64,000 nt of DNA from Chitinophaga filiformis (GTDB taxonomy: Bacteria > Bacteroidota > Bacteroidia > Chitinophagales > Chitinophagaceae). Below, piece after piece: positions 1 through 64,000 of the stretch (within the stretch, counting starts at the first letter, position 1; the number at the start of each line of letters is the position of its first letter). Both the position numbers and the translations under genes were made by a program. The stretch covers positions 301,198-365,197 of the forward strand of contig NZ_FNBN01000001.1 in the NCBI RefSeq assembly GCF_900102545.1, given 5' to 3'. The notes under the pieces were generated by a model. It had not been told where the DNA came from and searched no databases. It saw only the letters and a list, made by a program, of their open reading frames with translations.

Positions 1-41
1 AATAACAGTGAGCCTGCTAATCGTCTAAGTTTTCCGATCAT
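1..41 (-). CDS. Possible 5' end of a leftward gene cut by the window edge
   Basis: Reading leftward from an ATG at 39-41, the frame stays open to the window edge and gives 13 codons (MIGKLRRLAGSLL). A basic stretch followed by a hydrophobic one would suit the start of a membrane or exported protein. It lies downstream of, and in the same direction as, the 609-residue gene that ends at 163. With only 13 codons visible it may be chance. Confidence 0.25.
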   Translation of the reverse strand, partial: MIGKLRRLAGSLL

Positions 42-162
42 TTTTTACTGCTTTTATGCCTTTAAAGATGATCCTCAAAAATATGTTGCTGCGAGGCTTT
101 TGGGCACCTTCCTGTGACTACAGATTGACTACACGTTCCCTCAATGGCTGACTACAGAATGT

Positions 163-1992
163 CTACATGTTCGTCGGGCTGTTGTCGCTTACCGCTACGT
201 TGATGTGTTGGCTGGCTATCATCAATATAGCATCATCCAGTTCTTTCTTCATATTGGCTATGTACTGGTTACTTTCTTTTTTGAAAAGAGATACTATATT
301 TTTATAATAGTCTATCCCTTCCAACAGATTGCTTTTAAAGGTTTGAAAATATTTTGCCTGTTTGGCGCTCAGGTCGGCGGCCTTCTCCATCTGCTTTTTC
401 CAGTACGTAATATATAAGTGTAATTCGTTAATAAAAATGTTCGGCCGGTATAATGTATTAAGCAGGTGTAATCTGCCATAAATATGACCTACCATTTCTG
501 ACAAGGTATACACCCCTGAAAAATAGGCAAGGTTAGGACCGGGACATATGGTTACGGCTGCGCCAGGGCGCCATGGCTTAATGTTGTCTTTTAGCAGGGC
601 TGCTGTACCCAGACCTTCACAGAGGCAATCTTTTACAGTTATATCTTCTAAGGCCTTATTATGCTCTTCCGGTGGTAGCTGTTTTTCCTGCAGCTGTTTT
701 ATCTTCAAATGCTGGTATTGGCGTGATGCCGTGCAAATGGGCGTGTCAGTAAACTCGGTATTGGAAACAAGATATTTTTTAATACACGGACTACCAGGCC
801 TTCCATTTTCGATCCTTTTCAGGCGCTGTGCTTCTCCACTGCTTTTCCTAAAGTTGTTAAAAGGTATGCCTAAAGGAGACGCATCACTCATATAGTAATC
901 ATCAGGTTGAGCGGTAGCCAATTGCTGCAGGGTATTTTCGTCTACGTTGGTAGCTTCGGGTACCAGTAAAAATGGACTCCCCCATCCGGTGCCGTCTATG
1001 GCATAGTGCTCCAGTAAAAACTCATTTTCATTGGCAGTACCTATACCGCCCTGTACGGTAATTTTCAACGGTGGCTGCGTAGAAAATGCTGTTTGCGCTT
1101 TTGCTGCCAGAGCGGCACAGCAAAGGGTAAAAAGCTCTGTGGCCAATGCCTCCTTCCTCTCCTTAAATTCTTCCAGTATAGGACCGAGTAATATACCTTC
1201 TGTAGCAAATGCATGTCCGCCGCAGTTAAGGCCTGATTCAATTCTAAACTCTGATACCCATATTCCTCTTTTAGCCAGTATCTTACCTTGTACCAGCGCA
1301 GAACGGTAGTCGCTTACCTTCAGAATCAGTTTTTTTTGTAACTGCCCGTTTTCATCGGGCAAAAAATCGGGAAACTGATCAATATAGTTATATAAGCGTG
1401 GATTGTAGCCGGCAGAAATAATAACGGATGATTGCAGGTTACTATTGGCAAAACCGCGCAAAGCTGCCAACGCATCTGAATATTCTGAAGGTAATGGATG
1501 ACCATCAGCATCCGTATTTAGTTTATCTACCTTGGCCATAATATTTACATCTATCGCCCCGGCTACAATAGCCTGACGTAGTTGTTGCTGCAACTGCTGC
1601 TTTTCCGCGCCTGATGGTAAGCGTGTCATTTGCAGGTATTGCTGTTTTAACCGGCTATTGTCAGGTAACAGTTCAAAGTATTTTACCAGATCATTACCAG
1701 GTTCAAATGGTAATGAGCGCAACTGATTCAACTGCTTTTGCACTATTTCGTTCACCAGGTTGAGGTAATGGGTAATGCGGGCGGCTCTGAAGTCGGGATC
1801 CGTTTCTGTAATGGGCTGGTAGGTCAGGCCTTCCTGCCTGCAATAGTATTCCCGCATTTTTTCAATGAGCTGATCTTCTACAATAGATATTACCGATGCA
1901 ATACCGAAACGGGCTACTTTTACCGGTGTATCGATACTGTAACCTAAACCTAATACCGGAATATGAAAACTATGAACTTCAGGAACGTGCAT
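163..1992 (-). CDS. Conserved protein of unknown function with FMN-barrel-like motifs
   Basis: A 609-residue soluble protein without signal peptide or membrane segment. I do not recognise a named family with certainty. Three glycine-rich motifs resemble the phosphate/FMN-binding loops of nitronate monooxygenase or FabK/PfaD-type TIM barrels: SGLNCGGHAFATEG near 253-266, VQGGIGTANE at 313-322, and GTGWGSPFLLVPEAT at 334-348. The N-terminus (GLGYSIDTPVKVARFGIASV, 15-34) would fit the first strand and loop of such a barrel. A helical Gln-rich insertion occupies about 75-145. The C-terminal third carries a CLCEGLG motif near 470 and looks like a separate cap or domain. The role is unknown; oxidoreductase is an inference from motifs only. 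It is apparently a single-gene unit. Confidence 0.5.
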   Translation of the reverse strand: MHVPEVHSFHIPVLGLGYSIDTPVKVARFGIASVISIVEDQLIEKMREYYCRQEGLTYQPITETDPDFRAARITHYLNLVNEIVQKQLNQLRSLPFEPGNDLVKYFELLPDNSRLKQQYLQMTRLPSGAEKQQLQQQLRQAIVAGAIDVNIMAKVDKLNTDADGHPLPSEYSDALAALRGFANSNLQSSVIISAGYNPRLYNYIDQFPDFLPDENGQLQKKLILKVSDYRSALVQGKILAKRGIWVSEFRIESGLNCGGHAFATEGILLGPILEEFKERKEALATELFTLCCAALAAKAQTAFSTQPPLKITVQGGIGTANENEFLLEHYAIDGTGWGSPFLLVPEATNVDENTLQQLATAQPDDYYMSDASPLGIPFNNFRKSSGEAQRLKRIENGRPGSPCIKKYLVSNTEFTDTPICTASRQYQHLKIKQLQEKQLPPEEHNKALEDITVKDCLCEGLGTAALLKDNIKPWRPGAAVTICPGPNLAYFSGVYTLSEMVGHIYGRLHLLNTLYRPNIFINELHLYITYWKKQMEKAADLSAKQAKYFQTFKSNLLEGIDYYKNIVSLFKKESNQYIANMKKELDDAILMIASQHINVAVSDNSPTNM

Positions 1993-2148
1993 AAATATTT
2001 GTTTAGCAGACGGGCTGCAGGTTGTTGACTTAATTTACACGCGAAGGTCAAGTTGCAGTGTGATATTAACTATGACCACAATCATACCCTTAACTAATCT
2101 GGCACCGAGCTGCAGAATGAAGCAGGCTGCTCGGGGCAACTTATCAGA

Positions 2149-2182
2149 AAAAACGCCGGGCGATCTATCACCCGGCGTTTTT
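2149..2182 (-). terminator. Intrinsic terminator after the small membrane protein gene
   Basis: A perfect hairpin with arms AAAACGCCGGG and CCCGGCGTTTT around a 10-base loop, with flanking A/T runs on both sides. It sits directly beyond the stop codon at 2188 of the leftward gene. Confidence 0.8.
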
Positions 2183-2187
2183 CCATT

Positions 2188-2400
2188 TTATTCAAATTCT
2201 GCTATCAATTCCTTCATTTCCTGAATGCCTTTCCCAAAGCGTTTCCTGACATACCATATATTGGCATAATGTATCGCCACACCTAACACCAACCATATAG
2301 TCAATGCCCAATACCATTTGAGCTGCGGAAAATGTTTAAGCTGTATTGCAATCAAAATGATACTGGCCCCCGTCGACGTCCACAGATATATACGTAGCAC
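2188..2400 (-). CDS. Small two-helix membrane protein, start uncertain
   Basis: A 70-residue protein from a GTG start, with two hydrophobic segments (about 5-22 and 29-48) and a charged C-terminal tail. The open frame extends upstream past the GTG for about 22 codons (an amphipathic stretch, IPERHAYQKLYQSIYDETQR) to an in-frame TGA, but no ATG, GTG or TTG is present there. The product may therefore be longer with an unusual start, or the upstream part may be untranslated. It follows the exported protein gene ending at 2489 in the same direction and is closed by a strong terminator. No function is recognised. Confidence 0.45.
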   Translation of the reverse strand: MLRIYLWTSTGASIILIAIQLKHFPQLKWYWALTIWLVLGVAIHYANIWYVRKRFGKGIQEMKELIAEFE

Positions 2401-2488
2401 CCGTTGCGTTTCATCATAGATACTTTGATATAATTTCTGATATGCGTGTCTTTCAGGGATGTGGAATGATCAAAAGATGCAGCAACAA

Positions 2489-3988
2489 TTAATCCCGACG
2501 CCTGTTTACTTCCCGAAGCAAACGTCTGCACCTTGCAAATGACGGCCCTGACATATACCCGATATTCACCTGTAATCTGAAACCGCTGTAACGCTCTAGT
2601 CCACCGATTGCCGGGCTGTATCCCGGACTCCATATGTATTTGGCGGACAGGTCATAGAGCAGGCGTTTACCTAAGCGTGTAGTGATCCCCATCCCTCCTT
2701 CCACAGCGAATTTTTGTTGCGAATAGTCGGTAGCACTGATACCGTTGGCCATACTTCCTTTGATTTTAATCAAGGTGGTATTGACAGCACCGATACCCAG
2801 CAGTAAGTATGGACGAGGTTCCATAGCAATAAGATCTTTAAGCAAGGTTCGTTGTGCACTCAGATTACCTGATTCAATTTCATCGGTCTCTTTGGCTATC
2901 CGCTCATCGAGCTCGCTGATATCTGCCCATTTACGCGCTTTGTACTGTCGGCTGTAAAGGCCACCCAAACCATATTTAAAGTAACTGAAGTTTGATAATA
3001 TCATGCCGGAACTGGCACTAATACTTTGGCTACTGCTGCCGGTAACAGACATGAAACGTTCCGTCTTGTTCATCTGAATTTCAAGCCCCAGGCGATGTCT
3101 TTCTGAAATATAATTTTCAGAAGCAAAGCCGAAGTAGATTTTTCGCTCAGTAATACTTATTCTCGTTTTCACGTCGTCTCCGCTTTTGAATACATTGGGT
3201 ATCAGGGTAACGCCCAGGGTAAAATTGAGTACTTTATTACCCAGATAAGTGTCTAAGATCTGATCAGACAATTCTTGTTTAACGTGTGCATACATTTTTT
3301 CATAGCGTTCTAATCGCTCAATTTCCCATTCATAATCATCTGGATTTGTCATTTTCCTTTTATGAATATAATAAAGTGTATCTGCAGGTATTTCTCCTAC
3401 ACGTAAGCTGAATCTGTTGATACTGTCTTTGTTCACTCTGCGATAAGGAAACATAACATCCCCGGCATACGTATTGATCAGATTCATAGATGGCATAATC
3501 AATAACATACCGGGGAAGGTGGTAAAATAGCTGGGCATTACCGACATTGCAGGCATCATAACTGCACCTTTCGCTGCACCATCCAGATTTCTGTTCACTA
3601 CCCTGATGCTCCTGATTTCACTGAGTTTCACCGTATCAAAATCCCGGGCAGGGATTTTAATCGGCAGGGGTAATGGAATGAAGGGAGGTCGTTTCAGGAA
3701 TACAAGTGTGGTATCCGTAATACCCATCAAATTGGATTCTATGTAATAAGTATGTCTCCTGAAATCTGATCTGTAGATGGGTTGTTCTATGTTCCGTTTT
3801 CTGGCTGACCAGAACCATAATTTGATGAATGCCCCTACTTTTACGGTATCGGCCATGCCTGTTTGTTCATTATAAATAATGAGTACGTTTTCCTTTCCGT
3901 TCTTTGAGACAGGGAGAGGGAAAGGAAATTGAGCATAGATACAGCATGTGGTAATACTTAGGAGAGACACTAGTAATGTAAACTTCAT
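2489..3988 (-). CDS. Exported protein of unknown function, possible outer-membrane protein
   Basis: About 499 residues from the ATG at 3986-3988. This start is preferred over the one 11 codons upstream because it gives a clean Sec signal peptide (MKFTLLVSLLSITTCCIYAQ). The mature N-terminal part has a beta-rich segment (DTVKVGAFIKLWFWSARKRN, DTVKLSEIRSIRV) and two short hydrophobic Met/Pro-rich stretches around 150-180. The C-terminal half has alternating polar and aromatic strands (ISITERKIYFGFASENYISE, YKARKWADISELD) that could form a barrel. A helical acidic insertion sits between them. I recognise no family. The gene lies downstream of the LytTR regulator and may be transcribed with it. 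Confidence 0.6.
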   Translation of the reverse strand: MKFTLLVSLLSITTCCIYAQFPFPLPVSKNGKENVLIIYNEQTGMADTVKVGAFIKLWFWSARKRNIEQPIYRSDFRRHTYYIESNLMGITDTTLVFLKRPPFIPLPLPIKIPARDFDTVKLSEIRSIRVVNRNLDGAAKGAVMMPAMSVMPSYFTTFPGMLLIMPSMNLINTYAGDVMFPYRRVNKDSINRFSLRVGEIPADTLYYIHKRKMTNPDDYEWEIERLERYEKMYAHVKQELSDQILDTYLGNKVLNFTLGVTLIPNVFKSGDDVKTRISITERKIYFGFASENYISERHRLGLEIQMNKTERFMSVTGSSSQSISASSGMILSNFSYFKYGLGGLYSRQYKARKWADISELDERIAKETDEIESGNLSAQRTLLKDLIAMEPRPYLLLGIGAVNTTLIKIKGSMANGISATDYSQQKFAVEGGMGITTRLGKRLLYDLSAKYIWSPGYSPAIGGLERYSGFRLQVNIGYMSGPSFARCRRLLREVNRRRD

Positions 3989-4106
3989 ACAACGATATTT
4001 GTCGCATACCACAAAAGGCATGGATCCGGTTACATTACAAATGTATACTCAGCACTCGCCGGCGTGAAAAAATATGGGTAAACCGGCTTAAAATATTGGA
4101 GAATCG

Positions 4107-4802
4107 TCAGGAGGTTTTTCTCCAGAGATGAATATTATGACGGTAAGTATCGCCAATTGGCAGTTGTCTGTCTTCCAGCTTCAGATATCGGCTACCGATA
4201 GCAGTGACCCTTTTCCGGGATACGATGTAAGATCTGTGTATCCTGAAGAACTGTTGATCTGGCAGTTGCCTGGTGACCTCTTTCATAGAGATCATTGATA
4301 AGACCGGTTTATCTGATGATTGAGTATATATCTTTACGTAGTTGTTCAGTCCTTCGATAAAAAGAATATCAGTGAATGGGATCTTTTTAGTCTGATAGTC
4401 GGAACGTACATACAAACAGGAATCGGTGTTGCTTTCCGTCATCTTACAATGGAGAGCCGCTTTTGCAATAGCCTGTTCAAACCTCTCAGCGGAGAAAGGT
4501 TTCAGCAGATAATCCATTGCAGCCACATTAAAACCGTCTACAGCGTAGTTGGCATATGCAGTAGTGAAGATCACCATTGGCTTTATTGGTAAGGAACGAT
4601 AAAATTCGAGACCATTTACTTCTGCCATTTCAATATCCAGCAGGATCAGATCAACGTTGTGACACATAAGGTACTGACGGGCCTGATCAGAGCTGGTGAA
4701 TTGGCGACGAAGCACGATCTCTTTCAACTGACTGCTGTAGAATGAAAGCACGTCATGTGCGATGGGTTCATCGTCAATAGCGATTACATGTAAAGGTCTC
4801 AT
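4107..4802 (-). CDS. LytTR-family response regulator
   Basis: A 231-residue response regulator. The receiver domain (about 3-120) has the acidic pair at 10-11 (IDDEP), the phosphoacceptor Asp56 in LLDIEM, and Lys101 in LLKPF. The LytTR DNA-binding domain (about 135-230) contains the YVKIYT strand and the FFRIHRSYIV motif typical of LytR/AlgR regulators. The ATG overlaps the stop of the upstream sensor kinase by four bases, so the two are translationally coupled and form a two-component system. The input is not evident; the exported protein gene downstream at 2489-3988 is a possible target or co-operon member. Confidence 0.93.
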   Translation of the reverse strand: MRPLHVIAIDDEPIAHDVLSFYSSQLKEIVLRRQFTSSDQARQYLMCHNVDLILLDIEMAEVNGLEFYRSLPIKPMVIFTTAYANYAVDGFNVAAMDYLLKPFSAERFEQAIAKAALHCKMTESNTDSCLYVRSDYQTKKIPFTDILFIEGLNNYVKIYTQSSDKPVLSMISMKEVTRQLPDQQFFRIHRSYIVSRKRVTAIGSRYLKLEDRQLPIGDTYRHNIHLWRKTS

Positions 4803-5803
4803 AAATGTATACGAAGATTGACTATAAATTCACGTTGATGTTGCGTTATTTCCAATTCGTGTTGATTGGGATAAATCAGTTCAAGCCGCCTTTTTACATT
4901 TCTGATGCCAACACCCTGCCGTGAGGATGATGTTATAATTGTATTTATGGATGTAAAATAAAGTGTGTTTTCAACATAGTTGATGGAGATCTTCATTGAC
5001 GTGGCCTCATTAACAGAAATCCCATATTTAAAGTCATTCTCGATGAAGGGCATCAGAAGGAATGGTGCAATACTAAGACGGGCGTCACTATCATGGACAT
5101 TAAACTCCACTTTATTGTTTGGACTAATCCGAAGCTGCTGCATTTGTATGTAGTTCGTGATATGGGTTATCTCCCTTGAGAGACAGACCTTTTCTGAATC
5201 ACTTTCATACAACACGTAGCGCATCATATCCGACAATATTAGTATGGTTTCAGGTGTTTTGCCGGATTGTCTGATGGCCAATCCGTAGATGCCATTTAAA
5301 GTATTAAAGAAAAAGTGAGGTTGAATCTGGTGTTTAAGTGCTGTAAGTTCCATGGTCTTTTTCTGCAACTCGAGGTCTGCTTTTTCCTGGTGTAACAAAC
5401 TCCATTCTTTGCGGCGGCGTAGTATGTAGGAGAGCATGTAAGCACCGGAAAGCAACATCAGATGGGGTATTGCGAATCCGATCCGGTCAATGAGCCTGAA
5501 GTCTATGTAATAGAAGGCAGTAATGAAATTGAATACTGATGGCAGATACAGTGATATAATTGCATATAGTATTAAAAACGTAAAGTATATGGATCTTTTT
5601 GAATTAAAAGCAGGAATCAGCAGGTAATAATTCAAATAATATCCACCTGCAGCAAGGAGATTATTAACAATAACAGAAATAGACAATTCCATGGAAGATA
5701 AGATAACAATTTTATGAGGTGCCGGCAACAGGAAAATGGGAAGGCCAATGGAGCCAGCCAGTACTATAAGGGGGATAAGGATAACGCGTTTTTCATTATT
5801 CAT
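4799..5803 (-). CDS. LytS/YehU-type sensor histidine kinase
   Basis: A 334-residue membrane kinase. About four hydrophobic helices occupy residues 8-128, with no periplasmic domain of note. The His_kinase domain follows: phosphoacceptor His163 in HQIQPHFFFNTLN, then an N box in FIENDFKYG and a glycine box in GVGIRNVKRRLEL. It lacks a classical HisKA dimerisation helix, as is usual for kinases paired with LytTR regulators. It overlaps the response regulator gene by ATGA and is the first gene of that operon; its promoter must lie in the 374-bp divergent gap before the cupin gene. Confidence 0.93.
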   Translation of the reverse strand: MNNEKRVILIPLIVLAGSIGLPIFLLPAPHKIVILSSMELSISVIVNNLLAAGGYYLNYYLLIPAFNSKRSIYFTFLILYAIISLYLPSVFNFITAFYYIDFRLIDRIGFAIPHLMLLSGAYMLSYILRRRKEWSLLHQEKADLELQKKTMELTALKHQIQPHFFFNTLNGIYGLAIRQSGKTPETILILSDMMRYVLYESDSEKVCLSREITHITNYIQMQQLRISPNNKVEFNVHDSDARLSIAPFLLMPFIENDFKYGISVNEATSMKISINYVENTLYFTSINTIITSSSRQGVGIRNVKRRLELIYPNQHELEITQHQREFIVNLRIHL

Positions 5804-6177
5804 GTTAATAAAAATATAGAATGCTCACATTCTGACATAGCGGTTTACTGATGACGCTTTTCATATCACTACGTATCCGATAAATTGATAGATGAAAGGT
5901 GCTTTTTTGTAGATAAAAAAAATGTTAAAATTAATAGCTCATCCTTTTACCTTTAGATCAACCTGAAGCCTTCCGCGCAACTATGATTTGAAATTCTTAA
6001 TGATTAATTTGATACGCTTAAGCAGTGATGATCATAATGAAAGTAACTTTGCAAAACTAAATCAATACAGTTGATAACAGGATCATGTTAGCGACGCGAC
6101 AACTATTTCGTTGGGGAGGCATCATGTGTCTCCTTTTCAGGATCAATATTTGTTCAACATAATTAACTAAACAGATA
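5804..6177. other. Divergent intergenic region between kinase and cupin genes
   Basis: A 374-bp non-coding stretch, AT-rich near the kinase start. It should hold promoters for both directions. A rightward -7 type box is marked separately at 6044-6051. No RNA gene or clear repeat was seen. Confidence 0.6.
6044..6051 (+). promoter_or_regulatory. Candidate Bacteroidota -7 box for the cupin-SDR unit
   Basis: TAACTTTG matches the Bacteroidota TAnnTTTG consensus exactly and lies about 125 bp before the cupin ATG. A TTTG at 6008-6011 is too far upstream to be a standard -33 element, so support is partial. Confidence 0.4.
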
Positions 6178-6573
6178 ATGGAAATAACAAGGATAGGTTC
6201 GAGAGCTTCTATTAACGGCCCCGAGGATTGGTTTACCGGCGCGGTAAGGATAGATCCGCTTTTTGATGCCAATGATGCAAGACGTGGTGCGGCTGCCAGC
6301 GTGACTTTTGAGCCGGGCGCAAGAACAGCCTGGCATACCCATCCACTGGGCCAGACCCTGATTGTTACAGCAGGCTGTGGCTGGGCACAACGTGAAGGTG
6401 GCCCTGTCGAAACCATACGCCCCGGAGACGTGGTCTGGTTTGAGCCGAATGAAAAACACTGGCACGGTGCTACTGCCACCACAGGTATGACGCATATTGC
6501 GATCCAGGAGAACCTGAATGGTAAAGTAGTGGAATGGATGGAGCAGGTTGCAGACGAGCAGTATAAAGGCTAA
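6178..6573 (+). CDS. Cupin-domain protein, hydroxynitrile-lyase-like
   Basis: A 131-residue single-domain cupin. The first cupin motif carries His53, His55 and Gln59 ([10 protein letters not shown]) and the second carries His94 (EKHWHGA), a His-His-Gln-His metal set. This arrangement and the N-terminal sequence resemble the manganese cupins described as bacterial (R)-hydroxynitrile lyases and the related carboxymuconolactone-decarboxylase-associated cupins. The true substrate cannot be read from sequence. It is followed after 19 bp by a short-chain dehydrogenase, suggesting a two-gene redox or detoxification unit ending in a strong terminator. Confidence 0.85.
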
Positions 6574-6592
6574 TAACTTTTACCCTGATAAC

Positions 6593-7360
6593 ATGGCGAG
6601 AATATTTGTTACAGGCTCCGCAGATGGGCTGGGACTATTAACAGCAAAATCTTTGATCAGCGCTGGTCATGAGGTGGTGCTCCATGCACGCAATAAGGCA
6701 AGGGCAAAGCAGACATTGGAAAAGGTACCCGGCGCCGCCGGCATACTCATTGCTGATCTTTCCAGTATAGCTGAGACGAAAACACTGGCCTCGGAAGCGA
6801 ATGCTACCGGGGCCTTTGATGTAGTGATACATAATGCCGGTGTCTACCAGATACCAAGGAACAGTGTGGGAGCTGAAGGACTACCAGTACTATTTGCGGT
6901 GAATACACTCGCGCCTTATATCCTGACCTGCCTGATGCATAAACCGAAACGCCTTATTTACCTGAGCTCCGGCATGCATCTGCAGGGCGATCCAAAGCTG
7001 GATAATCTTCCGGAGGATTTAGATTCAAAGCATGGTTACATCAGCTATTCCGATACAAAGCTGCATGATGTAATACTAGCTATGGCTGTAGCCCGTAAAT
7101 GGACAGGTGTATATGCCAATTCAGTGGATCCTGGTTGGGTACCAACGAAGATGGGTGGCGCCGGTGCTCCTGATAGCCTTGACAAGGGGTTTGAAACCCA
7201 GTTATGGCTTGCGGTAAGCAATGATCCGGAAGCATGCGTAAGCGGTCAGTATTTCCATCATAAGCGAAAAGCTCATTTCCGGCCAGAGACGAGGGATATT
7301 ACTGTGCAGGAGAAACTCCTGGCCCGCTGTGAGCAGATTACGGGCGTACGTTTTGTATAG
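6593..7360 (+). CDS. Short-chain dehydrogenase/reductase
   Basis: A 255-residue SDR from the ATG at 6593; a TTG start at 6548 would overlap the cupin and is less likely. The Rossmann nucleotide motif is TGSADGLG (7-14), with HNAG near 80-83, a catalytic Ser in LSSG (125-126) and the Tyr152-Lys156 pair (YSDTK). An HAR basic pair after the second strand favours NADP(H). The C-terminus PGWVPTKMGGAGAP is typical of the family. It is probably co-transcribed with the upstream cupin. Confidence 0.88.
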   Translation: MARIFVTGSADGLGLLTAKSLISAGHEVVLHARNKARAKQTLEKVPGAAGILIADLSSIAETKTLASEANATGAFDVVIHNAGVYQIPRNSVGAEGLPVLFAVNTLAPYILTCLMHKPKRLIYLSSGMHLQGDPKLDNLPEDLDSKHGYISYSDTKLHDVILAMAVARKWTGVYANSVDPGWVPTKMGGAGAPDSLDKGFETQLWLAVSNDPEACVSGQYFHHKRKAHFRPETRDITVQEKLLARCEQITGVRFV

Positions 7361-7372
7361 GTAGCAAGCGGT

Positions 7373-7415
7373 AAAATCGTAGCGCCCTGGGGTCAATCCA
7401 GGGCGCTACGATTTT
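7373..7415. terminator. Bidirectional terminator between SDR and haloperoxidase-like genes
   Basis: A perfect 18-bp stem (AAAATCGTAGCGCCCTGG with its complement at 7398-7415) around a 7-base loop, with T runs on both strands. It separates convergent genes ending at 7360 and 7432. Confidence 0.93.
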
Positions 7416-7431
7416 TTGTCCGACGGCAATA

Positions 7432-8985
7432 TTATTCAGCGCCATCCGTCTTTGCCCGCTGTATGGCATAATCACCTACACTTCTTCCTACCACCAGTCC
7501 TACGCCACAATCACTTTTATTGTAGTGGATGCCAGCATAAAACCTGGATCTGGCTGCTTCATCAGCCATTGCCTCATAAGCAGCAGCCCTTTCAGGAATA
7601 AGATGCCCCAGTATCTTTGCAGCCGCACCACTAAACGTTGAATGTCCTGATATATAAGACGGGAAATTCGGAACGCCTGTAAGTGTCTTTATGTTTGGAT
7701 TCATCTGGCATGGGCGGGGATTGAAATAGGTAAACTTGGCATCCCAGCAAACAATCGCAGCATCCATTTCAGTCATGGCAAGAAGCGCCATATTGCGTGC
7801 CCAGCGAACTTCACTAAAATTTTTCCTGATAAAGTCTTCGGCAGCAATAGACATCCAGTGGCCGGGCGGCGTATAGGTGCCGGCGCCATCAGACCAGAAG
7901 TCTATAATACGCATCTTCTCACGGGTGGGATGTGAGGTCTGGTAATATACCTCTTCCACCTCTGCTTTCATCTCTGCGCTGGAGGTTGACGGTGGTGGAC
8001 CGGGACGTAATGCGATAACTGTCAGTGAATCGAAAAGGAAGGGCTTCACTTTTCCGAACAAAGGCAGCATAGGAGGACGTTTGGGCGTTTCGAGACTTAT
8101 CCAGGGAGTCTCTCCCTTTTCGGTGCATTCATCTGCCATTTGCTTCCAGAGAGCAGCGTTGCCAACAGCTGCGCCAGCCCTGTCGCCTCTTGCTCTTGCC
8201 ACAAATTTCTGGGCCACTGCTTTACCTAAAGCTTCACCAGCTTCTATATCACTACGAACGTTGGCGCCTGCAATAATGCGTGCCCGTTTATGCTCTTCAG
8301 CCTTTTGCTGAATGAAATCCTGATCACCGGGAAACAGTAGTTTCATCATTTCTGTGGCTACCCCTGCTAATACCGCATCTTCTGAAGGGTAAGAAGGGAG
8401 ATCAGATTTTGGAATAAGCACTTTCAAAGTGCTATCCACTTTATAAGGTGCAGCACGATTGTATAAAGTTTTGTAGTACCATGCCGCAATAAGCGCATCG
8501 TATTGGGCGGCTGCTACATAAGCGTAAGCTCTTGCAGCATAAGGAGGATTGGCAAATGGGAATTGAGGGTATGCCAAAGGATTGCTGGCGCTTGGTATTG
8601 GATAAGTGCCATCCTCATTCTGATAGGGCGGCAAATTATGTTTGGCTACCAGTTCGCGCAAGATCTCATTCCAACGTAGTACAGCCCCGGCACTCCAGTA
8701 CTGTACTATCTTTTTCTCGTCACTGGTCAGATTTGCCTGCCAGGATTTTATTTCATTGATCTGTGCGACGTAGTCAGGCGTATTCGTTGCTCCTGGGGCA
8801 GCCACTGCAAATTCTGATGGTGATGTAAGCAGCACCGGCTTCCATGTTCCGGCATTCAGATCGATGTTGGAAGGAGTAAGCGCCGGAATATTATCTGTTC
8901 TTCCTTCGATATCCTTGTTGCAGGCAGTAATGGCCATTGTTGCCGTTGCAAGAACGATAACAAAGTAAAAATTTATCTTCTTCAT
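7432..8985 (-). CDS. Vanadium-haloperoxidase-like PAP2 lipoprotein
   Basis: A 517-residue lipoprotein: the signal ends at the lipobox ITAC with Cys22. The C-terminal half holds the three vanadate/phosphate-binding motifs of the vanadium-dependent haloperoxidase and PAP2 phosphatase superfamily: KFTYFNPRP, SYISGHST, and SRFYAGIHYNKSD. The N-terminal 200 residues are helical, as in bacterial VHPO-like proteins. It could act as a haloperoxidase or as an acid phosphatase; sequence motifs alone do not decide. It starts one base after the stop of the outer-membrane protein gene upstream, so the two form an operon and probably act together at the outer membrane. Confidence 0.85.
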   Translation of the reverse strand: MKKINFYFVIVLATATMAITACNKDIEGRTDNIPALTPSNIDLNAGTWKPVLLTSPSEFAVAAPGATNTPDYVAQINEIKSWQANLTSDEKKIVQYWSAGAVLRWNEILRELVAKHNLPPYQNEDGTYPIPSASNPLAYPQFPFANPPYAARAYAYVAAAQYDALIAAWYYKTLYNRAAPYKVDSTLKVLIPKSDLPSYPSEDAVLAGVATEMMKLLFPGDQDFIQQKAEEHKRARIIAGANVRSDIEAGEALGKAVAQKFVARARGDRAGAAVGNAALWKQMADECTEKGETPWISLETPKRPPMLPLFGKVKPFLFDSLTVIALRPGPPPSTSSAEMKAEVEEVYYQTSHPTREKMRIIDFWSDGAGTYTPPGHWMSIAAEDFIRKNFSEVRWARNMALLAMTEMDAAIVCWDAKFTYFNPRPCQMNPNIKTLTGVPNFPSYISGHSTFSGAAAKILGHLIPERAAAYEAMADEAARSRFYAGIHYNKSDCGVGLVVGRSVGDYAIQRAKTDGAE

Positions 8986-8986
8986 A

Positions 8987-9946
8987 TCAGTTAGCTTTTA
9001 AGGTTGGAGCAGTAGATGTTGATTTCCGTGAAAAGTCCAGAATATAAAAAACGGAACCATAGACAGTTGTGGCCTGTCCTACATTTCTACCGGCAACCGT
9101 AGTATTGCCACCTGCTACAATTGATAACTGTGGTAAGGGAGGGAGGACATATTTAAAATTTGCTCCAATAGTCGTTGCATTCATTTTGTTGCTTGGGAAA
9201 GGCATATTATTACGGGTAATATCAAATCCGCCCAGCGTGGTCCAGATATTTACTACTGCTTCGGCTATCCACCGCTGGTTTCTAAATCCTGCCCGAAAAT
9301 TATAATTGGAGGCATCCGGCATTTCTACCTCATGCGTGTTGTGCATTTCGGTAGTGTAATAGGATTCCCTGTCAATTTTAATATTATCGCGAAGCAGGTA
9401 TGTGGCAGACGCTGTGGCAAAAAAGTCCTTCCATTTATAATCGACCATTAATCTTCCTAAAGCTGTTTTGCTATGCAGGCCGATCGAGAGCGGCAGGTAG
9501 TCGGGAGTATAATTGGTTAAAGGAACAGATACGCCGGCAATACCGAGGAGAGATAATTTTCCGTTGCCCAGTTTTGTTTGAAAGGGCCGCCATTTCAGAA
9601 AAAGACTAAGATCCTGTATGCCGTCCAGTCCTTGTAATGTTCCTGCAGAAGCTTTTGTTTTGACATAGGACGTACTAAAAAGTACACTTAACGTCTTTGA
9701 AATGCCATAGTTGCCCATTACGCTAAGCATCTTTGTAGATACAGTGCCCAGATTCTGGTTATCTCTTTTCCGTGTTCCTTCCCAATAATTTTTCCAGCTG
9801 CTGTAGCTATACATTGGTCCGATACAAAATTCATTTTTCGACATCATGAGCGCATCAATATCTGTTTGTGCAGACAAGGTATGAGGTAATAGCATGGTAA
9901 ATAATAGCATCGCTACCACTGCCGTTTGGGTAGTTAATTTTTTCAT
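8987..9946 (-). CDS. Predicted outer-membrane beta-barrel protein
   Basis: A 319-residue protein with a Sec signal peptide (about 1-26, ending at LSAQ). The rest is rich in alternating aromatic and polar strands (VSTKMLSVMGNYGISKTLSV, KLSLLGIAGVSVPLTNY, YGSVFYILDFSRKS), as in Bacteroidota transporter-like or alpha-amylase-like outer-membrane barrels. It is the first gene of a tight two-gene operon with the haloperoxidase-like lipoprotein (one-base gap). It may form a pore or anchor for that enzyme; this is inference from context. Confidence 0.7.
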   Translation of the reverse strand: MKKLTTQTAVVAMLLFTMLLPHTLSAQTDIDALMMSKNEFCIGPMYSYSSWKNYWEGTRKRDNQNLGTVSTKMLSVMGNYGISKTLSVLFSTSYVKTKASAGTLQGLDGIQDLSLFLKWRPFQTKLGNGKLSLLGIAGVSVPLTNYTPDYLPLSIGLHSKTALGRLMVDYKWKDFFATASATYLLRDNIKIDRESYYTTEMHNTHEVEMPDASNYNFRAGFRNQRWIAEAVVNIWTTLGGFDITRNNMPFPSNKMNATTIGANFKYVLPPLPQLSIVAGGNTTVAGRNVGQATTVYGSVFYILDFSRKSTSTAPTLKAN

Positions 9947-10204
9947 TGTTCAAGATTTTGGTCATAAAACCTCATAGGTAAGTCATTTCATAACTACACT
10001 ATTGTTCTACGTAAATACTAACTAAGAAATAAACTGCTCCGGTATAGAACAGTGTGCTGATTCATTGTAAACTGTTTATTAATAAAAGTATAAGGGAATA
10101 TCACTATTTAATACTTATAATCATATGTTCACTGAAACGAAATATGCCTCGAACTTCGTACCACATAAAAATAAACTTATTTTGGAATAGTAGTACCCCA
10201 CGCT
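9947..10204. other. Promoter region of the haloperoxidase-like operon
   Basis: A 258-bp AT-rich non-coding stretch upstream of the leftward operon. On the minus strand, 10199-10186 reads GGGGTACTACTATT, which matches the downstream box shared by the two divergent promoters at 17990-18093 (GGGGTAyTrCTrTT) at all 14 positions. The CCCAACCCTT element of those promoters is not present here. Confidence 0.4.
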
Positions 10205-10330
10205 ATGAAATTTTCAGTGCTTCAGATTGAGCGCCCGGTACGTTTCTCACGGGTCAATATGTCCACTTCAGCCAAAGTAGCTTCTGTTTCAGTCTTGCCA
10301 GTAGTAATTTGCAGCTATGAGAAATATTAA
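10205..10330 (+). CDS. Short ORF, possible leader peptide
   Basis: A 41-codon ATG ORF (begins MKFSVLQIERPVRFSRVNMS) lying between two leftward genes. It overlaps the next short ORF out of frame by 14 bases. It is not hydrophobic and has no recognised relative. Its stop lies inside the start of the following ORF, the arrangement expected of a translationally coupled leader, but codon evidence is too thin to be firm. Confidence 0.2.
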   Translation: MKFSVLQIERPVRFSRVNMSTSAKVASVSVLPVVICSYEKY

Positions 10331-10451
10331 ACAATACGGCATAAGAGCCATCGCGGCTTTATTACTGCTTGCGCTCCTCACAGCAGTTTTACTTGAATTT
10401 TCTTCCGCAGGTCAGAAAGCGGCTCCCACTTGCATTGTAGGGGCGCCGTAA
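10317..10451 (+). CDS. Small single-helix membrane or exported peptide
   Basis: A 44-residue ORF. The N-terminus is basic (MRNIKQYGIRA), followed by a strongly hydrophobic stretch (IAALLLLALLTAVLLEF, 11-28) and a polar tail with one Cys. This is the shape of a signal peptide or single-pass small membrane protein and is unlikely to arise by chance. No family is recognised. It sits between the haloperoxidase-like operon and the VOC gene, both on the other strand, and overlaps the upstream short ORF. Confidence 0.45.
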   Translation: MRNIKQYGIRAIAALLLLALLTAVLLEFSSAGQKAAPTCIVGAP

Positions 10452-10473
10452 CAAGTACAGCGCCGGCTGTGCA

Positions 10474-11184
10474 TCATATTGTCCTATTCCGTTTATTAAT
10501 AAGCAATAGTTCATCATCCGTTAAACCTAACTGTTGCAGGATGGTATTACATTCGGTAGCGCCTTTCTCATCATTCATCGCGGCTGCGAGCTCTATGCGC
10601 ATTAGCAATACTTCGGCTACTTCAAGCGGAGATTCACCATCCCTATGTTTCAATGCCACATCCAAGGTCTGTGCAGCCATAGTATCATCGTTTTTGTAGT
10701 CGCGAAAACGCTTTGCAATCGCCAATGCCTTCATCATCCTGCTCTGGTCTGTCTTGTTGGCCTCCTCCCATTCTTCCTGATCCCGTTCCCCATGGCTCAC
10801 AAAAATCACTGCATTACCTGAGACATCTGTTAGCGTAAAACGTGTAGCACCAGGTTTCATCCTTGAGATCCTTGGAATACCTGTATTGGGTACCTTACCA
10901 TTATATTCTTTAAACCGACTGGCAAATTCTTTATATACTGCAGCTGCATCCTGCACTATCACCAGACACCCTGTATAGGAATTGCTATGCTTATCCAATC
11001 CTTTCATATAACCAAAATGCAAGGCAGATCCGCCGCGTTCCACTACGCCATACTGATAAGGCCGGGTTTGTTTATAAGTAATTGTATATCCTAGCATCGT
11101 CCAAAAATCAAGTGCCTCTACAACAGACGCACAAGGTAAAATAGGGATCGTAAGCCATTCCTTAGTAGTACTGCTTTCTGACAT
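10474..11184 (-). CDS. VOC (glyoxalase/bleomycin-resistance-like) protein with helical tail
   Basis: A 236-residue protein from the ATG at 11182-11184; a TTG two codons upstream is the only alternative. The N-terminal 115 residues form a single VOC fold: LPCASVVEALDFWTMLGY at the start, and FTLTDVSGNAVIFVSHGE at the end where the DPxGN/E-type motif would be. The C-terminal 110 residues are helical with a TPR-like flavour (LAIAKRFRDYKNDDTMAAQT, EVLLMRIELAAAMNDEKGAT). It is divergent from an HxlR regulator with a palindrome in between, so that regulator probably controls it. Such proteins bind or inactivate small electrophiles or drugs; the ligand is unknown. Confidence 0.78.
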   Translation of the reverse strand: MSESSTTKEWLTIPILPCASVVEALDFWTMLGYTITYKQTRPYQYGVVERGGSALHFGYMKGLDKHSNSYTGCLVIVQDAAAVYKEFASRFKEYNGKVPNTGIPRISRMKPGATRFTLTDVSGNAVIFVSHGERDQEEWEEANKTDQSRMMKALAIAKRFRDYKNDDTMAAQTLDVALKHRDGESPLEVAEVLLMRIELAAAMNDEKGATECNTILQQLGLTDDELLLINKRNRTI

Positions 11185-11230
11185 ATTCAAAACATTTGGC
11201 GCAAGTTAGATCTTCGGCCGATAAGCCAGC

Positions 11231-11256
11231 CTTTACATACTTATTTGTATGTAAAG
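11231..11256. promoter_or_regulatory. Palindromic operator in the VOC/HxlR divergent promoter
   Basis: A perfect inverted repeat with 10-bp arms, CTTTACATAC and GTATGTAAAG, around TTATTT. It lies 47 bp from the VOC start and 34 bp from the HxlR start. GTA/TAC half-sites of this sort are usual for HxlR-family dimers, so autoregulation plus control of the VOC gene is likely. Confidence 0.75.
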
Positions 11257-11289
11257 GAAGATAGCACGGGCAAATTGTATTTTTGTGCT

Positions 11290-11634
11290 ATGACGAACTT
11301 CACCTATCAGGGTAGGTTATACTACAACCCTATTGAACTCGCAATGGCATTCATCGGCGGCACCTGGAAAATGCCTATTTTACTGGCATTGCGTAAAGGC
11401 CCGGTAAGGTATGGCGACTTGAGAAAGACAATCCCACATATCAATGATAAGATGTTATACAGCCAGCTACGTGATCTGGAGGAGAAGGGTATGATCCAAA
11501 GAAAGGTTTATCAAACAAAGCCTCCACGGGTAGATTATATGCTGACTGATCTGGGTAAGAAGTCTATTAAGCTGATTGATAAAATAAACGATTTTGGAGA
11601 GTATCTGATGGAAGTGGAGGGTATTTCCCACTGA
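11290..11634 (+). CDS. HxlR-family transcriptional regulator
   Basis: A 114-residue winged-helix regulator. The HxlR signature runs from PIELAMAFIGGTWKMPILLA through LRKTIPHINDKMLYSQLRDLEEKGMI and the wing PPRVDYMLTDLGK. The start at 11290 is chosen because it fits family length and an upstream TTG (11245) lies inside the operator. A TATTTTTG box at 11278-11285 ends only four bases before this ATG, so if it is the -7 element the mRNA is nearly leaderless. It probably represses itself and the divergent VOC gene. HxlR proteins often sense reactive electrophiles. Confidence 0.9.
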   Translation: MTNFTYQGRLYYNPIELAMAFIGGTWKMPILLALRKGPVRYGDLRKTIPHINDKMLYSQLRDLEEKGMIQRKVYQTKPPRVDYMLTDLGKKSIKLIDKINDFGEYLMEVEGISH

Positions 11635-11701
11635 TAACCCAGGAGGGTAAGGAGTTGATATCTGGTTTCCGATATTGGATATGATTCTCTAACTTGAGCT
11701 T

Positions 11702-12481
11702 ATGAAAATGCGATCAATTGTTCCTGGCATTGCTGTTTCCAGTTATGTTCATGACATCATTGTCCTGGAAGATGATTGTCTATTGCAGGATATGGCTATC
11801 CCCCTTGTAGCCAAAGGCTATCCCAGCATCGTTTTTCAGAGCACCCGAAACAAAAACCGGGATGCCGTTGAACAGTTGGTATTGTATGGTCAGAATGTGC
11901 AGCCTTTTCAATTGCAGGCATCCGGTAACCTACTGGTGATCGCTTATTTCTTACACCCCTATCTGTTAAAATACTTTTTTGGTTTTAATGCCAGGGAAAT
12001 AAAAGATCTATGCATAGATATAGGTGTTATGCGCCCCGCCAAAAGCATGAATCTGGTGGAACAACTGGTAAATGCCCCTTCCCTACCCGCCCGTTTACAA
12101 CTCATAGATGATTATGTGCGGAAGTTAGCAGCGGCCAGCCATGGACAGGATGATAAAGCTATTATATGGTCTACCCGGGTGATCCTCAAAAGCCAAGGGC
12201 TGGTTTCGCTCAAAACATTACAAAGCGAGCTTTGTGTAACGGAACGTACTTTTCAACGCCTGTTCGAATCTCATATAGGTCTTCCACCCAAATTATACAG
12301 GAAGATATGTCAGTTCAATGCCGCCTTCGATCAATTCAGCAAGGGGCAATACAAGAAGCTTACCGATATAGCTTATAACTATGGCTATGCAGATCAAAGT
12401 CATTTTATCCGTGTTTTTAAAGAGTTCACCCTGCTTACCCCAAGCGACTATTTGAAGAACCTGCCCGACAAACAGGATTGA
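11702..12481 (+). CDS. AraC-family transcriptional regulator
   Basis: A 259-residue regulator. The N-terminal 140 residues resemble the DUF6597-like domain common in Bacteroidota AraC proteins. The C-terminal AraC DNA-binding domain (about 155-255) has both helix-turn-helix units: LKTLQSELCVTERTFQRLFES and LTDIAYNYGYADQSHFIRVFKEF, the latter being the classical signature. It lies 67 bp after the HxlR gene and 94 bp before a DHFR/RibD-like reductase that is its most likely target. Confidence 0.9.
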   Translation: MKMRSIVPGIAVSSYVHDIIVLEDDCLLQDMAIPLVAKGYPSIVFQSTRNKNRDAVEQLVLYGQNVQPFQLQASGNLLVIAYFLHPYLLKYFFGFNAREIKDLCIDIGVMRPAKSMNLVEQLVNAPSLPARLQLIDDYVRKLAAASHGQDDKAIIWSTRVILKSQGLVSLKTLQSELCVTERTFQRLFESHIGLPPKLYRKICQFNAAFDQFSKGQYKKLTDIAYNYGYADQSHFIRVFKEFTLLTPSDYLKNLPDKQD

Positions 12482-12575
12482 TTATCAACACTTCATTTTG
12501 TCGGCTTCGTTCAATTTCCCGCGCTTCGACTGTCGTTACTTTGTTCCATCAATCACAAACAAAAAACTACAAGTC

Positions 12576-13133
12576 ATGAAGAAACTGATCGTAAAAGAAT
12601 GGATCACCCTGGATGGTGTTTTTGACGCAAACTCAATGGGTGTATGGAATGCTCCTTATCACAGCGACAGCCGGGCAAGATGTATCATCGAAGATATTCT
12701 TGGCGCTGATGCTTTTTTATATGGCAGGACGACGTATGAAATGCTGGCGCCTTATTGGTCTGCATTGAAAAACAACGAAATGGGTGTGGCTGATAAACTG
12801 AACAGTGCGCCTAAGTATGTAGTGTCGACTACACTGGAAAAAGCTGACTGGAATAATTCAACTGTTATCAGCAGTAATGTAATAGAGGAGGTTAAAAAGC
12901 TGAAGGAACAGCAGGGTAGTTATATACTGTTAGATGGAAGTGCCACGCTGGCACATAGCCTGATAGAAGCAGGTCTCGTTGATGAATATCGTTTCCTGGT
13001 TCATCCGGTGATCATGGGTAGTGGGAAAAAATTCTTTAGAGCCGATTTTCCCGTTAGTAAGCTGAAACTGGTGCATTCGGAACAATTGGATTTGGGTGTG
13101 GTGCAGTTGATTTATGAAAAGGCGTCAAGCTGA
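12576..13133 (+). CDS. Dihydrofolate-reductase-family (RibD C-terminal-like) protein
   Basis: A 185-residue protein starting at the ATG at 12576 (MKKLIVKEWITLDGVF). An upstream open stretch lacks family similarity and covers the promoter. Family hallmarks are ITLDGVFD, DAFLYGRTTYEMLAPYW, the NADPH-binding KYVVSTTLEKADW, the ILLDGSATLAHSLIEAGLVDE core, and LVHPVIMGSGKKFF. These stand-alone proteins are reductases of unknown substrate and are common in accessory regions of Bacteroidota. It is probably controlled by the upstream AraC regulator. Confidence 0.9.
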   Translation: MKKLIVKEWITLDGVFDANSMGVWNAPYHSDSRARCIIEDILGADAFLYGRTTYEMLAPYWSALKNNEMGVADKLNSAPKYVVSTTLEKADWNNSTVISSNVIEEVKKLKEQQGSYILLDGSATLAHSLIEAGLVDEYRFLVHPVIMGSGKKFFRADFPVSKLKLVHSEQLDLGVVQLIYEKASS

Positions 13134-13240
13134 TGTCTTTAACGCTATCGTGCTAAAGATTTAAAGCTGAGAGTTATGGCTCGTGCCATTACCTGCCTGC
13201 CTTAATAGAGGTGGTATCGCCTATCAAACAATGCCAATGA

Positions 13241-13263
13241 AAAAGCTGCGTGATGCAGCTTTT
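13241..13263 (+). terminator. Intrinsic terminator downstream of the DHFR-family gene
   Basis: Perfect 9-bp arms AAAAGCTGC and GCAGCTTTT around GTGAT, followed by a T-rich tract. It lies 108 bp after the stop codon and before the AT-rich small-gene cluster. Confidence 0.75.
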
Positions 13264-13352
13264 CTTTATATTTACACCGGGTGTTAAATATCTAACCTAT
13301 GGGACAAACTGAGACCCTATACTCAATTCTCAAGTAGACTAATATCTATACT

Positions 13353-13787
13353 ATGGCAGAGAATATAGAAAGGATAGTATTGGACATTGATTCCATTATC
13401 AGACAGCATTTATGGTTCGATTTTCATGTGTTGAGTTATGACGGACGTAAGTTGGTTATTGCTGGTAGTGAAGATTTAGATTACTATCATACATTGGAAG
13501 TTATATTTGAAAATGTCTTCTTTTTCAAAGGATACTTTGATGGATGGATGTCAGACACCAGTGCTCCGGTATTTATTCTTGAAGTCCTTGACACTGAATT
13601 GAATGGCAAATATGAGATAACTCAGGGCAACCGTGTGTTTATTTTTAGAACAGAAGATTATAGGAATGATGTTATAATTGCAGCAGGAAGCGTTTCATAT
13701 AATACGGACACTGTCTTTTATTACCAAAGAGAAGACTTGAAGGAAAATGAGAGGATTGCGGATTTTGTAAAGAGAGACGAGGCTTAA
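13353..13787 (+). CDS. Hypothetical small acidic protein, immunity-protein-like
   Basis: A 144-residue soluble acidic protein with many aromatic residues and alternating beta-type segments (LWFDFHVLSYDGRKLVIAG, VFFFKGYFDGWM, NRVFIFRTEDY, VIIAAGSVSYNTDTVFYY). I recognise no family. Size, acidity and genomic company (a SUKH-like gene 32 bp downstream and other small singletons) are what is seen for orphan immunity proteins of contact-dependent or polymorphic toxins. That is inference from context only. Confidence 0.6.
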   Translation: MAENIERIVLDIDSIIRQHLWFDFHVLSYDGRKLVIAGSEDLDYYHTLEVIFENVFFFKGYFDGWMSDTSAPVFILEVLDTELNGKYEITQGNRVFIFRTEDYRNDVIIAAGSVSYNTDTVFYYQREDLKENERIADFVKRDEA

Positions 13788-13819
13788 GTAGAGCTATTAC
13801 GATAACATCAAGAACACCT

Positions 13820-14701
13820 ATGAAAAGTGAGATCACCTTTCCTGAAGATCTAACCGATTTTCTTTATTGGGTAAAAGAAACGACAGAAGAATATTGGAGC
13901 AAAGTACCTCATGACAAGTCAATTCATGGCGCAAAATGGCTACCACTTACTGATCAGCAGATCGATGAACTGGAACTAAGATATTCCATAAAATTTGGGA
14001 TTGAACACAGGGCGTTCCTCAGAATATTGCACACGATAGATAAACATTACTATGACGAGGAGCCAGTATCTGAAGAGGAGCCTCCGGTTGAAGACGAGGA
14101 GAAATACGAGGAGTCCGAAGAAGAAAGAAAGGAAAGAGAGTTTTGGATTCCGCCGTATCGACCTTCCTTCTTTTATAACTGGATAACCGAAAAAGAATGG
14201 ATTGAAAGCAGGCTTGCCTGGATTGATGACTTCTATACCAGTTCAATATTAGGCATCAATAGGTCCTGGCTTCATTCATGGGGCCCTCGTCCGGAATCCG
14301 ATGAAGAGAAAGTCCGGATATTCAGAGAGTGGTATCACAAAGCACCTCGTTTGTTACCTATTACTGCACATACATTTCTGATGGATGATGCTGGACATGG
14401 CCTTCGGCCTGTAATGTCCGTTCACGGTTTTGATACTATTATCATGGCATGGAGTCTTCGTCATTTTTTGATAAGGGAATTTGCTACAGAGCTAGGCCTT
14501 ACAGACATATATTATGACGAAGACGATCCTGAGGGATATTTAGATCTGGTAAAAGGTATCCCTGAGCTGGATGCGTTGCAGACAATCAGGCTGGATGATG
14601 CAGATATTCCTTACTGGAAGGAAGTACTTACTTACTATAATCATCCGGATCAGAATTGCTGGCAAGGATTCTGGGTACCCGCGAGCAAGCCAAAATTATA
14701 A
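13820..14701 (+). CDS. SMI1/KNR4 (SUKH)-like protein
   Basis: A 293-residue acidic protein. The N-terminal segment LPLTDQQIDELELRYSIKFGIEHRAFLRILHTID (about 46-79) fits the opening of SUKH-superfamily proteins (two helices, then a strand). The late motif LLPITAHTFLMDDAGHGLRPVMSVHGFDTIIMA matches the SUKH core strand. An unusually acidic insert of about 30 residues (83-112) interrupts the domain. SUKH proteins are typically immunity proteins against nuclease toxins; no toxin gene is present nearby. It probably shares a transcript with the preceding gene. Confidence 0.7.
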   Translation: MKSEITFPEDLTDFLYWVKETTEEYWSKVPHDKSIHGAKWLPLTDQQIDELELRYSIKFGIEHRAFLRILHTIDKHYYDEEPVSEEEPPVEDEEKYEESEEERKEREFWIPPYRPSFFYNWITEKEWIESRLAWIDDFYTSSILGINRSWLHSWGPRPESDEEKVRIFREWYHKAPRLLPITAHTFLMDDAGHGLRPVMSVHGFDTIIMAWSLRHFLIREFATELGLTDIYYDEDDPEGYLDLVKGIPELDALQTIRLDDADIPYWKEVLTYYNHPDQNCWQGFWVPASKPKL

Positions 14702-14820
14702 GTTTATCTCACGGCAAATCACTTAATACCATCTCGAGAATGCCTCGATCAGGTTAGGCTTACTACATATAATTATCAAATGCTGCTTATCTTTAGGACG
14801 GTTGGTTCAAAACAATTTAT

Positions 14821-15198
14821 ATGCTGCATAATTCCAATGATCCGCTTCTCCAGGCTTTTATAGCCGGAAAATCCGAACATACTTTGATGTTGCTTCAACA
14901 TTTCATAGAACAATATCAACGACTGGGTGATATATACCTCTACCCTACCAAGTCAATGATCGGTATTGGCAGTGGAGATATGCGGGTGGCATGGATCACT
15001 CAACTGGGAAAGAACTTTGTGCATATTGTATTTCCTTTTGAACGGCCTCATTCTGATAATCTATGCTTTCAGAAAATAGTGCAGGTGCCCGGCGATGCCC
15101 ATCAGTTTAACCATCATTTTCGTATGCTTCTTCCGGAAGATATTAATGAAGAGGTATTGCGGTTTATGCGATTGTCACTGCAGGTCGGGAAATTATAA
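14821..15198 (+). CDS. DUF5655-like protein
   Basis: A 125-residue protein. Features consistent with the DUF5655 domain are the paired helices around LLQHFIEQYQRLGDIYLYPTK, the strand with MIGIGSGDMRVAWI, and the late FEKI-like FQKIVQVPGDAHQFNHHFRM segment. The function of this domain is not established. It stands alone, 119 bp after the SUKH-like gene. Confidence 0.65.
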   Translation: MLHNSNDPLLQAFIAGKSEHTLMLLQHFIEQYQRLGDIYLYPTKSMIGIGSGDMRVAWITQLGKNFVHIVFPFERPHSDNLCFQKIVQVPGDAHQFNHHFRMLLPEDINEEVLRFMRLSLQVGKL

Positions 15199-15368
15199 CC
15201 AGGCCTGTAGATGATGTAATCCCTTACAAATCTATGAATCTTCTCCCATCCCGCGCAATGAAAATCCTGGTCCCATGATTATTTACAGAAGATTCTGGGT
15301 AATTTGCGGATATGCTTTAACACTATTTATTTCTTATACAGTATCTCATACCGGCCAAACAATTATTT

Positions 15369-15995
15369 ATGTTCTTAATTTACGGAAGAAGGACCGCCAA
15401 CATCAGAAATTATACTAACCATAATTACCTTTGTCAAAATTGCAAGGATTTTGATCTTGAGATCAAAGTATACAGAGAATACTTCCATGTCTTTTTTATT
15501 CCGATTTTCCCCACGAGCTTTAAGGATGTAAAAATCCGCTGCAACAACTGCGGCCAACTTAAATGGATTGATTCCTTGCAAAAGCAATATGAAGAATCAA
15601 TTAAGACACCGTTTTACTTATATGCCGGATTGATTATAATCGCCGGGCTTATTCTATGGATATCTGTTGCTAATCGCAATACGCAGAAAGAGAAAGCCGC
15701 GTTTGTTGCCGGTCCGAGGACAGGGGATGTTTATACTATTAGGAATAAAGAAAGTGATACAATGACCTATTACTTCCTAAAAGTATCCCGGATTAATGGT
15801 GATACTATCTACACTTATCACAATACACTGGAGTACTCCAAATTCGTAAGCAAATTTAACGATGGTGACTTTTTCACCACAGAAGAAGAAGTTATTTATA
15901 CAAAAAAGGAATTACAAGAAATGCTGGATAAAGGAGAGATTAACTCCGTAGATCGCAATTACGGAACGGATAAAGGCTTTGATCGCATACGGTGA
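15369..15995 (+). CDS. Membrane protein with N-terminal zinc ribbon
   Basis: A 208-residue protein. Two CxxC knuckles (Cys22/Cys25 and Cys58/Cys61) form a zinc ribbon of the type found at the start of many small Bacteroidota membrane proteins (IRCNNCGQL). One transmembrane helix follows at about 82-101, then a polar domain of about 105 residues that should lie outside the cytoplasm (GDVYTIRNKESDTMTYYFLK and onward). The function is unknown. The GC content is low, as in its neighbours. Confidence 0.65.
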   Translation: MFLIYGRRTANIRNYTNHNYLCQNCKDFDLEIKVYREYFHVFFIPIFPTSFKDVKIRCNNCGQLKWIDSLQKQYEESIKTPFYLYAGLIIIAGLILWISVANRNTQKEKAAFVAGPRTGDVYTIRNKESDTMTYYFLKVSRINGDTIYTYHNTLEYSKFVSKFNDGDFFTTEEEVIYTKKELQEMLDKGEINSVDRNYGTDKGFDRIR

Positions 15996-16117
15996 TACAG
16001 CTGAAGCCTAATGCTCGCTTTTTGTAATTCCAGCGAAAATAATATTCAGGAGAATTAACAAATAATTCGTCTTATGGAAAATCATCGGGTTTTTATCTAT
16101 AGATAAAGACCTGGTAC

Positions 16118-16558
16118 ATGATGAAAAAAGGGAATAAATATTACCTATGGCCTGTTTACATTTGGACAATATCGTTACTGCTATTGGGGTTTTGCATTTT
16201 GCAGGTCTTATATACAAAACCACTCCGCTACAGAACGATCGATGTCATATTGTTTACAGAAAGAATGGAAAAGCTCTACAAAAAAATATATACCAAACCC
16301 TACACAAGGTTACGAAACTATCAGGAAATCCATTTTACCGGCGAGAAAAAAACAGATGATATAAAATTAGCATTCGCACGTATTCGTATTAACGAAATCA
16401 TTAAACAGCGAGATACATTACAGGGAATACACTTTAGTTTTGGAGATAGTTCCAAATTTACTAATCTTATTCAGACGCTAGACATTCTATATCAGGAAAG
16501 AGCTGAACGCTATATTATTGATAACGGCGAAATCTGGTTCTTTGAAGATATCAGATAA
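16118..16558 (+). CDS. Hypothetical single-pass membrane protein
   Basis: A 146-residue protein with one N-terminal hydrophobic helix (about 9-33) and a basic soluble domain. The later part (IRINEIIKQRDTLQGIHFSFGDSSKF, LDILYQERAERYIID) superficially resembles an ExbD-like periplasmic domain, but not convincingly. No family is assigned. It belongs to the AT-rich cluster at 13.3-17.4 kb and is probably expressed separately from its neighbours (about 100-bp gaps). Confidence 0.55.
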   Translation: MMKKGNKYYLWPVYIWTISLLLLGFCILQVLYTKPLRYRTIDVILFTERMEKLYKKIYTKPYTRLRNYQEIHFTGEKKTDDIKLAFARIRINEIIKQRDTLQGIHFSFGDSSKFTNLIQTLDILYQERAERYIIDNGEIWFFEDIR

Positions 16559-16664
16559 TTCAATAGGACCGGTTAAGCAAGTATAGGCCTTACCTTATGC
16601 TGTTGTCTCTAAAATATTAATTAATATTATCATAAATACATACCTTGTAAAAAATAAAGAAGTA

Positions 16665-17330
16665 ATGAGCTGGGATAGAAAATATCATTTCTTTCTTCTG
16701 TTTGGAGATACAACCAACGAACAAGCGCCATGGAACAATAAAGTATGGAAAGAAAATATTCAACCCCAACTCGATTTTCTATTAAAGCACTCCTCTTTCT
16801 ATAAAAAAACCGGACTAGGAACAATTCAATATATCCCCAAGCCTAATTCTCAATACTTTGAAACGCTTAAGTTAGGCAAGTTAACATGGAATGAAAGTTC
16901 CCATGATAAATGGACTATTACTACAATAGATCCTCATCGCCGGTTTCATAGCATAGACATATGGACCCCCTCCCGGGGTACGTGTGCGAAATTAGGCTCT
17001 GCTCCCGATATCTATTTCAGCATCAGCAATGAAAGGTTAGCATATAATCTGGAACATGTCGAATTTGAATGGTTTGCAGTATTAGCTGTAGCAGTAGATG
17101 TTCAATGTGATATCAAGAACATTGTCTTTGACTTATCAAAGACAATGCTTGCAAAGAAGACTGTATCTATTGAAAGAGGTTGGTTACAACAAATTCAACA
17201 TACTCAGTGGCGGTTTATCAATGGCATTCAAGATACTGTCTCACACGGCATTTATATGGAAGGCCCACGCAATCTGCACAAGATACCCTTTCAAAACCTA
17301 CAGTTTGCTCCATTTTGGGAAGCCAACTAG
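16665..17330 (+). CDS. Hypothetical cytoplasmic protein
   Basis: A 221-residue soluble protein, Trp-rich, with no signal peptide or membrane helix. Segments such as HSIDIWTPSRGTCAKLGSAP and DIYFSISNERLAYNLEHVEF suggest an alpha/beta fold. No family is recognised. It is the last member of the AT-rich run and is followed by a convergent-gene terminator. Given the neighbours it might be an immunity-type protein; this is a guess. Confidence 0.55.
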   Translation: MSWDRKYHFFLLFGDTTNEQAPWNNKVWKENIQPQLDFLLKHSSFYKKTGLGTIQYIPKPNSQYFETLKLGKLTWNESSHDKWTITTIDPHRRFHSIDIWTPSRGTCAKLGSAPDIYFSISNERLAYNLEHVEFEWFAVLAVAVDVQCDIKNIVFDLSKTMLAKKTVSIERGWLQQIQHTQWRFINGIQDTVSHGIYMEGPRNLHKIPFQNLQFAPFWEAN

Positions 17331-17458
17331 AGGCATAAAACGCCAAAAGTTAATCTTGCAGATACAGCGAAGATGAAGATTTATTTATACACCCTAGATC
17401 TGGTAGGAAAGCGACTGGTAATAGCACCGTAAACTCAAACTGCATTCAACTACGCAAC

Positions 17459-17491
17459 AAAACCTTGCAGAAACAACTCCTGCAAGGTTTT
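17459..17491. terminator. Bidirectional terminator between convergent genes
   Basis: Perfect 12-bp arms AAAACCTTGCAG and CTGCAAGGTTTT around a 9-base loop. It ends the rightward gene at 17330 and the leftward lipoprotein gene ending at 17512. Confidence 0.9.
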
Positions 17492-17511
17492 ATAATTTCT
17501 TTGAATACAGG

Positions 17512-17958
17512 TTATTGTTTCACCAGTGTATATGTCATCCTATCCCCCTGCGTAATCCCATTCTCTACATAACAGATCAAAGTCTTACAATCATAACTGG
17601 TAATAATGCCATGCTGCAGTACACCATTTATGTTAATGGTATGCCCCTCCACATCCCAGGTACCCTTTTCTACTTCATGTGACGAACAAACAGTACCGGC
17701 GTCTCTGTTTTCATAATTACCATCGTTTCCCAGCACCAGGATATTGTCCTTTTCGCAATCTTCCATATACTGCAGGTAGTTCACAGGCTGCGCTGATGCG
17801 CTCTGCTTATATTCTAAAGCGGTAAGCTTATAAGATCCGGTAAGGTTAGCCTTACTGATTTCGCAACCGGACGGTTTATCCTCATCTTTTTTACAGGAGA
17901 AAAACATGCTGGCAGATACCATTACCATTAAAGTCCATTTCATAGATGTTGTTTTCAT
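17512..17958 (-). CDS. Lipocalin-like lipoprotein
   Basis: A 148-residue lipoprotein with signal MKTTSMKWTLMVMVSASMFFSC and lipid-modified Cys22. The mature part has the small-lipocalin layout common in Bacteroidota: LTGSYKLTALEY near the start, a KGTWDVEGHTININ strand pair, and a closing MTYTLVK strand. Several Cys residues may form disulphides. The gene is transcribed from the minus-strand copy of a divergent promoter pair shared with the lipoprotein gene at 18145. Confidence 0.8.
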   Translation of the reverse strand: MKTTSMKWTLMVMVSASMFFSCKKDEDKPSGCEISKANLTGSYKLTALEYKQSASAQPVNYLQYMEDCEKDNILVLGNDGNYENRDAGTVCSSHEVEKGTWDVEGHTININGVLQHGIITSYDCKTLICYVENGITQGDRMTYTLVKQ

Positions 17959-17989
17959 ACATTTTCGCTTAAGTGAATATTATTGGTTT

Positions 17990-18026
17990 TAACAGTAGTA
18001 CCCCCTGCTGAGGACAAAGGGTTGGG
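17990..18026 (-). promoter_or_regulatory. ECF-like promoter, leftward copy
   Basis: Read on the minus strand: CCCAACCCTT (18026-18017), 12 bases, then GGGGTACTACTGTTA (18004-17990). AAC to GGTA spacing is 18 bases, right for an extracytoplasmic-function sigma factor. The lipocalin-like gene starts 32 bp downstream. Confidence 0.6.
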
Positions 18027-18057
18027 GAAATAGTAAAAAATATTTTTTTGGGGGATA

Positions 18058-18093
18058 CCCAACCCTTCTAAAAAAAATGGGGTATTGCTATTA
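18058..18093 (+). promoter_or_regulatory. ECF-like promoter, rightward copy
   Basis: CCCAACCCTT (18058-18067), 11 bases, then GGGGTATTGCTATTA (18079-18093). AAC to GGTA spacing is 17 bases. The first element is identical to the leftward copy and the second matches it at 12 of 15 positions. The two copies form a near-symmetric dyad centred on an AAAAAATATTTTTT tract near 18042. Confidence 0.6.
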
Positions 18094-18144
18094 GTACCGG
18101 TTTATACCGAAGTGCAGAGATTTCAAAAATTAGTAGTTATTTTA

Positions 18145-18987
18145 ATGAATAAAGAGAACGGTATCAAGATGAAGTATGCAGCGTTAATGCTCGGTCTAGT
18201 TTGTGTGACAGCCTGCGGTACGGCCATGAAGCTGGCGGTACCTGAAAAATTCAAGGAACAGGCTACCATGCAACATGTACATGGCTCCAGGGGGAATAAA
18301 ATGTCATTTGCCAATATCACCACCTCGAAAATAAAAAGGGGGATACATATTAAGTATCCGGGTTGGGGTCGCAGCTTTTTCCTGGAAAACCTGTTATGGA
18401 ACCGGGCAGGGATCTCAAAATCTGAGGTAGTTGAAAAGGAAAAAGCGGGATTCCGGTATGCGCTGACAGATGGAAAGACAACAGTACAGGTGTATGCTGC
18501 TGAAAAGCAGATCATCAAAACACATGATTTTGAAATGCCGAACTCTCCCGCTATCTTTAAAAGTTTCGAGATTTTACAGCATTATGAATATATATTCTCA
18601 GCCCTCATCAGTGCAGATACAACGCAGAGCGTTAGCTGGGAACTGATGATGACCAATCTGTATGACCGGGCGTCTGAAGGCGACAACAATCCTTTCACTT
18701 TTATCAAACAGGCAGATAACGGACTGGCAACCAATGGCACAGACACGATCATTATAAAGCCCTTAAGCATCAAGAAAACAGAACTGGCTAATGGTAAAAC
18801 AGGTCAATTGCCGTTTAAACTGCTATCAGGGTATGAGCTGAGCATCGATGGTGGTGTGATCGCGATCATTGACCTGATTGACCAGAACGTATGGTTTTAC
18901 AATGAACTGACTGCTGAGGAAAAATTAAATGTTAGCGCCATTACAACAGCGCTCTTAGCCAGGAAAGTGCATGATACGAAATGGTGA
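18145..18987 (+). CDS. Lipoprotein of unknown function
   Basis: About 280 residues from the ATG at 18145; an ATG at 18169 (MKYAALMLGLVCVTAC) is an equally good start. Both give a lipobox VTAC, so the product is a lipoprotein. The mature protein shows beta-rich stretches (HIKYPGWGRSFFLENLLWNR, LPFKLLSGYELSIDGGVIAI) without a recognised domain. It is driven by the rightward ECF-like promoter at 18058-18093 and precedes the sigma factor gene by 72 bp, so it may be a member of that sigma factor's regulon. Confidence 0.65.
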   Translation: MNKENGIKMKYAALMLGLVCVTACGTAMKLAVPEKFKEQATMQHVHGSRGNKMSFANITTSKIKRGIHIKYPGWGRSFFLENLLWNRAGISKSEVVEKEKAGFRYALTDGKTTVQVYAAEKQIIKTHDFEMPNSPAIFKSFEILQHYEYIFSALISADTTQSVSWELMMTNLYDRASEGDNNPFTFIKQADNGLATNGTDTIIIKPLSIKKTELANGKTGQLPFKLLSGYELSIDGGVIAIIDLIDQNVWFYNELTAEEKLNVSAITTALLARKVHDTKW

Positions 18988-19059
18988 TCGGCAGATTGGA
19001 AAAGAGATGAACGGGAGTATTATAATGTGAGAAATTGAAGTAAACGGAGTAATTAACAA

Positions 19060-19593
19060 CTGGAGCAGGATCTAAGTAATATTATCATTGATTGTCGCAA
19101 TGGCAATAGGAAAGCGCAGGAGCAACTATACCGGCAGCTTTATGGCTTTGCAATGGCTATTGCGATGCGTTATGCTGTTGATGAACATGAGGCTGCGGAT
19201 ATCCTGACCCATGCCTTCGTGAAAATGTTTCGGAGTATCCAGTCGTTCGATGTAACCAAAGGGAACTTCCACGGCTGGCTGAAAAAGATCATCATCAATG
19301 AGTCATTGGATCTTATCAAACAACGCAGTCGCTTCAGTAGCGTGGAACTGGAAACAATGGAGGAACCATCTGTCAATAACAGTGTCATCGAAAAAACAGA
19401 TGCTGCCGCAATACTGGCACTGGTGAGACGGCTGCCACCTGCTACGCATGCCGTCTTTGTCTTGTATGCCATTGACGGCTACACCCACAGAGAAATTGCG
19501 GAACAATTGAACATCAGTGAGGGTACCAGCAAATGGCATTTAAGTGAGGCAAGAAAAATTCTCCAACAAAAATTAACAGCAATAAAAACTTAG
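19060..19593 (+). CDS. ECF-type RNA polymerase sigma factor with non-ATG start
   Basis: About 177 residues. Sigma region 2 runs from IIDCRNGNRKAQEQLYRQLY through DEHEAADILTHAFVKMFRSI and GNFHGWLKKIIINESLD; region 4 is LPPATHAVFVLYAIDGYTHR to EIAEQLNISEGTSKWHLSEA. The first in-frame ATG (19153) falls inside region 2 and would delete its first helix. The frame is open upstream only to a TAA at 19054 and offers no ATG, GTG or TTG. CTG at 19060, with GGAG at 19046-19049, is the best start. The stop overlaps the GTG of the next gene, so the pair is coupled. Confidence 0.8.
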   Translation: MEQDLSNIIIDCRNGNRKAQEQLYRQLYGFAMAIAMRYAVDEHEAADILTHAFVKMFRSIQSFDVTKGNFHGWLKKIIINESLDLIKQRSRFSSVELETMEEPSVNNSVIEKTDAAAILALVRRLPPATHAVFVLYAIDGYTHREIAEQLNISEGTSKWHLSEARKILQQKLTAIKT

Positions 19594-20189
19594 TGAATAC
19601 TCCCACACCATACGAAAAATTAATAGCAGAAAAGCTGGACCAGGTGCCTGTTCCCGATATGGCGGACAGTATCTGGGCTAGTATTGAAATGCAGTTGGAT
19701 GTGGATGCAAACACCCCAGATAATACTTCTACGCCTAAAAAAGCTACAAAATTCAAGGGTAAGGGCTGGTATGGTGCAGCTGGTGCGGCAACTATTGCCG
19801 TTGCACTGTGGTGGTTTACCAACCATAAAGATCCGATACCTGAAAAAGGAACACCGGCACCACCTCCGCCGACAATTGAAGTACCGATAACAATTCCTGA
19901 CAGCACATCAGAGAAGCCTGTTGAAAGGAAACCAATTGTTCCTGTCCCCCGGGAAAAGAACACGGCGCCCGTTATTGATATACCCCCTGTTGTTCCGGAA
20001 TTTGATTCCACTACCTGGCAAGTCCTGCCACCGGCTAAACCGGATTCACAGGTTGAGAGATACCGTCGCGCGTTTCCCCCTGCCGTTGATTCCGTCAATA
20101 CCCGCCCGATTAAAAAAAGCAGGGGTGTAAAAGGTATTACAGAAGACGATTACCGGCTATCTGTCGACTCGACCCATAAACCGAAATAA
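19593..20189 (+). CDS. Probable anti-sigma-type membrane protein
   Basis: A 198-residue protein starting with GTG at 19593, overlapping the sigma factor's stop by one base. The N-terminus (YEKLIAEKLDQVPVPDMADSIWASIEMQLD) is a short helical cytoplasmic segment of the kind found on Bacteroidota anti-sigma partners. One transmembrane helix follows (about 62-78, AGAATIAVALWWF), then a long Pro-rich periplasmic tail of about 115 residues. No zinc-binding anti-sigma motif is visible. Role as the partner of the sigma factor is inferred from coupling and topology. Confidence 0.65.
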   Translation: MNTPTPYEKLIAEKLDQVPVPDMADSIWASIEMQLDVDANTPDNTSTPKKATKFKGKGWYGAAGAATIAVALWWFTNHKDPIPEKGTPAPPPPTIEVPITIPDSTSEKPVERKPIVPVPREKNTAPVIDIPPVVPEFDSTTWQVLPPAKPDSQVERYRRAFPPAVDSVNTRPIKKSRGVKGITEDDYRLSVDSTHKPK

Positions 20190-20215
20190 TATTGATCACT
20201 GCCACTTGAAAAATG

Positions 20216-20244
20216 GAAACCCGCTCTCAGATGGAGCGGGTTTC
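20216..20244. terminator. Bidirectional terminator between sigma operon and T9SS cargo gene
   Basis: Perfect 11-bp arms GAAACCCGCTC and GAGCGGGTTTC around TCAGATG, followed by T-rich DNA. Convergent genes end at 20189 and 20292. Confidence 0.88.
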
Positions 20245-20291
20245 CTGTTTTTATGCTGCTTTTCCGTTGACTAAAGGCTCATGAAAAGACC

Positions 20292-23200
20292 TTACTCCCT
20301 GATAATTTTCACACTGCTTACTTTACCATTATGCACCAGTTTTACCAGGTACATACCTGCCGGCAATGCACCCGCAGATACTGTTCTCGTATATGTTCCC
20401 GCTGTAAGCTGTCCGTTTACAGGTACCAGCAATTGTTTGCCACTCATATCATATATGGCCAGCGTAGTGCGTCCATTTGATGGCAGGTTGAATTTCACCG
20501 TAAAGGTGGCGCCGGCAGGATTAGGATATACAGTCAATGCCGACAGGCTAGTTGTCTTGCTGGCAGCAAAGCTTGCAGTTGTTTTAATTTTCACCTCCGC
20601 ATAGCTGTTCCACGCATTTACGTTGTTACCATGTCCGAGGATCCGTATATACTTCGCAGCTTTTGCAGCGAAGCTGAAGCTCTCAAAGCTGAGTGAAGTA
20701 CCACTACTTTGCAGGCCGGTAGCTGCATTACTCCAACCGGTACCATCCTGACTTACCAGCACATCAAATAGCGCACGGCGGGTATCGCCTTTATAAAATG
20801 CGATATCCACACCTGTGACAGTAGCAGTGCTACCCAGGCAGAACTGTATCCACTGCCCGTCTCCACTTGCTGACCAACGGGTATTGAGATCGTTGTCAAT
20901 TGCATTGGCTGCCACATTTCCGTCGTCGCTGCTCGCAGCAACGGGAACACAGTTTGGATCGCCTATAGAATCAGCAATGATAGTAAGCTGCGGCGTATTG
21001 GCGCCCGCCTCTTTTGCATTCAGCAATATACGCGGATCGTGTGCCTGCTGGCTTTTCAGTGCCAGTGTTATTTTCTTCCTGCCAGCGGCCAATTCACGCT
21101 GTACGTAACTGGTTACATCCCATGTGTAATATTTTGCCGTTCCATTTGTAAGTACGGCAGACGATAAAAGCGTGGTATCTGCAGCTGGTTTATTATTCCA
21201 GGTAATCGTCTTTTCAGACCAGGTAGTGTTGCTTACCGCGTAGACGCCCACCGGTACACTAATGGCCGTAGTACCATCCACATTACCATATACTTTCAGT
21301 ACCACAGATGATACGGCGCTTGCTCTGTTGGTCAGATCAAAGGTAAGATAGGACTCGCGGGCATTATTCGACTGTCCGGCAGGAGCTACTTTCGTAATAA
21401 GCAGTGTGGAATCGGTAACACCGAACGTAGTTGCTGCATTAGATCCATCTCTTACATATGCATCCTGTACGGGCGACAGGTTGATTGTAGCGGGCGCTAT
21501 TTTAAATATTGCCACGAAGGTAGTATCATTATCAGTGATCCTAATATTCTGCACTCTTGCGCCTCCATGTGCCCAATGATCGAAAACATAGGTTACGCCG
21601 TTAAGCGTTTGCGGCGAAGGAGCATCCATTGCCCTGACCATACCGGATAAAGTCGGTGAGGAGTACGGTGTGGTAAAAGGAATATCATTGAGACGGAGCT
21701 GCAAACCTGCAGGTTCTGTTTTCAGCGTTATATTGGATGTAACAGGGAACAGTTCCACATAAGTGGTATCCGCCTCTCCCCTGCTATCTTTTACGGAAAG
21801 GTAGATACGATACCAGATGTCTGTTTCCGTATGCCCTTCATCTGAAATAATAAAAGTGCCTGCTTTGATACTGTCGCGCAATTCCGGCCCCGGGTGAATA
21901 TGATTCGCATGATGGAAATCTACCCACCAGTTAAACACATTGGCCGGAAGATTGCCATCTTCTGCATCAGTACCAGTGCCTGCAAATGAAACGGTATCGC
22001 CGGCACGGAACTTGGCATTGTTGGCAGGTGCCGTAATCGTAGCTACAGGTAAAACATTAGGTTTGGCCACAGTCAGTTTTGCACTACTGCTGGTGGCACT
22101 GCCGGCACTGTTGGTCACTACTACACTGTAAAGACCTGAATCTGCCGGTTGTACATTCGTAATCGAATAACTGGCTGCTGTTGCATTAGTGATATTGGTT
22201 CCATTCTTTCGCCACTGGTAGGTAGGTGCAGGATTGCCGGTAGCTATTACGCTAAAGGTAGCAGTTTGCCCCTGAGGTACGGTAATGGATTGTGGTTGTG
22301 TAGTAATCGCAGCCGCCTGTGTACCTGTGTAAATAAGTTTGTAGAGCGCACCATTATCCCTGCTAAGGAAATAAAGGTTTCCGTCAATACCCTGTTTAAT
22401 GTAAACAAGTCCGCCGCCCAGGCCAGTAGCAAAAGCCGTTCTTGCAGGAGACGCAGGATTCAGGTAGTTGATCCATCCGCCGCAATAGTCCAGGAAGAAA
22501 TATTTACCATTGTAGGTAGCAGGATAATTGCTGATTGCCCCATTGAAGAATGTGCCACCATTGATAGCACAACCTTGTCCGTCGGGAGGAGTGCCGTCCC
22601 TGTTGGTGCTATACCTGTAAACCGGATTCGTTAGGCCGGTACAGTTAGATGAGCAGTTACCTTCCTGATCGGGCCATCCAAAGTTGCGGCCACTGGTAGT
22701 AGCATCGTTGATCTCTTCCCAGGTGGACTCACCCACGTCATTGATAAAGATCTTGCCGCTTACGGGATCAATAGCATTCGTAAACGGGTTTCGCAGGCCA
22801 TATGCCCAGACACGGCTACGGGCGGCGCCGCCGCTAAAGGGATTTCCCGAAGGTACCGTACCATCAGTATTGATACGTAATAGCTTTCCCATATAGCTAT
22901 CGAGGTTCTTAGCATTATCGCCGACTTTATTATCGCCTACTGATACATATAACTTACCATCGTTGCCGAAAGATAAGCCGCCTCCATTGTGATAGATAGC
23001 ACTCAATGTAGGCAGGTCCAGTAATGCTGTTTCAGCGCCAGCAACATCGCCTGTCATGGTAAAACGACTCACCCGGTTATGTGGGCCGGACGTGTTGGTA
23101 TAATACAGGTAGATGTAATGATTGGTGTTGAAGTTGGGATCTACAGCAATCCCTATCAGACCTCGTTCGCCACTGGCATTGACAGAAAGTGTGATAGCTG

Positions 23201-23426
23201 GTGTGGATAATAAACTACCGTTCTTAATAACACGCAACTGGCCTGTTTCCTGGCATACAAGAATACGGCCATCAGGAAGAAATGCCAGGGCAGCAGGACT
23301 GCTAAGACCACTGACCACCTGTACCCGCTGAAAATTGGCCGGTAGTGATTGTCCTCGGGACAAAGGCGATAAAAATAATAAGCATAACAATAATAGTAAG
23401 CTTGCAACAGTGTACATTTTTTCCAT
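20292..23426 (-). CDS. Secreted PQQ-type sugar-dehydrogenase-like protein with T9SS sorting domain
   Basis: About 1,044 residues from the ATG at 23424-23426 (MEKMYTVASLLLLLC, signal peptide); a start nine codons earlier is possible. Domains in order: a soluble glucose-dehydrogenase-like beta-propeller (about 25-365; LAFLPDGRILVCQETGQLRV, GERGLIGIAVDPNF, WAYGLRNPF, EEINDATTSGRNFGWPDQEG), an Ig-like domain (about 375-450), a PKD-like stretch (about 455-560), a DNRLRE/CBM96-like domain (about 645-820), an F5/8 type C discoidin-like domain (about 825-955), and a type A T9SS C-terminal sorting domain (VYPNPAGATFTVKFNLP to VKIIRE). It is thus exported through T9SS and probably surface-bound, oxidising or binding a polysaccharide-derived sugar. 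It is a single-gene unit. Confidence 0.88.
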   Translation of the reverse strand: MEKMYTVASLLLLLCLLFLSPLSRGQSLPANFQRVQVVSGLSSPAALAFLPDGRILVCQETGQLRVIKNGSLLSTPAITLSVNASGERGLIGIAVDPNFNTNHYIYLYYTNTSGPHNRVSRFTMTGDVAGAETALLDLPTLSAIYHNGGGLSFGNDGKLYVSVGDNKVGDNAKNLDSYMGKLLRINTDGTVPSGNPFSGGAARSRVWAYGLRNPFTNAIDPVSGKIFINDVGESTWEEINDATTSGRNFGWPDQEGNCSSNCTGLTNPVYRYSTNRDGTPPDGQGCAINGGTFFNGAISNYPATYNGKYFFLDYCGGWINYLNPASPARTAFATGLGGGLVYIKQGIDGNLYFLSRDNGALYKLIYTGTQAAAITTQPQSITVPQGQTATFSVIATGNPAPTYQWRKNGTNITNATAASYSITNVQPADSGLYSVVVTNSAGSATSSSAKLTVAKPNVLPVATITAPANNAKFRAGDTVSFAGTGTDAEDGNLPANVFNWWVDFHHANHIHPGPELRDSIKAGTFIISDEGHTETDIWYRIYLSVKDSRGEADTTYVELFPVTSNITLKTEPAGLQLRLNDIPFTTPYSSPTLSGMVRAMDAPSPQTLNGVTYVFDHWAHGGARVQNIRITDNDTTFVAIFKIAPATINLSPVQDAYVRDGSNAATTFGVTDSTLLITKVAPAGQSNNARESYLTFDLTNRASAVSSVVLKVYGNVDGTTAISVPVGVYAVSNTTWSEKTITWNNKPAADTTLLSSAVLTNGTAKYYTWDVTSYVQRELAAGRKKITLALKSQQAHDPRILLNAKEAGANTPQLTIIADSIGDPNCVPVAASSDDGNVAANAIDNDLNTRWSASGDGQWIQFCLGSTATVTGVDIAFYKGDTRRALFDVLVSQDGTGWSNAATGLQSSGTSLSFESFSFAAKAAKYIRILGHGNNVNAWNSYAEVKIKTTASFAASKTTSLSALTVYPNPAGATFTVKFNLPSNGRTTLAIYDMSGKQLLVPVNGQLTAGTYTRTVSAGALPAGMYLVKLVHNGKVSSVKIIRE

Positions 23427-23769
23427 AATAGTTTTTTGAGGGGAGGTTCTCATAACGAAATTTTAAGGATAAAGACTAGGGTTATATATACAGAATATAG
23501 GGAACAAAGCATGTCACAACACGTTGCTACATGTGTTTTCCTAATAATATAGGTTACAATTATCTCTACCGGGATTTATGGGTTATCTGCTACTTTACTG
23601 AAGTTATGCAAACGTTTGCTACAAAAGGCATACTATTTTCACATTTCTCAATACTATATTTTATGCGCTTAATTTATGTAAGGTAGGAAGGCTCCATTGT
23701 CACTGATACATGGTATTACGACAACGGCCTTCAGGTCCTGCGATCTGAAGGCCGTTGTCCCGGATAAGG
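23427..23769. other. Intergenic region between rpiA and the T9SS cargo gene
   Basis: A 343-bp non-coding stretch. It contains the rpiA terminator (23720-23759) and AT-rich DNA that should carry the promoter for the leftward T9SS cargo gene. Two similar short words, CGTTGCTACA at 23522 and CGTTTGCTACA further on, are present but no clear operator was identified. Confidence 0.5.
23720..23759 (-). terminator. Strong hairpin terminator after rpiA
   Basis: A perfect 15-bp stem, GACAACGGCCTTCAG with its complement at 23745-23759, around a 10-base loop. It lies 10 bp beyond the rpiA stop codon. Confidence 0.85.
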
Positions 23770-24486
23770 CTACACCGGATATATGTTCTTTACGCCATCC
23801 TCTCCTGATACTACCGCCTGATGTGCCATTCCGCGGAACAAGGAATGCTCTACCACTCCCGGGATCATTTTCACCTGGATATCCAGTTCTGTTGGATCAG
23901 GGAATACGTCGAAATACAGGTCAGCCAGCATATTGCCATTATCAGATATCGCTGCACCGATCTTTTCAGTGCTCATACGCTGGATAAATCTTGTTCCAGG
24001 GAACAACTCTCCCAACCTCCTGCTTACTATGCTCAATGCCTGTGGCAGGAATTCTATTGCTACAGGAAATTTCGGATTTAGTGTTGCCTGATATTTACCG
24101 GCATCTCCCAACAGTATAAACCTGTCTGCCGCCGATGCCAGCAGCTTTTCCATGGTATGAATGCCACCACCGCTTTTCAATGCATTCAGCTGCCTGTCGA
24201 ATACATCACAACCATCAAAATAGACATCAATCCTGCTGATAAACGAAGGAGCCACCAGTCTGAATCCTTTGGCGTGTAATAGCACGCTGGTCTCAAATGA
24301 GGAGCTGGTAAGCGTCAATGACTGCATCAACTTCGGATCTTCAGCAAGCAGTTCCGCCAGATAAGCGATCGTTTTGCCGCCACCTAATCCAATTGTTTGT
24401 CCGGCGCTGATTATCGACATAGCAGCTTTTGCCGCTTCCTGTTTGTGGTCTGTCATCCGTGGTAATATTTCAATAATATTACTCAT
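23770..24486 (-). CDS. rpiA: Ribose-5-phosphate isomerase A
   Basis: A 238-residue cytoplasmic enzyme interconverting ribose 5-phosphate and ribulose 5-phosphate in the pentose phosphate pathway. Family motifs are visible: GQTIGLGGGKTIAYLAELL (phosphate loop), TSSSFETSVLLHAKGF, the acidic SRIDVYFDGCDVF with catalytic Asp, the LKSGGGIHTMEKLLASAADRF glycine-rich loop, the Lys in DAGKY, and the C-terminal IPGVVEHSLFRGMA. Length agrees with the family. It could start ten codons later at MTDHKQE. It is the last gene of a leftward group with YdeI-like and DUF1761-like genes. Confidence 0.93.
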   Translation of the reverse strand: MSNIIEILPRMTDHKQEAAKAAMSIISAGQTIGLGGGKTIAYLAELLAEDPKLMQSLTLTSSSFETSVLLHAKGFRLVAPSFISRIDVYFDGCDVFDRQLNALKSGGGIHTMEKLLASAADRFILLGDAGKYQATLNPKFPVAIEFLPQALSIVSRRLGELFPGTRFIQRMSTEKIGAAISDNGNMLADLYFDVFPDPTELDIQVKMIPGVVEHSLFRGMAHQAVVSGEDGVKNIYPV

Positions 24487-24515
24487 TTTTTCTCAGCAGA
24501 CCAATGTGGTTCAGC

Positions 24516-25097
24516 TCATCTGAACTGCTTAGGCTTCAACTGTTGCCCGGCAAGTTCCACTATTTCGGCAATTCTCTTTTGCCTGGTTTCTGGTCGCTTT
24601 GCCAGCACAAGCCATTGTAAAATGCTTTTCTTAACAGACTTGCTTAAACCCACAAAATAAGCCTTTGCACCGGCATGAGACCTGAATGCTTTTTCAAGGT
24701 CTTTAGGTATTTTCAATTCTTCCACATCATCTAAAATAGACCAGGAACCATTTCGCTTTGCCACTTCGATGCTTTCGTAGCCCGCTTGTGTCATAAGTCC
24801 TTCTTCTATTAAGCGCTGCACCTTTCCCTTGTTGATCTTCGACCAGACGCTATTGGCTTTTCGCCGGGTGAAGAACTGCATAAATTTCTCATCGTCAAGC
24901 GGCCTTGCCGTACTGTCTATCCATCCGAAGCAAAGTGCTTCATCTACTGCATCGCTCCAGGTGATAGTAGCAGTATTTGCTTTCTTTTTGTAATAGACTA
25001 ACCAGATGGATTGCTGTGTACTGTGATGCTTCTGCAACCACTGCCGCCATTGCTGCCGGTTTGCCGGGCAAAAAGTTGTGATAGCCTTATCCTGCAT
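24516..25097 (-). CDS. YdeI/OmpD-associated-like protein
   Basis: A 193-residue protein starting with ATG at 25095-25097; the longer open frame upstream overlaps the DUF1761-like gene and is not family-like. Signatures include RQQWRQWLQKHHSTQQSIWLV, the TWSDAVDEALCFGWIDST motif, RRKANSVWSKINKGKVQRLI, and the closing LGLSKSVKKSILQWL-like and TRQKRIAEIVELA segments. The family is associated with bacteriocin tolerance or unknown stress roles. The gap to the upstream gene is only five bases, so it is in an operon under the WYL operator at 25545-25580. Confidence 0.85.
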   Translation of the reverse strand: MQDKAITTFCPANRQQWRQWLQKHHSTQQSIWLVYYKKKANTATITWSDAVDEALCFGWIDSTARPLDDEKFMQFFTRRKANSVWSKINKGKVQRLIEEGLMTQAGYESIEVAKRNGSWSILDDVEELKIPKDLEKAFRSHAGAKAYFVGLSKSVKKSILQWLVLAKRPETRQKRIAEIVELAGQQLKPKQFR

Positions 25098-25102
25098 AAT
25101 GC

Positions 25103-25516
25103 TTATTTCATAATAACCAGTATAATACTCACGAAGCAGATGCCTACCAAATGATAGGTGCCACTGATAACTCCATAAAGGATAGGACGGGGAATATTCG
25201 GGTTGATCGCAATGTTCACTGTATTGGCAAACAGATATCCGATACCTACCAGTAATGAAAATTTCAAAGCACTGCCAAAAGACTGAACATCCAGCGCATA
25301 GATCAGCACCGCGCTCGCCACTGTAATGACAAGAGAGCACAAGGCGGGTCCCACGATGAAAATTGGTTTGTTGGGCAACGTTTCATTTTCACGGCCCAAA
25401 GAGCGCCTGTAAGGCTTGTTAAAGAATAAAGTGAACCATAAGGCGCCGAGTATAAAATACCCTGCAAATGCTACTAAAACACTGATCCAGTTCAGATTGG
25501 CTAATTGACTAATCAT
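25103..25516 (-). CDS. DUF1761-like membrane protein
   Basis: A 137-residue protein with four transmembrane helices. The family pattern is LNWISVLVAFAGYFILGALW at the start, FFNKPYRRSLG, and the late NIAINPNIPRPILYGVISGTYH. Function is unknown. It is the first gene after a perfect -7 box (TAGCTTTG) and a TGACA-N6-TGTCA palindrome, and it follows the WYL regulator gene in the same direction, which suggests that regulator controls it. Confidence 0.85.
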   Translation of the reverse strand: MISQLANLNWISVLVAFAGYFILGALWFTLFFNKPYRRSLGRENETLPNKPIFIVGPALCSLVITVASAVLIYALDVQSFGSALKFSLLVGIGYLFANTVNIAINPNIPRPILYGVISGTYHLVGICFVSIILVIMK

Positions 25517-25544
25517 ACGAAAATTACTTTTTTTGTTGATGTCG

Positions 25545-25580
25545 CAAAGCTATAACCGGTGGTATGACAGCCTTATGTCA
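25545..25580 (-). promoter_or_regulatory. Promoter with palindromic operator for DUF1761-YdeI genes
   Basis: On the minus strand, TAGCTTTG (25552-25545) matches TAnnTTTG. Just upstream is TGACA-N6-TGTCA (25580-25565), overlapping the expected -33 position. This is the natural binding site for the adjacent WYL regulator and may explain control of the downstream genes. Confidence 0.6.
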
Positions 25581-25596
25581 GGGGTCAAAAAAGAAT

Positions 25597-26289
25597 TTAA
25601 TAATAACGGTCAAAATATTCCTGTAAGGTCATATTATGGGGAGTAAACTTCTCGCTCAGGATATGCAGTTTATTAATCCTGTCGAGCCGGAAGTACCGGA
25701 ACTCATTACGGGTGCGGCACCAGGCTACCAGCAACCAGTTCCCCTGTGTACTTAACAATGCAAAAGGCTCAATCAGCCTGGTGGATGTTTGCCCGGCTTC
25801 ATTGGTATACTCAATTTGGGTCAGGTTAAAATTGGTAAGTGCAAACTGTAATTCTGATAGATTATTACTATTTCTTTCGCTGTTAATGTTTTGATCGAAA
25901 CGGGTCCTTTCGGCAAGCAGGTTGGCTTTGTCTCTTACATGATACCCTAATACCGCTTTGATCTTATCGATCGCTTCCATATAATCTTTGACGAATGAAG
26001 CGTCTTTATTCTTCAGGACCAGTTGCTCTGCCAGGATCAGGGCGTTTGCCTGGCTTTCAGTAAACATTACCGGAGGAATTCTGTACCCCTGCATTAAGGT
26101 ATACCCTTTTCCTTCTTCTGTCAGCACCGGTACACCCGCCTGTTCCAGTGCCTTTATATCCCTGTAAATAGTCCGGATACTAACCGAAAATTTATCTGCC
26201 AGCTCTGTTGCTGTCAACAGGCGCTTTGTCTGCAATTGGATCAGAATAGCGGTCAGCCTGGAAAGTCGTTTAGTGTCGGTATCACTCAT
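25597..26289 (-). CDS. YafY-type WYL-domain transcriptional regulator
   Basis: A 230-residue regulator. The N-terminal helix-turn-helix (about 8-60) is clear: RLTAILIQLQTKRLLTATEL, then FSVSIRTIYRDIKALEQAGV. The C-terminal WYL-like domain (about 140-225) includes LIEPFALLSTQGNWLLVAWC and FRYFRLDRINKLHILSEKF. WYL proteins bind ligands such as nucleotides or small molecules. It sits upstream of the DUF1761-like/YdeI-like genes, whose promoter carries a suitable palindrome. Confidence 0.92.
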   Translation of the reverse strand: MSDTDTKRLSRLTAILIQLQTKRLLTATELADKFSVSIRTIYRDIKALEQAGVPVLTEEGKGYTLMQGYRIPPVMFTESQANALILAEQLVLKNKDASFVKDYMEAIDKIKAVLGYHVRDKANLLAERTRFDQNINSERNSNNLSELQFALTNFNLTQIEYTNEAGQTSTRLIEPFALLSTQGNWLLVAWCRTRNEFRYFRLDRINKLHILSEKFTPHNMTLQEYFDRYY

Positions 26290-26323
26290 GTTGATCTCAG
26301 CAATATTTTATTTTCCTAACCCA

Positions 26324-27229
26324 TTAAGTTCCCGCTTTAGCGTAGAGAGAGGTTACTGTTCTTCTGGGTAGTGCCCGTAAAAGTACAGAAATAACTTTGC
26401 TAAGGGTTCCTGGTACAATTATCAACCGCCCTTTTAATGTCTTCTTTACTGCTATTTCGCCTACTCTTTTGGGGCTCACCGCCATTTTCTTACCAAACCA
26501 GCCAAATCTCTTTTCCGTTTCCCGCCTCACTTCCGGTTTAGTAAAAACAGGCCCGGGACAAAGACAACTGACACTGATATGCTTCTTCTTTAACTGATAA
26601 CGTAATGAATAGCTGAAAAAGATAACGGCAGACTTTGTAGCGGAGTATAGGTTTTTTATTGGAATAGGCGCAAAGCCCGCCATACTGGCAACATTCAAAA
26701 TATAGGAAGGGGCATTTTTCTCCAGTAAAGGAAGCAATGTAAGGCTCAGCGCCATCATGGATTCAACATTCAGTCTCACCATATAACGTAGCGTATCTAA
26801 CGAGGTTAATAAATAATCTCTGGGGCCGCCATGCCCCGCTACATTGGCAAGTACCTTCAGATGAATATTCCGGTCAATGCACCATTTTGCAATTTCAGTG
26901 GCCGATTCTTCCCGGCTCAGATCATGTACTAATATTTCGACATGAATTGAATACGCTGATTCAAGCTTATTCTTTGCTGCCTGTAAACTATCAAGATGCC
27001 TCGCAATCAGGATCAGGTTATACTTCCGTTTGGCTAAAGCTTCTGCAAGCGCGTAGCCAATGCCCTTGCTACCACCGGCAATTAAAGCATATGGGCGGGA
27101 GCTGTCGGGGCTAGCTACTGAAGTATCTATATCATCCGGCAAAAGGGAAGTTTCCGCGAAATCACATGACTGGGCATATCCATCCAATACACTAAAAAGA
27201 ATAAAAATCAGCATGACTACTTTTTTCAT
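26324..27229 (-). CDS. Short-chain dehydrogenase with N-terminal signal peptide
   Basis: A 301-residue SDR. Nucleotide-binding AGGSKGIG (51-58), NVAG (129-132), catalytic Ser182, Tyr195 and Lys199 (YSATK) are all intact. An IAR after the second strand favours NADP(H). Unusually, a Sec-type signal peptide (MKKVVMLIFILFSVLDGYAQ) and about 25 linker residues precede the Rossmann fold. SDRs are normally cytoplasmic, so it may be periplasmic or membrane-tethered, or the signal may act as an anchor. It lies upstream of the WYL regulator (34-bp gap), same direction. Confidence 0.85.
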   Translation of the reverse strand: MKKVVMLIFILFSVLDGYAQSCDFAETSLLPDDIDTSVASPDSSRPYALIAGGSKGIGYALAEALAKRKYNLILIARHLDSLQAAKNKLESAYSIHVEILVHDLSREESATEIAKWCIDRNIHLKVLANVAGHGGPRDYLLTSLDTLRYMVRLNVESMMALSLTLLPLLEKNAPSYILNVASMAGFAPIPIKNLYSATKSAVIFFSYSLRYQLKKKHISVSCLCPGPVFTKPEVRRETEKRFGWFGKKMAVSPKRVGEIAVKKTLKGRLIIVPGTLSKVISVLLRALPRRTVTSLYAKAGT

Positions 27230-27577
27230 AACGGAATATTTTCCTGATAATGTTTAATAAATGGTAAATGAACAAAAGCGACGTGTGAGAGAAGGGCCCA
27301 TTCAAAAACGGGAGGAATGCTACTAATAAATTAAGAACTGGAAACAGTGTACCTTTGAGTTTCAATGTAAGTTAAGTCAAACCAAAGAAACTTACTCCAA
27401 TGTGAGACTTCACTGTTAAACGCGAAAAGACTCACTATATACCGCGGAAATATCCGCCCATTCACGATATACAGTGAACCGCGCACTATCCAACCCTACA
27501 CAAAAACATAATAATCAACCAGTTAACCACATGGCACATCGATTGTAAATCTTTACCAATCACCTAAACTACAAGTT
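27230..27577. other. Divergent intergenic region upstream of SDR and bestrophin genes
   Basis: A 348-bp non-coding stretch that must contain divergent promoters. Two related 16-bp words occur 22 bp apart, TTCACTGTTAAACGCG (27409-27424) and CTCACTATATACCGCG (27431-27446), possibly a tandem operator. No RNA gene was seen. Confidence 0.45.
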
Positions 27578-27748
27578 ATGATAGCACTTACCCAAATCTT
27601 CCAAAAGCTTTTTCCTCAAAAAGAACACCCGGTAATACTGGTACAAACGGCGCTGGAGACAGTACATGAAGAGAATTCCGCAGAGGGATCCGAATTTCTG
27701 GATGACCTTATCAGGGAGGAAGAGATGCCTGACGGTGAAACAGCATAA
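27578..27748 (+). CDS. Small acidic protein of unknown function
   Basis: A 56-residue ATG ORF (MIALTQIFQKLFPQKEHPVI at the start, then an acidic helix ending in EEEMPDGETA). It is soluble and charged at the C-terminus. It lies 92 bp upstream of the bestrophin gene and in the same direction, so it may share its transcript. No family is recognised; a small regulator or partner of the channel is possible. Confidence 0.5.
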   Translation: MIALTQIFQKLFPQKEHPVILVQTALETVHEENSAEGSEFLDDLIREEEMPDGETA

Positions 27749-27840
27749 CCGGATGCCCGGGCTTCATTAAAGAGTTACTGGTATTCCTCAAAGACAGCAG
27801 GAAAAAGAATTACAACTGACAACAGAACACATCAGGCTTT

Positions 27841-28848
27841 ATGCACGTTGGCAAATCCTATAAATTATCCGACTTTCTCATCTGGACAAGGCGAAAGTTA
27901 TATATACTGATCCTCCTGGGTACCCTGCCGGTAGTACTTTACCATGTATTGGGGATAAAATGGCTGGTAGTTCCCTGGACGGTTGTATCACTACTGGGGA
28001 CCGCCACTGCCTTCATCGTGGGCTTTAAGAATACCCAGACATACAACCGTACCTGGCATGGGCATGAGATCTGGGGTAATATTGACAGCAGCAGCAGAGC
28101 ATGGGGCATTATGTGCCGGGATTATCTGCAGGATGCAACGAAAATCCAGCTACTTCTCCAACGTCATTTTGCGTGGCTGGCGGTCCTGCGTTATCATTTA
28201 CGGGAGGAACGTGTATGGGAAGTGGCAGACAACCGTCCTAACGCAGAATACCAAAAATATTACACTATTCCCGAGCGGCAAACAACCCTTGAAGAAGAGC
28301 TGTCGAAATATTTATCTGCTGAGGAACAGGTCTATATTTCTGGTGTGCGAAATAAGGCATCACAGCTACTGGCATTACAAAACAAGACCGTAAAAGATAT
28401 TTATGACGAGCAAACACTCATCCCCCTCCAGTTCCAGGAAATGCAACGAAGCCTGAATACGCTTTACAGTCTGCAGGGCCAATGCGAGGCCATCAAGGAA
28501 ACGCCCTATCCCAGGCAGTACTCAATCATCCATACCCTCTTTGTCCGGATATTCTGTGTGCTGCTTCCCTTCGGCATGCTGCAGGAGTTCGACAAACTGG
28601 ATAACCTTGTGACAGGCATGATGAAAGGACATATGATCTGGCTGGTAATTCCTTTCAGTGTCCTTATTTCCTGGATGTACACCTCACTGGAGCAGGTAGG
28701 GGAAAGCACCGAGAATCCCTTCGAAGGCAGCCCTAATGACGTTCCGATCTCACAGATCTGCCGGAATATTGAGATAGATCTCCGGGAGATGATGGGTGAA
28801 AAGGAACTACCTCCTCCAATAAAAGCGCAGAACGACATTCTTGTATAA
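27841..28848 (+). CDS. Bestrophin-family ion channel
   Basis: A 335-residue integral membrane protein of the bestrophin/RFP-TM family, which form pentameric anion channels. Visible features: two N-terminal hydrophobic segments (about 17-36 and 38-61), the motif GFKNTQTYNRTWHGHEIWGN that marks bestrophins, a long helical cytoplasmic region, and paired hydrophobic segments around 230-280 (IIHTLFVRIFCVLLPFGML, MIWLVIPFSVLISWMYTS) followed by NPFEGSPNDVPISQICRNIE, the conserved family box. Likely role is chloride or other anion conductance at the inner membrane. Confidence 0.9.
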   Translation: MHVGKSYKLSDFLIWTRRKLYILILLGTLPVVLYHVLGIKWLVVPWTVVSLLGTATAFIVGFKNTQTYNRTWHGHEIWGNIDSSSRAWGIMCRDYLQDATKIQLLLQRHFAWLAVLRYHLREERVWEVADNRPNAEYQKYYTIPERQTTLEEELSKYLSAEEQVYISGVRNKASQLLALQNKTVKDIYDEQTLIPLQFQEMQRSLNTLYSLQGQCEAIKETPYPRQYSIIHTLFVRIFCVLLPFGMLQEFDKLDNLVTGMMKGHMIWLVIPFSVLISWMYTSLEQVGESTENPFEGSPNDVPISQICRNIEIDLREMMGEKELPPPIKAQNDILV

Positions 28849-28926
28849 AAAGTAAAAAAAATCAACCGGGATTTGTCCAATAAGCCAAAACCGATTGTCA
28901 TTAGTACATAACAAAAACCTAGTAAA

Positions 28927-29385
28927 ATGAAACAGAGGATTAATTTTTATGAAAAAGGGCAGGGCGCTTTAAAGACGCTCTTTAACATTGGGGCGTATAT
29001 CAAGAAGTCCTCCCTGGAAGAAGGATTAATAGCACTGGTTGACTTCCGCGTATCCCAGATCAATAGCTGCGCTTATTGCCTGGATATGCATTCAAAAGAT
29101 GCCCGCGCTCACGGCGAAACTGAGCAACGCTTATATAGTGTAAGCGCATGGCGCGAAACACCGTATTTTACCCCAAGAGAAAGGGCGGCGCTGGCATGGG
29201 CTGAAGCCGTTACTGCCTGCGTGGTACCTGACGAGGTGTATGCACAGGTGAAGGATCACTTCACTGAAGAAGAGCTTGTTGACCTGACACTGGCTATTTC
29301 CTCCATTAATACATGGAATCGCTTTAATATTGCATTTCCAATGCCTGATGCTGTAGGTACATACAGAGTAGGTCAATTTGGTTGA
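28927..29385 (+). CDS. Carboxymuconolactone-decarboxylase/AhpD-like protein
   Basis: A 152-residue protein. The AhpD signature with the redox pair and His is SCAYCLDMH (CxxCxxxH), followed by the helical DARAHGETEQRLYSVSAWRE and ERAALAWAEAVTACV. Such proteins act as alkylhydroperoxidase-like thiol reductases. It is the first of three co-directional genes (this, a YCII protein and a TPR-containing ECF sigma factor), with gaps of 34 and 66 bp. This grouping is typical of the ECF42-type sigma loci. Confidence 0.88.
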   Translation: MKQRINFYEKGQGALKTLFNIGAYIKKSSLEEGLIALVDFRVSQINSCAYCLDMHSKDARAHGETEQRLYSVSAWRETPYFTPRERAALAWAEAVTACVVPDEVYAQVKDHFTEEELVDLTLAISSINTWNRFNIAFPMPDAVGTYRVGQFG

Positions 29386-29419
29386 TGTAATATTACTGAC
29401 ATACTAAACCCACATTTAT

Positions 29420-29761
29420 ATGAATGAATTCTTATTAGTGTTTCGACGGGATTTCAAAACGAAAGAAATTCAACCTTCACCAGAGGAATTCCAGACACAT
29501 CTGCGCCGCTGGCGGGACTGGTTACGCAGTCTGGAGTCGGAAGAAAAGCTGGCCAGGGCACCGCAACCCTGGGAAGCCAAAGGGGTGGTACTGAAACACG
29601 ATAAGAGTGTAACGGATGGACCCTATGCCGAGATTAAAGAATCCCTCGGTGGTTTTATTATCATAAAGGCCGCCAACTATGAGGAAGCAGTGGAAATAGC
29701 AAAAGGGGCGCCCATCCTCGACCTGGGAGGTACTGTGGAGATACGTATGGCAGTGATTTAA
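29420..29761 (+). CDS. YCII/DGPF-domain protein
   Basis: A 113-residue protein with the family hallmark VTDGPYAEIKESLGGFIIIKA (DGPF motif) and the closing strand GTVEIRMAVI. The YCII fold is related to muconolactone isomerase; its function is unknown. YCII/DGPF proteins are established neighbours of ECF42-type sigma factors, as here. A strong terminator (29782-29817) separates it from the sigma gene. Confidence 0.9.
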   Translation: MNEFLLVFRRDFKTKEIQPSPEEFQTHLRRWRDWLRSLESEEKLARAPQPWEAKGVVLKHDKSVTDGPYAEIKESLGGFIIIKAANYEEAVEIAKGAPILDLGGTVEIRMAVI

Positions 29762-29781
29762 TACTGTTCAGCACAACAAAT

Positions 29782-29817
29782 AAAAATGCCTTCTTATTTT
29801 TGCAGGAAGGCATTTTT
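29782..29817 (+). terminator. Terminator between YCII gene and sigma factor gene
   Basis: Perfect 12-bp arms AAAAATGCCTTC and GAAGGCATTTTT around a 12-base loop with T-rich flanks. It ends just before the sigma factor's ATG at 29828 and so also rules out the upstream start at 29786. Read-through or a promoter inside the loop region would be needed to reach the sigma gene. Confidence 0.82.
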
Positions 29818-29827
29818 ATTTGTTTGT

Positions 29828-31072
29828 ATGGAAGAGAGAGAGCTGTTACCTCATTTATTCAGGACTGAGTACCAGAAAATAGTTTCGGTACTATGTTACC
29901 TGTTTGGCATCGAACACATAGGTGTGGCAGAAGATATTGTAAGTGATACTTTTCTTGCTGCTACCGAATCGTGGAGTGCAAAAGGAGTACCTGATAACCC
30001 GACGGCATGGTTATATACGGTCGCTAAAAACAAAACAAAGAACTGGCTGAAGAGAAACTCCTTCTTTCAGCAGAAGCTCATGGTCGATCTGCAGCACAGT
30101 ATCCCCCAGGGAGAAGAGATCGAAATAGATCTTTCCGAACAGAATATTACAGACAGCCAGCTGGCCATGATCTTCACCGTATGCCATCCTTCTATCCCCA
30201 CTGAATCGCAGATAGCACTTGCACTCAATCTGCTCTGCGGTTTTGGCGCACAGGAAATTGCAGATGCTTATCTGACCAATAAGGAAGTGATCTACAAAAG
30301 GATCAGTAGAGCGAAAGAAAAATTAAAGGAGGCAGATATAAAAATACAGCAGCCCACACTTGCCGAAATAAACGAGCGGCTGGATACTGTACTCAAAACA
30401 TTATACCTGCTTTTTTCCGAAGGCTACTATTCCACTTCCACTAATACAGTGCTACGAAAAGACCTTTGTGTAGAAGCCATGCGGTTGAATTACCTGCTGG
30501 TAGAATATCCACATACCAATAAACCGGCAGTCAATGCACTCCTGGCATTAATGTGTTTTCACGCCTCACGTTTTGATGCAAGGCTAAATGATACAGGAGG
30601 AGTGATCCTGTACGAGGACCAGGATGAAACCCTCTGGAACCGCGAGTTGATTGAGCGGGGGGAATACTATCTGAACGAAGCTGCCGCCACTCCTACTGTC
30701 ACCAAGTATCACCTGGAAGCTGCCATTGCTTACTGGCATACCCATAAGGCTGACTCCGGAGAAAAATGGGAGAACATCCTGGACCTGTATAATCACCTGT
30801 TAATACTGGAGTACTCCCCTATTGCTGCATTAAACCGCACCTTCGCGCTCGCCAAGGTCAAAGGCAAACAACAGGCGATCAATGAAGCAGAAAAGCTACA
30901 GTTAGCTGATAATTATTTTTACCACTCACTATTAGGCAATCTGTATACTGACATCGACGACTATAAAGCACTGCAACATTATAAAACAGCGTTGCAACTG
31001 GCGCATTCGGCAGTCGACAGGGACCTGATGGCAAAAAACATTGATCAGTTAAACCAGCGGCGGAGTAATTAA
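29828..31072 (+). CDS. ECF42-like sigma factor with C-terminal TPR domain
   Basis: A 414-residue sigma factor. Region 2 spans about 5-80 (LFRTEYQKIVSVLCYLFGIE, AEDIVSDTFLAATESW, NPTAWLYTVAKNKTKNWLKR). Region 4 follows at about 115-170 (LCGFGAQEIADAYLTNKEVI, YKRISRAKEKLKEADI). The C-terminal 240 residues are helical and TPR-like (YHLEAAIAYWHTHKADSG, DNYFYHSLLGNLYTDIDDY). Sigma factors of this build form the ECF42 group, whose TPR extension is known to be needed for activity and which usually have no anti-sigma factor. Neighbouring YCII and AhpD-like genes fit that group. Confidence 0.9.
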   Translation: MEERELLPHLFRTEYQKIVSVLCYLFGIEHIGVAEDIVSDTFLAATESWSAKGVPDNPTAWLYTVAKNKTKNWLKRNSFFQQKLMVDLQHSIPQGEEIEIDLSEQNITDSQLAMIFTVCHPSIPTESQIALALNLLCGFGAQEIADAYLTNKEVIYKRISRAKEKLKEADIKIQQPTLAEINERLDTVLKTLYLLFSEGYYSTSTNTVLRKDLCVEAMRLNYLLVEYPHTNKPAVNALLALMCFHASRFDARLNDTGGVILYEDQDETLWNRELIERGEYYLNEAAATPTVTKYHLEAAIAYWHTHKADSGEKWENILDLYNHLLILEYSPIAALNRTFALAKVKGKQQAINEAEKLQLADNYFYHSLLGNLYTDIDDYKALQHYKTALQLAHSAVDRDLMAKNIDQLNQRRSN

Positions 31073-31086
31073 TACTCTCCGCTGCA

Positions 31087-31866
31087 TTACAGCAGGCTCT
31101 TTATATAGAATACAATCGGCATCGATGCGAAGGCCAATGGGATGATGACCGCAAAGAGCCATATACCTGTAGATTGTATGATAGTTGTGTATCGTTTGTG
31201 TACCATCCCCACTGTCCGGAAAGCGCTCTGAAAACCATGGTACAGGTGATAGGACACGGCTACCATAGCGACGAGGTACAACAATGAATACCACCACAGT
31301 CCGAAGCTATGCGCCACTATCGCATAGAGGTCTTTTACACGCACGATCTCCACATTATTCTCCGTAGTTACTGCGTATTCAAAGTCCGCGGAAACCGGCT
31401 CGTAAACAGTAGAGGTCAGTCTTCCTGTGAGCAGTTCTTTCCGGTATTCCCGGTACGTGCCTTCCATGAATTTATACCTGGCCCAGAAGTTACTCATATG
31501 TATGATGAGGAATAGGAAAATAATACTGCCCAAAAGTCCCATATTCAGGGAAGCCCACTTAACGGGTGTTTTGGGCGCAACGGCATATTTCACGGGACGC
31601 GCCTGACTGTTTTTCACCGTCAGTATAAGTGCATAAAAGGCATGTATCAGGATAGAGATATACAGCAGATAACTGATAATTTCCACAGGCAGGAAATGGG
31701 TCATGAAGTGGGCATAGATATTAAAGAAATAGCCTCCGTCGCCGGCAAATAATGTAAGATTGCCACCCAGGTGTACAATGAGGAAAAGGCAGAGGAATAA
31801 TCCTGTCATAGACATGATCAGTTTCTTACCTATGGAGGAATTGAAGAGTTGTGAAAACTTTATCAT
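31087..31866 (-). CDS. sdhC: Succinate dehydrogenase cytochrome b subunit (SdhC), orphan
   Basis: A 259-residue membrane protein of the Bacteroidota/epsilon-type SdhC. Five hydrophobic helices are visible, starting with SSIGKKLIMSMTGLFLCLFL and IVHLGGNLTLF, and including the haem-ligand His candidates in VHLG, ILIHAFYALI, IIHMSNF and VSYHLYHGFQ. Normally it is followed by sdhA and sdhB; neither is present here. Downstream it runs into the convergent sigma factor gene with a 14-bp gap. Its upstream side has a terminator, so it must have its own promoter. Confidence 0.9.
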   Translation of the reverse strand: MIKFSQLFNSSIGKKLIMSMTGLFLCLFLIVHLGGNLTLFAGDGGYFFNIYAHFMTHFLPVEIISYLLYISILIHAFYALILTVKNSQARPVKYAVAPKTPVKWASLNMGLLGSIIFLFLIIHMSNFWARYKFMEGTYREYRKELLTGRLTSTVYEPVSADFEYAVTTENNVEIVRVKDLYAIVAHSFGLWWYSLLYLVAMVAVSYHLYHGFQSAFRTVGMVHKRYTTIIQSTGIWLFAVIIPLAFASMPIVFYIKSLL

Positions 31867-31878
31867 AGCAGATGTTTT

Positions 31879-31920
31879 AATAAAGCCTTTACGGCGTTAC
31901 AACGCTGTAAAGGCTTTATT
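31879..31920 (-). terminator. Terminator between YCII gene and sdhC
   Basis: Perfect 14-bp arms AATAAAGCCTTTAC and GTAAAGGCTTTATT, with a further GCGTT/AACGC stem inside the loop. It closes the leftward YCII gene and separates it from sdhC. Confidence 0.85.
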
Positions 31921-31942
31921 TTGTTTTTGTTCAGTAATGCTT

Positions 31943-32299
31943 TCAGGCAGCGGTAATAGCCATACGTACTTCAACGATAGCGCCGTATTTAATGATAGGA
32001 CAGCCTTTTGCTATTTCTACTGCTTCGTCATAATCTTTGGCTTTTATCAGGAACAGGCCTCCGATGGATGCCTTGTCCTCGGCATAGGGTCCGTTGTACA
32101 CATGATCTTTCTTTTTCTCATGCTTAATGACACGACCATCAACATCCCAACGCTTTGGAGGCGCTACCAGTTTGTCCTGGGCTGCTATGCTGGCCACCCA
32201 TTCCTGGTAGGGTTTGAGGGCTTCTTTCATTTGTTCCGGAGAGGGCGCCGGGTTGTTGCTGGTCAGATCCCTGTGGATCACTAAGAGGAACTCTTGCAT
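31943..32299 (-). CDS. Second YCII/DGPF-domain protein
   Basis: A 118-residue protein with the DGPF-type box HVYNGPYAEDKASIGGLFLI and closing strand GAIVEVRMAIT. It is a paralogue of the protein at 29420-29761 (shared EFLLV start, RDxxS.., K..DYEEAVEIAKG.PI). It is on the opposite strand, 1.2 kb away, and may likewise belong to the ECF42-type regulon. Confidence 0.9.
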   Translation of the reverse strand: MQEFLLVIHRDLTSNNPAPSPEQMKEALKPYQEWVASIAAQDKLVAPPKRWDVDGRVIKHEKKKDHVYNGPYAEDKASIGGLFLIKAKDYDEAVEIAKGCPIIKYGAIVEVRMAITAA

Positions 32300-32369
32300 T
32301 TTTGTGCTGTTTTAATGTTAATAATGGAGACGATATATTTATTCAATACTGATCATGAGACTTCAAGTC

Positions 32370-32582
32370 CTAGAGTAATGTTGTTTGCTGCAGGTATGCC
32401 AGTTGCATACTCCTGATGATGCGGGCAACATCTTCTTCGGTCTTGCCGGTTTTACGCTCAAGTCTGGTATACAGCTCTCTTTCTTTCCCCACCTCAAAGA
32501 CTAAATCTTCTTCTGTAAGTTCGCTGAAACGTTGTTTGAGCAGTTTCTTCAGTACCGACCACTGGTATCCCCGGATGTTCAT
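32370..32582 (-). CDS. CsbD-like small stress protein
   Basis: A 70-residue helical, charged protein. WSVLKKLLKQRFSELTEEDLVFEVGKEREL and the KTGKTEEDV turn match the layout of CsbD-family general stress proteins (W..LKGKLKQ..G.LTDDDL, then a helical end). No membrane segment. It precedes the YCII gene by 70 bp in the same direction. Role in stress tolerance is presumed from the family; the biochemistry of CsbD is unknown. Confidence 0.65.
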   Translation of the reverse strand: MNIRGYQWSVLKKLLKQRFSELTEEDLVFEVGKERELYTRLERKTGKTEEDVARIIRSMQLAYLQQTTLL

Positions 32583-32812
32583 TGTAGTATAGTTATGGGT
32601 TATAGATTGATTCAGACCTGCCAGGCGCTGATGTGTCGTTGCGTTGTTGACCGGATGTCGCGTGAGAAGACCGCGCCGGCGTTAGGTAGAGCTTATGCGC
32701 GAACGGGTGGAAAGCGCATACCTGTTACAACAGCCTCAACGAACTGACACCCGTCATCTTCGTTACAGACAGCACATGGCAAGTCGTGAAAAGCAGATGT
32801 GAGATTTCCGGT

Positions 32813-33568
32813 TTAGACTTTCACCGGCTGGTTGGCAAACCATGTTTCGAAATCGATCTTGCCAATACGTGGATTAGCGCCGGGAACCAGCGACTGGTCA
32901 TTCAGTTCAGCGCCAAAATACAAGGCATGCGGATCGGCAATTATAGGGCGTGCATCTCCCATTTTGTCCAGATAGCGGCCAACAAGTATGTCCATGCCCA
33001 CTCTTTCCGGACCGGCGATCTCAATGGTGCCATTGAGTGGCGCACCCACAGCAACATCCGTTACTGCAGCAGCTACATCATCTGATGCGATAGGCTGGAT
33101 AGCGGCTGGTGGTAAATGGATTGCTTCTCCTTTTGCGCCTGAAGCTGCAATACTGCCCAGGAACTCAAAAAACTGGGTAGAGTGTACGATGGAGAAAGGA
33201 ATACCTGATTGCCGGATAAGATTTTCCTGCACCAGTTTTGCACGCATATAACCACTATCCTGCAGTCTTTCAGTACCCACCACAGACAATGCGATGTGAT
33301 GTTTGACACCTGCTTTTTTTTCTGCCGCCAGCAGGTTATGTCCTGCTGTCTGGAAGAACTCCATTACAGCCTTGTCTTCAAAGGAAGGAGAGTTCGCCAG
33401 ATCTATTACCACAGCCGTTCCCTCCATTACTTCCGCAAGCCCTTCGCCTGTAATAGTGTTTACGCCTGATGCAGGAGATGCTGCAATTACTTCGTGGCCA
33501 AGTGCGCGAAGTCTGTTTACTGTTTTGGAACCAATAAGCCCGGTGCCACCGATTACTACTATTTTCAT
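32813..33568 (-). CDS. NmrA-like NAD(P)-binding protein
   Basis: A 251-residue atypical SDR with the nucleotide motif GGTGLIGSKTV (8-18) and no Tyr-x-x-x-Lys catalytic pair at the usual place. The layout (VVGTERLQDSGYMRAKLVQENLIRQSGIPFSIVHSTQFFE) matches the NmrA/SDR-a5 redox-sensing or quinone-oxidoreductase-like proteins. It stands alone, with an unremarkable 230-bp gap downstream to the CsbD-like gene. Confidence 0.85.
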   Translation of the reverse strand: MKIVVIGGTGLIGSKTVNRLRALGHEVIAASPASGVNTITGEGLAEVMEGTAVVIDLANSPSFEDKAVMEFFQTAGHNLLAAEKKAGVKHHIALSVVGTERLQDSGYMRAKLVQENLIRQSGIPFSIVHSTQFFEFLGSIAASGAKGEAIHLPPAAIQPIASDDVAAAVTDVAVGAPLNGTIEIAGPERVGMDILVGRYLDKMGDARPIIADPHALYFGAELNDQSLVPGANPRIGKIDFETWFANQPVKV

Positions 33569-33833
33569 GATCTGAACTTTTAATGCCTGTATCCAGGCAG
33601 GAGTTAATAAATTGGTTTAATCTTTTCCGTTATCCCCGTTGTGCTGATTTGTAGGGGAAGACATTGTAACCGTTCAACGATTTCGCTTATTGTTTTACAA
33701 GCCGGATGCCAGTCGCATAAACAACTAACAACCAATACACTATATCAAAAACAGGGGTTTTTATTTCACTTTATTAAGAGAATTGGCAGTGGGTTTCACT
33801 AAATATAGTGAGCGTATTACCCGCATAAATAAA
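33569..33833. other. Intergenic region between sigma-54 activator and NmrA-like gene
   Basis: A non-coding stretch with the NmrA-like gene's promoter presumably near 33600-33700. A short imperfect repeat (CCTGTATCCAGG, 33587) is a minor palindrome of unclear role. Nothing else was seen. Confidence 0.4.
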
Positions 33834-33864
33834 AAAGGCCGGAACCGTATATGTTCCAGCCTTT
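33834..33864 (-). terminator. Terminator after the sigma-54 activator gene
   Basis: Arms AAAGGCCGGAAC and GTTCCAGCCTTT with one mismatch around a 7-base loop; located 19 bp beyond the stop codon at 33883. Confidence 0.8.
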
Positions 33865-33882
33865 GTATGAACTGCATCGTCG

Positions 33883-36800
33883 TTATCTTATGAAATAATC
33901 TGCTTTAGAGATACCCAGCTTTTTCATCTTGGAATGAAGCGTGGTACCAGGTACTTCCAGCACTTCTGCTGCGCCACCAACGCCAGATATTTTACCGCTA
34001 CATCTCTTCAGTACATCAATGATGTGAGCGCGTTCAATCTGTTCCAGTGTTACATTATAGGATCCGGATCCCAGCACTGGTTTATTTATCGTCTCATGCC
34101 GGGGCAGATGAATCTCTGTTAAGGTATGGCCTTCGCACAGGAGGATACTTCTTTCTATCAGGTGCTCAAGCTCCCTGACATTACCTGGCCATGGATAGCT
34201 TTTTAGCTCCTGCAGTACCTGGGGCGAGATACTATTTACCCTTTTACCGGCATTCTTACTGAATTTGGCAAGAAAGAAATTAGCCAGCGACTCAACATCT
34301 TCCAGCCGATCCCTTAACGGAGGCAGCTCGATAGGAAATACATTCAGCCGGTAATAGAGATCAGACCTGAAGCGGCCTGCCTGCACCTCTGCTTCCAGGT
34401 CGCGGTTTGTAGCCGCAACGATGCGTACATCCACCTTAATGGTAGCCTTACCTCCGATCCTCTCCAGTTCCCTTTCCTGTAGTACGCGTAAAAGTTTCAC
34501 CTGTAGCTCCAGCGGCATCTCTCCTATTTCATCCAGGAACAGCGTACTGTTGTTCGCCAGCTCAAACTTGCCGATCCTTCTGTCTATCGCGCCGGTAAAG
34601 GCGCCTTTCTCATGACCGAAAAGCTCACTTTCTATCAGATGGGCAGGCAAAGCGGCGCAGTTCACTTTTACCATCAATTTGCTCTTACGGGAGGATGCAT
34701 TATGAATGGCCCGTGCTATCAATTCCTTGCCGGTACCCGTTTCGCCCAGTAAAAGCACCGTTGAACTGGTTTCCGCCACCTGCGATATCAGGCGGTAAAC
34801 TTTCTGCATCTGGGCGCCATTGCCGACGATCTCTGAAAAGTTGTAGATCGTTTTGATCTGCTCTTTCAGGTAGTCATTTTCCATCTCGAGCTTCTGCTTA
34901 TACTCAAGCACTTTTTCATTGGCCCGGATATTAGCAATAGCGATAGCCACCTGTGCACAGATCCCTTTAAGAATAGTGAGATTGACCTCATCTATCAGCA
35001 ACCAGAATGTTCCCACGTTTACATTCCCCACGCGTAGCAGCGCCCCAAAAGCATGTTTTACCCCTACCTCTTTCCAAAGACGGATATAGTTACCCGGATT
35101 GCCCAGTCGTAACTCTTCCTCAACATCAAAGAGCACCGTTCCGCATTCCAGCACTCTTGCCGTGAGGGGTTCATTTATATCAATCTTCTGGGATGCCATC
35201 ATTCTGAAAGTCTCCACCACTTTTTCAAACAAACTTTCATCATACAGATAAGGGCTGAGTGTAACCCCATCATCCTCCATGACACGGATCATGGCCAGTT
35301 TTACTTTCAGCACGTTCCGCAGTACTTCGCAGATCGTGTCTTTCAACTCATCTTTTGTACGCACAGCAGCAATGTTGTGACTGAATTGCACCAGGAAGGA
35401 CTGTTCCCGTTCCCTACGTAATAACTCCTCATTAGCCATAATATTCGACATGGCCACCGAGGTCTGTGCGCATATACCCTGCAGCAGGGGAATATTTATT
35501 TCTTCAATACCCAACCATAAAATACCCAGTTTTGTATCACCTGTACGCAGGGGTGCGCCCACCATTGTGCGGAGGCCCATCCTTTTCCAGAATTGCAGGT
35601 ATGGGGTAGTATTCCCCCGGTTGATCTCCATATTTATACTAAAGAGAAGGGGGATTTCACTATTGAGCACCCTGTTTTGCAGCCCATCTTCAATAGGAAA
35701 CTTCATGGCCTTTATTTCCTGCAGTTCATCATCATCATCTGCAATGTTAAGAGCATCGAAAATATAGGCGGTCGTCGTAGTCTTATCGTCATTGATCTTC
35801 CGGACTACAAAACCCAGTTGTGGTTTTAATTTCCGGAGACAGGTACGCAACACATCTGCGAGGTCTTCCTTACTTCTTACACCGGCAATATCGCTACTGA
35901 ACTCGAGCAGGAATGATTTTTCATTCTCTCTTTTTATGATCTCTTCGTTGGCCGATATATTACTGATGGCAGTAAACACCTGGCCGGATATGCGCTGAAT
36001 AATATTTATTGCCTCCTTCCCAAAGGTGCCCACTTTATCAGCGAATAACATGAGGCTATACTTGGATGAACCGTTGTCGCCCAATATCTTCACAATCATT
36101 TCCCGGGCGTCCATTTCATAATGCATCTTAAACCACAGCGGCGCCTTCTCCATATCGAAGGACTCCATGTTAAAGACCAGCGGCTTGTAATAAAGGGAGG
36201 CAATATCGTAGATACCGTCTTCCACAGGGGTAGGCATGTCAAGCGTATCGCCAAAATCTGTCAGCTCTCTGACAGTGGCCTCTGCATCGGCCAGGTAAGC
36301 CTTATAATACTCCTCTGCGTCATCCATCACCGTCATCATGCTGTGGGAAAAGCCAATGACTTCCCGCAGGCCTGAATTGAGCACATTCAACATGTCCTGC
36401 CGGGTCCGGACCTTCACCATATCATTGCTTAAAGTCAGCAACACTTCATTAAGCCTTTCCTCCCGGCTTATTTCCTCGTTCCTGATGATATTGATCACCG
36501 CACCTGAGATCTGCGGAGCAATGCCCTTTATAATGCTTTTAATTTCGTCGGTAAAGCCATTGACATTCACAACATACATATGCAGAAACCCAATCACCTG
36601 CTCCTTGCTTTTAAGGGGCGTCATCAGGATCTCTCTCACGCCGCCTTCGTAATTCACCCTTAAGAAAGGGGGACTCCCCGGAGCATCCATGATATCTTCC
36701 AGTATGAAGGAACTAGGCGCATCGTTTTCCAGTACCTGCTGGATGAACGGTTCATCCAGTGGAAAGTGCCCGGCCACAAGAGAGGGGTAAACCGGGTGGT

Positions 36801-37077
36801 CTTTAATGGGAGAAGATTTGGGATCGAGTAGAAAAGGGCAATAGACCCGCGCTTCATGGTCTATCAGGCTAACAATAGCATGGGAAAAAGGGAATATCTC
36901 CTTGAGCCTTGATGAAAACAGGACGATCAGGTCATTTTTCTCTCTCACCTTTGTGATATCATCCCCTAACTCCAGGAGTATTCTGCGCTCATTTTCCAAT
37001 AGCTTTATCCGCTGGTCTAACTCAGCACTCACCGTTTCCGGTTTTCCGTTTGCCATTATACTGTTCATTTTTTTCAT
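33883..37077 (-). CDS. Sigma-54-dependent activator with four GAF-like modules
   Basis: A 1,064-residue cytoplasmic regulator. Four tandem GAF-like modules lie at about 20-190, 205-385, 385-560 and 560-735; each begins with the same helical lead (for example REREQSFLVQFSHNIAAVRT). The AAA+ domain spans about 747-975: Walker A GETGTGKE (778-785), the sigma-54-contacting GAFTGA (825-830), Walker B FLDEIGE and the R-finger region GRFRSDLYYRLNVFPI. A Fis-type HTH ends it (about 1018-1064). The layout is FhlA-like but larger. It has no receiver domain, so it senses ligands through the GAFs. A candidate sigma-54 promoter in the window is at 41091-41106. It forms a single-gene unit. Confidence 0.93.
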   Translation of the reverse strand: MKKMNSIMANGKPETVSAELDQRIKLLENERRILLELGDDITKVREKNDLIVLFSSRLKEIFPFSHAIVSLIDHEARVYCPFLLDPKSSPIKDHPVYPSLVAGHFPLDEPFIQQVLENDAPSSFILEDIMDAPGSPPFLRVNYEGGVREILMTPLKSKEQVIGFLHMYVVNVNGFTDEIKSIIKGIAPQISGAVINIIRNEEISREERLNEVLLTLSNDMVKVRTRQDMLNVLNSGLREVIGFSHSMMTVMDDAEEYYKAYLADAEATVRELTDFGDTLDMPTPVEDGIYDIASLYYKPLVFNMESFDMEKAPLWFKMHYEMDAREMIVKILGDNGSSKYSLMLFADKVGTFGKEAINIIQRISGQVFTAISNISANEEIIKRENEKSFLLEFSSDIAGVRSKEDLADVLRTCLRKLKPQLGFVVRKINDDKTTTTAYIFDALNIADDDDELQEIKAMKFPIEDGLQNRVLNSEIPLLFSINMEINRGNTTPYLQFWKRMGLRTMVGAPLRTGDTKLGILWLGIEEINIPLLQGICAQTSVAMSNIMANEELLRREREQSFLVQFSHNIAAVRTKDELKDTICEVLRNVLKVKLAMIRVMEDDGVTLSPYLYDESLFEKVVETFRMMASQKIDINEPLTARVLECGTVLFDVEEELRLGNPGNYIRLWKEVGVKHAFGALLRVGNVNVGTFWLLIDEVNLTILKGICAQVAIAIANIRANEKVLEYKQKLEMENDYLKEQIKTIYNFSEIVGNGAQMQKVYRLISQVAETSSTVLLLGETGTGKELIARAIHNASSRKSKLMVKVNCAALPAHLIESELFGHEKGAFTGAIDRRIGKFELANNSTLFLDEIGEMPLELQVKLLRVLQERELERIGGKATIKVDVRIVAATNRDLEAEVQAGRFRSDLYYRLNVFPIELPPLRDRLEDVESLANFFLAKFSKNAGKRVNSISPQVLQELKSYPWPGNVRELEHLIERSILLCEGHTLTEIHLPRHETINKPVLGSGSYNVTLEQIERAHIIDVLKRCSGKISGVGGAAEVLEVPGTTLHSKMKKLGISKADYFIR

Positions 37078-37223
37078 GCTATAAATTGACAGATTGATAT
37101 TCTTGTTCCACTGCTTTTATATACATGACAATTGAAAACATGATATCTGGACAAATTTTGCCTGATATTTTCCTGCACTTAAAATTTACTCATTTTAAAC
37201 TGGAAATCAAAATATTATAACTA

Positions 37224-37251
37224 AAGATCCGGGCAATCGACCCCGGATCTT
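37224..37251 (-). terminator. Terminator after the alpha/beta hydrolase gene
   Basis: Perfect 10-bp arms AAGATCCGGG and CCCGGATCTT around an 8-base loop, located about 40 bp beyond the stop codon at 37292. Confidence 0.75.
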
Positions 37252-37291
37252 CAGCATTGATATTTATAAGCTATATGGATGAAAATCAGGC

Positions 37292-38065
37292 CTATAATTG
37301 TGCAGCGGCACGGATAATGAATGATGCCACCTTGTCTGGCTGTGATAACATCGGCACATGACTGGCTTTCAGCTCCAGCGTAGTTGCCTTTATCATTTTT
37401 GCTTCTGTCCGCGCCAGGTCGGGAGTCACCATATGGTCATCCAGTCCGATGATACACCATGAGGGTTTAGTCTTCCAGGCAGCAGTAGAGATCCTGTCTG
37501 TTGTAGCTTTGGCGGCCCATGGGCCCTGTGTGGCGTAAACGAGCCTTCTCTCCTCCGCTGGCAAGTCCTGAGCAAAGTGTTCATTGATCCCCCTGGCAGA
37601 CATTGTCAGGTATCCTGAAGCCAGTTGGAATTCCGCGCTACCCGGAGCCGGAGGATAAGGTTTTGTTACTTCAGTTACACCCTGGTTGTCGTCCGGGATC
37701 AGCGCACAGACATACACGAGTCCTTTTACTTTTGGGTCATTCCCTGCTTCAGTGACCACAACACCGCCATATGAATGCCCTACCAGCAGCACTGCGCCAT
37801 CCATCTGAGCGATGGCTCTTTTGGTGGCGGCAACATCATCTTCCACAGCGCTGAGCGGATTTTGTACGGCTATTACGTTAAATCCTTTGGCATGGAGTAT
37901 AGTGATCACCTTTGACCAACTGGAGCCATCTGCAAAGGCGCCATGAACCAATACTATGTTTTTAATCCCCTTAAGAACTGATTGTGATTGTGCGGGCTGT
38001 AACAATGAAAAGAATGCCATCACACCAATCAATACTGCCGACATAAATTGTTTAATAACTGACAT
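37292..38065 (-). CDS. Exported alpha/beta hydrolase
   Basis: A 257-residue hydrolase with a Sec signal (about 1-28, ending QPAQSQS). The fold's marks are VLVHGAFADGSSWSKVI (oxyanion HG), nucleophile Ser98 in VGHSYGGVV, and the terminal catalytic His in KASHVPMLSQP. It resembles the EstC/salicylate-esterase-like family of small serine hydrolases. The substrate is unknown. It follows the unknown 330-residue gene with an 11-bp gap, so the two form an operon. Confidence 0.88.
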   Translation of the reverse strand: MSVIKQFMSAVLIGVMAFFSLLQPAQSQSVLKGIKNIVLVHGAFADGSSWSKVITILHAKGFNVIAVQNPLSAVEDDVAATKRAIAQMDGAVLLVGHSYGGVVVTEAGNDPKVKGLVYVCALIPDDNQGVTEVTKPYPPAPGSAEFQLASGYLTMSARGINEHFAQDLPAEERRLVYATQGPWAAKATTDRISTAAWKTKPSWCIIGLDDHMVTPDLARTEAKMIKATTLELKASHVPMLSQPDKVASFIIRAAAQL

Positions 38066-38076
38066 AAAATTTATTA

Positions 38077-39069
38077 TTATTTAATTAGAGACGTTGAATA
38101 ACTATCAGGAGATGTTTCTTCCATCCAGTCTTTTATATAAGCAAGGAGCACTTCTGAGCAGGGCCAGGATTCATGCCTGCTGAATGCCCCGGATACTGCC
38201 TGTCCTAAAGCGATACAATGAGACGTGTTCAGCTGGAGTAATAAACCCATGCGATAACCGGCATCGAAACAGTCTCTGCCATGTCCGGGCATATAGAGAT
38301 TCTCGAATGCTCTTCCACCGAACTGGGATTGCTGTTCCCATGAAAATAGTACAGTACGGTTGGCATAGAGAACGATGAGGGAATCTATGTTCATTGTATT
38401 AAAAATGTACAACTGCCTTTCTCTTGCTTCCTGCAACCTGGAACCGGCAACCGCTATATCATATGCAATACCATTCAGCTTACTCCATAGTACATCGGCT
38501 TCATTATGATCAAGCACCAATGTAACGCGTCCCAGAGAGGAATACCCTCCTATTATATCGAGGATCTCATCTACTTCAAATACTGATCTCTTACTGATAT
38601 CCCCAAGGCGGAACACAAATTGAAAATCCCGCCTTTCAAGTGGTTTCAGCACGTCATAAAATATCCCTTCCCAGTAATCGGATGCGCCATCTACGCCAGC
38701 CCAGTCAGCAAACTGAACGATCGAGCTACAGCTGAAAAGTGTTTTGAGCTCTTCGACAACTGTGTCATTTTTTATACTGCTCCAGCTGTCACTTTTATCT
38801 TGTTCTGCCTGCCAGTCATCCGGTGCTACCAGTCTGCTGAAGAATGTATCCAATATTAAATGGCGTATTCCGAGTCTTTCCCAGAACCGGGAAGGGATTG
38901 GTTTATTAATTCCCGCAACATCTGTCTGAAAGTCGCTCTGAAAAGGATTAAAGAGCTCATATTCCCCGATATAATTTATATATACATCCACTGACTGATT
39001 GAAATTCTGAATACTACCGGCCACCGTTGCCAGCAGAGAGCCGGCATTGAGTTCATCTTTTAGATACAT
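38077..39069 (-). CDS. Hypothetical cytoplasmic protein
   Basis: A 330-residue soluble protein without signal or membrane segment, acidic, with a beta-rich central region (DFQFVFRLGDISKRSVFEVD, GRVTLVLDHNEADVLWSKL, IDSLIVLYANRTVLFSW) and a helical C-terminal end rich in Ser/His (LNTSHCIALGQAVSGAFSRH). No family is recognised. It is the first gene of a two-gene operon with the exported alpha/beta hydrolase. Confidence 0.6.
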   Translation of the reverse strand: MYLKDELNAGSLLATVAGSIQNFNQSVDVYINYIGEYELFNPFQSDFQTDVAGINKPIPSRFWERLGIRHLILDTFFSRLVAPDDWQAEQDKSDSWSSIKNDTVVEELKTLFSCSSIVQFADWAGVDGASDYWEGIFYDVLKPLERRDFQFVFRLGDISKRSVFEVDEILDIIGGYSSLGRVTLVLDHNEADVLWSKLNGIAYDIAVAGSRLQEARERQLYIFNTMNIDSLIVLYANRTVLFSWEQQSQFGGRAFENLYMPGHGRDCFDAGYRMGLLLQLNTSHCIALGQAVSGAFSRHESWPCSEVLLAYIKDWMEETSPDSYSTSLIK

Positions 39070-39435
39070 ATCCCTTATTTTAAGTTAATACCTCTGGTCT
39101 GTTGATTCCATTTCCCTCCTTATCTTCTGTTCCATGATTCCTTCTCGCATTCCGTCAAAACACTGCCGCGTGCTGCTGATTATTACAAGCGGCGGGCCAC
39201 TATACAACCTCACTAAATATCAATCACTTACAGAAATAACTATCGTTTTTCTGCGCTTTATTTCGTGAATTGACGAATCAGGGCGATATATTTTCCGATA
39301 TTTCGGGTGTGTCAAAAGGACACTAAATTTTCTTTTAAGGCGGCAATCCCGTATCTTTCTGTTATGTAACTATAACCACAGGTTTATCTTCCAATATTAA
39401 CCCGCATGATTTCACTTACTTTTAAACTTCACTTT
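39070..39435. other. Divergent intergenic region before the GH16 gene
   Basis: A 366-bp non-coding region holding the promoters of the leftward hypothetical gene and the rightward glucanase. It contains the palindrome marked at 39309-39323 and a TATCTTTC box near 39352 that is one base off the TAnnTTTG consensus. Confidence 0.5.
39309..39323. promoter_or_regulatory. GTGTC-N5-GACAC palindrome upstream of the GH16 gene
   Basis: A perfect inverted repeat, GTGTC AAAAG GACAC, about 113 bp before the glucanase start and just upstream of a candidate -7 box. It is a plausible operator; the binding protein is unknown. Confidence 0.45.
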
Positions 39436-40281
39436 ATGAAAACTCTAATTGCGTTTGTATTTGCAATAACGGCCCCGACATTGTTTTCCTGCCAGAAACA
39501 AACAGCTGCTGAACAATCACCCCGTCTTTCATTGGCAGAAAAACAACAGGCTGCAGTGGCTGCAGCCACCTGGGAAACAGTGATCGACAATTCCACTTTT
39601 GCCAGTTACTCCGCATTTGAAGCGGCGTGGAACTACCTGTATCCATGGGGATCAGATCATAACGGTTCGGCCCGCATGTATGGAAGTCCTACAGATCATA
39701 ACCACATCTATTTAAACAACGGTGTACTCACCATAAAAGCGTCCTATATCACCTGGAATGAAGGCAACAGCAGTAGCGATCCGCACCTGCCTATCAGGTA
39801 TCATTCAGGTGCTGTCAATACGAAACTACATGTATTAGTCAATGACCAGTTCCCGAACTGGGAAGTAAAATGCGATTTCCAGGTGCCAACTGTCAAAGGG
39901 TCCTGGCCGGCTTTCTGGTTGACAGGCGTTAATAGCTGGCCGCCGGAAAGTGATATTATGGAATTTAAAGGCAATGCTACTAACTGGCAGAATACCTTCA
40001 GAACATCTTCTGATGTATCCAGCACGCTTACCACAGTGTCTTCTCCCGGCAGCTGGCATACGTATCGTGCCTGGATTACGAAAGTAAGCGCCACTAATGT
40101 TGATATTCATTATTACATTGACGGAGTATGGAAGGCGGTGCATAATGCGAACTTCGTAGGAAAGCCGCTATATGTGATCATTAATATGCAGATGGAAGGA
40201 TCCAGTGGAAGTCCTGGTCCTACGGCGGATACTTATCTGAATGCAAGAAATATTTATATAGGAAGGACGAGAGAGTATTAG
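39436..40281 (+). CDS. GH16-family beta-glucanase lipoprotein
   Basis: A 281-residue lipoprotein (signal MKTLIAFVFAITAPTLFSC, Cys19) from the ATG at 39436. The catalytic GH16 motif is intact: E171, D173 and E176 in ESDIMEFKG, followed by the NWQNTFRTSSDV and SWHTYRAWITKV strands and the closing VIINMQMEGSSGSPG. Likely activity is endo-beta-1,3- or 1,3-1,4-glucan hydrolysis at the cell surface. Chitinophaga-type bacteria commonly carry many such enzymes. It is a single-gene unit. Confidence 0.88.
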   Translation: MKTLIAFVFAITAPTLFSCQKQTAAEQSPRLSLAEKQQAAVAAATWETVIDNSTFASYSAFEAAWNYLYPWGSDHNGSARMYGSPTDHNHIYLNNGVLTIKASYITWNEGNSSSDPHLPIRYHSGAVNTKLHVLVNDQFPNWEVKCDFQVPTVKGSWPAFWLTGVNSWPPESDIMEFKGNATNWQNTFRTSSDVSSTLTTVSSPGSWHTYRAWITKVSATNVDIHYYIDGVWKAVHNANFVGKPLYVIINMQMEGSSGSPGPTADTYLNARNIYIGRTREY

Positions 40282-40365
40282 GAGGAGGATAAACCTGTGG
40301 TGTTCATTAATTATCTAATCTTCCCGCTGTGGATATTAAAATATTAAAGGCTGTTCTTTCCCCCA

Positions 40366-40830
40366 CTACCTGAACTCAAAAACTGTATGCCGATCCGGTG
40401 AACTATTTTCAGTGCTTCTGAATGCCAAAGTATCCTTCTTCAGGATCAATATATCCGCATACTCAAACACAGTATCTAAAGATATTAAGTGTAAAGTTGA
40501 TAACTGTAATCTGCCATCACTACCAACCTTCCAGGCACGCAGAAAATTTAAACAGTCTCTCTGGTCGTCTGCCGATTTTGCATCGGCAAATGCTCCATCT
40601 GAGATAGGATAAGGGTGATTTCTGAATCTTATAAAGTAGCACCGGGCGCCATTGATATGTGTGACCACAGGAGGTTTACCGGTTTCCTCAACCGTTACTG
40701 TCATTACAACCCAGGTACCCATTAGTTTACTTTCTGTTTCATTAAGTGGTAAGGTTGGTCTTCCTTTGCTACAGTTGATATACATCCCCATTACCAGCAA
40801 AGCACTGGTAAAAAAAGATCTGATTTTCAT
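40366..40830 (-). CDS. Lipocalin-like lipoprotein
   Basis: A 154-residue lipoprotein with signal MKIRSFFTSALLVMGMYINC (Cys20). The mature part starts ESKLMGTWVVMTVTVEETGK, which is the GxW-type opening of small lipocalin-like lipoproteins, and ends in strands FEYADILILKKDTLAF and HTVFEFR. Ligand and role are unknown. It is divergent from the FtsX-type permease, with a complex promoter region between them. Confidence 0.6.
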   Translation of the reverse strand: MKIRSFFTSALLVMGMYINCSKGRPTLPLNETESKLMGTWVVMTVTVEETGKPPVVTHINGARCYFIRFRNHPYPISDGAFADAKSADDQRDCLNFLRAWKVGSDGRLQLSTLHLISLDTVFEYADILILKKDTLAFRSTENSSPDRHTVFEFR

Positions 40831-41001
40831 AAAAACAACGTTTAATGAAAAACAACTTTTTTAGCATCCGTACGTATGTTTGAGGTGGTGGTTATTAGGA
40901 GAAGTTAGTAATGTAAGTTAATGAAAATATCTGGCACGTGATAACAGCTATCTCAGCATAGATCCGGATATTCTATAAGTGCCTTTCTTTAGTCCGGTGG
41001 C
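40831..41001. other. Upstream part of the divergent region before the permease gene
   Basis: A 171-bp non-coding stretch adjoining the lipocalin-like gene; it should carry that gene's promoter. The rest of this gap (41002-41203) is described in the following three entries. Confidence 0.4.
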
Positions 41002-41027
41002 GGACAAAAAATGTCCATTTGCGGACA
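41002..41027. promoter_or_regulatory. Alternating GGACA/TGTCC half-sites
   Basis: GGACA-N5-TGTCC-N6-GGACA: three alternating half-sites, giving two overlapping inverted repeats. They lie about 65-90 bp upstream of the candidate sigma-54 promoter, where an enhancer-binding protein dimer or hexamer would bind. Confidence 0.5.
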
Positions 41028-41050
41028 GTTTATAAACTTGTCATTGTGCA

Positions 41051-41085
41051 TAAACAGGCTGTTTCCAATAGATACAGCCTGTTTA
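41051..41085. promoter_or_regulatory. Hairpin-forming inverted repeat
   Basis: Perfect 11-bp arms TAAACAGGCTG and CAGCCTGTTTA around a 13-base loop, six bases before the -24 box. It could be a terminator left from a lost gene or a regulatory element. Confidence 0.45.
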
Positions 41086-41090
41086 GTTGG

Positions 41091-41106
41091 TTGGCACCAG
41101 ATTTGA
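41091..41106 (+). promoter_or_regulatory. Candidate sigma-54 promoter of the permease gene
   Basis: TTGGCAC-N5-TTGA: the -24 element is exact (TTGGCAC) and the -12 element differs by one base from TTGC, with the GG-to-GA distance of 12 bases required for sigma-54. The permease ATG lies about 98 bp downstream. Confidence 0.5.
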
Positions 41107-41203
41107 ACGTGTCCTTGCCGCCCTCGTTTGTGCGCAGAAGAAAAACGAATAAACAATATTACCGGCAACCGGAGTCCGGACCACTCCCAGCTTAACATCT
41201 ATT

Positions 41204-43627
41204 ATGATTCGGAATTATCTGAAAATCGCATATCGAAATCTGAAACGACAAAAAGTTTCAACCAGCATCAATATAGTTGGTTTAGCTATTGGATTGGCTA
41301 CCTGCATACTGATCATGCTTTATGTGCAGGATGAATTATCCTACGATCGTTATAATGAGAAAGCGGATCAGATTTTCCGGATTGGACTCAAGCTGCGGCT
41401 CAACGGAGAGGATGTTAGCGGGCCTGTATTCGGTCCGAATGTTGCCAGGGACATACAACAGGAGTTTCCGGAAGTATTAAAAACAACGCGTATTCTAAGG
41501 GGAGGTGATTTTGTTAGCTACGGAACAACTTCATTTAAAGAAGATAATCTGCTGTTTGCCGACTCAACTTTTTTTGACGTGTTTACCATGCCGCTCCTGA
41601 AAGGGGATCCGAAGCGGGCACTGACTGAGCCAAACACCATAGTACTGACTGAGGAAACTGCCCGGAAATACTTCGGTGATCAGGACCCGATCGGGAAAGT
41701 CTTATCATTTGGCAGCGAAAAAACGCCCTATCGGATTACCGGCGTAGCTGAAAATGTACCTGCGAACTCTCATTTCCGGTTTAATATGTTGGCGTCGTTA
41801 CCTGGTTACGATGGACAGCATATCGGATGGGCATATAACATGAACTTTTACACCTATGTAGTTCTACCCGAGAAATACGACTATAAACAGCTGGAGGCTA
41901 AAATCTCGCGGCTCGCTGAAAAAGAGATTGGTGACGAATTGCAGCAATTTCTAAACCTCAGCCCGAAACAGTTTCGCGAGAAGGGTGATGATTTCGGGAT
42001 CTTTCTCCAGCCACTCACTGATATTCATTTGCGCTCCCCGTTCGGCGGGACTGAGTTAAGCCAGGGGGGAAATATTCTATACGTATACGGGCTTACAGCC
42101 ATTGCTGCCTTTATGCTGCTGATAGCCTGTGTGAACTTTGTGAATCTGTCTACCGCTACGGCAGTCCGGCGTTCGCGTGAGGTCGGGGTACGTAAAGTGC
42201 TGGGTTCTGTAAAAGGCCAATTGCAGCAACAGTTTCTGATTGAATCGGTTCTGCTGGCGCTTATTGCACTGATAATCGGATTGCTGGTTGCCGGCTTCGC
42301 TTTGCCATTCTTCAATCAACTAACAGGCAAGACCCTTACATTGAGTTTTTTGACTAACGGATATGTAGCTGCTGGTTTAGTGACGTGTACTGTACTAGTG
42401 GGGCTGCTGGCAGGTGCTTATCCGGCATTTTACCTTTCTTCGTTTAAGCCTGTGCTAGTATTAAAAGGGCGGGGTACAGCCGGGCGGGGAAGTTTCAACC
42501 TGCGAAGTGGCTTGGTGGTGTTTCAATTTTTTATCACCATTTCCATGATTATTGCCACTGTTACTGCAGACCGGCAACTACGTTACATGCAAAGTCAAAA
42601 ACTCGGTTTTAATCGTGAACAAGTATTAGTTATTCATGATACGCACATGCTTCGCAATAACGAAGCCGCATTTCGCGACAAGATCATCCAATCTCCGCAA
42701 GTCATCATGGGAAGTATTTCAGGGCAAATACCCGTTGGGAATTCACTCCTTGATAACACCACCGTAATGTCCAGAGAAAACCCTGATAAAGGCGTAATGA
42801 GCCGATTCTACAAAGTCGATTGTGAGTATATTCCTACATTGGGGATGCGTATGGTTCAGGGGCGTAATTTCTCAAAAAGTTTCGCTACCGATTCCTTCGC
42901 TGTTATTCTGAACGAAACGGCCGTGCGGGCCTTAGGCTGGCAGCAGAACCCGATCGGAAGAGAGTTGATCGGCCACATTGACGATAATGGTGTAAAAACA
43001 TACTACCGGGTCATTGGTGTTGTAAGCGATTTTCATTTTGAATCCCTGCGGCAGAAAATTGGGCCTTTAGTCATGTTTTTGGGTGGAAATTCAGGTAACA
43101 TCCTGGTCAAAACCCATACTGATAAACTTTCGCAGTTCCTCGCTTCACTAAAGCAGCAGTGGGAGTCATTTTCGCCCGCAGCCCCTTTTTCCTATTCATT
43201 TTTAGATGACCGGTTTAAGCTGGTTTATCTCGGCGAGCTAAAAACAGAACAAGTATTAACCCTCTTCTCAAGCCTGACTATCTTCATTGCCTGTTTGGGC
43301 CTATTCGGATTGGCGACCTACACCGCCGAACAGCGTACAAAAGAGATTGGCATTCGTAAAGTGCTGGGCGCATCCGTTGGTAGTGTCGTAGCTCTGCTCT
43401 CCAAAGACTTTATCAAACTCATTCTGATAGCACTGGTGCTGGCGTCTCCTATTGCCGGGTGGGGTATGAATCAATGGCTGAAAGAATTTGCCTACAAGGT
43501 TACTATTGACTGGTGGATTTTTGCGCTGGCAGGATTGCTGGCGGTCGGGATTGCCTTGCTGACGGTAAGCTTTCAGAGTATCAAAGCAGCGCTGACAAAT
43601 CCCGTAACAAGCTTACGCAGCGAATAG
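41204..43627 (+). CDS. FtsX/MacB-type ABC transporter permease
   Basis: An 807-residue permease with the Bacteroidota two-module layout: an N-terminal transmembrane helix (about 20-42) followed by a MacB-type periplasmic domain (about 45-285), the first FtsX transmembrane core (about 286-420, AAFMLLIACVNFVNLSTATA), a second extracellular domain (about 430-670), and a closing FtsX core (about 680-800, LTIFIACLGLFGLATYTAEQ RTKEIGIRKVLGASVGS). It would need a MacB-type ATPase that is not encoded nearby. Role: lipoprotein or peptide export, or mechanotransmission. It follows a candidate sigma-54 promoter. Confidence 0.92.
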   Translation: MIRNYLKIAYRNLKRQKVSTSINIVGLAIGLATCILIMLYVQDELSYDRYNEKADQIFRIGLKLRLNGEDVSGPVFGPNVARDIQQEFPEVLKTTRILRGGDFVSYGTTSFKEDNLLFADSTFFDVFTMPLLKGDPKRALTEPNTIVLTEETARKYFGDQDPIGKVLSFGSEKTPYRITGVAENVPANSHFRFNMLASLPGYDGQHIGWAYNMNFYTYVVLPEKYDYKQLEAKISRLAEKEIGDELQQFLNLSPKQFREKGDDFGIFLQPLTDIHLRSPFGGTELSQGGNILYVYGLTAIAAFMLLIACVNFVNLSTATAVRRSREVGVRKVLGSVKGQLQQQFLIESVLLALIALIIGLLVAGFALPFFNQLTGKTLTLSFLTNGYVAAGLVTCTVLVGLLAGAYPAFYLSSFKPVLVLKGRGTAGRGSFNLRSGLVVFQFFITISMIIATVTADRQLRYMQSQKLGFNREQVLVIHDTHMLRNNEAAFRDKIIQSPQVIMGSISGQIPVGNSLLDNTTVMSRENPDKGVMSRFYKVDCEYIPTLGMRMVQGRNFSKSFATDSFAVILNETAVRALGWQQNPIGRELIGHIDDNGVKTYYRVIGVVSDFHFESLRQKIGPLVMFLGGNSGNILVKTHTDKLSQFLASLKQQWESFSPAAPFSYSFLDDRFKLVYLGELKTEQVLTLFSSLTIFIACLGLFGLATYTAEQRTKEIGIRKVLGASVGSVVALLSKDFIKLILIALVLASPIAGWGMNQWLKEFAYKVTIDWWIFALAGLLAVGIALLTVSFQSIKAALTNPVTSLRSE

Positions 43628-43686
43628 CACAAAACACCAGGCATGGTGTTCTCCATGTTGAAAGACAAGTCTTCAAAAAAATGAAA

Positions 43687-43718
43687 AGGGCACAGCCTCA
43701 ATTCAGGTGCTGAGCCCT
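43687..43718. terminator. Terminator between convergent permease and exported-protein genes
   Basis: Arms AGGGCACAGC and GCTGAGCCCT with one mismatch around a 12-base loop, bordered by A-rich and AT-rich DNA on each side. Confidence 0.7.
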
Positions 43719-43740
43719 CATTACCTCCATCTATTTTAAT

Positions 43741-44193
43741 TTACTTAAACTGTACAGAAGCCAGCATCATATCACCTTCATGCAGTTCCTGCGCTACGTA
43801 ATGCAAACTCAGCTCCCTGTCTGCGTTTTTCTTTTCTACCTGTAACAGTTCCTTCACAGGTATTTCCATTCCCTTATCATCATCCTTAAACGTCCATTTC
43901 TTCAGCACATTTCCTTTTTCATCTTCGATAGCTATGCTGCGGCCGGTGCCTACACCCTTATTTGTACAATGGGTATAGAAGATACGGAGACGGTCATCAC
44001 TCTGGCTATTACTCAGTTGTAACTTCCTTAGATTAAGCGGCGAATTCACTGCCTGTTTCAGGATCAGTTTATTGTTGAGATAGATCTCATATCTATCCAA
44101 TCCGCGTTCTGCAGTAAAGCTAAACATGGATAGGCAAAGAACAACAAGCGCTAATAGCTTGTATAATGGTTGTTTGCATGTTGTCTGCTTCAT
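43741..44193 (-). CDS. Exported protein of unknown function
   Basis: A 150-residue protein with a Sec signal (about 1-28, ALVVLCLSMFSFTAERG). The mature part is beta-rich (LDRYEIYLNNKLILKQAVNS, DRLRIFYTHCTNKGVGTGRS, NVLKKWTFKDDDKGMEI) and ends in an acidic, amphipathic tail (LHEGDMMLASVQFK). It is a type of small exported protein common in Chitinophagaceae and without known function. It lies downstream of the second LytTR two-component system and could be its target. Confidence 0.65.
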   Translation of the reverse strand: MKQTTCKQPLYKLLALVVLCLSMFSFTAERGLDRYEIYLNNKLILKQAVNSPLNLRKLQLSNSQSDDRLRIFYTHCTNKGVGTGRSIAIEDEKGNVLKKWTFKDDDKGMEIPVKELLQVEKKNADRELSLHYVAQELHEGDMMLASVQFK

Positions 44194-44302
44194 GGTAAAA
44201 TATTTTTAGTTAACAATGAATAGTACCTGAAGACAATACTAGATGAAATATTAAAGGAGGGAAAAATTAGTCTACCAACAACTGGAATAATCTACCAACG
44301 TC

Positions 44303-45013
44303 CTAGTGGCCTGTGATCAGCCTGTCCATTGCTGCCTTGTAGTTTCTGCCGATGGGTATCTGATGGTCAGCAATGATGATCCGGTTCCTTTCCATCCGCC
44401 TGATCTTATCTTTTGCTACAATAAAGGACTTGTGTACTCTAATAAAGCGTGTTTCCGGAAAAAGTTCCTGCATGGATTTAATAGAACCCTTTATAACGAT
44501 CTTTCCGCTTGATGCATGGATAATAGCATAGTCCTTCAACCCTTGTATATGCGTAACATCAGTAAAGAATAGCTTTATCTTCTGAACGCCGCTTTTCACG
44601 AAAATAAAAGTCGGGACATCTTCACTGGTTTCCAGATCAGCTTCCTCTTTCTTTAGCGACAAAAAGTCCCTGACTTTATCCACAGCTTTACAGAAACGGT
44701 CGTAGGAGATCGGTTTCAACAGGAAATCTATCACCCCTAATTCATATCCTTCAAAGGCATAATCTCTGAAAGCAGTTGTAAACACAGTAACCGGTGGTTG
44801 TGTTAACGCTTTGAGAAAATCAATGCCGCTTATTTCCGGCATTTCAATATCGAGGAATAGTACATCTACCGGATGATGTTTTAAAAACTCATGTCCTTCC
44901 AGTGCATTACTGAAACTACCAGCCAGCTCGATAGTCTTGTGCCGTTCGATATAGCCTGCAAGGATTTCCCTGGCTAAAGGTTCATCATCTATCAGTACAC
45001 ATTTCAGTATCAT
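44303..45013 (-). CDS. LytTR-family response regulator
   Basis: A 236-residue response regulator. The receiver has Asp9/Asp10 in LIDDEP, the phosphoacceptor Asp55 in LFLDIEMPE, and Lys100 in FLLKPIS. The LytTR domain (about 135-235) shows FVKSGVQKIKLFFTDVTHIQ, IHASSGKIVIKGSIKSM and the FIRVHKSFIVAKDKI motif. It overlaps the upstream kinase gene by 29 bp, so the two are coupled as a two-component system. Confidence 0.93.
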   Translation of the reverse strand: MILKCVLIDDEPLAREILAGYIERHKTIELAGSFSNALEGHEFLKHHPVDVLFLDIEMPEISGIDFLKALTQPPVTVFTTAFRDYAFEGYELGVIDFLLKPISYDRFCKAVDKVRDFLSLKKEEADLETSEDVPTFIFVKSGVQKIKLFFTDVTHIQGLKDYAIIHASSGKIVIKGSIKSMQELFPETRFIRVHKSFIVAKDKIRRMERNRIIIADHQIPIGRNYKAAMDRLITGH

Positions 45014-46049
45014 AGTGACTAATTTTTAGATCTACCTGGTATCGATCTGCCCCGTCATTAATCGTCAGGCTATGCTTGTCGGGGAATAACAGCTCCAGCC
45101 GTTTCTTTAGATTCAAAAGACCTATACCACCACTTTGCTCAAGTTGCTGCGTATTACCCTTGTTGTTTTCTATGCGTATTTCAAGCGTATCGGTAACATT
45201 GACAGAGATGTACAGGTAAGCATTATGCACCGCCCTGCTTACACCATGTTTGAAAGCGTTCTCGACTAAGGGCAATATCAGGAATGGCGGTATCCAGCAA
45301 CGCTCAATATCTCCTTTCACCGTTAAGTGTATATCTGCATTATTCCCCTGCCTGATCTTTTCCAGTTCCAGGTAATTATTCAGATAGTTGATTTCTTTTT
45401 CCAGCGGCACACTTGTCTGGTCACTTTCATACAACATGTACTCCATCAATCCTGCTAACTTCAATACCACCTCCGGTGCTTCGTCCGACTTCTTCAAAGT
45501 CAGCGCGTACAAGTTATTTAACGCATTAAACAGGAAATGCGGATTCACCTGTGAGCGGAGATAATTCACTTCAGCCTGTAGTTTTTCTACCCGTATTTCC
45601 TGCAATAGTTTCTTCTGCTCATACCAATCCATACTGAATTTCAAGGCGACCGTCAACAACAGGTAAAGAGAAGTATGTGTAAAATTGTAGATCAGTGAAG
45701 TGGAAAGCTTAGCGTATCTGCTCGGCCCCAATACATATCCGAAGAGATAGTAGTCGTAAAAACTTTGCACCAACAAATAGCCTATCAATAACATGAATAC
45801 CAACAAAAAATATCCGCCATACTTGCCCCGTAAAAGATAACGTGGAATAAGCCAGTGGATATTCGCCCAGGCTAGTGCAATGAGCAATGAAACCCTCACC
45901 ACCACGCAGACAAAAAAATTAGGTAGACCGGCTTTCTGGATCAGGTAGGTGCGGTCATACAGAAAAATAAGCGTAACCATCACCCAGTAGGCGACATAGA
46001 AATATCGCCGTCGTGCCATCAGGCCTTTATTGATCGTGGAACTCATCAT
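44985..46049 (-). CDS. LytS/YehU-type sensor histidine kinase
   Basis: A 354-residue kinase from the ATG at 46047-46049. The longer frame upstream has no kinase-like sequence and would run far into the promoter region. Four hydrophobic helices occupy about 18-140. The phosphoacceptor is His171 in SQVNPHFLFNALNNL, followed by the N box LVENAFKHGVS and G box GIGLLNLKKRLELL. It is paired with the LytTR regulator at 44303-45013. The input is unknown. Confidence 0.92.
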   Translation of the reverse strand: MMSSTINKGLMARRRYFYVAYWVMVTLIFLYDRTYLIQKAGLPNFFVCVVVRVSLLIALAWANIHWLIPRYLLRGKYGGYFLLVFMLLIGYLLVQSFYDYYLFGYVLGPSRYAKLSTSLIYNFTHTSLYLLLTVALKFSMDWYEQKKLLQEIRVEKLQAEVNYLRSQVNPHFLFNALNNLYALTLKKSDEAPEVVLKLAGLMEYMLYESDQTSVPLEKEINYLNNYLELEKIRQGNNADIHLTVKGDIERCWIPPFLILPLVENAFKHGVSRAVHNAYLYISVNVTDTLEIRIENNKGNTQQLEQSGGIGLLNLKKRLELLFPDKHSLTINDGADRYQVDLKISHYDTEMCTDR

Positions 46050-46367
46050 ATCGGACTTTTTACTATTTACGGTATTGATGAGGAAAATGAAAAATCTGGT
46101 AGAGCAACTACACAAAAAATAGACGAACGGGGCTACCTCTTTACTAAGGTAGCAACAATAGCCATAAACGACAAGGAACGGTTTATACAAGGACAAGACA
46201 CTTTGATCCTGGACATATACCGGAAATATGAAATCCCGAAGAGCCAATGTGGATCAAAAACGGCCCGCGATACCATGCTCTATCCATGCCTTTACTATGG
46301 CTTTACCCTGCCTTTGACATGCCTTTGGGGTGGACCTGTAACCAGGCACTTCAACGATAACATCCTT
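46050..46367. other. Intergenic region upstream of the second kinase gene
   Basis: A 318-bp non-coding region between the kinase start and the AraC regulator's stop codon. It holds the kinase promoter and the short tandem repeat at 46275-46330. Confidence 0.45.
46275..46330. repeat. Degenerate 11-bp tandem repeat
   Basis: Five units of about 10-12 bases, ATGCTCTATCC, ATGCCTTTACT, ATGGCTTTACCC, TGCCTTTGAC and ATGCCTTTGGGG. The period is close to one helical turn. It lies about 225 bp upstream of the kinase gene. Confidence 0.4.
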
Positions 46368-47285
46368 TCAAGCGAAAGACTGCCTGAATTCCACAGGCGT
46401 CATATTCGTCTTCTGCCTGAACAATTTGTTGAACGATTGCGGATGCTCAAAGCCCAGTTCATACGCAATCTCAGCAATGCTCAGGCTTGTATGACTCAAA
46501 ATATGTTTCGCTTTTTCAATGAGGTGGTGATGAATCTGCTGTTGAGCACTCAGGCCGGTGAGAGACTTCAGCATATCGGTCAGATATCTCGGAGACACGT
46601 TCAGGTGATCTGCCAGTTCCTGGACTGATGGAATGCCGGTTAAGGGAGATTTACGGGTATCGAGACGATCAGACAGATATGCGTCCATTTTGCCGATCAG
46701 ATCGTTGTAAACAGTTTTGCGGGTGATGAATTGCCGGTTGTAATAACGGTTGCTATAATTCAACAGCAGTTCTATCTGGGATACCAGTACATCCTGACTG
46801 AAATGATCGATGTTGTTATCAAGTTCTTTTGCGATAGCGTCAAAAAGGGAAGCAATGATCTTCTTTTCCTTGTCAGACAGGAACAGGGCCTCTGATACGG
46901 CATAGGAAAAGAATCCGTATTTATGGATGGCATTGCCCAGGGTATAATTCCTGATCAGGTCCGGATGAAAGAATAAGGCATAACCTTCATATGTCTGCTC
47001 TTCACCAGATACAGTGACGATCTGGTTCGGGGCGAGGAAAGCAAGACCGCCTTCTTCGAAATCATAGTAGCCCTGGCCATATTTCACCTGCCCCCTAAAG
47101 CTGGTCTTAAATGAGATTTTGTAAAAGTTGAGGGAGTACTTTTCACCTACATCTGCAAACGGCACTTTTGTATTATCGTAGTTGATCAATGCGACAAGCG
47201 GATGTAAGGGTGCGGTATGACCCAGCTGCCGCATTAACTCAGATACACTGTTGAAGACGTGTATTTCAGACGAGGCTTTTTTCAT
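46368..47285 (-). CDS. AraC-family transcriptional regulator
   Basis: A 305-residue regulator from the ATG at 47283-47285; a TTG two codons upstream is the only alternative. The N-terminal 180 residues form the AraC ligand-binding cupin-like region (GGLAFLAPNQIVTVSGEEQT). The C-terminal DNA-binding domain (about 205-305) has VQELADHLNVSPRYLTDMLK and IAEIAYELGFEHPQSFNKLF. It is followed upstream, at 47353, by an SDR gene whose promoter carries two 11-bp direct repeats 21 bp apart, the standard AraC-type site. Confidence 0.92.
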   Translation of the reverse strand: MKKASSEIHVFNSVSELMRQLGHTAPLHPLVALINYDNTKVPFADVGEKYSLNFYKISFKTSFRGQVKYGQGYYDFEEGGLAFLAPNQIVTVSGEEQTYEGYALFFHPDLIRNYTLGNAIHKYGFFSYAVSEALFLSDKEKKIIASLFDAIAKELDNNIDHFSQDVLVSQIELLLNYSNRYYNRQFITRKTVYNDLIGKMDAYLSDRLDTRKSPLTGIPSVQELADHLNVSPRYLTDMLKSLTGLSAQQQIHHHLIEKAKHILSHTSLSIAEIAYELGFEHPQSFNKLFRQKTNMTPVEFRQSFA

Positions 47286-47352
47286 GTGCAATCCGTTTTT
47301 GGGAAGGAGCTTTACACAGGCACTATAGCAGCGCCTGCGTAAAGGTAGGTAA

Positions 47353-48093
47353 TTAATCCTGTGCTGCAGGGCGGATGATAATATCTCCGATATCTACATT
47401 AGCAGGTTGCCCGATGGCAAATGCAACTGCGCTGGCAATGTCGTCTGGAGAGATACCCTGAGTTTCCATCTTTTCCAGAATAACGGCTTTCATCTGCTCA
47501 TTCTTCAGGTTGTTCACAAATTCTGTCTGTACAAATCCTGGTGAGATGCCTGTTACGCGCAGCCAGCCGTTAGATTCCTGTCGCAATGCCTCGCTGATGG
47601 TACGCACTGCGTTCTTTGTACCTGCATATACTCCCTGTAGGGGAACGATTTTGATACCTGAAGTGGAAATAATGTTGATGATATGGCCTGATCCCTGCTC
47701 GCGGAAAACCGGTATCGCAGCGGCAATGCCATACAATACCCCTTTCAGATTTATATCGATCATTTCCTCCCAACCTTCAATATCCAGTTCGTCTATGCGG
47801 GACAACTGGCTTACACCCGCATTGTTGATCATCACATCCAGCCGGCCATAATTGTCAAGGGCCAGTTTCACAAGATGCAGCAGGTCATCTCTGCGCCTTA
47901 CATCAGTGACGGTATAAACTACCTCGCCACCGTCCTCTCTTATAGCTGTAGCGAGTTCTTCTAAACGGTCATTCCGGCGGGCACCCAGAACTATCTTAGC
48001 TCCTTCTTTGGCCAGCATCAGGGCAATAGATCTGCCGATACCGCTGCTTGCTCCGGTAATAGCTACCACTTTTCCTTTGATTTCGTATTTCAT
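47353..48093 (-). CDS. Short-chain dehydrogenase/reductase, AraC-regulated
   Basis: A 246-residue classical SDR: TGASSGIG (14-21), NNAGV (about 90-94), catalytic Ser in ISTSG, and the Tyr-Lys pair in YAGTKNAV. The ARR/D pattern after the second strand favours NADP(H). It resembles the YdfG/serine-3-dehydrogenase-type family. It lies 67 bp upstream of the AraC gene in the same direction, and its promoter contains the AraC-type direct repeats at 48138-48169, so regulator and target are probably autoregulated together. Confidence 0.9.
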   Translation of the reverse strand: MKYEIKGKVVAITGASSGIGRSIALMLAKEGAKIVLGARRNDRLEELATAIREDGGEVVYTVTDVRRRDDLLHLVKLALDNYGRLDVMINNAGVSQLSRIDELDIEGWEEMIDINLKGVLYGIAAAIPVFREQGSGHIINIISTSGIKIVPLQGVYAGTKNAVRTISEALRQESNGWLRVTGISPGFVQTEFVNNLKNEQMKAVILEKMETQGISPDDIASAVAFAIGQPANVDIGDIIIRPAAQD

Positions 48094-48137
48094 GATGCGT
48101 GTTATTTATGCATCAAAGTTCCGGGGAAGGTGGGAGG

Positions 48138-48169
48138 ATGTTGTAGCCAAAAGTGTAAATGTTGTAGCC
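48138..48169. promoter_or_regulatory. AraC-type direct-repeat operator
   Basis: ATGTTGTAGCC occurs twice, at 48138-48148 and 48159-48169, exactly 21 bp apart (two helical turns). It lies 45-76 bp upstream of the SDR start. On the minus strand an AACTTTG -7-like box lies between the repeats and the start codon. Confidence 0.68.
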
Positions 48170-48257
48170 GGAATGTTTTTTAAAAACAACTAATTTATTA
48201 TTTCAACATAAATTAATTCCTTTTTTTAGTAACTTTATGATTACTAAAAATTTAAAA

Positions 48258-48416
48258 ATGGCAAGACAGATTAAAGAAACTCCTGTTTTGAAAGGTAAGG
48301 ATGCTGCGAAATTTTTAGCCGACGTTAATAAGTCAAAAGATCAAAAAGCAAGTAAAGAAGCGCTTGAAAAAATTAAAAAAAATTACGAAAAACTTAAAGC
48401 TATTTCTACTTTCTAA
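48258..48416 (+). CDS. Small basic protein, probable antitoxin of GNAT-type TA pair
   Basis: A 52-residue, Lys-rich protein (MARQIKETPVLKGKDAAKFL, then a long charged helix ending KAISTF). It overlaps the GNAT gene by one base (TAATG), the tight coupling expected of a toxin-antitoxin pair. In GNAT-toxin systems the small upstream partner binds and neutralises the acetyltransferase. The two genes are clearly more AT-rich than their surroundings. Confidence 0.65.
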   Translation: MARQIKETPVLKGKDAAKFLADVNKSKDQKASKEALEKIKKNYEKLKAISTF

Positions 48417-48949
48417 TGGACTTGTCTGATTTTAGGTTAATTCGTCTGGCTCCTGAAACTCAAATAAAACCTTTCAATTGTGGCGATCAAGACCTCAATG
48501 AATTTTTACTCCAGGATGCTCGAAACTATTTAAACGAATTATTAGCGGTAACTTATATAATTGAAAGCGATACTGAAACTATCGCTTTTTTTAGTTTATT
48601 GAATGACAAAATTTCACTTCAGGAAATTTGTAGTAACAATCAATGGAAAAAAATTCAAGGTAGACTTCATAGAAGAAAAGGCAAACCGTCTAAAAGCTAT
48701 CCCGCAATGAAAATTGGCCGTTTAGGTGTTTCTGATTCAGTACAAAATCAAGGGCTTGGCGGTATGATTTTAGACTTCATAAAGAATCTATTTATAAGTA
48801 ATAATAGAACAGGTTGTAAATTTATAACTGTTGATGCTTACAATCGCTCAACTAAATTCTACGAGAAAAATGGTTTTAATTTCTTTCCAGCCAAAGAATC
48901 AGATAACCATACTAAAATGATGTACTTTGATTTAGTGACATTGTTCTAG
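48416..48949 (+). CDS. GNAT-family acetyltransferase, probable toxin
   Basis: A 177-residue acetyltransferase. The acetyl-CoA loop is SVQNQGLGGMILDFIKN (Q-x-x-G-x-G), with the preceding strand AMKIGRLGVS and the late CKFITVDAYNRSTKFYEKNGF typical of GNAT toxins and RimJ-like enzymes. The upstream 52-residue ORF is coupled to it, an arrangement like the TacT/AtaT toxins that acetylate aminoacyl-tRNA. Substrate unknown. The cassette's AT-rich composition suggests transfer. Confidence 0.8.
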   Translation: MDLSDFRLIRLAPETQIKPFNCGDQDLNEFLLQDARNYLNELLAVTYIIESDTETIAFFSLLNDKISLQEICSNNQWKKIQGRLHRRKGKPSKSYPAMKIGRLGVSDSVQNQGLGGMILDFIKNLFISNNRTGCKFITVDAYNRSTKFYEKNGFNFFPAKESDNHTKMMYFDLVTLF

Positions 48950-49035
48950 TGCTTTTATAAATATCAACAAACAACGTCTTTTGAACCCAAAATCCCCAAG
49001 TGACTACCACTAACTTAAATTGGTAAGAGATCGCC

Positions 49036-49536
49036 TTATTTTTTAAATGTGCGACTAATCCTTTTTAGCCATTCTTCCTGCTCGTCGGTATCGGGTACTT
49101 TCAATCCCCGTACCTTACTGATATGACTAAACACCTCTTCTGGCTTATATCCATCCTGTACCATCAGGCATCCAGTTATGATAGATGAACGGCCAATGCC
49201 CATACGGCAATGTACTACAGTACAGTCGCCTTGGTCTAGTCTTTTTTTTACCTGAGCGAGGAAATTATGTAAGTTTTTATCCTCATCGGGGATAGACCTG
49301 TCTGGTATGGGGAAGTGCAAATATGCCATCTCATGTTTGGTGCATATGGCAGGTTGTCGTTCCAGCCCAAGCTCCCGGATCTCATCTTTTTCTAACAGGG
49401 ATATGATTACCTTCGCTCCTTGTTTTTTAACACTTAGAATTTCTTCCTCCAGCCACTCATTTCCTCTTGGTCTTGACATGATCCCCAACTGGGCCGAGTT
49501 TTCAAATTTGTATACCCAATATATTCTTGTAGCCAT
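49036..49536 (-). CDS. Dual-specificity/tyrosine phosphatase-like protein
   Basis: A 166-residue cytoplasmic protein with the Cys-based phosphatase loop VHCRMGIGRSS: catalytic Cys110 and Arg116. A candidate general acid Asp lies in IPDRSIPDED near 78-85. The start MATRIYWVYKFENSAQLGIM and length fit bacterial cyclin-phosphatase-like/DSP proteins. Substrate unknown. It stands alone. Confidence 0.85.
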   Translation of the reverse strand: MATRIYWVYKFENSAQLGIMSRPRGNEWLEEEILSVKKQGAKVIISLLEKDEIRELGLERQPAICTKHEMAYLHFPIPDRSIPDEDKNLHNFLAQVKKRLDQGDCTVVHCRMGIGRSSIITGCLMVQDGYKPEEVFSHISKVRGLKVPDTDEQEEWLKRISRTFKK

Positions 49537-49576
49537 TGACTGTAGATATTCTGGTAAAAATAAAACCGAAAGAATT

Positions 49577-49819
49577 TTATTTCCTCATTAACCTGATCAC
49601 CCATATCCACATCAGGACAGCCAGGACGGTAACTATAAGCGTCAGGGCAAGCTCCAGTTGATAAAAACCACTGGCCTCCATTCCCATGTTAGTGCCTGAA
49701 TAATCCGCCACTGTCGAAATACAGGCATAAATTCCGCCGAGAGATAAAATTGATAGTAGAAGTGTTACGAGCAATAAAAATCCAAGCATAGGGTAATGAA
49801 TATCCATTAAAAATAACAT
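49577..49819 (-). CDS. Small two-helix membrane protein
   Basis: About 80 residues from ATG at 49817-49819 (MLFLMDIHYPMLGFLLLV); another ATG at 49807 is possible and a TTG at 49840 less so. Hydrophobic segments lie at about 10-32 and 48-72, and the end is basic (IRLMRK). No family is recognised. It is upstream of the phosphatase gene, same direction, 40-bp gap. Confidence 0.5.
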   Translation of the reverse strand: MLFLMDIHYPMLGFLLLVTLLLSILSLGGIYACISTVADYSGTNMGMEASGFYQLELALTLIVTVLAVLMWIWVIRLMRK

Positions 49820-49884
49820 AAATATGGTGTTATGGGGCAATAAAAATAAATGCTGCTATATCTTAGCGCTCCAATCGAGCAAAA

Positions 49885-50187
49885 ATGATTATTGCACCCA
49901 ATACCATGAAAAAAGCAGCAAAGGTCTGCCTGGCTTTAACTCTCTTATCCATCATCTTCAATTTACTTACTGTTTTACAGACAGAGAGCCAGTTGGTTAG
50001 TCCGCTTATACCTCAAGGTGTAATATGGCTGGTAATAAAACCATTTATTTTCAGGTCTATCGAAATATCAGTCCTTAGTTTAGCCGGGCTGATATGCTTC
50101 TTTTATAACAAATACCTGATCACTATAATTATATGCGTAGCCGCTATAATAGTGCCCATCTTATTATTTTATTGTATACCACAATAA
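49885..50187 (+). CDS. Small multi-helix membrane protein
   Basis: A 100-residue protein with three hydrophobic segments (about 12-30, 46-72, 75-97) and a short basic N-terminus. No family is recognised. It precedes the 216-residue gene by 42 bp and may be co-transcribed. Confidence 0.5.
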   Translation: MIIAPNTMKKAAKVCLALTLLSIIFNLLTVLQTESQLVSPLIPQGVIWLVIKPFIFRSIEISVLSLAGLICFFYNKYLITIIICVAAIIVPILLFYCIPQ

Positions 50188-50229
50188 TCTTCCTCAAGAC
50201 TTATCTTTACGGTTCTCAAATAAACACCT

Positions 50230-50880
50230 ATGCACACAGAAATCCCCGCTGTATACGCTGATAAACATGGCACCATCCAGACAACTATTATCAATGATTC
50301 CAAAACGCTAACCATTGACCTGAACGGAACTATCTTCTCCGGAAATACCTTTGTCTTTTTTCAACCCGAAGCCTCACTCCCACTCCCCGACCGCTTTACG
50401 CTGGGCGAAATTGGACAGTTGACTGATTATACATTATCCTGCCGTATTCCTATATCCACCTGGAAAGAAGAAACACAAATACCAGGCTTCCTGTTGACTG
50501 AGGTAGAATATAAAGAAGATGAGACCCGACTCGACCACAATGCACCCTATTTTGATTTCAGCTTCGAGCTTGAAGGTAAAATTATCCCTATCGGGAAGTT
50601 ATCGCAATTTGAAGGCGTGTTCGAAATACTTAGCGAAAAGTTACCGGAGAATATTATCATAAAAACCTGTTACACCTGCCTGTATTCCGATTACAGTGTA
50701 TACGGTTCCGATGTTTTTGGCTCCATGTTATGTTTCAGGAATGTGAAAGATGTATATGTGAAGGTAAGAAGTAAAGGTGAGTTCATGGATATGATGGATA
50801 ATTTCGACAGGATAGTACAGGAAACGTATTTGTGCGAAGATTTTTCTCCTCGTATGAAAGGTGTGGGATATAGAGGGTAA
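50230..50880 (+). CDS. Hypothetical protein, possibly DUF6304-like
   Basis: A 216-residue acidic, beta-rich soluble protein (TTIINDSKTLTIDLNGTIFS, SLPLPDRFTLGEIGQLTDYT, NIIIKTCYTCLYSDYSVYGS, MLCFRNVKDVYVKVRSKGEF). The two-Cys YTCLYSDYSVYGSDVFGSML stretch and overall layout recall the DUF6304 family, but I am not certain. Such proteins also occur among small immunity-type genes. It is terminated by a bidirectional hairpin. Confidence 0.55.
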   Translation: MHTEIPAVYADKHGTIQTTIINDSKTLTIDLNGTIFSGNTFVFFQPEASLPLPDRFTLGEIGQLTDYTLSCRIPISTWKEETQIPGFLLTEVEYKEDETRLDHNAPYFDFSFELEGKIIPIGKLSQFEGVFEILSEKLPENIIIKTCYTCLYSDYSVYGSDVFGSMLCFRNVKDVYVKVRSKGEFMDMMDNFDRIVQETYLCEDFSPRMKGVGYRG

Positions 50881-50888
50881 TAAAAATA

Positions 50889-50916
50889 AATCCTCACCGG
50901 TCGACCGGCGAGGATT
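50889..50916. terminator. Bidirectional terminator before osmC
   Basis: Arms AATCCTCACCGG and CCGGCGAGGATT with one mismatch around TCGA; it separates the convergent genes ending at 50880 and 50950. Confidence 0.8.
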
Positions 50917-50949
50917 CAGATGAAGATATATATTGATTGTTGAACCTTA

Positions 50950-51363
50950 TTAACCTACCAGCTCTGCCTGCAGGGAAATCTCCAGGTTTAAGGCCCTGCT
51001 TACAGGACAACCGGCTTTCGCACCTGCTGCTACTTCCTGGAACTTCTCATTGGTGATACCCGGTACTTTTGCTTTCAGCACCAGATCAGAGCGGGTGATT
51101 GTACCATTGTCCAGCGTAACAGTTGATGTTGTTTCCAATGTATCTGCTTTAAATCCTGCTGCCTCCAGATCGAGGGTAAGTTTCATGTTGAAACAACCCG
51201 CGTGTGCTGCTGCTATCAATTCCTCCGGATTGGTACCTACGCCTTCAGCAAAACGGCTGTTAAAGGAATACTGTGTTTTGTTCAGCACAGTGCTCTGAGT
51301 AGAGATGTTACCATTCCCTTCTTTGATAGTGCCATTCCAGATGGCAGATGCTGTACGTTTCAT
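50950..51363 (-). CDS. OsmC/Ohr-family peroxidase
   Basis: A 137-residue protein starting at MKRTASAIWNGTIKEGNGNI (ATG at 51361-51363); the 19-codon upstream extension is not family-like. The two redox cysteines are Cys57 (AAHAGCFNM) and Cys119 (KAGCPVSRAL), as in OsmC organic hydroperoxide reductases. Length agrees with the family. Two TGTACATTTT repeats upstream are likely operator elements. Confidence 0.92.
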   Translation of the reverse strand: MKRTASAIWNGTIKEGNGNISTQSTVLNKTQYSFNSRFAEGVGTNPEELIAAAHAGCFNMKLTLDLEAAGFKADTLETTSTVTLDNGTITRSDLVLKAKVPGITNEKFQEVAAGAKAGCPVSRALNLEISLQAELVG

Positions 51364-51448
51364 ACTATTGAATGTTTTAAGTGATTTGGCTTGTTTGTTA
51401 ATCATTAACTGATGACACAAAATTAAGCCGGCGGTGAAGGGTAAGCAA

Positions 51449-51479
51449 TGTACATTTTGCCATTATTATTGTACATTTT
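51449..51479. promoter_or_regulatory. Paired TGTACATTTT elements upstream of osmC
   Basis: TGTACATTTT occurs at 51449-51458 and again at 51470-51479, 21 bp (two helical turns) apart, 86-116 bp upstream of the osmC start. Confidence 0.4.
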
Positions 51480-51501
51480 TCCCCTCTTTAACCCTTTCAC
51501 C

Positions 51502-51912
51502 TTACAATCTCCTCTCCGATTCCTGTATTGGCAGGTCATTAATGCTGGCAAACCTGCGCTGCATCAGGCCGTTTTCATCAAACTCCCAGTTCTCGTTACC
51601 ATAAGCCCTGAACCACTGGCCGTCTTTGTCATGGTATTCATATTCAAACCTTACAGCAATTCTATTGTCGGTAAAAGCCCAGAGCTCTTTCTTTAATTTA
51701 TACTCCAGCTCTTTCTTCCATTTCTCTTCCAGGAATTTCTTTGCCTCAGCCCTGCCATTCAGGAATGTGGAACGGTTCCTCCATTCAGTATCAACTGTAT
51801 AAGCCAGTGATACCCTTTCAGGGTCCTGTGAATTCCATGCATCTTCTGCTAATTGTACTTTCTCTTTCGCTGTTTCCTGTGTAAATGGCGGTAACGGATA
51901 TCTCTTTTCCAT
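51502..51912 (-). CDS. DUF1348 (SnoaL-like/NTF2) protein
   Basis: A 136-residue NTF2-fold protein. The DUF1348 signature is the start [30 protein letters not shown], the [14 protein letters not shown] box, [11 protein letters not shown] and the closing [20 protein letters not shown]. Function unknown. It follows the TetR gene with 13 bp between stop and start, so it is the likely regulated gene of that operon. Confidence 0.88.
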
Positions 51913-51925
51913 ATGCTATTATTTA

Positions 51926-52465
51926 TTAATTGATTAATGAATTGACTATTTTCCTGGCCTTCATCACCGGCCACTGGTCGCGGTATAACTGGCTTTCCAC
52001 AAAGGCGCCTTCATACAACAGGTAAATATGATCGGCCAGTTCCGCGTGCTGCAACAGCTCTTTAAAAGACTGCCTGATATTACTTTTATGAGAATGAATG
52101 ACATTCCTCACTTTTGTATTATCCACAGGGATCTCTGAAAGAATATTCAAAAAAGCACAGCCCCGGAAATCCTCTTTCTCATTTAAAAGCGAGATCAGGT
52201 CAAAGGAGGCAAGCACCTTTGTTTTAGCGCTCTTTTTCTGTGCCGTCAATGCCTTCATCTGTTCCTCTATATAGTTATGACGCTTTTCCAGTACCCCAAC
52301 ACACAAGTCTTCCTTCGACTTAAAATGCTGGTAAAAACTGGCCTTGGCCACATCTGCCTCTTCTATGATCTGGTTAATACCAGTAGAGTTATAACCCTGT
52401 TTCAGAAAAAGCTCATAAGCGGTGGCTAATATTCGCTCACGTGGTTGTAATGATTCTTTACTCAT
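51926..52465 (-). CDS. TetR-family transcriptional regulator
   Basis: A 179-residue regulator. The N-terminal HTH (about 10-57) reads RILATAYELFLKQGYNSTGI and EADVAKASFYQHFKSKEDL; the C-terminal ligand domain is helical and unassigned. It is the first gene of a TetR-DUF1348 operon, and a 12-bp-arm palindrome lies 24-51 bp upstream of its start, as expected for autoregulation. Confidence 0.92.
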   Translation of the reverse strand: MSKESLQPRERILATAYELFLKQGYNSTGINQIIEEADVAKASFYQHFKSKEDLCVGVLEKRHNYIEEQMKALTAQKKSAKTKVLASFDLISLLNEKEDFRGCAFLNILSEIPVDNTKVRNVIHSHKSNIRQSFKELLQHAELADHIYLLYEGAFVESQLYRDQWPVMKARKIVNSLIN

Positions 52466-52488
52466 GACACAAAGGTAGGGGATTTTTG

Positions 52489-52516
52489 AATAAACAGACA
52501 GACTTGTCTGTTTATT
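52489..52516. promoter_or_regulatory. TetR-type palindromic operator
   Basis: Perfect inverted repeat AATAAACAGACA GACT TGTCTGTTTATT just upstream of the TetR start; the interior ACAGACAGACTTGTCTGT gives a second, overlapping symmetry. Confidence 0.7.
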
Positions 52517-52666
52517 TTTTTTACTACTTCAAGTGGAGCGCCTTACTCATCTCGGCCCTCATTTTGCCACGTTCAGCTATTTATTCCACCCGTACAACAA
52601 TTTCTTCTTGCCATTCGTATTTTCTACAGGCAATTTTGCCGGTAAGCACAACAAATCGGCCCAATA

Positions 52667-53992
52667 ATGTCTATATCCAACTTCCTCAGAAAACGACTTG
52701 TAAACATCGCCCTGGTTATTGCCGGAGTATTGATCCTGATACAATTTATCAGGCCTGGTATCTCTCATCCTCCTGTTACAGGAGATATCCAGGCGCCTCC
52801 TGATGTAGCGCGCATCCTGCATGCTTCCTGTTATGATTGTCATTCGAATGAGACCAAACTGAAATGGTTTGATAAGATAGCTCCCGCTTCCTGGCTGGTA
52901 GCCGGTCATATCAGGGATGGCAGGGAAGCGCTGAACTTCTCCAACTGGGACAGCCTCTCTGCCGGCGACCGGAAAGCCAATCTCTTCCTGTCTGTCAACC
53001 AGGTGATGTTCGGTACGATGCCACTCCCCTCTTATACGGCTTTCCATGGAGATGCCAGACTAACGGAAAAGGATATTAATATCCTTAAGACATATGTCGG
53101 CGGACTGGCACCTGTTAAGATATCTGACACCTCCCGTATTGCCGTGGCACAACAACAATTCAGCAAGTGGGCTGCCGGAGCGCTTCCTTCTGTGGAGGAA
53201 GTACAACCTGCTCCCAATGGCATCCCATATATACATGATTACAGAGACTGGCAGATCGTGAACATCTCAGACAGGTTCGATAACGGTACGATGAGGGTGA
53301 TCCTGGGCAACGATGTTGCAATAGAGGCGATTAATAAACACCAGACCAATCCATGGCCCAATGGCGCCATATTCGCCAAAGTAGCCTGGGAACAATTGAC
53401 TGATAGCAGCCTTGTTGCCAATACCGGCGAACTGAAACAGGTGGAGTTCATGATAAAAGATGATAAAAAATATGCCAGCACCGCAGGCTGGGGTTGGGCC
53501 AGATGGAAAGGGAATGACCTGAAACCATATGGTAAAACACTAACATTTACACAGGAATGTGTGAACTGTCACCAGCCGATGAAAGACAATGACTTCGTCT
53601 TTACGCCTACCATGGCAGATGCCGACAGACCTGATAAAGTAGTGAGTGGGGTACAACAACAGCTGATTACCTCCGTGATCGATAATAAAAAACAGACACA
53701 CACCGTACTACTGGGGAACGGCATTGCCGTACAACATGCCAGAAGCGGCGCTGCAGGTGCTTATCCGGCAGGATCAGTACTTACGCTGGCTACCTGGTCA
53801 CAGCAGGAAGATGCGCACTGGTTTGGTGCGAAGATCCCGGCACATCTGCAGACGGTAGAAACAGTGAAAGTAGGTGCAGCAACAACTTACGAAAGCTATC
53901 AGGCGCCATCCTGGAAGCAGTTACCAGCGGCAGACCATTCAGACAGGATCAATTATATTACTCATCTGAAAGCATCGGTTATCTTTAACTAA
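52667..53992 (+). CDS. Haem-binding domain / cytochrome P460-like membrane protein
   Basis: A 441-residue protein with one N-terminal helix (about 12-28), a haem-binding domain with CYDCH (Cys55, Cys58, His59), and a cytochrome P460-like domain in the C-terminal part with CVNCH near 302-306. The layout (haem-bd then P460) is a known Bacteroidota two-domain protein. It should sit in the periplasm facing c-type electron carriers; the oxidised substrate is unknown. It is a single-gene unit. Confidence 0.85.
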   Translation: MSISNFLRKRLVNIALVIAGVLILIQFIRPGISHPPVTGDIQAPPDVARILHASCYDCHSNETKLKWFDKIAPASWLVAGHIRDGREALNFSNWDSLSAGDRKANLFLSVNQVMFGTMPLPSYTAFHGDARLTEKDINILKTYVGGLAPVKISDTSRIAVAQQQFSKWAAGALPSVEEVQPAPNGIPYIHDYRDWQIVNISDRFDNGTMRVILGNDVAIEAINKHQTNPWPNGAIFAKVAWEQLTDSSLVANTGELKQVEFMIKDDKKYASTAGWGWARWKGNDLKPYGKTLTFTQECVNCHQPMKDNDFVFTPTMADADRPDKVVSGVQQQLITSVIDNKKQTHTVLLGNGIAVQHARSGAAGAYPAGSVLTLATWSQQEDAHWFGAKIPAHLQTVETVKVGAATTYESYQAPSWKQLPAADHSDRINYITHLKASVIFN

Positions 53993-54148
53993 GGTATACC
54001 CTCGGGCTAATATAAAAACCGGGGAGAAGCCTTGTTCATCAACTACAGTTTTGACGATACAGGTAGTATACTTTTAAAAACATGCGCGCAAATGGCGCTC
54101 CTTTACCATGTTTTTCCTAGATTTATATACACCACCAAAAAGCTGCTT

Positions 54149-55024
54149 ATGAATCATCTGAAAATAGGATGGGCCGGTCTGGGCAATATGGGAACACCAA
54201 TGGTAACAAACCTTGTAAAAGCCGGTTTTAAGGTAAAAGTATATAACCGTTCTACTGAGAAGGCTGTTGCATTGCAGGAAAAGCTGGGCGTAGAGGTAGC
54301 CAGGTGCCCTAAACACCTGGTGGAAGATGTGGATGTGATAATCACCATGCTTACCGACGATGCTGCGCTCAAAGAAGTATACGAGGGACCGGAAGGTATT
54401 CTTTCCATTACCCTGCCTACAGATATGCTGGCTATTGATATGAGCACGGTTTCTCCTGATACTACCCGTCAGCTGGCAGCCTTATGTGAGGCGGAAGGCA
54501 TCTGGTACATGGATGCACCGGTATCCGGTAGTGTAAAACCTGCTGAGGAAGGACAACTGGTTATTATGGCCGGGGGCCGTCCGGAGGATTTTGAACGGGC
54601 TAAACCTATCTTTAATGCACTAGGTAAGGCCTCATACCTGCTGGGTGAGAATGGGGCCGGCAACTATGCAAAACTGGCTATTAATACCTTCCTGGGGATT
54701 ACACTGCAGGGACTGTCGGAAGCCGTTATATTCGCTAAAAATAACGGTGTCTCTCCTGAACAACTCCTTCCACTGATCAACGACGGACCGCTGGCCAGTG
54801 TGGTATCCAGGAGCAAATCACAGAGTATCATCAATCATGATTTTACACCCTCATTCCCTTTAAGTCTGCTGGCAAAAGATATCAGGCTGGCAAAGGCACA
54901 GGGCATGGATACGCCCGCAGGCAATGCGCTTTCTGATACCTTACAGGAGGCCCTGGCGAAAGGACTGGGAGCGTCAGATATGATTGCCATCTACCAATAT
55001 CTTGAACAACAATATGTCGTATAA
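54149..55024 (+). CDS. 3-Hydroxyisobutyrate-dehydrogenase-family oxidoreductase
   Basis: A 291-residue enzyme from the ATG at 54149. The NAD-binding GWAGLGNMGTPMVTNLVKAG opens it, followed by STVSPDTTRQLA, DAPVSGSVKPAEEGQL, the catalytic-Lys motif GAGNYAKLAINTFL, and the C-terminal LLAKDIRLAKAQGMDTP. Likely a beta-hydroxyacid dehydrogenase (3-hydroxyisobutyrate or related). It is followed by a strong terminator. Confidence 0.9.
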   Translation: MNHLKIGWAGLGNMGTPMVTNLVKAGFKVKVYNRSTEKAVALQEKLGVEVARCPKHLVEDVDVIITMLTDDAALKEVYEGPEGILSITLPTDMLAIDMSTVSPDTTRQLAALCEAEGIWYMDAPVSGSVKPAEEGQLVIMAGGRPEDFERAKPIFNALGKASYLLGENGAGNYAKLAINTFLGITLQGLSEAVIFAKNNGVSPEQLLPLINDGPLASVVSRSKSQSIINHDFTPSFPLSLLAKDIRLAKAQGMDTPAGNALSDTLQEALAKGLGASDMIAIYQYLEQQYVV

Positions 55025-55028
55025 AGTA

Positions 55029-55052
55029 TAGGCCGGTCTCCCGACCGGCCTA
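55029..55052. terminator. Terminator after the HIBADH-family gene
   Basis: Perfect 10-bp arms TAGGCCGGTC and GACCGGCCTA around TCCC. Confidence 0.85.
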
Positions 55053-55128
55053 CTCACAACAAGTGTGTCTTCTAAGGATAATCAGGATAATAACACTTCA
55101 TCACTCTTAAAGTATACCTTCAGGTTTT

Positions 55129-55434
55129 TCAATAATTGTATATAGCAGGCTGTCTCATTTTTCGGACATAAAATATTTTCGGAGAAGATGACTGATGTAC
55201 CAAACCAACAGCGCCGGCCTTTATTTTTCCCAATAAAAGCATTCCCGCAGTTGAAATGGAATCCTGTTGCAGCGGAAACTCATTCCTTTCGAGGTTCTTC
55301 AATACTGCAGGCATCTCGCTGGCAGCAGTATCAGCAGCGGCAATTGGTTTGAGGTAGATATAAGCCCCTACTATGATCAGCAGTAGCGCACGCAGGAGCA
55401 TATCTGTTATACGTACGATCATTCTCTTTCTCAT
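55129..55434 (-). CDS. Hypothetical single-pass membrane or exported protein
   Basis: A 101-residue protein with one hydrophobic segment (about 12-32, MLLRALLLIIVGAYIYL) and a soluble tail rich in Ala, Ser and basic residues at the end. No family is recognised. It is divergent from the GH128-like gene across a 324-bp gap. Confidence 0.5.
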   Translation of the reverse strand: MRKRMIVRITDMLLRALLLIIVGAYIYLKPIAAADTAASEMPAVLKNLERNEFPLQQDSISTAGMLLLGKIKAGAVGLVHQSSSPKIFYVRKMRQPAIYNY

Positions 55435-55758
55435 ATAAAGCTATGGTTGTTGTTCACTGACCGGACCTTTGTTTCTTTTAATCCGGTTCGCAAAGTTATG
55501 CTGGTCTCTTTATTGTTGATGCCCCCAAAAACGGTTGAAATGCATCCCCAGATAAGGGGATGACATAATATCAATAATGATAGTAGCATTTCGCCTTAAC
55601 ACTGTTGGCTATTGATTTTCAGACAATAACTATTATACTACGGTAACGCCTATTGATGCTACTTTGAATAATAACATCAAATAATATTAAAAAGCAATAT
55701 CATTGCACTCTATAAATCCAAGTACAACCATATTCTGAAGCCAACAAAATATCCTGGA
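55435..55758. other. Divergent intergenic region before the GH128-like gene
   Basis: A 324-bp AT-rich stretch with a perfect CATCCCC-N6-GGGGATG palindrome (55543-55562), a TATCA-N4-TGATA palindrome near 55570, and a TACTTTG -7-like box near 55662. Likely operators for the glucanase gene. Confidence 0.5.
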
Positions 55759-56658
55759 ATGACCAAATTGAAACTCGCGCTCTTAATGAGCTTGTCCCTG
55801 TTCGTCGCCTGCAGTAAAGACAAAGACACGCCTACTACTACACCCGGCGGCGGTGGTGGAAAAGAAGATGACAGCAGCTATGTAGCGCCTAAAACCGGTA
55901 AAAAAGGCGCAGACTTCAGCACCAATACCACCAACGGCACATGGTATACCAACGTGGTAAATCTGAAAAGTCATTGGTATTATACATGGGGCACTACCAT
56001 GCCTGCTAAGACAGTACCGCAGAATTGTGAATTCGTAGCGATGTTTTGGGGAAAAGGTAATGTGACTGATGCACTGATCGACTCTGTTAAAAGAATGAAA
56101 GCTTCCGGTACTGTGAAATATGTACTGGGCTTTAATGAACCTGACGCCGGCGATCAGTCCAATATGACAGTACAGCAGGCGCTGGACCTCTGGCCTAAAC
56201 TGGAAAGCATTGGCTTACCGCTGGGTAGTCCTGCTGCTGTATGGCCAACACAAACCTGGATCTATGAATTCCTTGATAAGGCCATCCAGCAGAAACGCCG
56301 TGTAGACTTCATCTGCGTACACATGTATGTAGGTCTGGATGATGTACACTTCGTAAAAACCCTGCAGGATCTTTATGATAAATACCACCTGCCTATCTGG
56401 ATCACCGAATTTGGTACCGTAGATAATACAGCTACAACTATTGATGGGAATATGTACAGACCAGATCAGGTACTGGCATTTATGCAACGCCTGCTGCCGA
56501 AACTGGAGGCATTACCATTTGTACACCGTTATTCCTGGTTCTCAGGCGCTCCTACCAGCACCAGGTTATGGCCTTCTGCACTCGTAGGTGCTGATGGTAA
56601 ACTGACTCCACTGGGTCAATGGTATGCAGATTACAAACCTAATACAGCCGTAAAATAA
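55759..56658 (+). CDS. GH128-like beta-1,3-glucanase lipoprotein
   Basis: A 299-residue lipoprotein (signal to VAC, Cys18, then a Gly-rich linker). The Asl1/GH128 catalytic fold is visible: GFNEPDAG with Glu127, GLPLGSPAAVWPTQTW, VDFICVHMYVG, and the second acid Glu217 in WITEFG, then RYSWFSG and PLGQWYADYKP. GH128 enzymes cleave beta-1,3-glucan. It complements the GH16 lipoprotein at 39.4 kb. Confidence 0.85.
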   Translation: MTKLKLALLMSLSLFVACSKDKDTPTTTPGGGGGKEDDSSYVAPKTGKKGADFSTNTTNGTWYTNVVNLKSHWYYTWGTTMPAKTVPQNCEFVAMFWGKGNVTDALIDSVKRMKASGTVKYVLGFNEPDAGDQSNMTVQQALDLWPKLESIGLPLGSPAAVWPTQTWIYEFLDKAIQQKRRVDFICVHMYVGLDDVHFVKTLQDLYDKYHLPIWITEFGTVDNTATTIDGNMYRPDQVLAFMQRLLPKLEALPFVHRYSWFSGAPTSTRLWPSALVGADGKLTPLGQWYADYKPNTAVK

Positions 56659-56677
56659 TCGCATCGCTTATAAAGCA

Positions 56678-56711
56678 AGACCCGCGTCAGTACCATGTAC
56701 AACGCGGGTCT
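56678..56711. terminator. Bidirectional terminator between glucanase and AKR genes
   Basis: Perfect 10-bp arms AGACCCGCGT and ACGCGGGTCT around a 14-base loop; convergent genes end at 56658 and 56742. Confidence 0.8.
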
Positions 56712-56741
56712 CTTCTTTTATAAACAATAAAGCTTCTCTAC

Positions 56742-57788
56742 TTAATAAAACTTCGGTAAAGGATTCAAAGTAAGATTCTGCCGCTGATGCCAATATGGAT
56801 AAATGGTCGGTGTCTCACTTGCAGCATCCAGTTTTTTTACTTGTTCTACAGTCAGGTTCCATCCTACTGCTGCCAGGTTCTGCTTCAATTGTTCTTCATT
56901 CCTTGCGCCGATAATGATGCTGGCTACTGTTGGTCTTTGCAATAACCAGTTAATGGCTACCTGTGCTACTGTTTTACCTGTTTCTGCGGCCACTTCATCT
57001 AATGCGTCAACTACCTTATACAACAACTCATCAGGCACTGCAAATGAAGGTACGGGACTACCACCCTGCACTACACGACTGTCTGCCGGGAATGGCTGAT
57101 TGCGGCGGTATTTACCTCCGAGCATCCCTGCTGCCAGCGGGCTCCATATCAATGCACCTACTTTCTGATCAATGCCCAGCGGCATTAGTTCCCACTCATA
57201 TTCCCTGTTTACGAGAGAATAATATACCTGGTGGGCCACATACTTATTCCATCCGTATCTGTCAGCTACCGCCTGGGATTTCATGAGATGCCATCCTGAG
57301 AAATTGGAGGCTGCAATGTAACGTACCTTACCACTCTGTATCAGATCATCCAGGCTGCGCATTACTTCTTCCACAGGTGTATTGCCGTCAAATCCGTGCA
57401 TGTGATAGATGTCGATATAGTCAGTATTCAAGCGTTTCAGACTGGCTTCCACGTTTTTGATCAGCTGAAAACGGGATGATCCCTGGTAGTTAGCTTCCCT
57501 GGGACCACTACTCATCGGAAAAGTGGATTTAGTGGATATCAGCACCTTATCGCGCTTCCCACTAATAGCTTTTCCCAATATCTCTTCAGAAAGTCCGTCA
57601 GAATAAATATCTGCGGTATCAAATAAATTAACGCCGGCGTCGAGGCAGATGTCTACCAACCGCGTTGCCTCTTCTACCTGTGTACTTCCCCATGCCTTAA
57701 AAAACTCATTACTTCCACCGAAAGTGGCGGTGCCAAATGTCAATACCGGCACCTGCAATCCTGATCCTCCTAAAAATCTGTATTCCAT
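56742..57788 (-). CDS. Aldo/keto reductase
   Basis: A 348-residue NADP-dependent AKR from ATG at 57786-57788. Catalytic Asp and Tyr lie in VNLFDTADIYSDG, Lys in VLISTKSTF, and the His in DIYHMHGFDG; cofactor loop GARNEEQLKQNL is near the end. It resembles the YajO/AKR group. The 27-codon upstream frame is not family-like. It is divergent from thioredoxin across 220 bp. Confidence 0.9.
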   Translation of the reverse strand: MEYRFLGGSGLQVPVLTFGTATFGGSNEFFKAWGSTQVEEATRLVDICLDAGVNLFDTADIYSDGLSEEILGKAISGKRDKVLISTKSTFPMSSGPREANYQGSSRFQLIKNVEASLKRLNTDYIDIYHMHGFDGNTPVEEVMRSLDDLIQSGKVRYIAASNFSGWHLMKSQAVADRYGWNKYVAHQVYYSLVNREYEWELMPLGIDQKVGALIWSPLAAGMLGGKYRRNQPFPADSRVVQGGSPVPSFAVPDELLYKVVDALDEVAAETGKTVAQVAINWLLQRPTVASIIIGARNEEQLKQNLAAVGWNLTVEQVKKLDAASETPTIYPYWHQRQNLTLNPLPKFY

Positions 57789-57958
57789 CTTGTTTACGTT
57801 AACTATTAAAGAATTAGATAGCCGTACAAAGATCACATTTTCCGGATTTTTACGACTTGTACAAATCATATATATATCTGTAAATATAGGAGATGATAGG
57901 GAGCGGGTTGATCCCTATCTTCTAAAATAGCAGGGACTGCCACAAGTACAGGCAGCAG

Positions 57959-57966
57959 TACTTTTG
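57959..57966 (+). promoter_or_regulatory. Candidate -7 box of the thioredoxin gene
   Basis: TACTTTTG matches TAnnTTTG exactly and lies 42 bp before the thioredoxin ATG. No clear -33 TTTG was found at the right distance. A GATAGGGA/TCCCTATC palindrome lies 40 bp upstream at 57895-57919. Confidence 0.45.
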
Positions 57967-58008
57967 CATATTTTTTGTGTTACCTCGTACGTATTAACAG
58001 CATAAAAT

Positions 58009-58305
58009 ATGGCAACGTTTTCAGAGATTATAAATAGTGATAAACCGGTATTGGTGGATTTCTTTGCTACCTGGTGCGGCCCTTGTAAGATGCAGGCGCC
58101 TATTCTGGATCAGCTGAAGCAACGGGTAGGTGATGCAGCCACCATTATCAAAGTGGATGTAGATAAAAATCCTGCTGCGGCCAATGCGTATCAGGTGCAG
58201 GGTGTGCCTACACTGATCCTGTTTAAACAGGGAAAGATAGTATGGCGCCAATCTGGCGTAGTTCCGGTAGCTAACCTGGAACAAATTGTCAGGCAGAATG
58301 CGTGA
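58009..58305 (+). CDS. Thioredoxin
   Basis: A 98-residue thioredoxin fold. The redox motif is WCGPC (Cys23, Cys26) and the conserved cis-Pro lies in QGVPTLILF. No signal peptide, so it is cytoplasmic. It is convergent with the RND operon's last gene with only 8 bp between stops and no clear terminator hairpin there. Confidence 0.92.
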   Translation: MATFSEIINSDKPVLVDFFATWCGPCKMQAPILDQLKQRVGDAATIIKVDVDKNPAAANAYQVQGVPTLILFKQGKIVWRQSGVVPVANLEQIVRQNA

Positions 58306-58313
58306 TAACGCAC

Positions 58314-59423
58314 TTATTTGTTCACCTTCCAATAGGCAGTACTACCGGGTTTCCGTTCATCGGTAGCCTTCATTAACAAGGTGTCTCCCGGTTGTATGCC
58401 TGCAAATATCTCAGTTCCCTTATCAGTAGTGATCCCTTGCCTGATGTCTACCCATTCGGCTTTCCCTTCTTTCACTCTGATCACAAACTTTCTTTCCTGT
58501 GTAGTGGCTATTGCAGTGGCAGGTACTATCAGGGAGGGCATATCCCGCTGTAAGGCTATTTTCACATAGGCAAAGGCGCCGGCCTTGAGCTTTCCTTCAC
58601 TATTAGGCACTTCAAACTCCCATAATTCCGTACGGGTAGCAGGATCGATCGTTCCTGACTTACGGGTCAGCTTTGCTGCAAAGCGTTCCAGCGGATAAGC
58701 ATCTACCCTGAAATCTATACCGCCTGCAGCCCGGGCTGCTCCTGTATACATCTCTGGCACTGCAGCCCGTAAACGCAAGAGGTGGAGATCCTGTATAGTC
58801 AGCAAAGGCGTACTCGTTCCGGTAAAAGCACCAGCATTTACTTTCCTGGCGGTGATAATGCCATTGAAAGGCGCCGTTATATACAGGTAACCTGATACGT
58901 CGCGGTATGCCTGCGACTGCTTTTCAGCGGCCACATAAGCGCTGCTGTCGGCCATCATCTGGTTCCTGCTGCGTTCAAGATCAACAGGCGCTACTATACC
59001 CGGTGTTTTAGCCTGAGAAGCACGATACAGGCGCTCGTAATGGTCTTTGCTGGAGGTCCATTTAGATTTTGCAGATAATACGATGGCTTCCGATTCTGCA
59101 AAACGGCTATTCACTTCCGGCGCTTTGATAACCGCCAGTACCTGTCCCTTCCTGACTTTATCACCAAGATCTACTTTCATCTCCTGAACAAATCCTTCCA
59201 CTTTCGCATAGAGATCTGCATATTCATAAGGCAATAATTCAGCCGGCAACTCTACTGTTTTATGCAGGGTATCCTGCTGCACAATGAATGCCGCTACGGT
59301 ATCTTTCGCAGTACCGATTTCAGTGGTGTCTGTATGCTCCGGACCGCCACAGGCAGTCAGCAGGTAAACTGTACAGATAGCAAGGGCTGATGGCAGCCCG
59401 GCGGCTTTATTTATCTTTGTCAT
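58314..59423 (-). CDS. RND efflux periplasmic adaptor (membrane fusion protein)
   Basis: A 369-residue lipoprotein (lipobox LTAC, Cys25) from ATG at 59421-59423; it overlaps the RND gene's end by 17 bases. Biotinyl-lipoyl hairpin parts are VEGFVQEMKVDLGDKVRKGQ and PFNGIITARKVNAGAFTGTS, with long coiled-coil helices between, then the beta-barrel and membrane-proximal domains (LIVPATAIATTQERKFVIRV, ATDERKPG). It bridges the inner-membrane pump and TolC. Confidence 0.92.
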   Translation of the reverse strand: MTKINKAAGLPSALAICTVYLLTACGGPEHTDTTEIGTAKDTVAAFIVQQDTLHKTVELPAELLPYEYADLYAKVEGFVQEMKVDLGDKVRKGQVLAVIKAPEVNSRFAESEAIVLSAKSKWTSSKDHYERLYRASQAKTPGIVAPVDLERSRNQMMADSSAYVAAEKQSQAYRDVSGYLYITAPFNGIITARKVNAGAFTGTSTPLLTIQDLHLLRLRAAVPEMYTGAARAAGGIDFRVDAYPLERFAAKLTRKSGTIDPATRTELWEFEVPNSEGKLKAGAFAYVKIALQRDMPSLIVPATAIATTQERKFVIRVKEGKAEWVDIRQGITTDKGTEIFAGIQPGDTLLMKATDERKPGSTAYWKVNK

Positions 59424-62400
59424 AATAAATACTGTCTTTATCGTCCGGGTCGAGAGATACAAATCTGTAAGGCCTTTTTCCTGTATATGACCGGTAAATA
59501 TGAGGCAGGAAAAACAATACACCTACTGCGGAAAATAACAAACCTCCTATCACTGCAATACCTAAAGGCGCCGTCTGATCACCACCTTCAGATAATCCCA
59601 GTGCCATGGGTATCATACCTGCTATCATAGCGGCGCTGGTCATCAGGATAGGACGCAACCTGTTCTCTGCTGCCAGCATGTAGGCATGGTTATCGCCGGT
59701 ACGCCGGTAATACTCTGCATTTGTGATGAACAATACACTGTTGGCAATGGCTACTCCCGCGGCCATAATGATGCCCATGTAGGATTGTATATTCAGCGTA
59801 TTGCCTGTTATATAGAGGAAGAGCAGTGCGCCTGCAATCACCGCGGGAATAATTGACAAGGCAGCTAAGGCTACACGGAAGGATTGAAAGTAAACCGCCA
59901 TCAACATAAAAATAACAACCAACGCTACCAGTAAACCGAACTGCAGGCTTGTTAACGTCTGTTGCAATAATTCCGGCTGACCGCGTAACAGGATACGTGC
60001 ACCGTTCTGCAATTTCCCCATCTCTGTTATAGCCTTATTCACACGTTTGAATATAGCTCCCTGGTCCTGCGATTGAATATTGGCAGTGATAGTGATGTAA
60101 CGCTGCTGATTCAACCTGTCATATTCCCCGGCTATACTGGTGTATTTCCAGGAGGCTACTTCATTGAGATAATGGGTTTTACCATCACTTCCTGCCACAG
60201 GAATTGCTTCCAGCTGTGCGGTGCTGTTCATCCGGAATTCCGGGTACTGCACCTGTACCTGGTAAGCTGTTCCCGTTGTTTTATCCAGCCAGTAACTGGG
60301 ACTGGTAAACCGGCTGGAAGAAGTAGCTGTTACCAGCGATCTTGAGATCTGTTCTGTACTGAGTCCTAACTGGCCTGCTTTTACCCTGTCTATATCCAGT
60401 CTGATGGCAGGATATTCAAGCGGAGTGGTGATCTGGAGGTCGCGGAGTTCTGGTATCACTGATAACTTCTTCATGAGTTGTACCGCGGTTGCCTTTCCTT
60501 CCGCCAGGTTTCTGTTTGCAACGGCTATTTCCACAGGATTGGTATTGCCCAGGTTTAACACTTGCTCTACTATGTCGCCCGGTTCAAAGGAGATAGTAGC
60601 AGCAGGCATTTCTTTCTTCACGGCAGCGCGTAATGATTCCATGAAAACAGGCATTTCGATAGCACCTTTTCTGAGCTTTATACGCACCACCGATTCTTGT
60701 GGTCCGCCTGTCCAGAGGTGGATATAGTTCACCGGGTAACTGGATGGCTGTGTCCCTACAAAAGCAGAGGTGAGCTCTACATTGCCTTTACCTGCGATGC
60801 TGTCTGTTAGTGCCAGCAACTTCCGGGTGGCATCTTCCGTACGTTCAAAACGGGTACCCACCGGCAGGCGCATACGGATCTGTGCCTGTCCGCTGTCTGT
60901 ACGGGGAAAAAGCGCTGTACCTGCTCCTCTGAACAACAATATAACCAGCAGTAAAGACACGCATATAAACAGCACAGTTACCCAGCTTTTATCAAATACC
61001 GGCTTGCTACCATTAGTAACATACCAGCTCTTAAATCGCTCGAAGCGACCGGGAGGCTGGGCAGTTCTTATATTTAAATGCGGTTTCAGGAACCAGTTGG
61101 AGGCCACCGGCACGAAGGTCTGCGACAAAAAGAAGGAGGCGATCATAGCAAAAGCCACGGCCAGCGATAAAGGCAGGAACATGGCGCCCGGCACACCGTT
61201 CATAAATACAGCGGGTACAAACACCGCCAGTATGCTGAGCAGGATGAGTACTTTCGGACCAGCAATTTCTTTCGCCCCATCAGCAATAGCCCTGGCCTTA
61301 CTTTTACCGGCTTCCAGGTGACGGTGTATATTCTCTACCGTTACGGTGGCTTCATCGACCAGTATTCCCACTGACAATGCCAATCCTCCCAGGGTCATGA
61401 TATTGATGGTTTGCCCTGTCAGGTAAAGCAATGTGGCAGAGCAAAGCAATGCCAGCGGGATGGTCATCACTACGATCAGTGCACTGCGCCTGTCGCCCAG
61501 GAACAATAGTACCATCAAACCAGTAAGCAGTGCTCCTATCCCACCTTCAAACAAGAGGCTTTTCAGTGAGTTGATCACATACCCGGACTGGTCAAATGCA
61601 TAGGTTACTTTGATATCTGAAGGGATGGCTGCCTGCATATCGGGCAATGCGGCTTTTACCCGCTGTACCACATCCCAGGTGGAAGCATCTGCCCGTTTGG
61701 TAACAGGAATATATACCGCACGCTTGCCGTTCACCAGTGCATAACTGGTAGTTACGTCAGCGCCCATACTTACCGTTGCAATGTCTCTTACATATACTGC
61801 CGGGCCGGCGCCCATTTGCAAAGGTGTATTCTGCAGGTCCTGCAAGGTTTCAATGACACTGTTCTGCGGTGTGATATAAGTTGTATCTCCGATGCGGATA
61901 TTTCCTGCCGGAGAGATGGTATTGGATTTAGCCAGCGCCTGTACGATCTGATCGGGCGCGAGGCCATAACCTCTCACCTTTTCAGGATCTACGGTGATCA
62001 ATACTGTCTTTTGATTTCCACCGAAAGGAGGTGGTGCAGATACACCCGGTAAAGTAGAGAACATAGGGCGCACCTTGAACAATGCCAGGTCGGCTATTTC
62101 ACCCAGTGAGCGGTTTTCAGAACTGAATACCAGCTGTCCTACCGGTACGCTTCCCGCATCAAAGCGGGTCACGAATGGAGGCACTGTGCCAGGCGGCATG
62201 AATGCCCGGGACCTGTTCACATAGCCTACCACTTCTGCCATTGCCTGACTCATATCTGTGCCTTCGTTGAACTCCAGCTTGATAATGGCAGCACCCTGAA
62301 TGCTTTTTGAAGTGACATATTTTACACCGGTGATGTACAGGAAATGGTATTCGTAGTAAGAGGTGATGAACCCTTCCATCTGTTCAGGAGAAAGACCACC

Positions 62401-62553
62401 ATAGGGCTGCGCGACATATACTACCGGCAATCCCAGGCGGGGGAAGATGTCTATTTTAGTATTCCTGACAGACAGCACAGAAAAGAAAACAATGCCGATC
62501 ACCGCCACGAGGATAGTAACAGGATGCCGTAATGCCGAAATAATAAGCTTCAT
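59407..62553 (-). CDS. RND-family efflux transporter permease
   Basis: A 1,048-residue 12-helix pump of the HAE1/AcrB or CusA-like class. First helix at 13-30 (TILVAVIGIVFFSVLSV), the two large periplasmic loops, and the helix 4 pair (GGLALSVGILVDEATVTVEN) with Asp and Glu candidates in the membrane. It also has the GAVIANSVLFITNAEYYRR motif in the second half. No CusA-type Met relay is obvious, so an organic substrate is likelier. It lies 7 bp after tolC. Confidence 0.93.
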   Translation of the reverse strand: MKLIISALRHPVTILVAVIGIVFFSVLSVRNTKIDIFPRLGLPVVYVAQPYGGLSPEQMEGFITSYYEYHFLYITGVKYVTSKSIQGAAIIKLEFNEGTDMSQAMAEVVGYVNRSRAFMPPGTVPPFVTRFDAGSVPVGQLVFSSENRSLGEIADLALFKVRPMFSTLPGVSAPPPFGGNQKTVLITVDPEKVRGYGLAPDQIVQALAKSNTISPAGNIRIGDTTYITPQNSVIETLQDLQNTPLQMGAGPAVYVRDIATVSMGADVTTSYALVNGKRAVYIPVTKRADASTWDVVQRVKAALPDMQAAIPSDIKVTYAFDQSGYVINSLKSLLFEGGIGALLTGLMVLLFLGDRRSALIVVMTIPLALLCSATLLYLTGQTINIMTLGGLALSVGILVDEATVTVENIHRHLEAGKSKARAIADGAKEIAGPKVLILLSILAVFVPAVFMNGVPGAMFLPLSLAVAFAMIASFFLSQTFVPVASNWFLKPHLNIRTAQPPGRFERFKSWYVTNGSKPVFDKSWVTVLFICVSLLLVILLFRGAGTALFPRTDSGQAQIRMRLPVGTRFERTEDATRKLLALTDSIAGKGNVELTSAFVGTQPSSYPVNYIHLWTGGPQESVVRIKLRKGAIEMPVFMESLRAAVKKEMPAATISFEPGDIVEQVLNLGNTNPVEIAVANRNLAEGKATAVQLMKKLSVIPELRDLQITTPLEYPAIRLDIDRVKAGQLGLSTEQISRSLVTATSSSRFTSPSYWLDKTTGTAYQVQVQYPEFRMNSTAQLEAIPVAGSDGKTHYLNEVASWKYTSIAGEYDRLNQQRYITITANIQSQDQGAIFKRVNKAITEMGKLQNGARILLRGQPELLQQTLTSLQFGLLVALVVIFMLMAVYFQSFRVALAALSIIPAVIAGALLFLYITGNTLNIQSYMGIIMAAGVAIANSVLFITNAEYYRRTGDNHAYMLAAENRLRPILMTSAAMIAGMIPMALGLSEGGDQTAPLGIAVIGGLLFSAVGVLFFLPHIYRSYTGKRPYRFVSLDPDDKDSIYYDKDK

Positions 62554-62560
62554 AATATCT

Positions 62561-63961
62561 TTATTTTATGCTGCCGGTAAATTCCTCCAGGTTGCCATTG
62601 GCGATGGATATTTCCAGCAATGCCCGCCATGCCTGCAATAGTGCTCCTGCCTCATTGGTTTCCGCTTTTAAGAGGTCATATTGCCCCTGTATCAATCTTG
62701 TAAAATCTATCAGTCCACTCTGATAACTCAGTGTAAGACCATCATAGGCATACCTGGCTGCCTGCGATTGCACGGTACTCTGATGGGCTATCAAAAGACT
62801 CTGACGATAGTTGAACTGTGCAATTTCCTGTTGCTTCTGCAGGTTCACTGATATCTGCCCCATCTCTGCTGTTGCCGCTTTTACCGTGGCCTGATATTGT
62901 TTCTTTTGCAGGTTTATCTGTGTAAACTGCAGTATAGGAAAGCTGACCTGTATACCGGCGCCATAATTCTTCCGGGTGAGGCTCCAGCCATTTGCTTTAT
63001 CAATCGTTCCATCTGCGCCAACACCGGAACCTCTGGCATACGCATTCGCCCATATATCGAGCCGTGGGCGCCATAAGCGCTGCACTTCTTTTAATGCAGC
63101 CTCACTCACTTCCTTCTTTGCTTCATAATACTGGAAGAGCGGATGATCCGTCATTTTCAGGGTATCGGTTTTTGCGACCGGCAGCTGTGTGGCCAGCAGT
63201 GTATCTGATAAGCTGATATTGTCGGGAGAAGCGGGGATGGCAGCAATACGCGACAACTCCGTCAGTTCCATATAATACTGGCCTTGTGTGCGCAGCAGTT
63301 CTGTTTCTGCCTGTGCCAGCGCTGCCTGAAACTGGGTGGTATCAATACCGGGACGCAATCCTTCTGCAGCATATACCAATGATTGTTCCAGTCCTGCACG
63401 GGTACGGGCAATATTGGCCTTATAACTTTCCACCAACCGTTGCAGATACACCGCATTCAGATAAGTTGCAATAGCCATGTACTGCTGACGGAACAGAGCG
63501 TCATTGTAAAAGCTATTCGCCAGCTTATATTCCGCAGCCGCCTTTTCTACTGCAGCCTGTCGCTGGCCGAATGTCAGGGGATTCCATTTTACCATGGCAC
63601 CTAACGCAGTTCCCGGAACGGGGTCATAGACATTACCGGAAGAAGGAGGACCACTGATTGGCAATATCAATCCGGGATAACTCATGCCGGTAATATTGTT
63701 GTACGTGGCATAGCCTGCCTGATAGCCAGCAGTTACTTCAGGCATCATCGTATTCTTAGCGATCTTCACATTAAAGCCGGCTGCGTTGGCCTGTTCCTTA
63801 TAGCCCGCCAGTTGTAGTTGCTGCGACTGTATAAGGGATAAAACATCCTTTACTGAAATAACCTGCTGTTGTGCCCTGGCATGCTGGAACACACTGACCG
63901 CCCACAGGCTGACGGTTAACACCATGAACCGGTAATAAGAACAAAGGAAACTTTTCATCAT
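62561..63961 (-). CDS. TolC-family outer-membrane efflux protein
   Basis: A 466-residue outer-membrane channel with signal peptide (about 1-30, ending ARA) and two TolC helical repeats: the helix pair around AKNTMMPEVTAGYQAGYATY and GLRPGIDTTQFQAALAQAET, then VSFPILQFTQINLQKKQYQA and the late GLTLSYQSGLIDFTRLIQGQ. It is the first gene of the tolC-RND-MFP operon (gap 7 bp, then 17-bp overlap). Its promoter is beyond 63961, outside the window's last 39 bases. Confidence 0.93.
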   Translation of the reverse strand: MMKSFLCSYYRFMVLTVSLWAVSVFQHARAQQQVISVKDVLSLIQSQQLQLAGYKEQANAAGFNVKIAKNTMMPEVTAGYQAGYATYNNITGMSYPGLILPISGPPSSGNVYDPVPGTALGAMVKWNPLTFGQRQAAVEKAAAEYKLANSFYNDALFRQQYMAIATYLNAVYLQRLVESYKANIARTRAGLEQSLVYAAEGLRPGIDTTQFQAALAQAETELLRTQGQYYMELTELSRIAAIPASPDNISLSDTLLATQLPVAKTDTLKMTDHPLFQYYEAKKEVSEAALKEVQRLWRPRLDIWANAYARGSGVGADGTIDKANGWSLTRKNYGAGIQVSFPILQFTQINLQKKQYQATVKAATAEMGQISVNLQKQQEIAQFNYRQSLLIAHQSTVQSQAARYAYDGLTLSYQSGLIDFTRLIQGQYDLLKAETNEAGALLQAWRALLEISIANGNLEEFTGSIK

Positions 63962-64000
63962 GAACCGTGATACGATTTATGCCGGTGGTGGGCAATCGTT

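Follow-up and report, generated by a model that had tools for sequence, protein, structure and literature searches.

A conserved divergent motif, probably a promoter pair, accompanies an ECF sigma factor gene and two lipoprotein genes in Chitinophaga

Gene content of the locus

The window analyzed here is a stretch of 64,000 nucleotides from the genome of the soil bacterium Chitinophaga filiformis. Two lipoprotein genes, designated A and B, are transcribed away from each other in this window, and B is followed by genes for an ECF sigma factor and a putative anti-sigma factor. The region between A and B carries two outward-facing copies of a bipartite motif, each of which is referred to as an arm. 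Bit scores refer to R1, a profile model of the arms. The features are as follows, with the promoter elements given as predicted.

17512-17958, minus strand: gene A, encoding a 148-aa lipoprotein, lipocalin-like (PF13648, Pfam E 6.4e-6, above cut-off), read leftward from the left promoter
17999-18002, minus strand: predicted -10 element GGTA of the left promoter, within GGGGTACTACTGTTA at 17990-18004
18020-18027, minus strand: predicted -35 element CCCCAACC of the left promoter, AAC-N18-GGTA, R1 29.1 bits
18035-18049, no strand: A/T tract AAAAAATATTTTTTT between the two -35 elements, common to both promoters
18057-18064, plus strand: predicted -35 element ACCCAACC of the right promoter, AAC-N17-GGTA, found in all 30 aligned genus loci, R1 29.6 bits
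18081-18084, plus strand: predicted -10 element GGTA of the right promoter, within GGGGTATTGCTATTA at 18079-18093
18169-18987, plus strand: gene B, encoding a 272-aa lipoprotein, first gene of the probable sigma operon
19060-19593, plus strand: ECF sigma factor of 177 aa with Sigma70 regions 2 and 4 (TIGR02937), probable start codon CTG at 19060-19062
19593-20189, plus strand: putative anti-sigma factor of 198 aa with one membrane stretch (by eye), its GTG start overlapping the sigma stop

The sigma factor contains the Pfam domains Sigma70_r2 at residues 23-91 and r4_2 at residues 117-167, separated by 25 residues. It matches TIGR02937 with an E value of 1.4e-26, and its PDB relatives include SigE, SigW and CnrH. 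A PDB sequence search with the gene A product retrieved no useful match. The gene B product has no Pfam or NCBIfam match above cut-off. The AF2 model of B is of middling confidence (pLDDT 72.2) and has no PDB match with E <= 0.001, hence we assign no function to B. The product of 19593-20189 matches no Pfam or NCBIfam family at E <= 0.1. Its position and topology suggest a putative anti-sigma role, and both the overlapping frames and the membrane stretch are consistent with such a role. In Bacteroidetes, a class I anti-sigma domain is located near only 6% of ECFs (PMC7406223). In the loci L055, L058 and L061, the alignment of the putative anti-sigma is limited to the first 37-49 residues.

Both motif copies stand before lipoprotein genes, as described in the initial annotation of this DNA. 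The annotation also placed a sigma/anti-sigma pair about 1 kb away. The pair is indeed there, and its position can be refined to directly behind B, on the same strand and 72 nt past the B stop. Given this short distance on a shared strand, B and the pair probably form one operon under the right-hand copy.

Two copies of a bipartite motif

The motif ACCCAACC-N16/17-GGTAYTR is present as two outward-facing copies flanking the A/T tract. The -35 and -10 boxes span 18027-17999 on the minus strand and 18057-18087 on the plus strand, between gene A and the row of B, sigma and anti-sigma. Pattern searches of the window recovered both copies where they had initially been reported, with the same spacing from AAC to GGTA of 17 bases on the right and 18 bases on the left. 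Without mismatches, GGGGTAYTRCTRTTA occurs in the window only at 17990-18004 (minus strand) and 18079-18093 (plus strand). Likewise, CCCAACCCTT is restricted to 18017-18026 (minus strand) and 18058-18067 (plus strand).

The combined pattern CCCAACCCTT-N8..15-GGGG occurs at just these two places in the window and in none of 100 shuffles. Three matches are listed for this pattern because the left copy is counted twice through GGGGG. Extending the pattern to CCCAACCCTT-N8..15-GGGGTA yields exactly two matches in the whole 8.6 Mb genome, both at this locus, and none in the reversed control. The -35 decamer alone, with up to one mismatch, is found 3 times in the window against 3.6 expected, which is the chance level. 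The -10 stretch alone, with up to three mismatches, is found 14 times against 8.7 expected, slightly above chance, and 3 of 100 shuffles contain as many. Hence, the pairing of the -35 and -10 boxes carries the signal and each box alone is weak. Another stretch resembling the -10 box, at 10185-10199, lacks a -35 box and reaches 7.5 bits, and was judged a chance match.

A chance similarity or a non-regulatory repeat could be suspected as only two copies were found in the genome. The absence of the bipartite pattern from the shuffles speaks against this. In addition, the motif keeps the same position, orientation and spacing in every one of the 31 linked genus loci and the 31 loci outside Chitinophaga. 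We consider the probability of such an origin negligible.

Conservation of the locus within Chitinophaga

Gene B is present in 36 of 79 genus genomes. The same 36 genomes encode orthologues of the sigma factor (at least 57% identity, with the next paralogues at 46% or less). They also contain strong A homologues (E <= 1.1e-30), and one more, a fragment, is found in the genome G069. A was counted only at this threshold, and the default cut-off adds weak A-like matches (E 1e-7 to 1e-3) for a total of 42 of 79 genomes. All 36 sigma-bearing genomes carry the motif beside A or B, and the set of A, B, sigma and motif is found in none of the 43 others. The order A, dyad, B, sigma and anti-sigma is shared by 29 of the first 30 loci (L033-L062), and L051 is without sigma and anti-sigma.

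Both arms are present in all 31 genus loci where A adjoins B, that is 30 aligned loci and L134. The consensus over 65 arms is ACCCAACC-N16/17-GGTAYTR, with CCAAC identical in every arm. The -10 box reads GGTA in 64 arms and AGTA in one, though the invariance of GTA is built in because arms were chosen by a rule of at most two mismatches in total with GTA mandatory. Across the 30 loci, the right spacer is 16 bases long in 29 loci and 17 in one, and the left spacer is 17 bases long in 26 loci and 16 in four. The gap between the -35 boxes, at 18028-18056 in the window, measures 30 bp in 19 loci, 29 bp in five, 28 bp in three, 27 bp in one and 20 bp in two. The 20-bp gap, about one helical turn shorter, is found in L059 and L062.

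In all 30 loci, the gap contains 9-22 consecutive A/T bases, with 12 or more in 29 of them. A run of 9-15 bases is also found upstream of each of 11 single arms in the genus, and a shorter run (4-10 bases) in 20 loci of the wider family. The tract AAAAAATATTTTTTT is a probable UP element that would serve both promoters.

The genes A and B-sigma are not always neighbors. In five genus genomes (G001, G034, G036, G041 and G068), A is located apart from B-sigma. In all five, the detached A has a copy of the motif directly upstream and in the same direction, and a second copy is found upstream of B-sigma. Thus, each arm is complete by itself, and A retains its motif at every location. The detached A of G036 is split over two reading frames.

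The initial annotation considered a repressor palindrome as an alternative. A repressor or activator would then bind the dyad as an operator, with the boxes being half-sites rather than sigma boxes. The inverted symmetry fits such an operator, and so does the gap between the -35 boxes, which is unusually constant (27-30 bp in all but two of the 30 loci, which have 20 bp). Two unrelated promoters need no such constancy, hence the gap also counts against a reading as independent promoters. However, half-sites of an operator palindrome should always be found together, and single arms stand alone upstream of A or B-sigma in the five genomes above and upstream of sigma in 25 family loci. Two boxes at a fixed spacing with a variable spacer sequence also resemble a promoter more than an operator, and the motif tracks the recognition helix of the sigma factor. 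The copies at detached A genes are the best evidence that the motif is a promoter recognized in trans and not an operator dependent on the dyad. The alternative of a repressor palindrome is thus abandoned here, and binding of the dyad as an operator seems very unlikely.

Two genomes have departed from the common arrangement. In G075 (L132, L131), A, B and both arms are kept and the linked sigma and anti-sigma have been lost. Another contig of G075 encodes a sigma homologue (57% identity) with its own B relative and motif, and this homologue may serve both loci. G075 fits an autoregulated sigma factor only if the homologue located elsewhere does serve the A-B locus. In G069 (L133, 2286-2697), C-terminal fragments of A and of the anti-sigma gene directly adjoin each other. 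The promoter, B and sigma therefore seem to have been lost together, as if by one deletion.

Relatives outside the genus

Loci outside the genus were not used to build R1. A scan of named genomes detected five B relatives outside Chitinophaga. Four of these (L174, L178, L180 and L183) have both the sigma factor and the motif, and L181 has neither. Among 394 family genomes searched, the sigma factor was found at E <= 1e-52 in 33, of which 29 are outside the genus. With duplicates counted once (L192 coincides with L180, and L204 with L183), the sigma-bearing loci outside the genus total 31. The motif is located upstream in all 31, with sigma factors being 50-84% identical.

The loci outside the genus have two arrangements. 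Six loci (L174, L178, L180, L191, L193 and L194) have both arms and a divergent A, with sigma identities of 68-84%. The other 25 loci have a single site 0.9-2.8 kb upstream of sigma and directed at sigma, with sigma identities of 50-63%. These consist of L183, twenty loci L218-L237 and four loci L249-L252. The sites in L218-L237 score 8.0-24.4 bits and are the best match in each locus, with E <= 0.007 in 16 of them. The sites in L225, L231, L233 and L235 are weak taken alone (8.0-10.1 bits, E 0.076-0.36), yet each is the best of its locus and properly placed. The sites in L249-L252 score 11.8-25.3 bits. Flanks of 1.5 kb contain no upstream site in three of these four loci, and all four sites lie within the range of 0.9-2.8 kb.

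For seven of the 20 family loci, frames were listed and the site precedes the first gene of a row that ends with sigma and anti-sigma. The first gene of the row in L236 and L237 is a distant relative of A (26% and 31%), and L222 is without a B relative. In many single-arm family loci (L218-L226, L230 and L231), the long A/T run seen in the genus is replaced by GTTAA, located some 13 bases before the -35 box.

Association of the motif with the sigma recognition helix

All 63 sigma orthologues encoded at loci with the motif have the sequence SKWHLSEAR in the recognition helix of region 4. The corresponding residues are SKSNLFKAK in the 11 closest paralogues (42-46% identity), with eight aligned completely and three aligned one residue short. 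No full-length R1 match was found in about 4 kb upstream at each of the 11 paralogue loci, where the best partial match scored 9.7 bits. In other ECF sigma factors, the region 4 recognition helix contacts the -35 box. The difference between WHLSE and SNLFK predicts specificity.

The boxes might instead belong to a different ECF sigma factor, with the linked sigma being merely a neighbor. A first-look search retrieved 57-153 sigma candidates per genus genome, so many related sigma genes are likely, and cross-recognition among ECF sigma factors is known in general. Yet the linked sigma tracks A, B and the motif exactly, being present in 36 of 36 genomes with them and in 0 of 43 without. All 31 loci beyond the genus also retain it along with the motif, which the loci of the 11 closest paralogues found do not have. 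It is highly improbable that these boxes belong to another sigma factor.

Size of the regulon

In the genome of origin, R1 scores the two window sites at 29.6 and 29.1 bits and the next site at 14.4 bits. This search scored 150 of 3521 candidates and could have overlooked weaker sites. Across the 79 genus genomes, a relaxed pattern (CCCAACC-N16,17-GGTAYTR) matches 101 sites. Of these sites, 63 are within 1 kb of A or B and span all 36 sigma-bearing genomes. The remaining 38 sites are no commoner with sigma than without it, with 16 in the 36 sigma-bearing genomes and 22 in the 43 sigma-less genomes. The reversed control produced 32 sites in sum, which is near the number of stray sites. Most stray sites in sigma-bearing genomes (14 of 16) are inside long open frames. 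The two others are near the start of an MFS-like transporter gene (L143) and before a transposase-like gene (L153).

The regulon thus appears private, with two transcription units and no excess of other copies in the sequences compared. The initial annotation suggested a genome-wide search and would have taken a lack of further copies as evidence against the promoters. As far as tested, the genome of origin holds no strong further copy, but the relatives point to a private regulon and the promoter reading stands.

The initial annotation suggested an envelope-stress regulon, and a wide one, with these two units among many members, was considered as an alternative. A locus from a Chitinophagaceae MAG could be taken in its favor. 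At 6125-6771 of L183, an extra motif copy of 30.5 bits precedes a gene for an outer-membrane beta-barrel-like protein downstream of the anti-sigma. This gene is a possible extra member of the regulon, and the regulon would therefore not consist of two units everywhere. The drop from 29 bits to 14.4 bits in the genome of origin (among the 150 of 3521 candidates scored) argues against a wide regulon. So does the background level of stray sites in the genus, with only 2 of 16 outside long open frames in sigma-bearing genomes. We therefore rejected the wide regulon and consider it highly improbable.

A proposed autoregulated promoter pair

The two copies are very probably independent promoters of the ECF sigma factor encoded at 19060-19593, placed back to back at a shared A/T tract. 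The sigma factor would be autoregulated with a regulon of two units. The initial proposal of a divergent ECF-type promoter pair tied to the adjacent sigma/anti-sigma genes is supported, as the motif accompanies sigma in every sigma-bearing genome of the genus (36 of 36) and at every locus examined elsewhere (31 of 31). The membrane-bound anti-sigma (19593-20189) would release the sigma factor upon a signal, which is probably a change in the cell envelope given that the targets are lipoproteins. RNA polymerase with the sigma factor would then recognize ACCCAACC as the -35 box and GGTAYTR as the -10 box, 16-17 bases apart. Rightward transcription would produce B, sigma and anti-sigma, generating positive feedback together with its own brake. 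Leftward transcription would produce the lipoprotein encoded by A.

Sequence comparison shows the motif and its spacing, that it accompanies the sigma gene, that single arms stand independently, that other copies are not in excess and that the motif is linked to the recognition helix. We infer sigma binding, the transcription starts, the operon, braking of sigma by the anti-sigma, the role of the A/T tract and the nature of the signal. A role in envelope stress is plausible considering the lipoprotein targets and the usual roles of such sigma factors.

E. coli RpoE and Bacillus SigW are examples of autoregulated ECF/anti-sigma systems. A comparable spacing and an upstream A/T stretch are usual in autoregulated ECF promoters. 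Hallmarks of ECF systems include AAC in the -35 box, a co-transcribed anti-sigma and autoregulation (PMC8103513). A CGT -10 box was an early hallmark, and later classifications define ECFs by domain content (PMC8103513). The locus has an AAC -35 promoter before the sigma operon, conserved among orthologues. The -10 box is not CGT but GGTA in 64 of 65 arms and AGTA in one. With ECFs defined by domain content, GGTA lowers the match to the classical box and not the ECF membership (PMC8103513).

The locus resembles known autoregulated ECF/anti-sigma operons in that its sigma has two domains (regions 2 and 4), its -35 box contains AAC and its -10 box contains GT (PMC8103513). It also shares the adjacency of sigma to a probable membrane anti-sigma and a promoter before the sigma factor's own operon (PMC8103513). 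In contrast to these operons, the Chitinophaga locus has ACCCAACC as the -35 box, GGTAYTR as the -10 box, two back-to-back copies and a regulon of apparently two units (PMC8103513). Further differences from these operons are an anti-sigma without a Pfam or NCBIfam family and the probable CTG start of sigma (PMC8103513).

Two Bacteroidota systems are also comparable. RNA mapping in Flavobacterium psychrophilum defined the motif SM6 with a CGT box, which drives type IX secretion genes among others (PMC9723704). Both motifs have GT in the -10 box, a sigma/anti-sigma pair among the genes and a sequence distinct from the TAnnTTTG box of the primary sigma (PMC9723704). Compared on the -10 box and the targets, the Chitinophaga motif differs from SM6 by having GGTA and lipoprotein genes instead of CGT and type IX secretion genes (PMC9723704). 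An ECF sigma factor with a large anti-sigma in Phocaeicola answers toxin exposure, which the authors link to envelope stress (PMC9308784). The systems share a Bacteroidota sigma/anti-sigma pair and a small dependent gene set, with 15 genes changed in the Phocaeicola anti-sigma mutant (PMC9308784). The Phocaeicola anti-sigma has a predicted C-terminal outer-membrane barrel, whereas the Chitinophaga anti-sigma has 198 aa (PMC9308784).

The locus is a known kind of system, and its promoter sequence and layout are apparently new. No report of the motif was found in the open-licence PMC papers searched, consistent with the initial claim of a new motif. The comparison alone defines a candidate sigma-promoter pair for Chitinophagaceae closely enough for direct testing. 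The found targets of this sigma factor stay at two transcription units across the genus, and the sigma factor retains its target gene whether the gene is adjacent or elsewhere.

A conserved CTG at the probable start of the sigma gene

Translation of the sigma factor seems to begin at the conserved CTG at 19060-19062. In the window, the first ATG, GTG or TTG of the sigma frame is an internal ATG, 31 codons into the gene. Column 1 of the alignment is CTG in 29 of 30 close genus orthologues (L033-L062 without L051, plus L134) and TTG in one. Eleven other conserved leucine columns have mixed codons, with at most 23 of 30 alike. A stop codon is found just past the one codon upstream of the CTG in 14 of 29 loci. 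Among the two-arm loci outside the genus, five of six have CTG, and L174 has ACG with a GTG three codons earlier. All 21 single-site family loci looked at have an ATG, GTG or TTG at most nine codons upstream of column 1, and L218 also has a CTG. Of the six more distant orthologues in the genus, four were inspected and each has a TTG nearby.

Tentatively, the locus might combine two layers of braking. With a strong self-activating promoter driving the locus in both directions, a weak CTG start could limit the amount of sigma relative to B, creating an all-or-none switch private to two lipoproteins. Across the tight gap of 27-30 (or 20) bp, a single A/T element could serve both polymerases on the same helix face. 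Such a combination is possible but rather doubtful. The conserved CTG provides a clean natural case for asking whether rare start codons set the dosage of sigma factors in bacteria. Calling open reading frames with only ATG, GTG or TTG as start codons places the sigma start at the internal ATG at 19153, at the loss of 31 residues.
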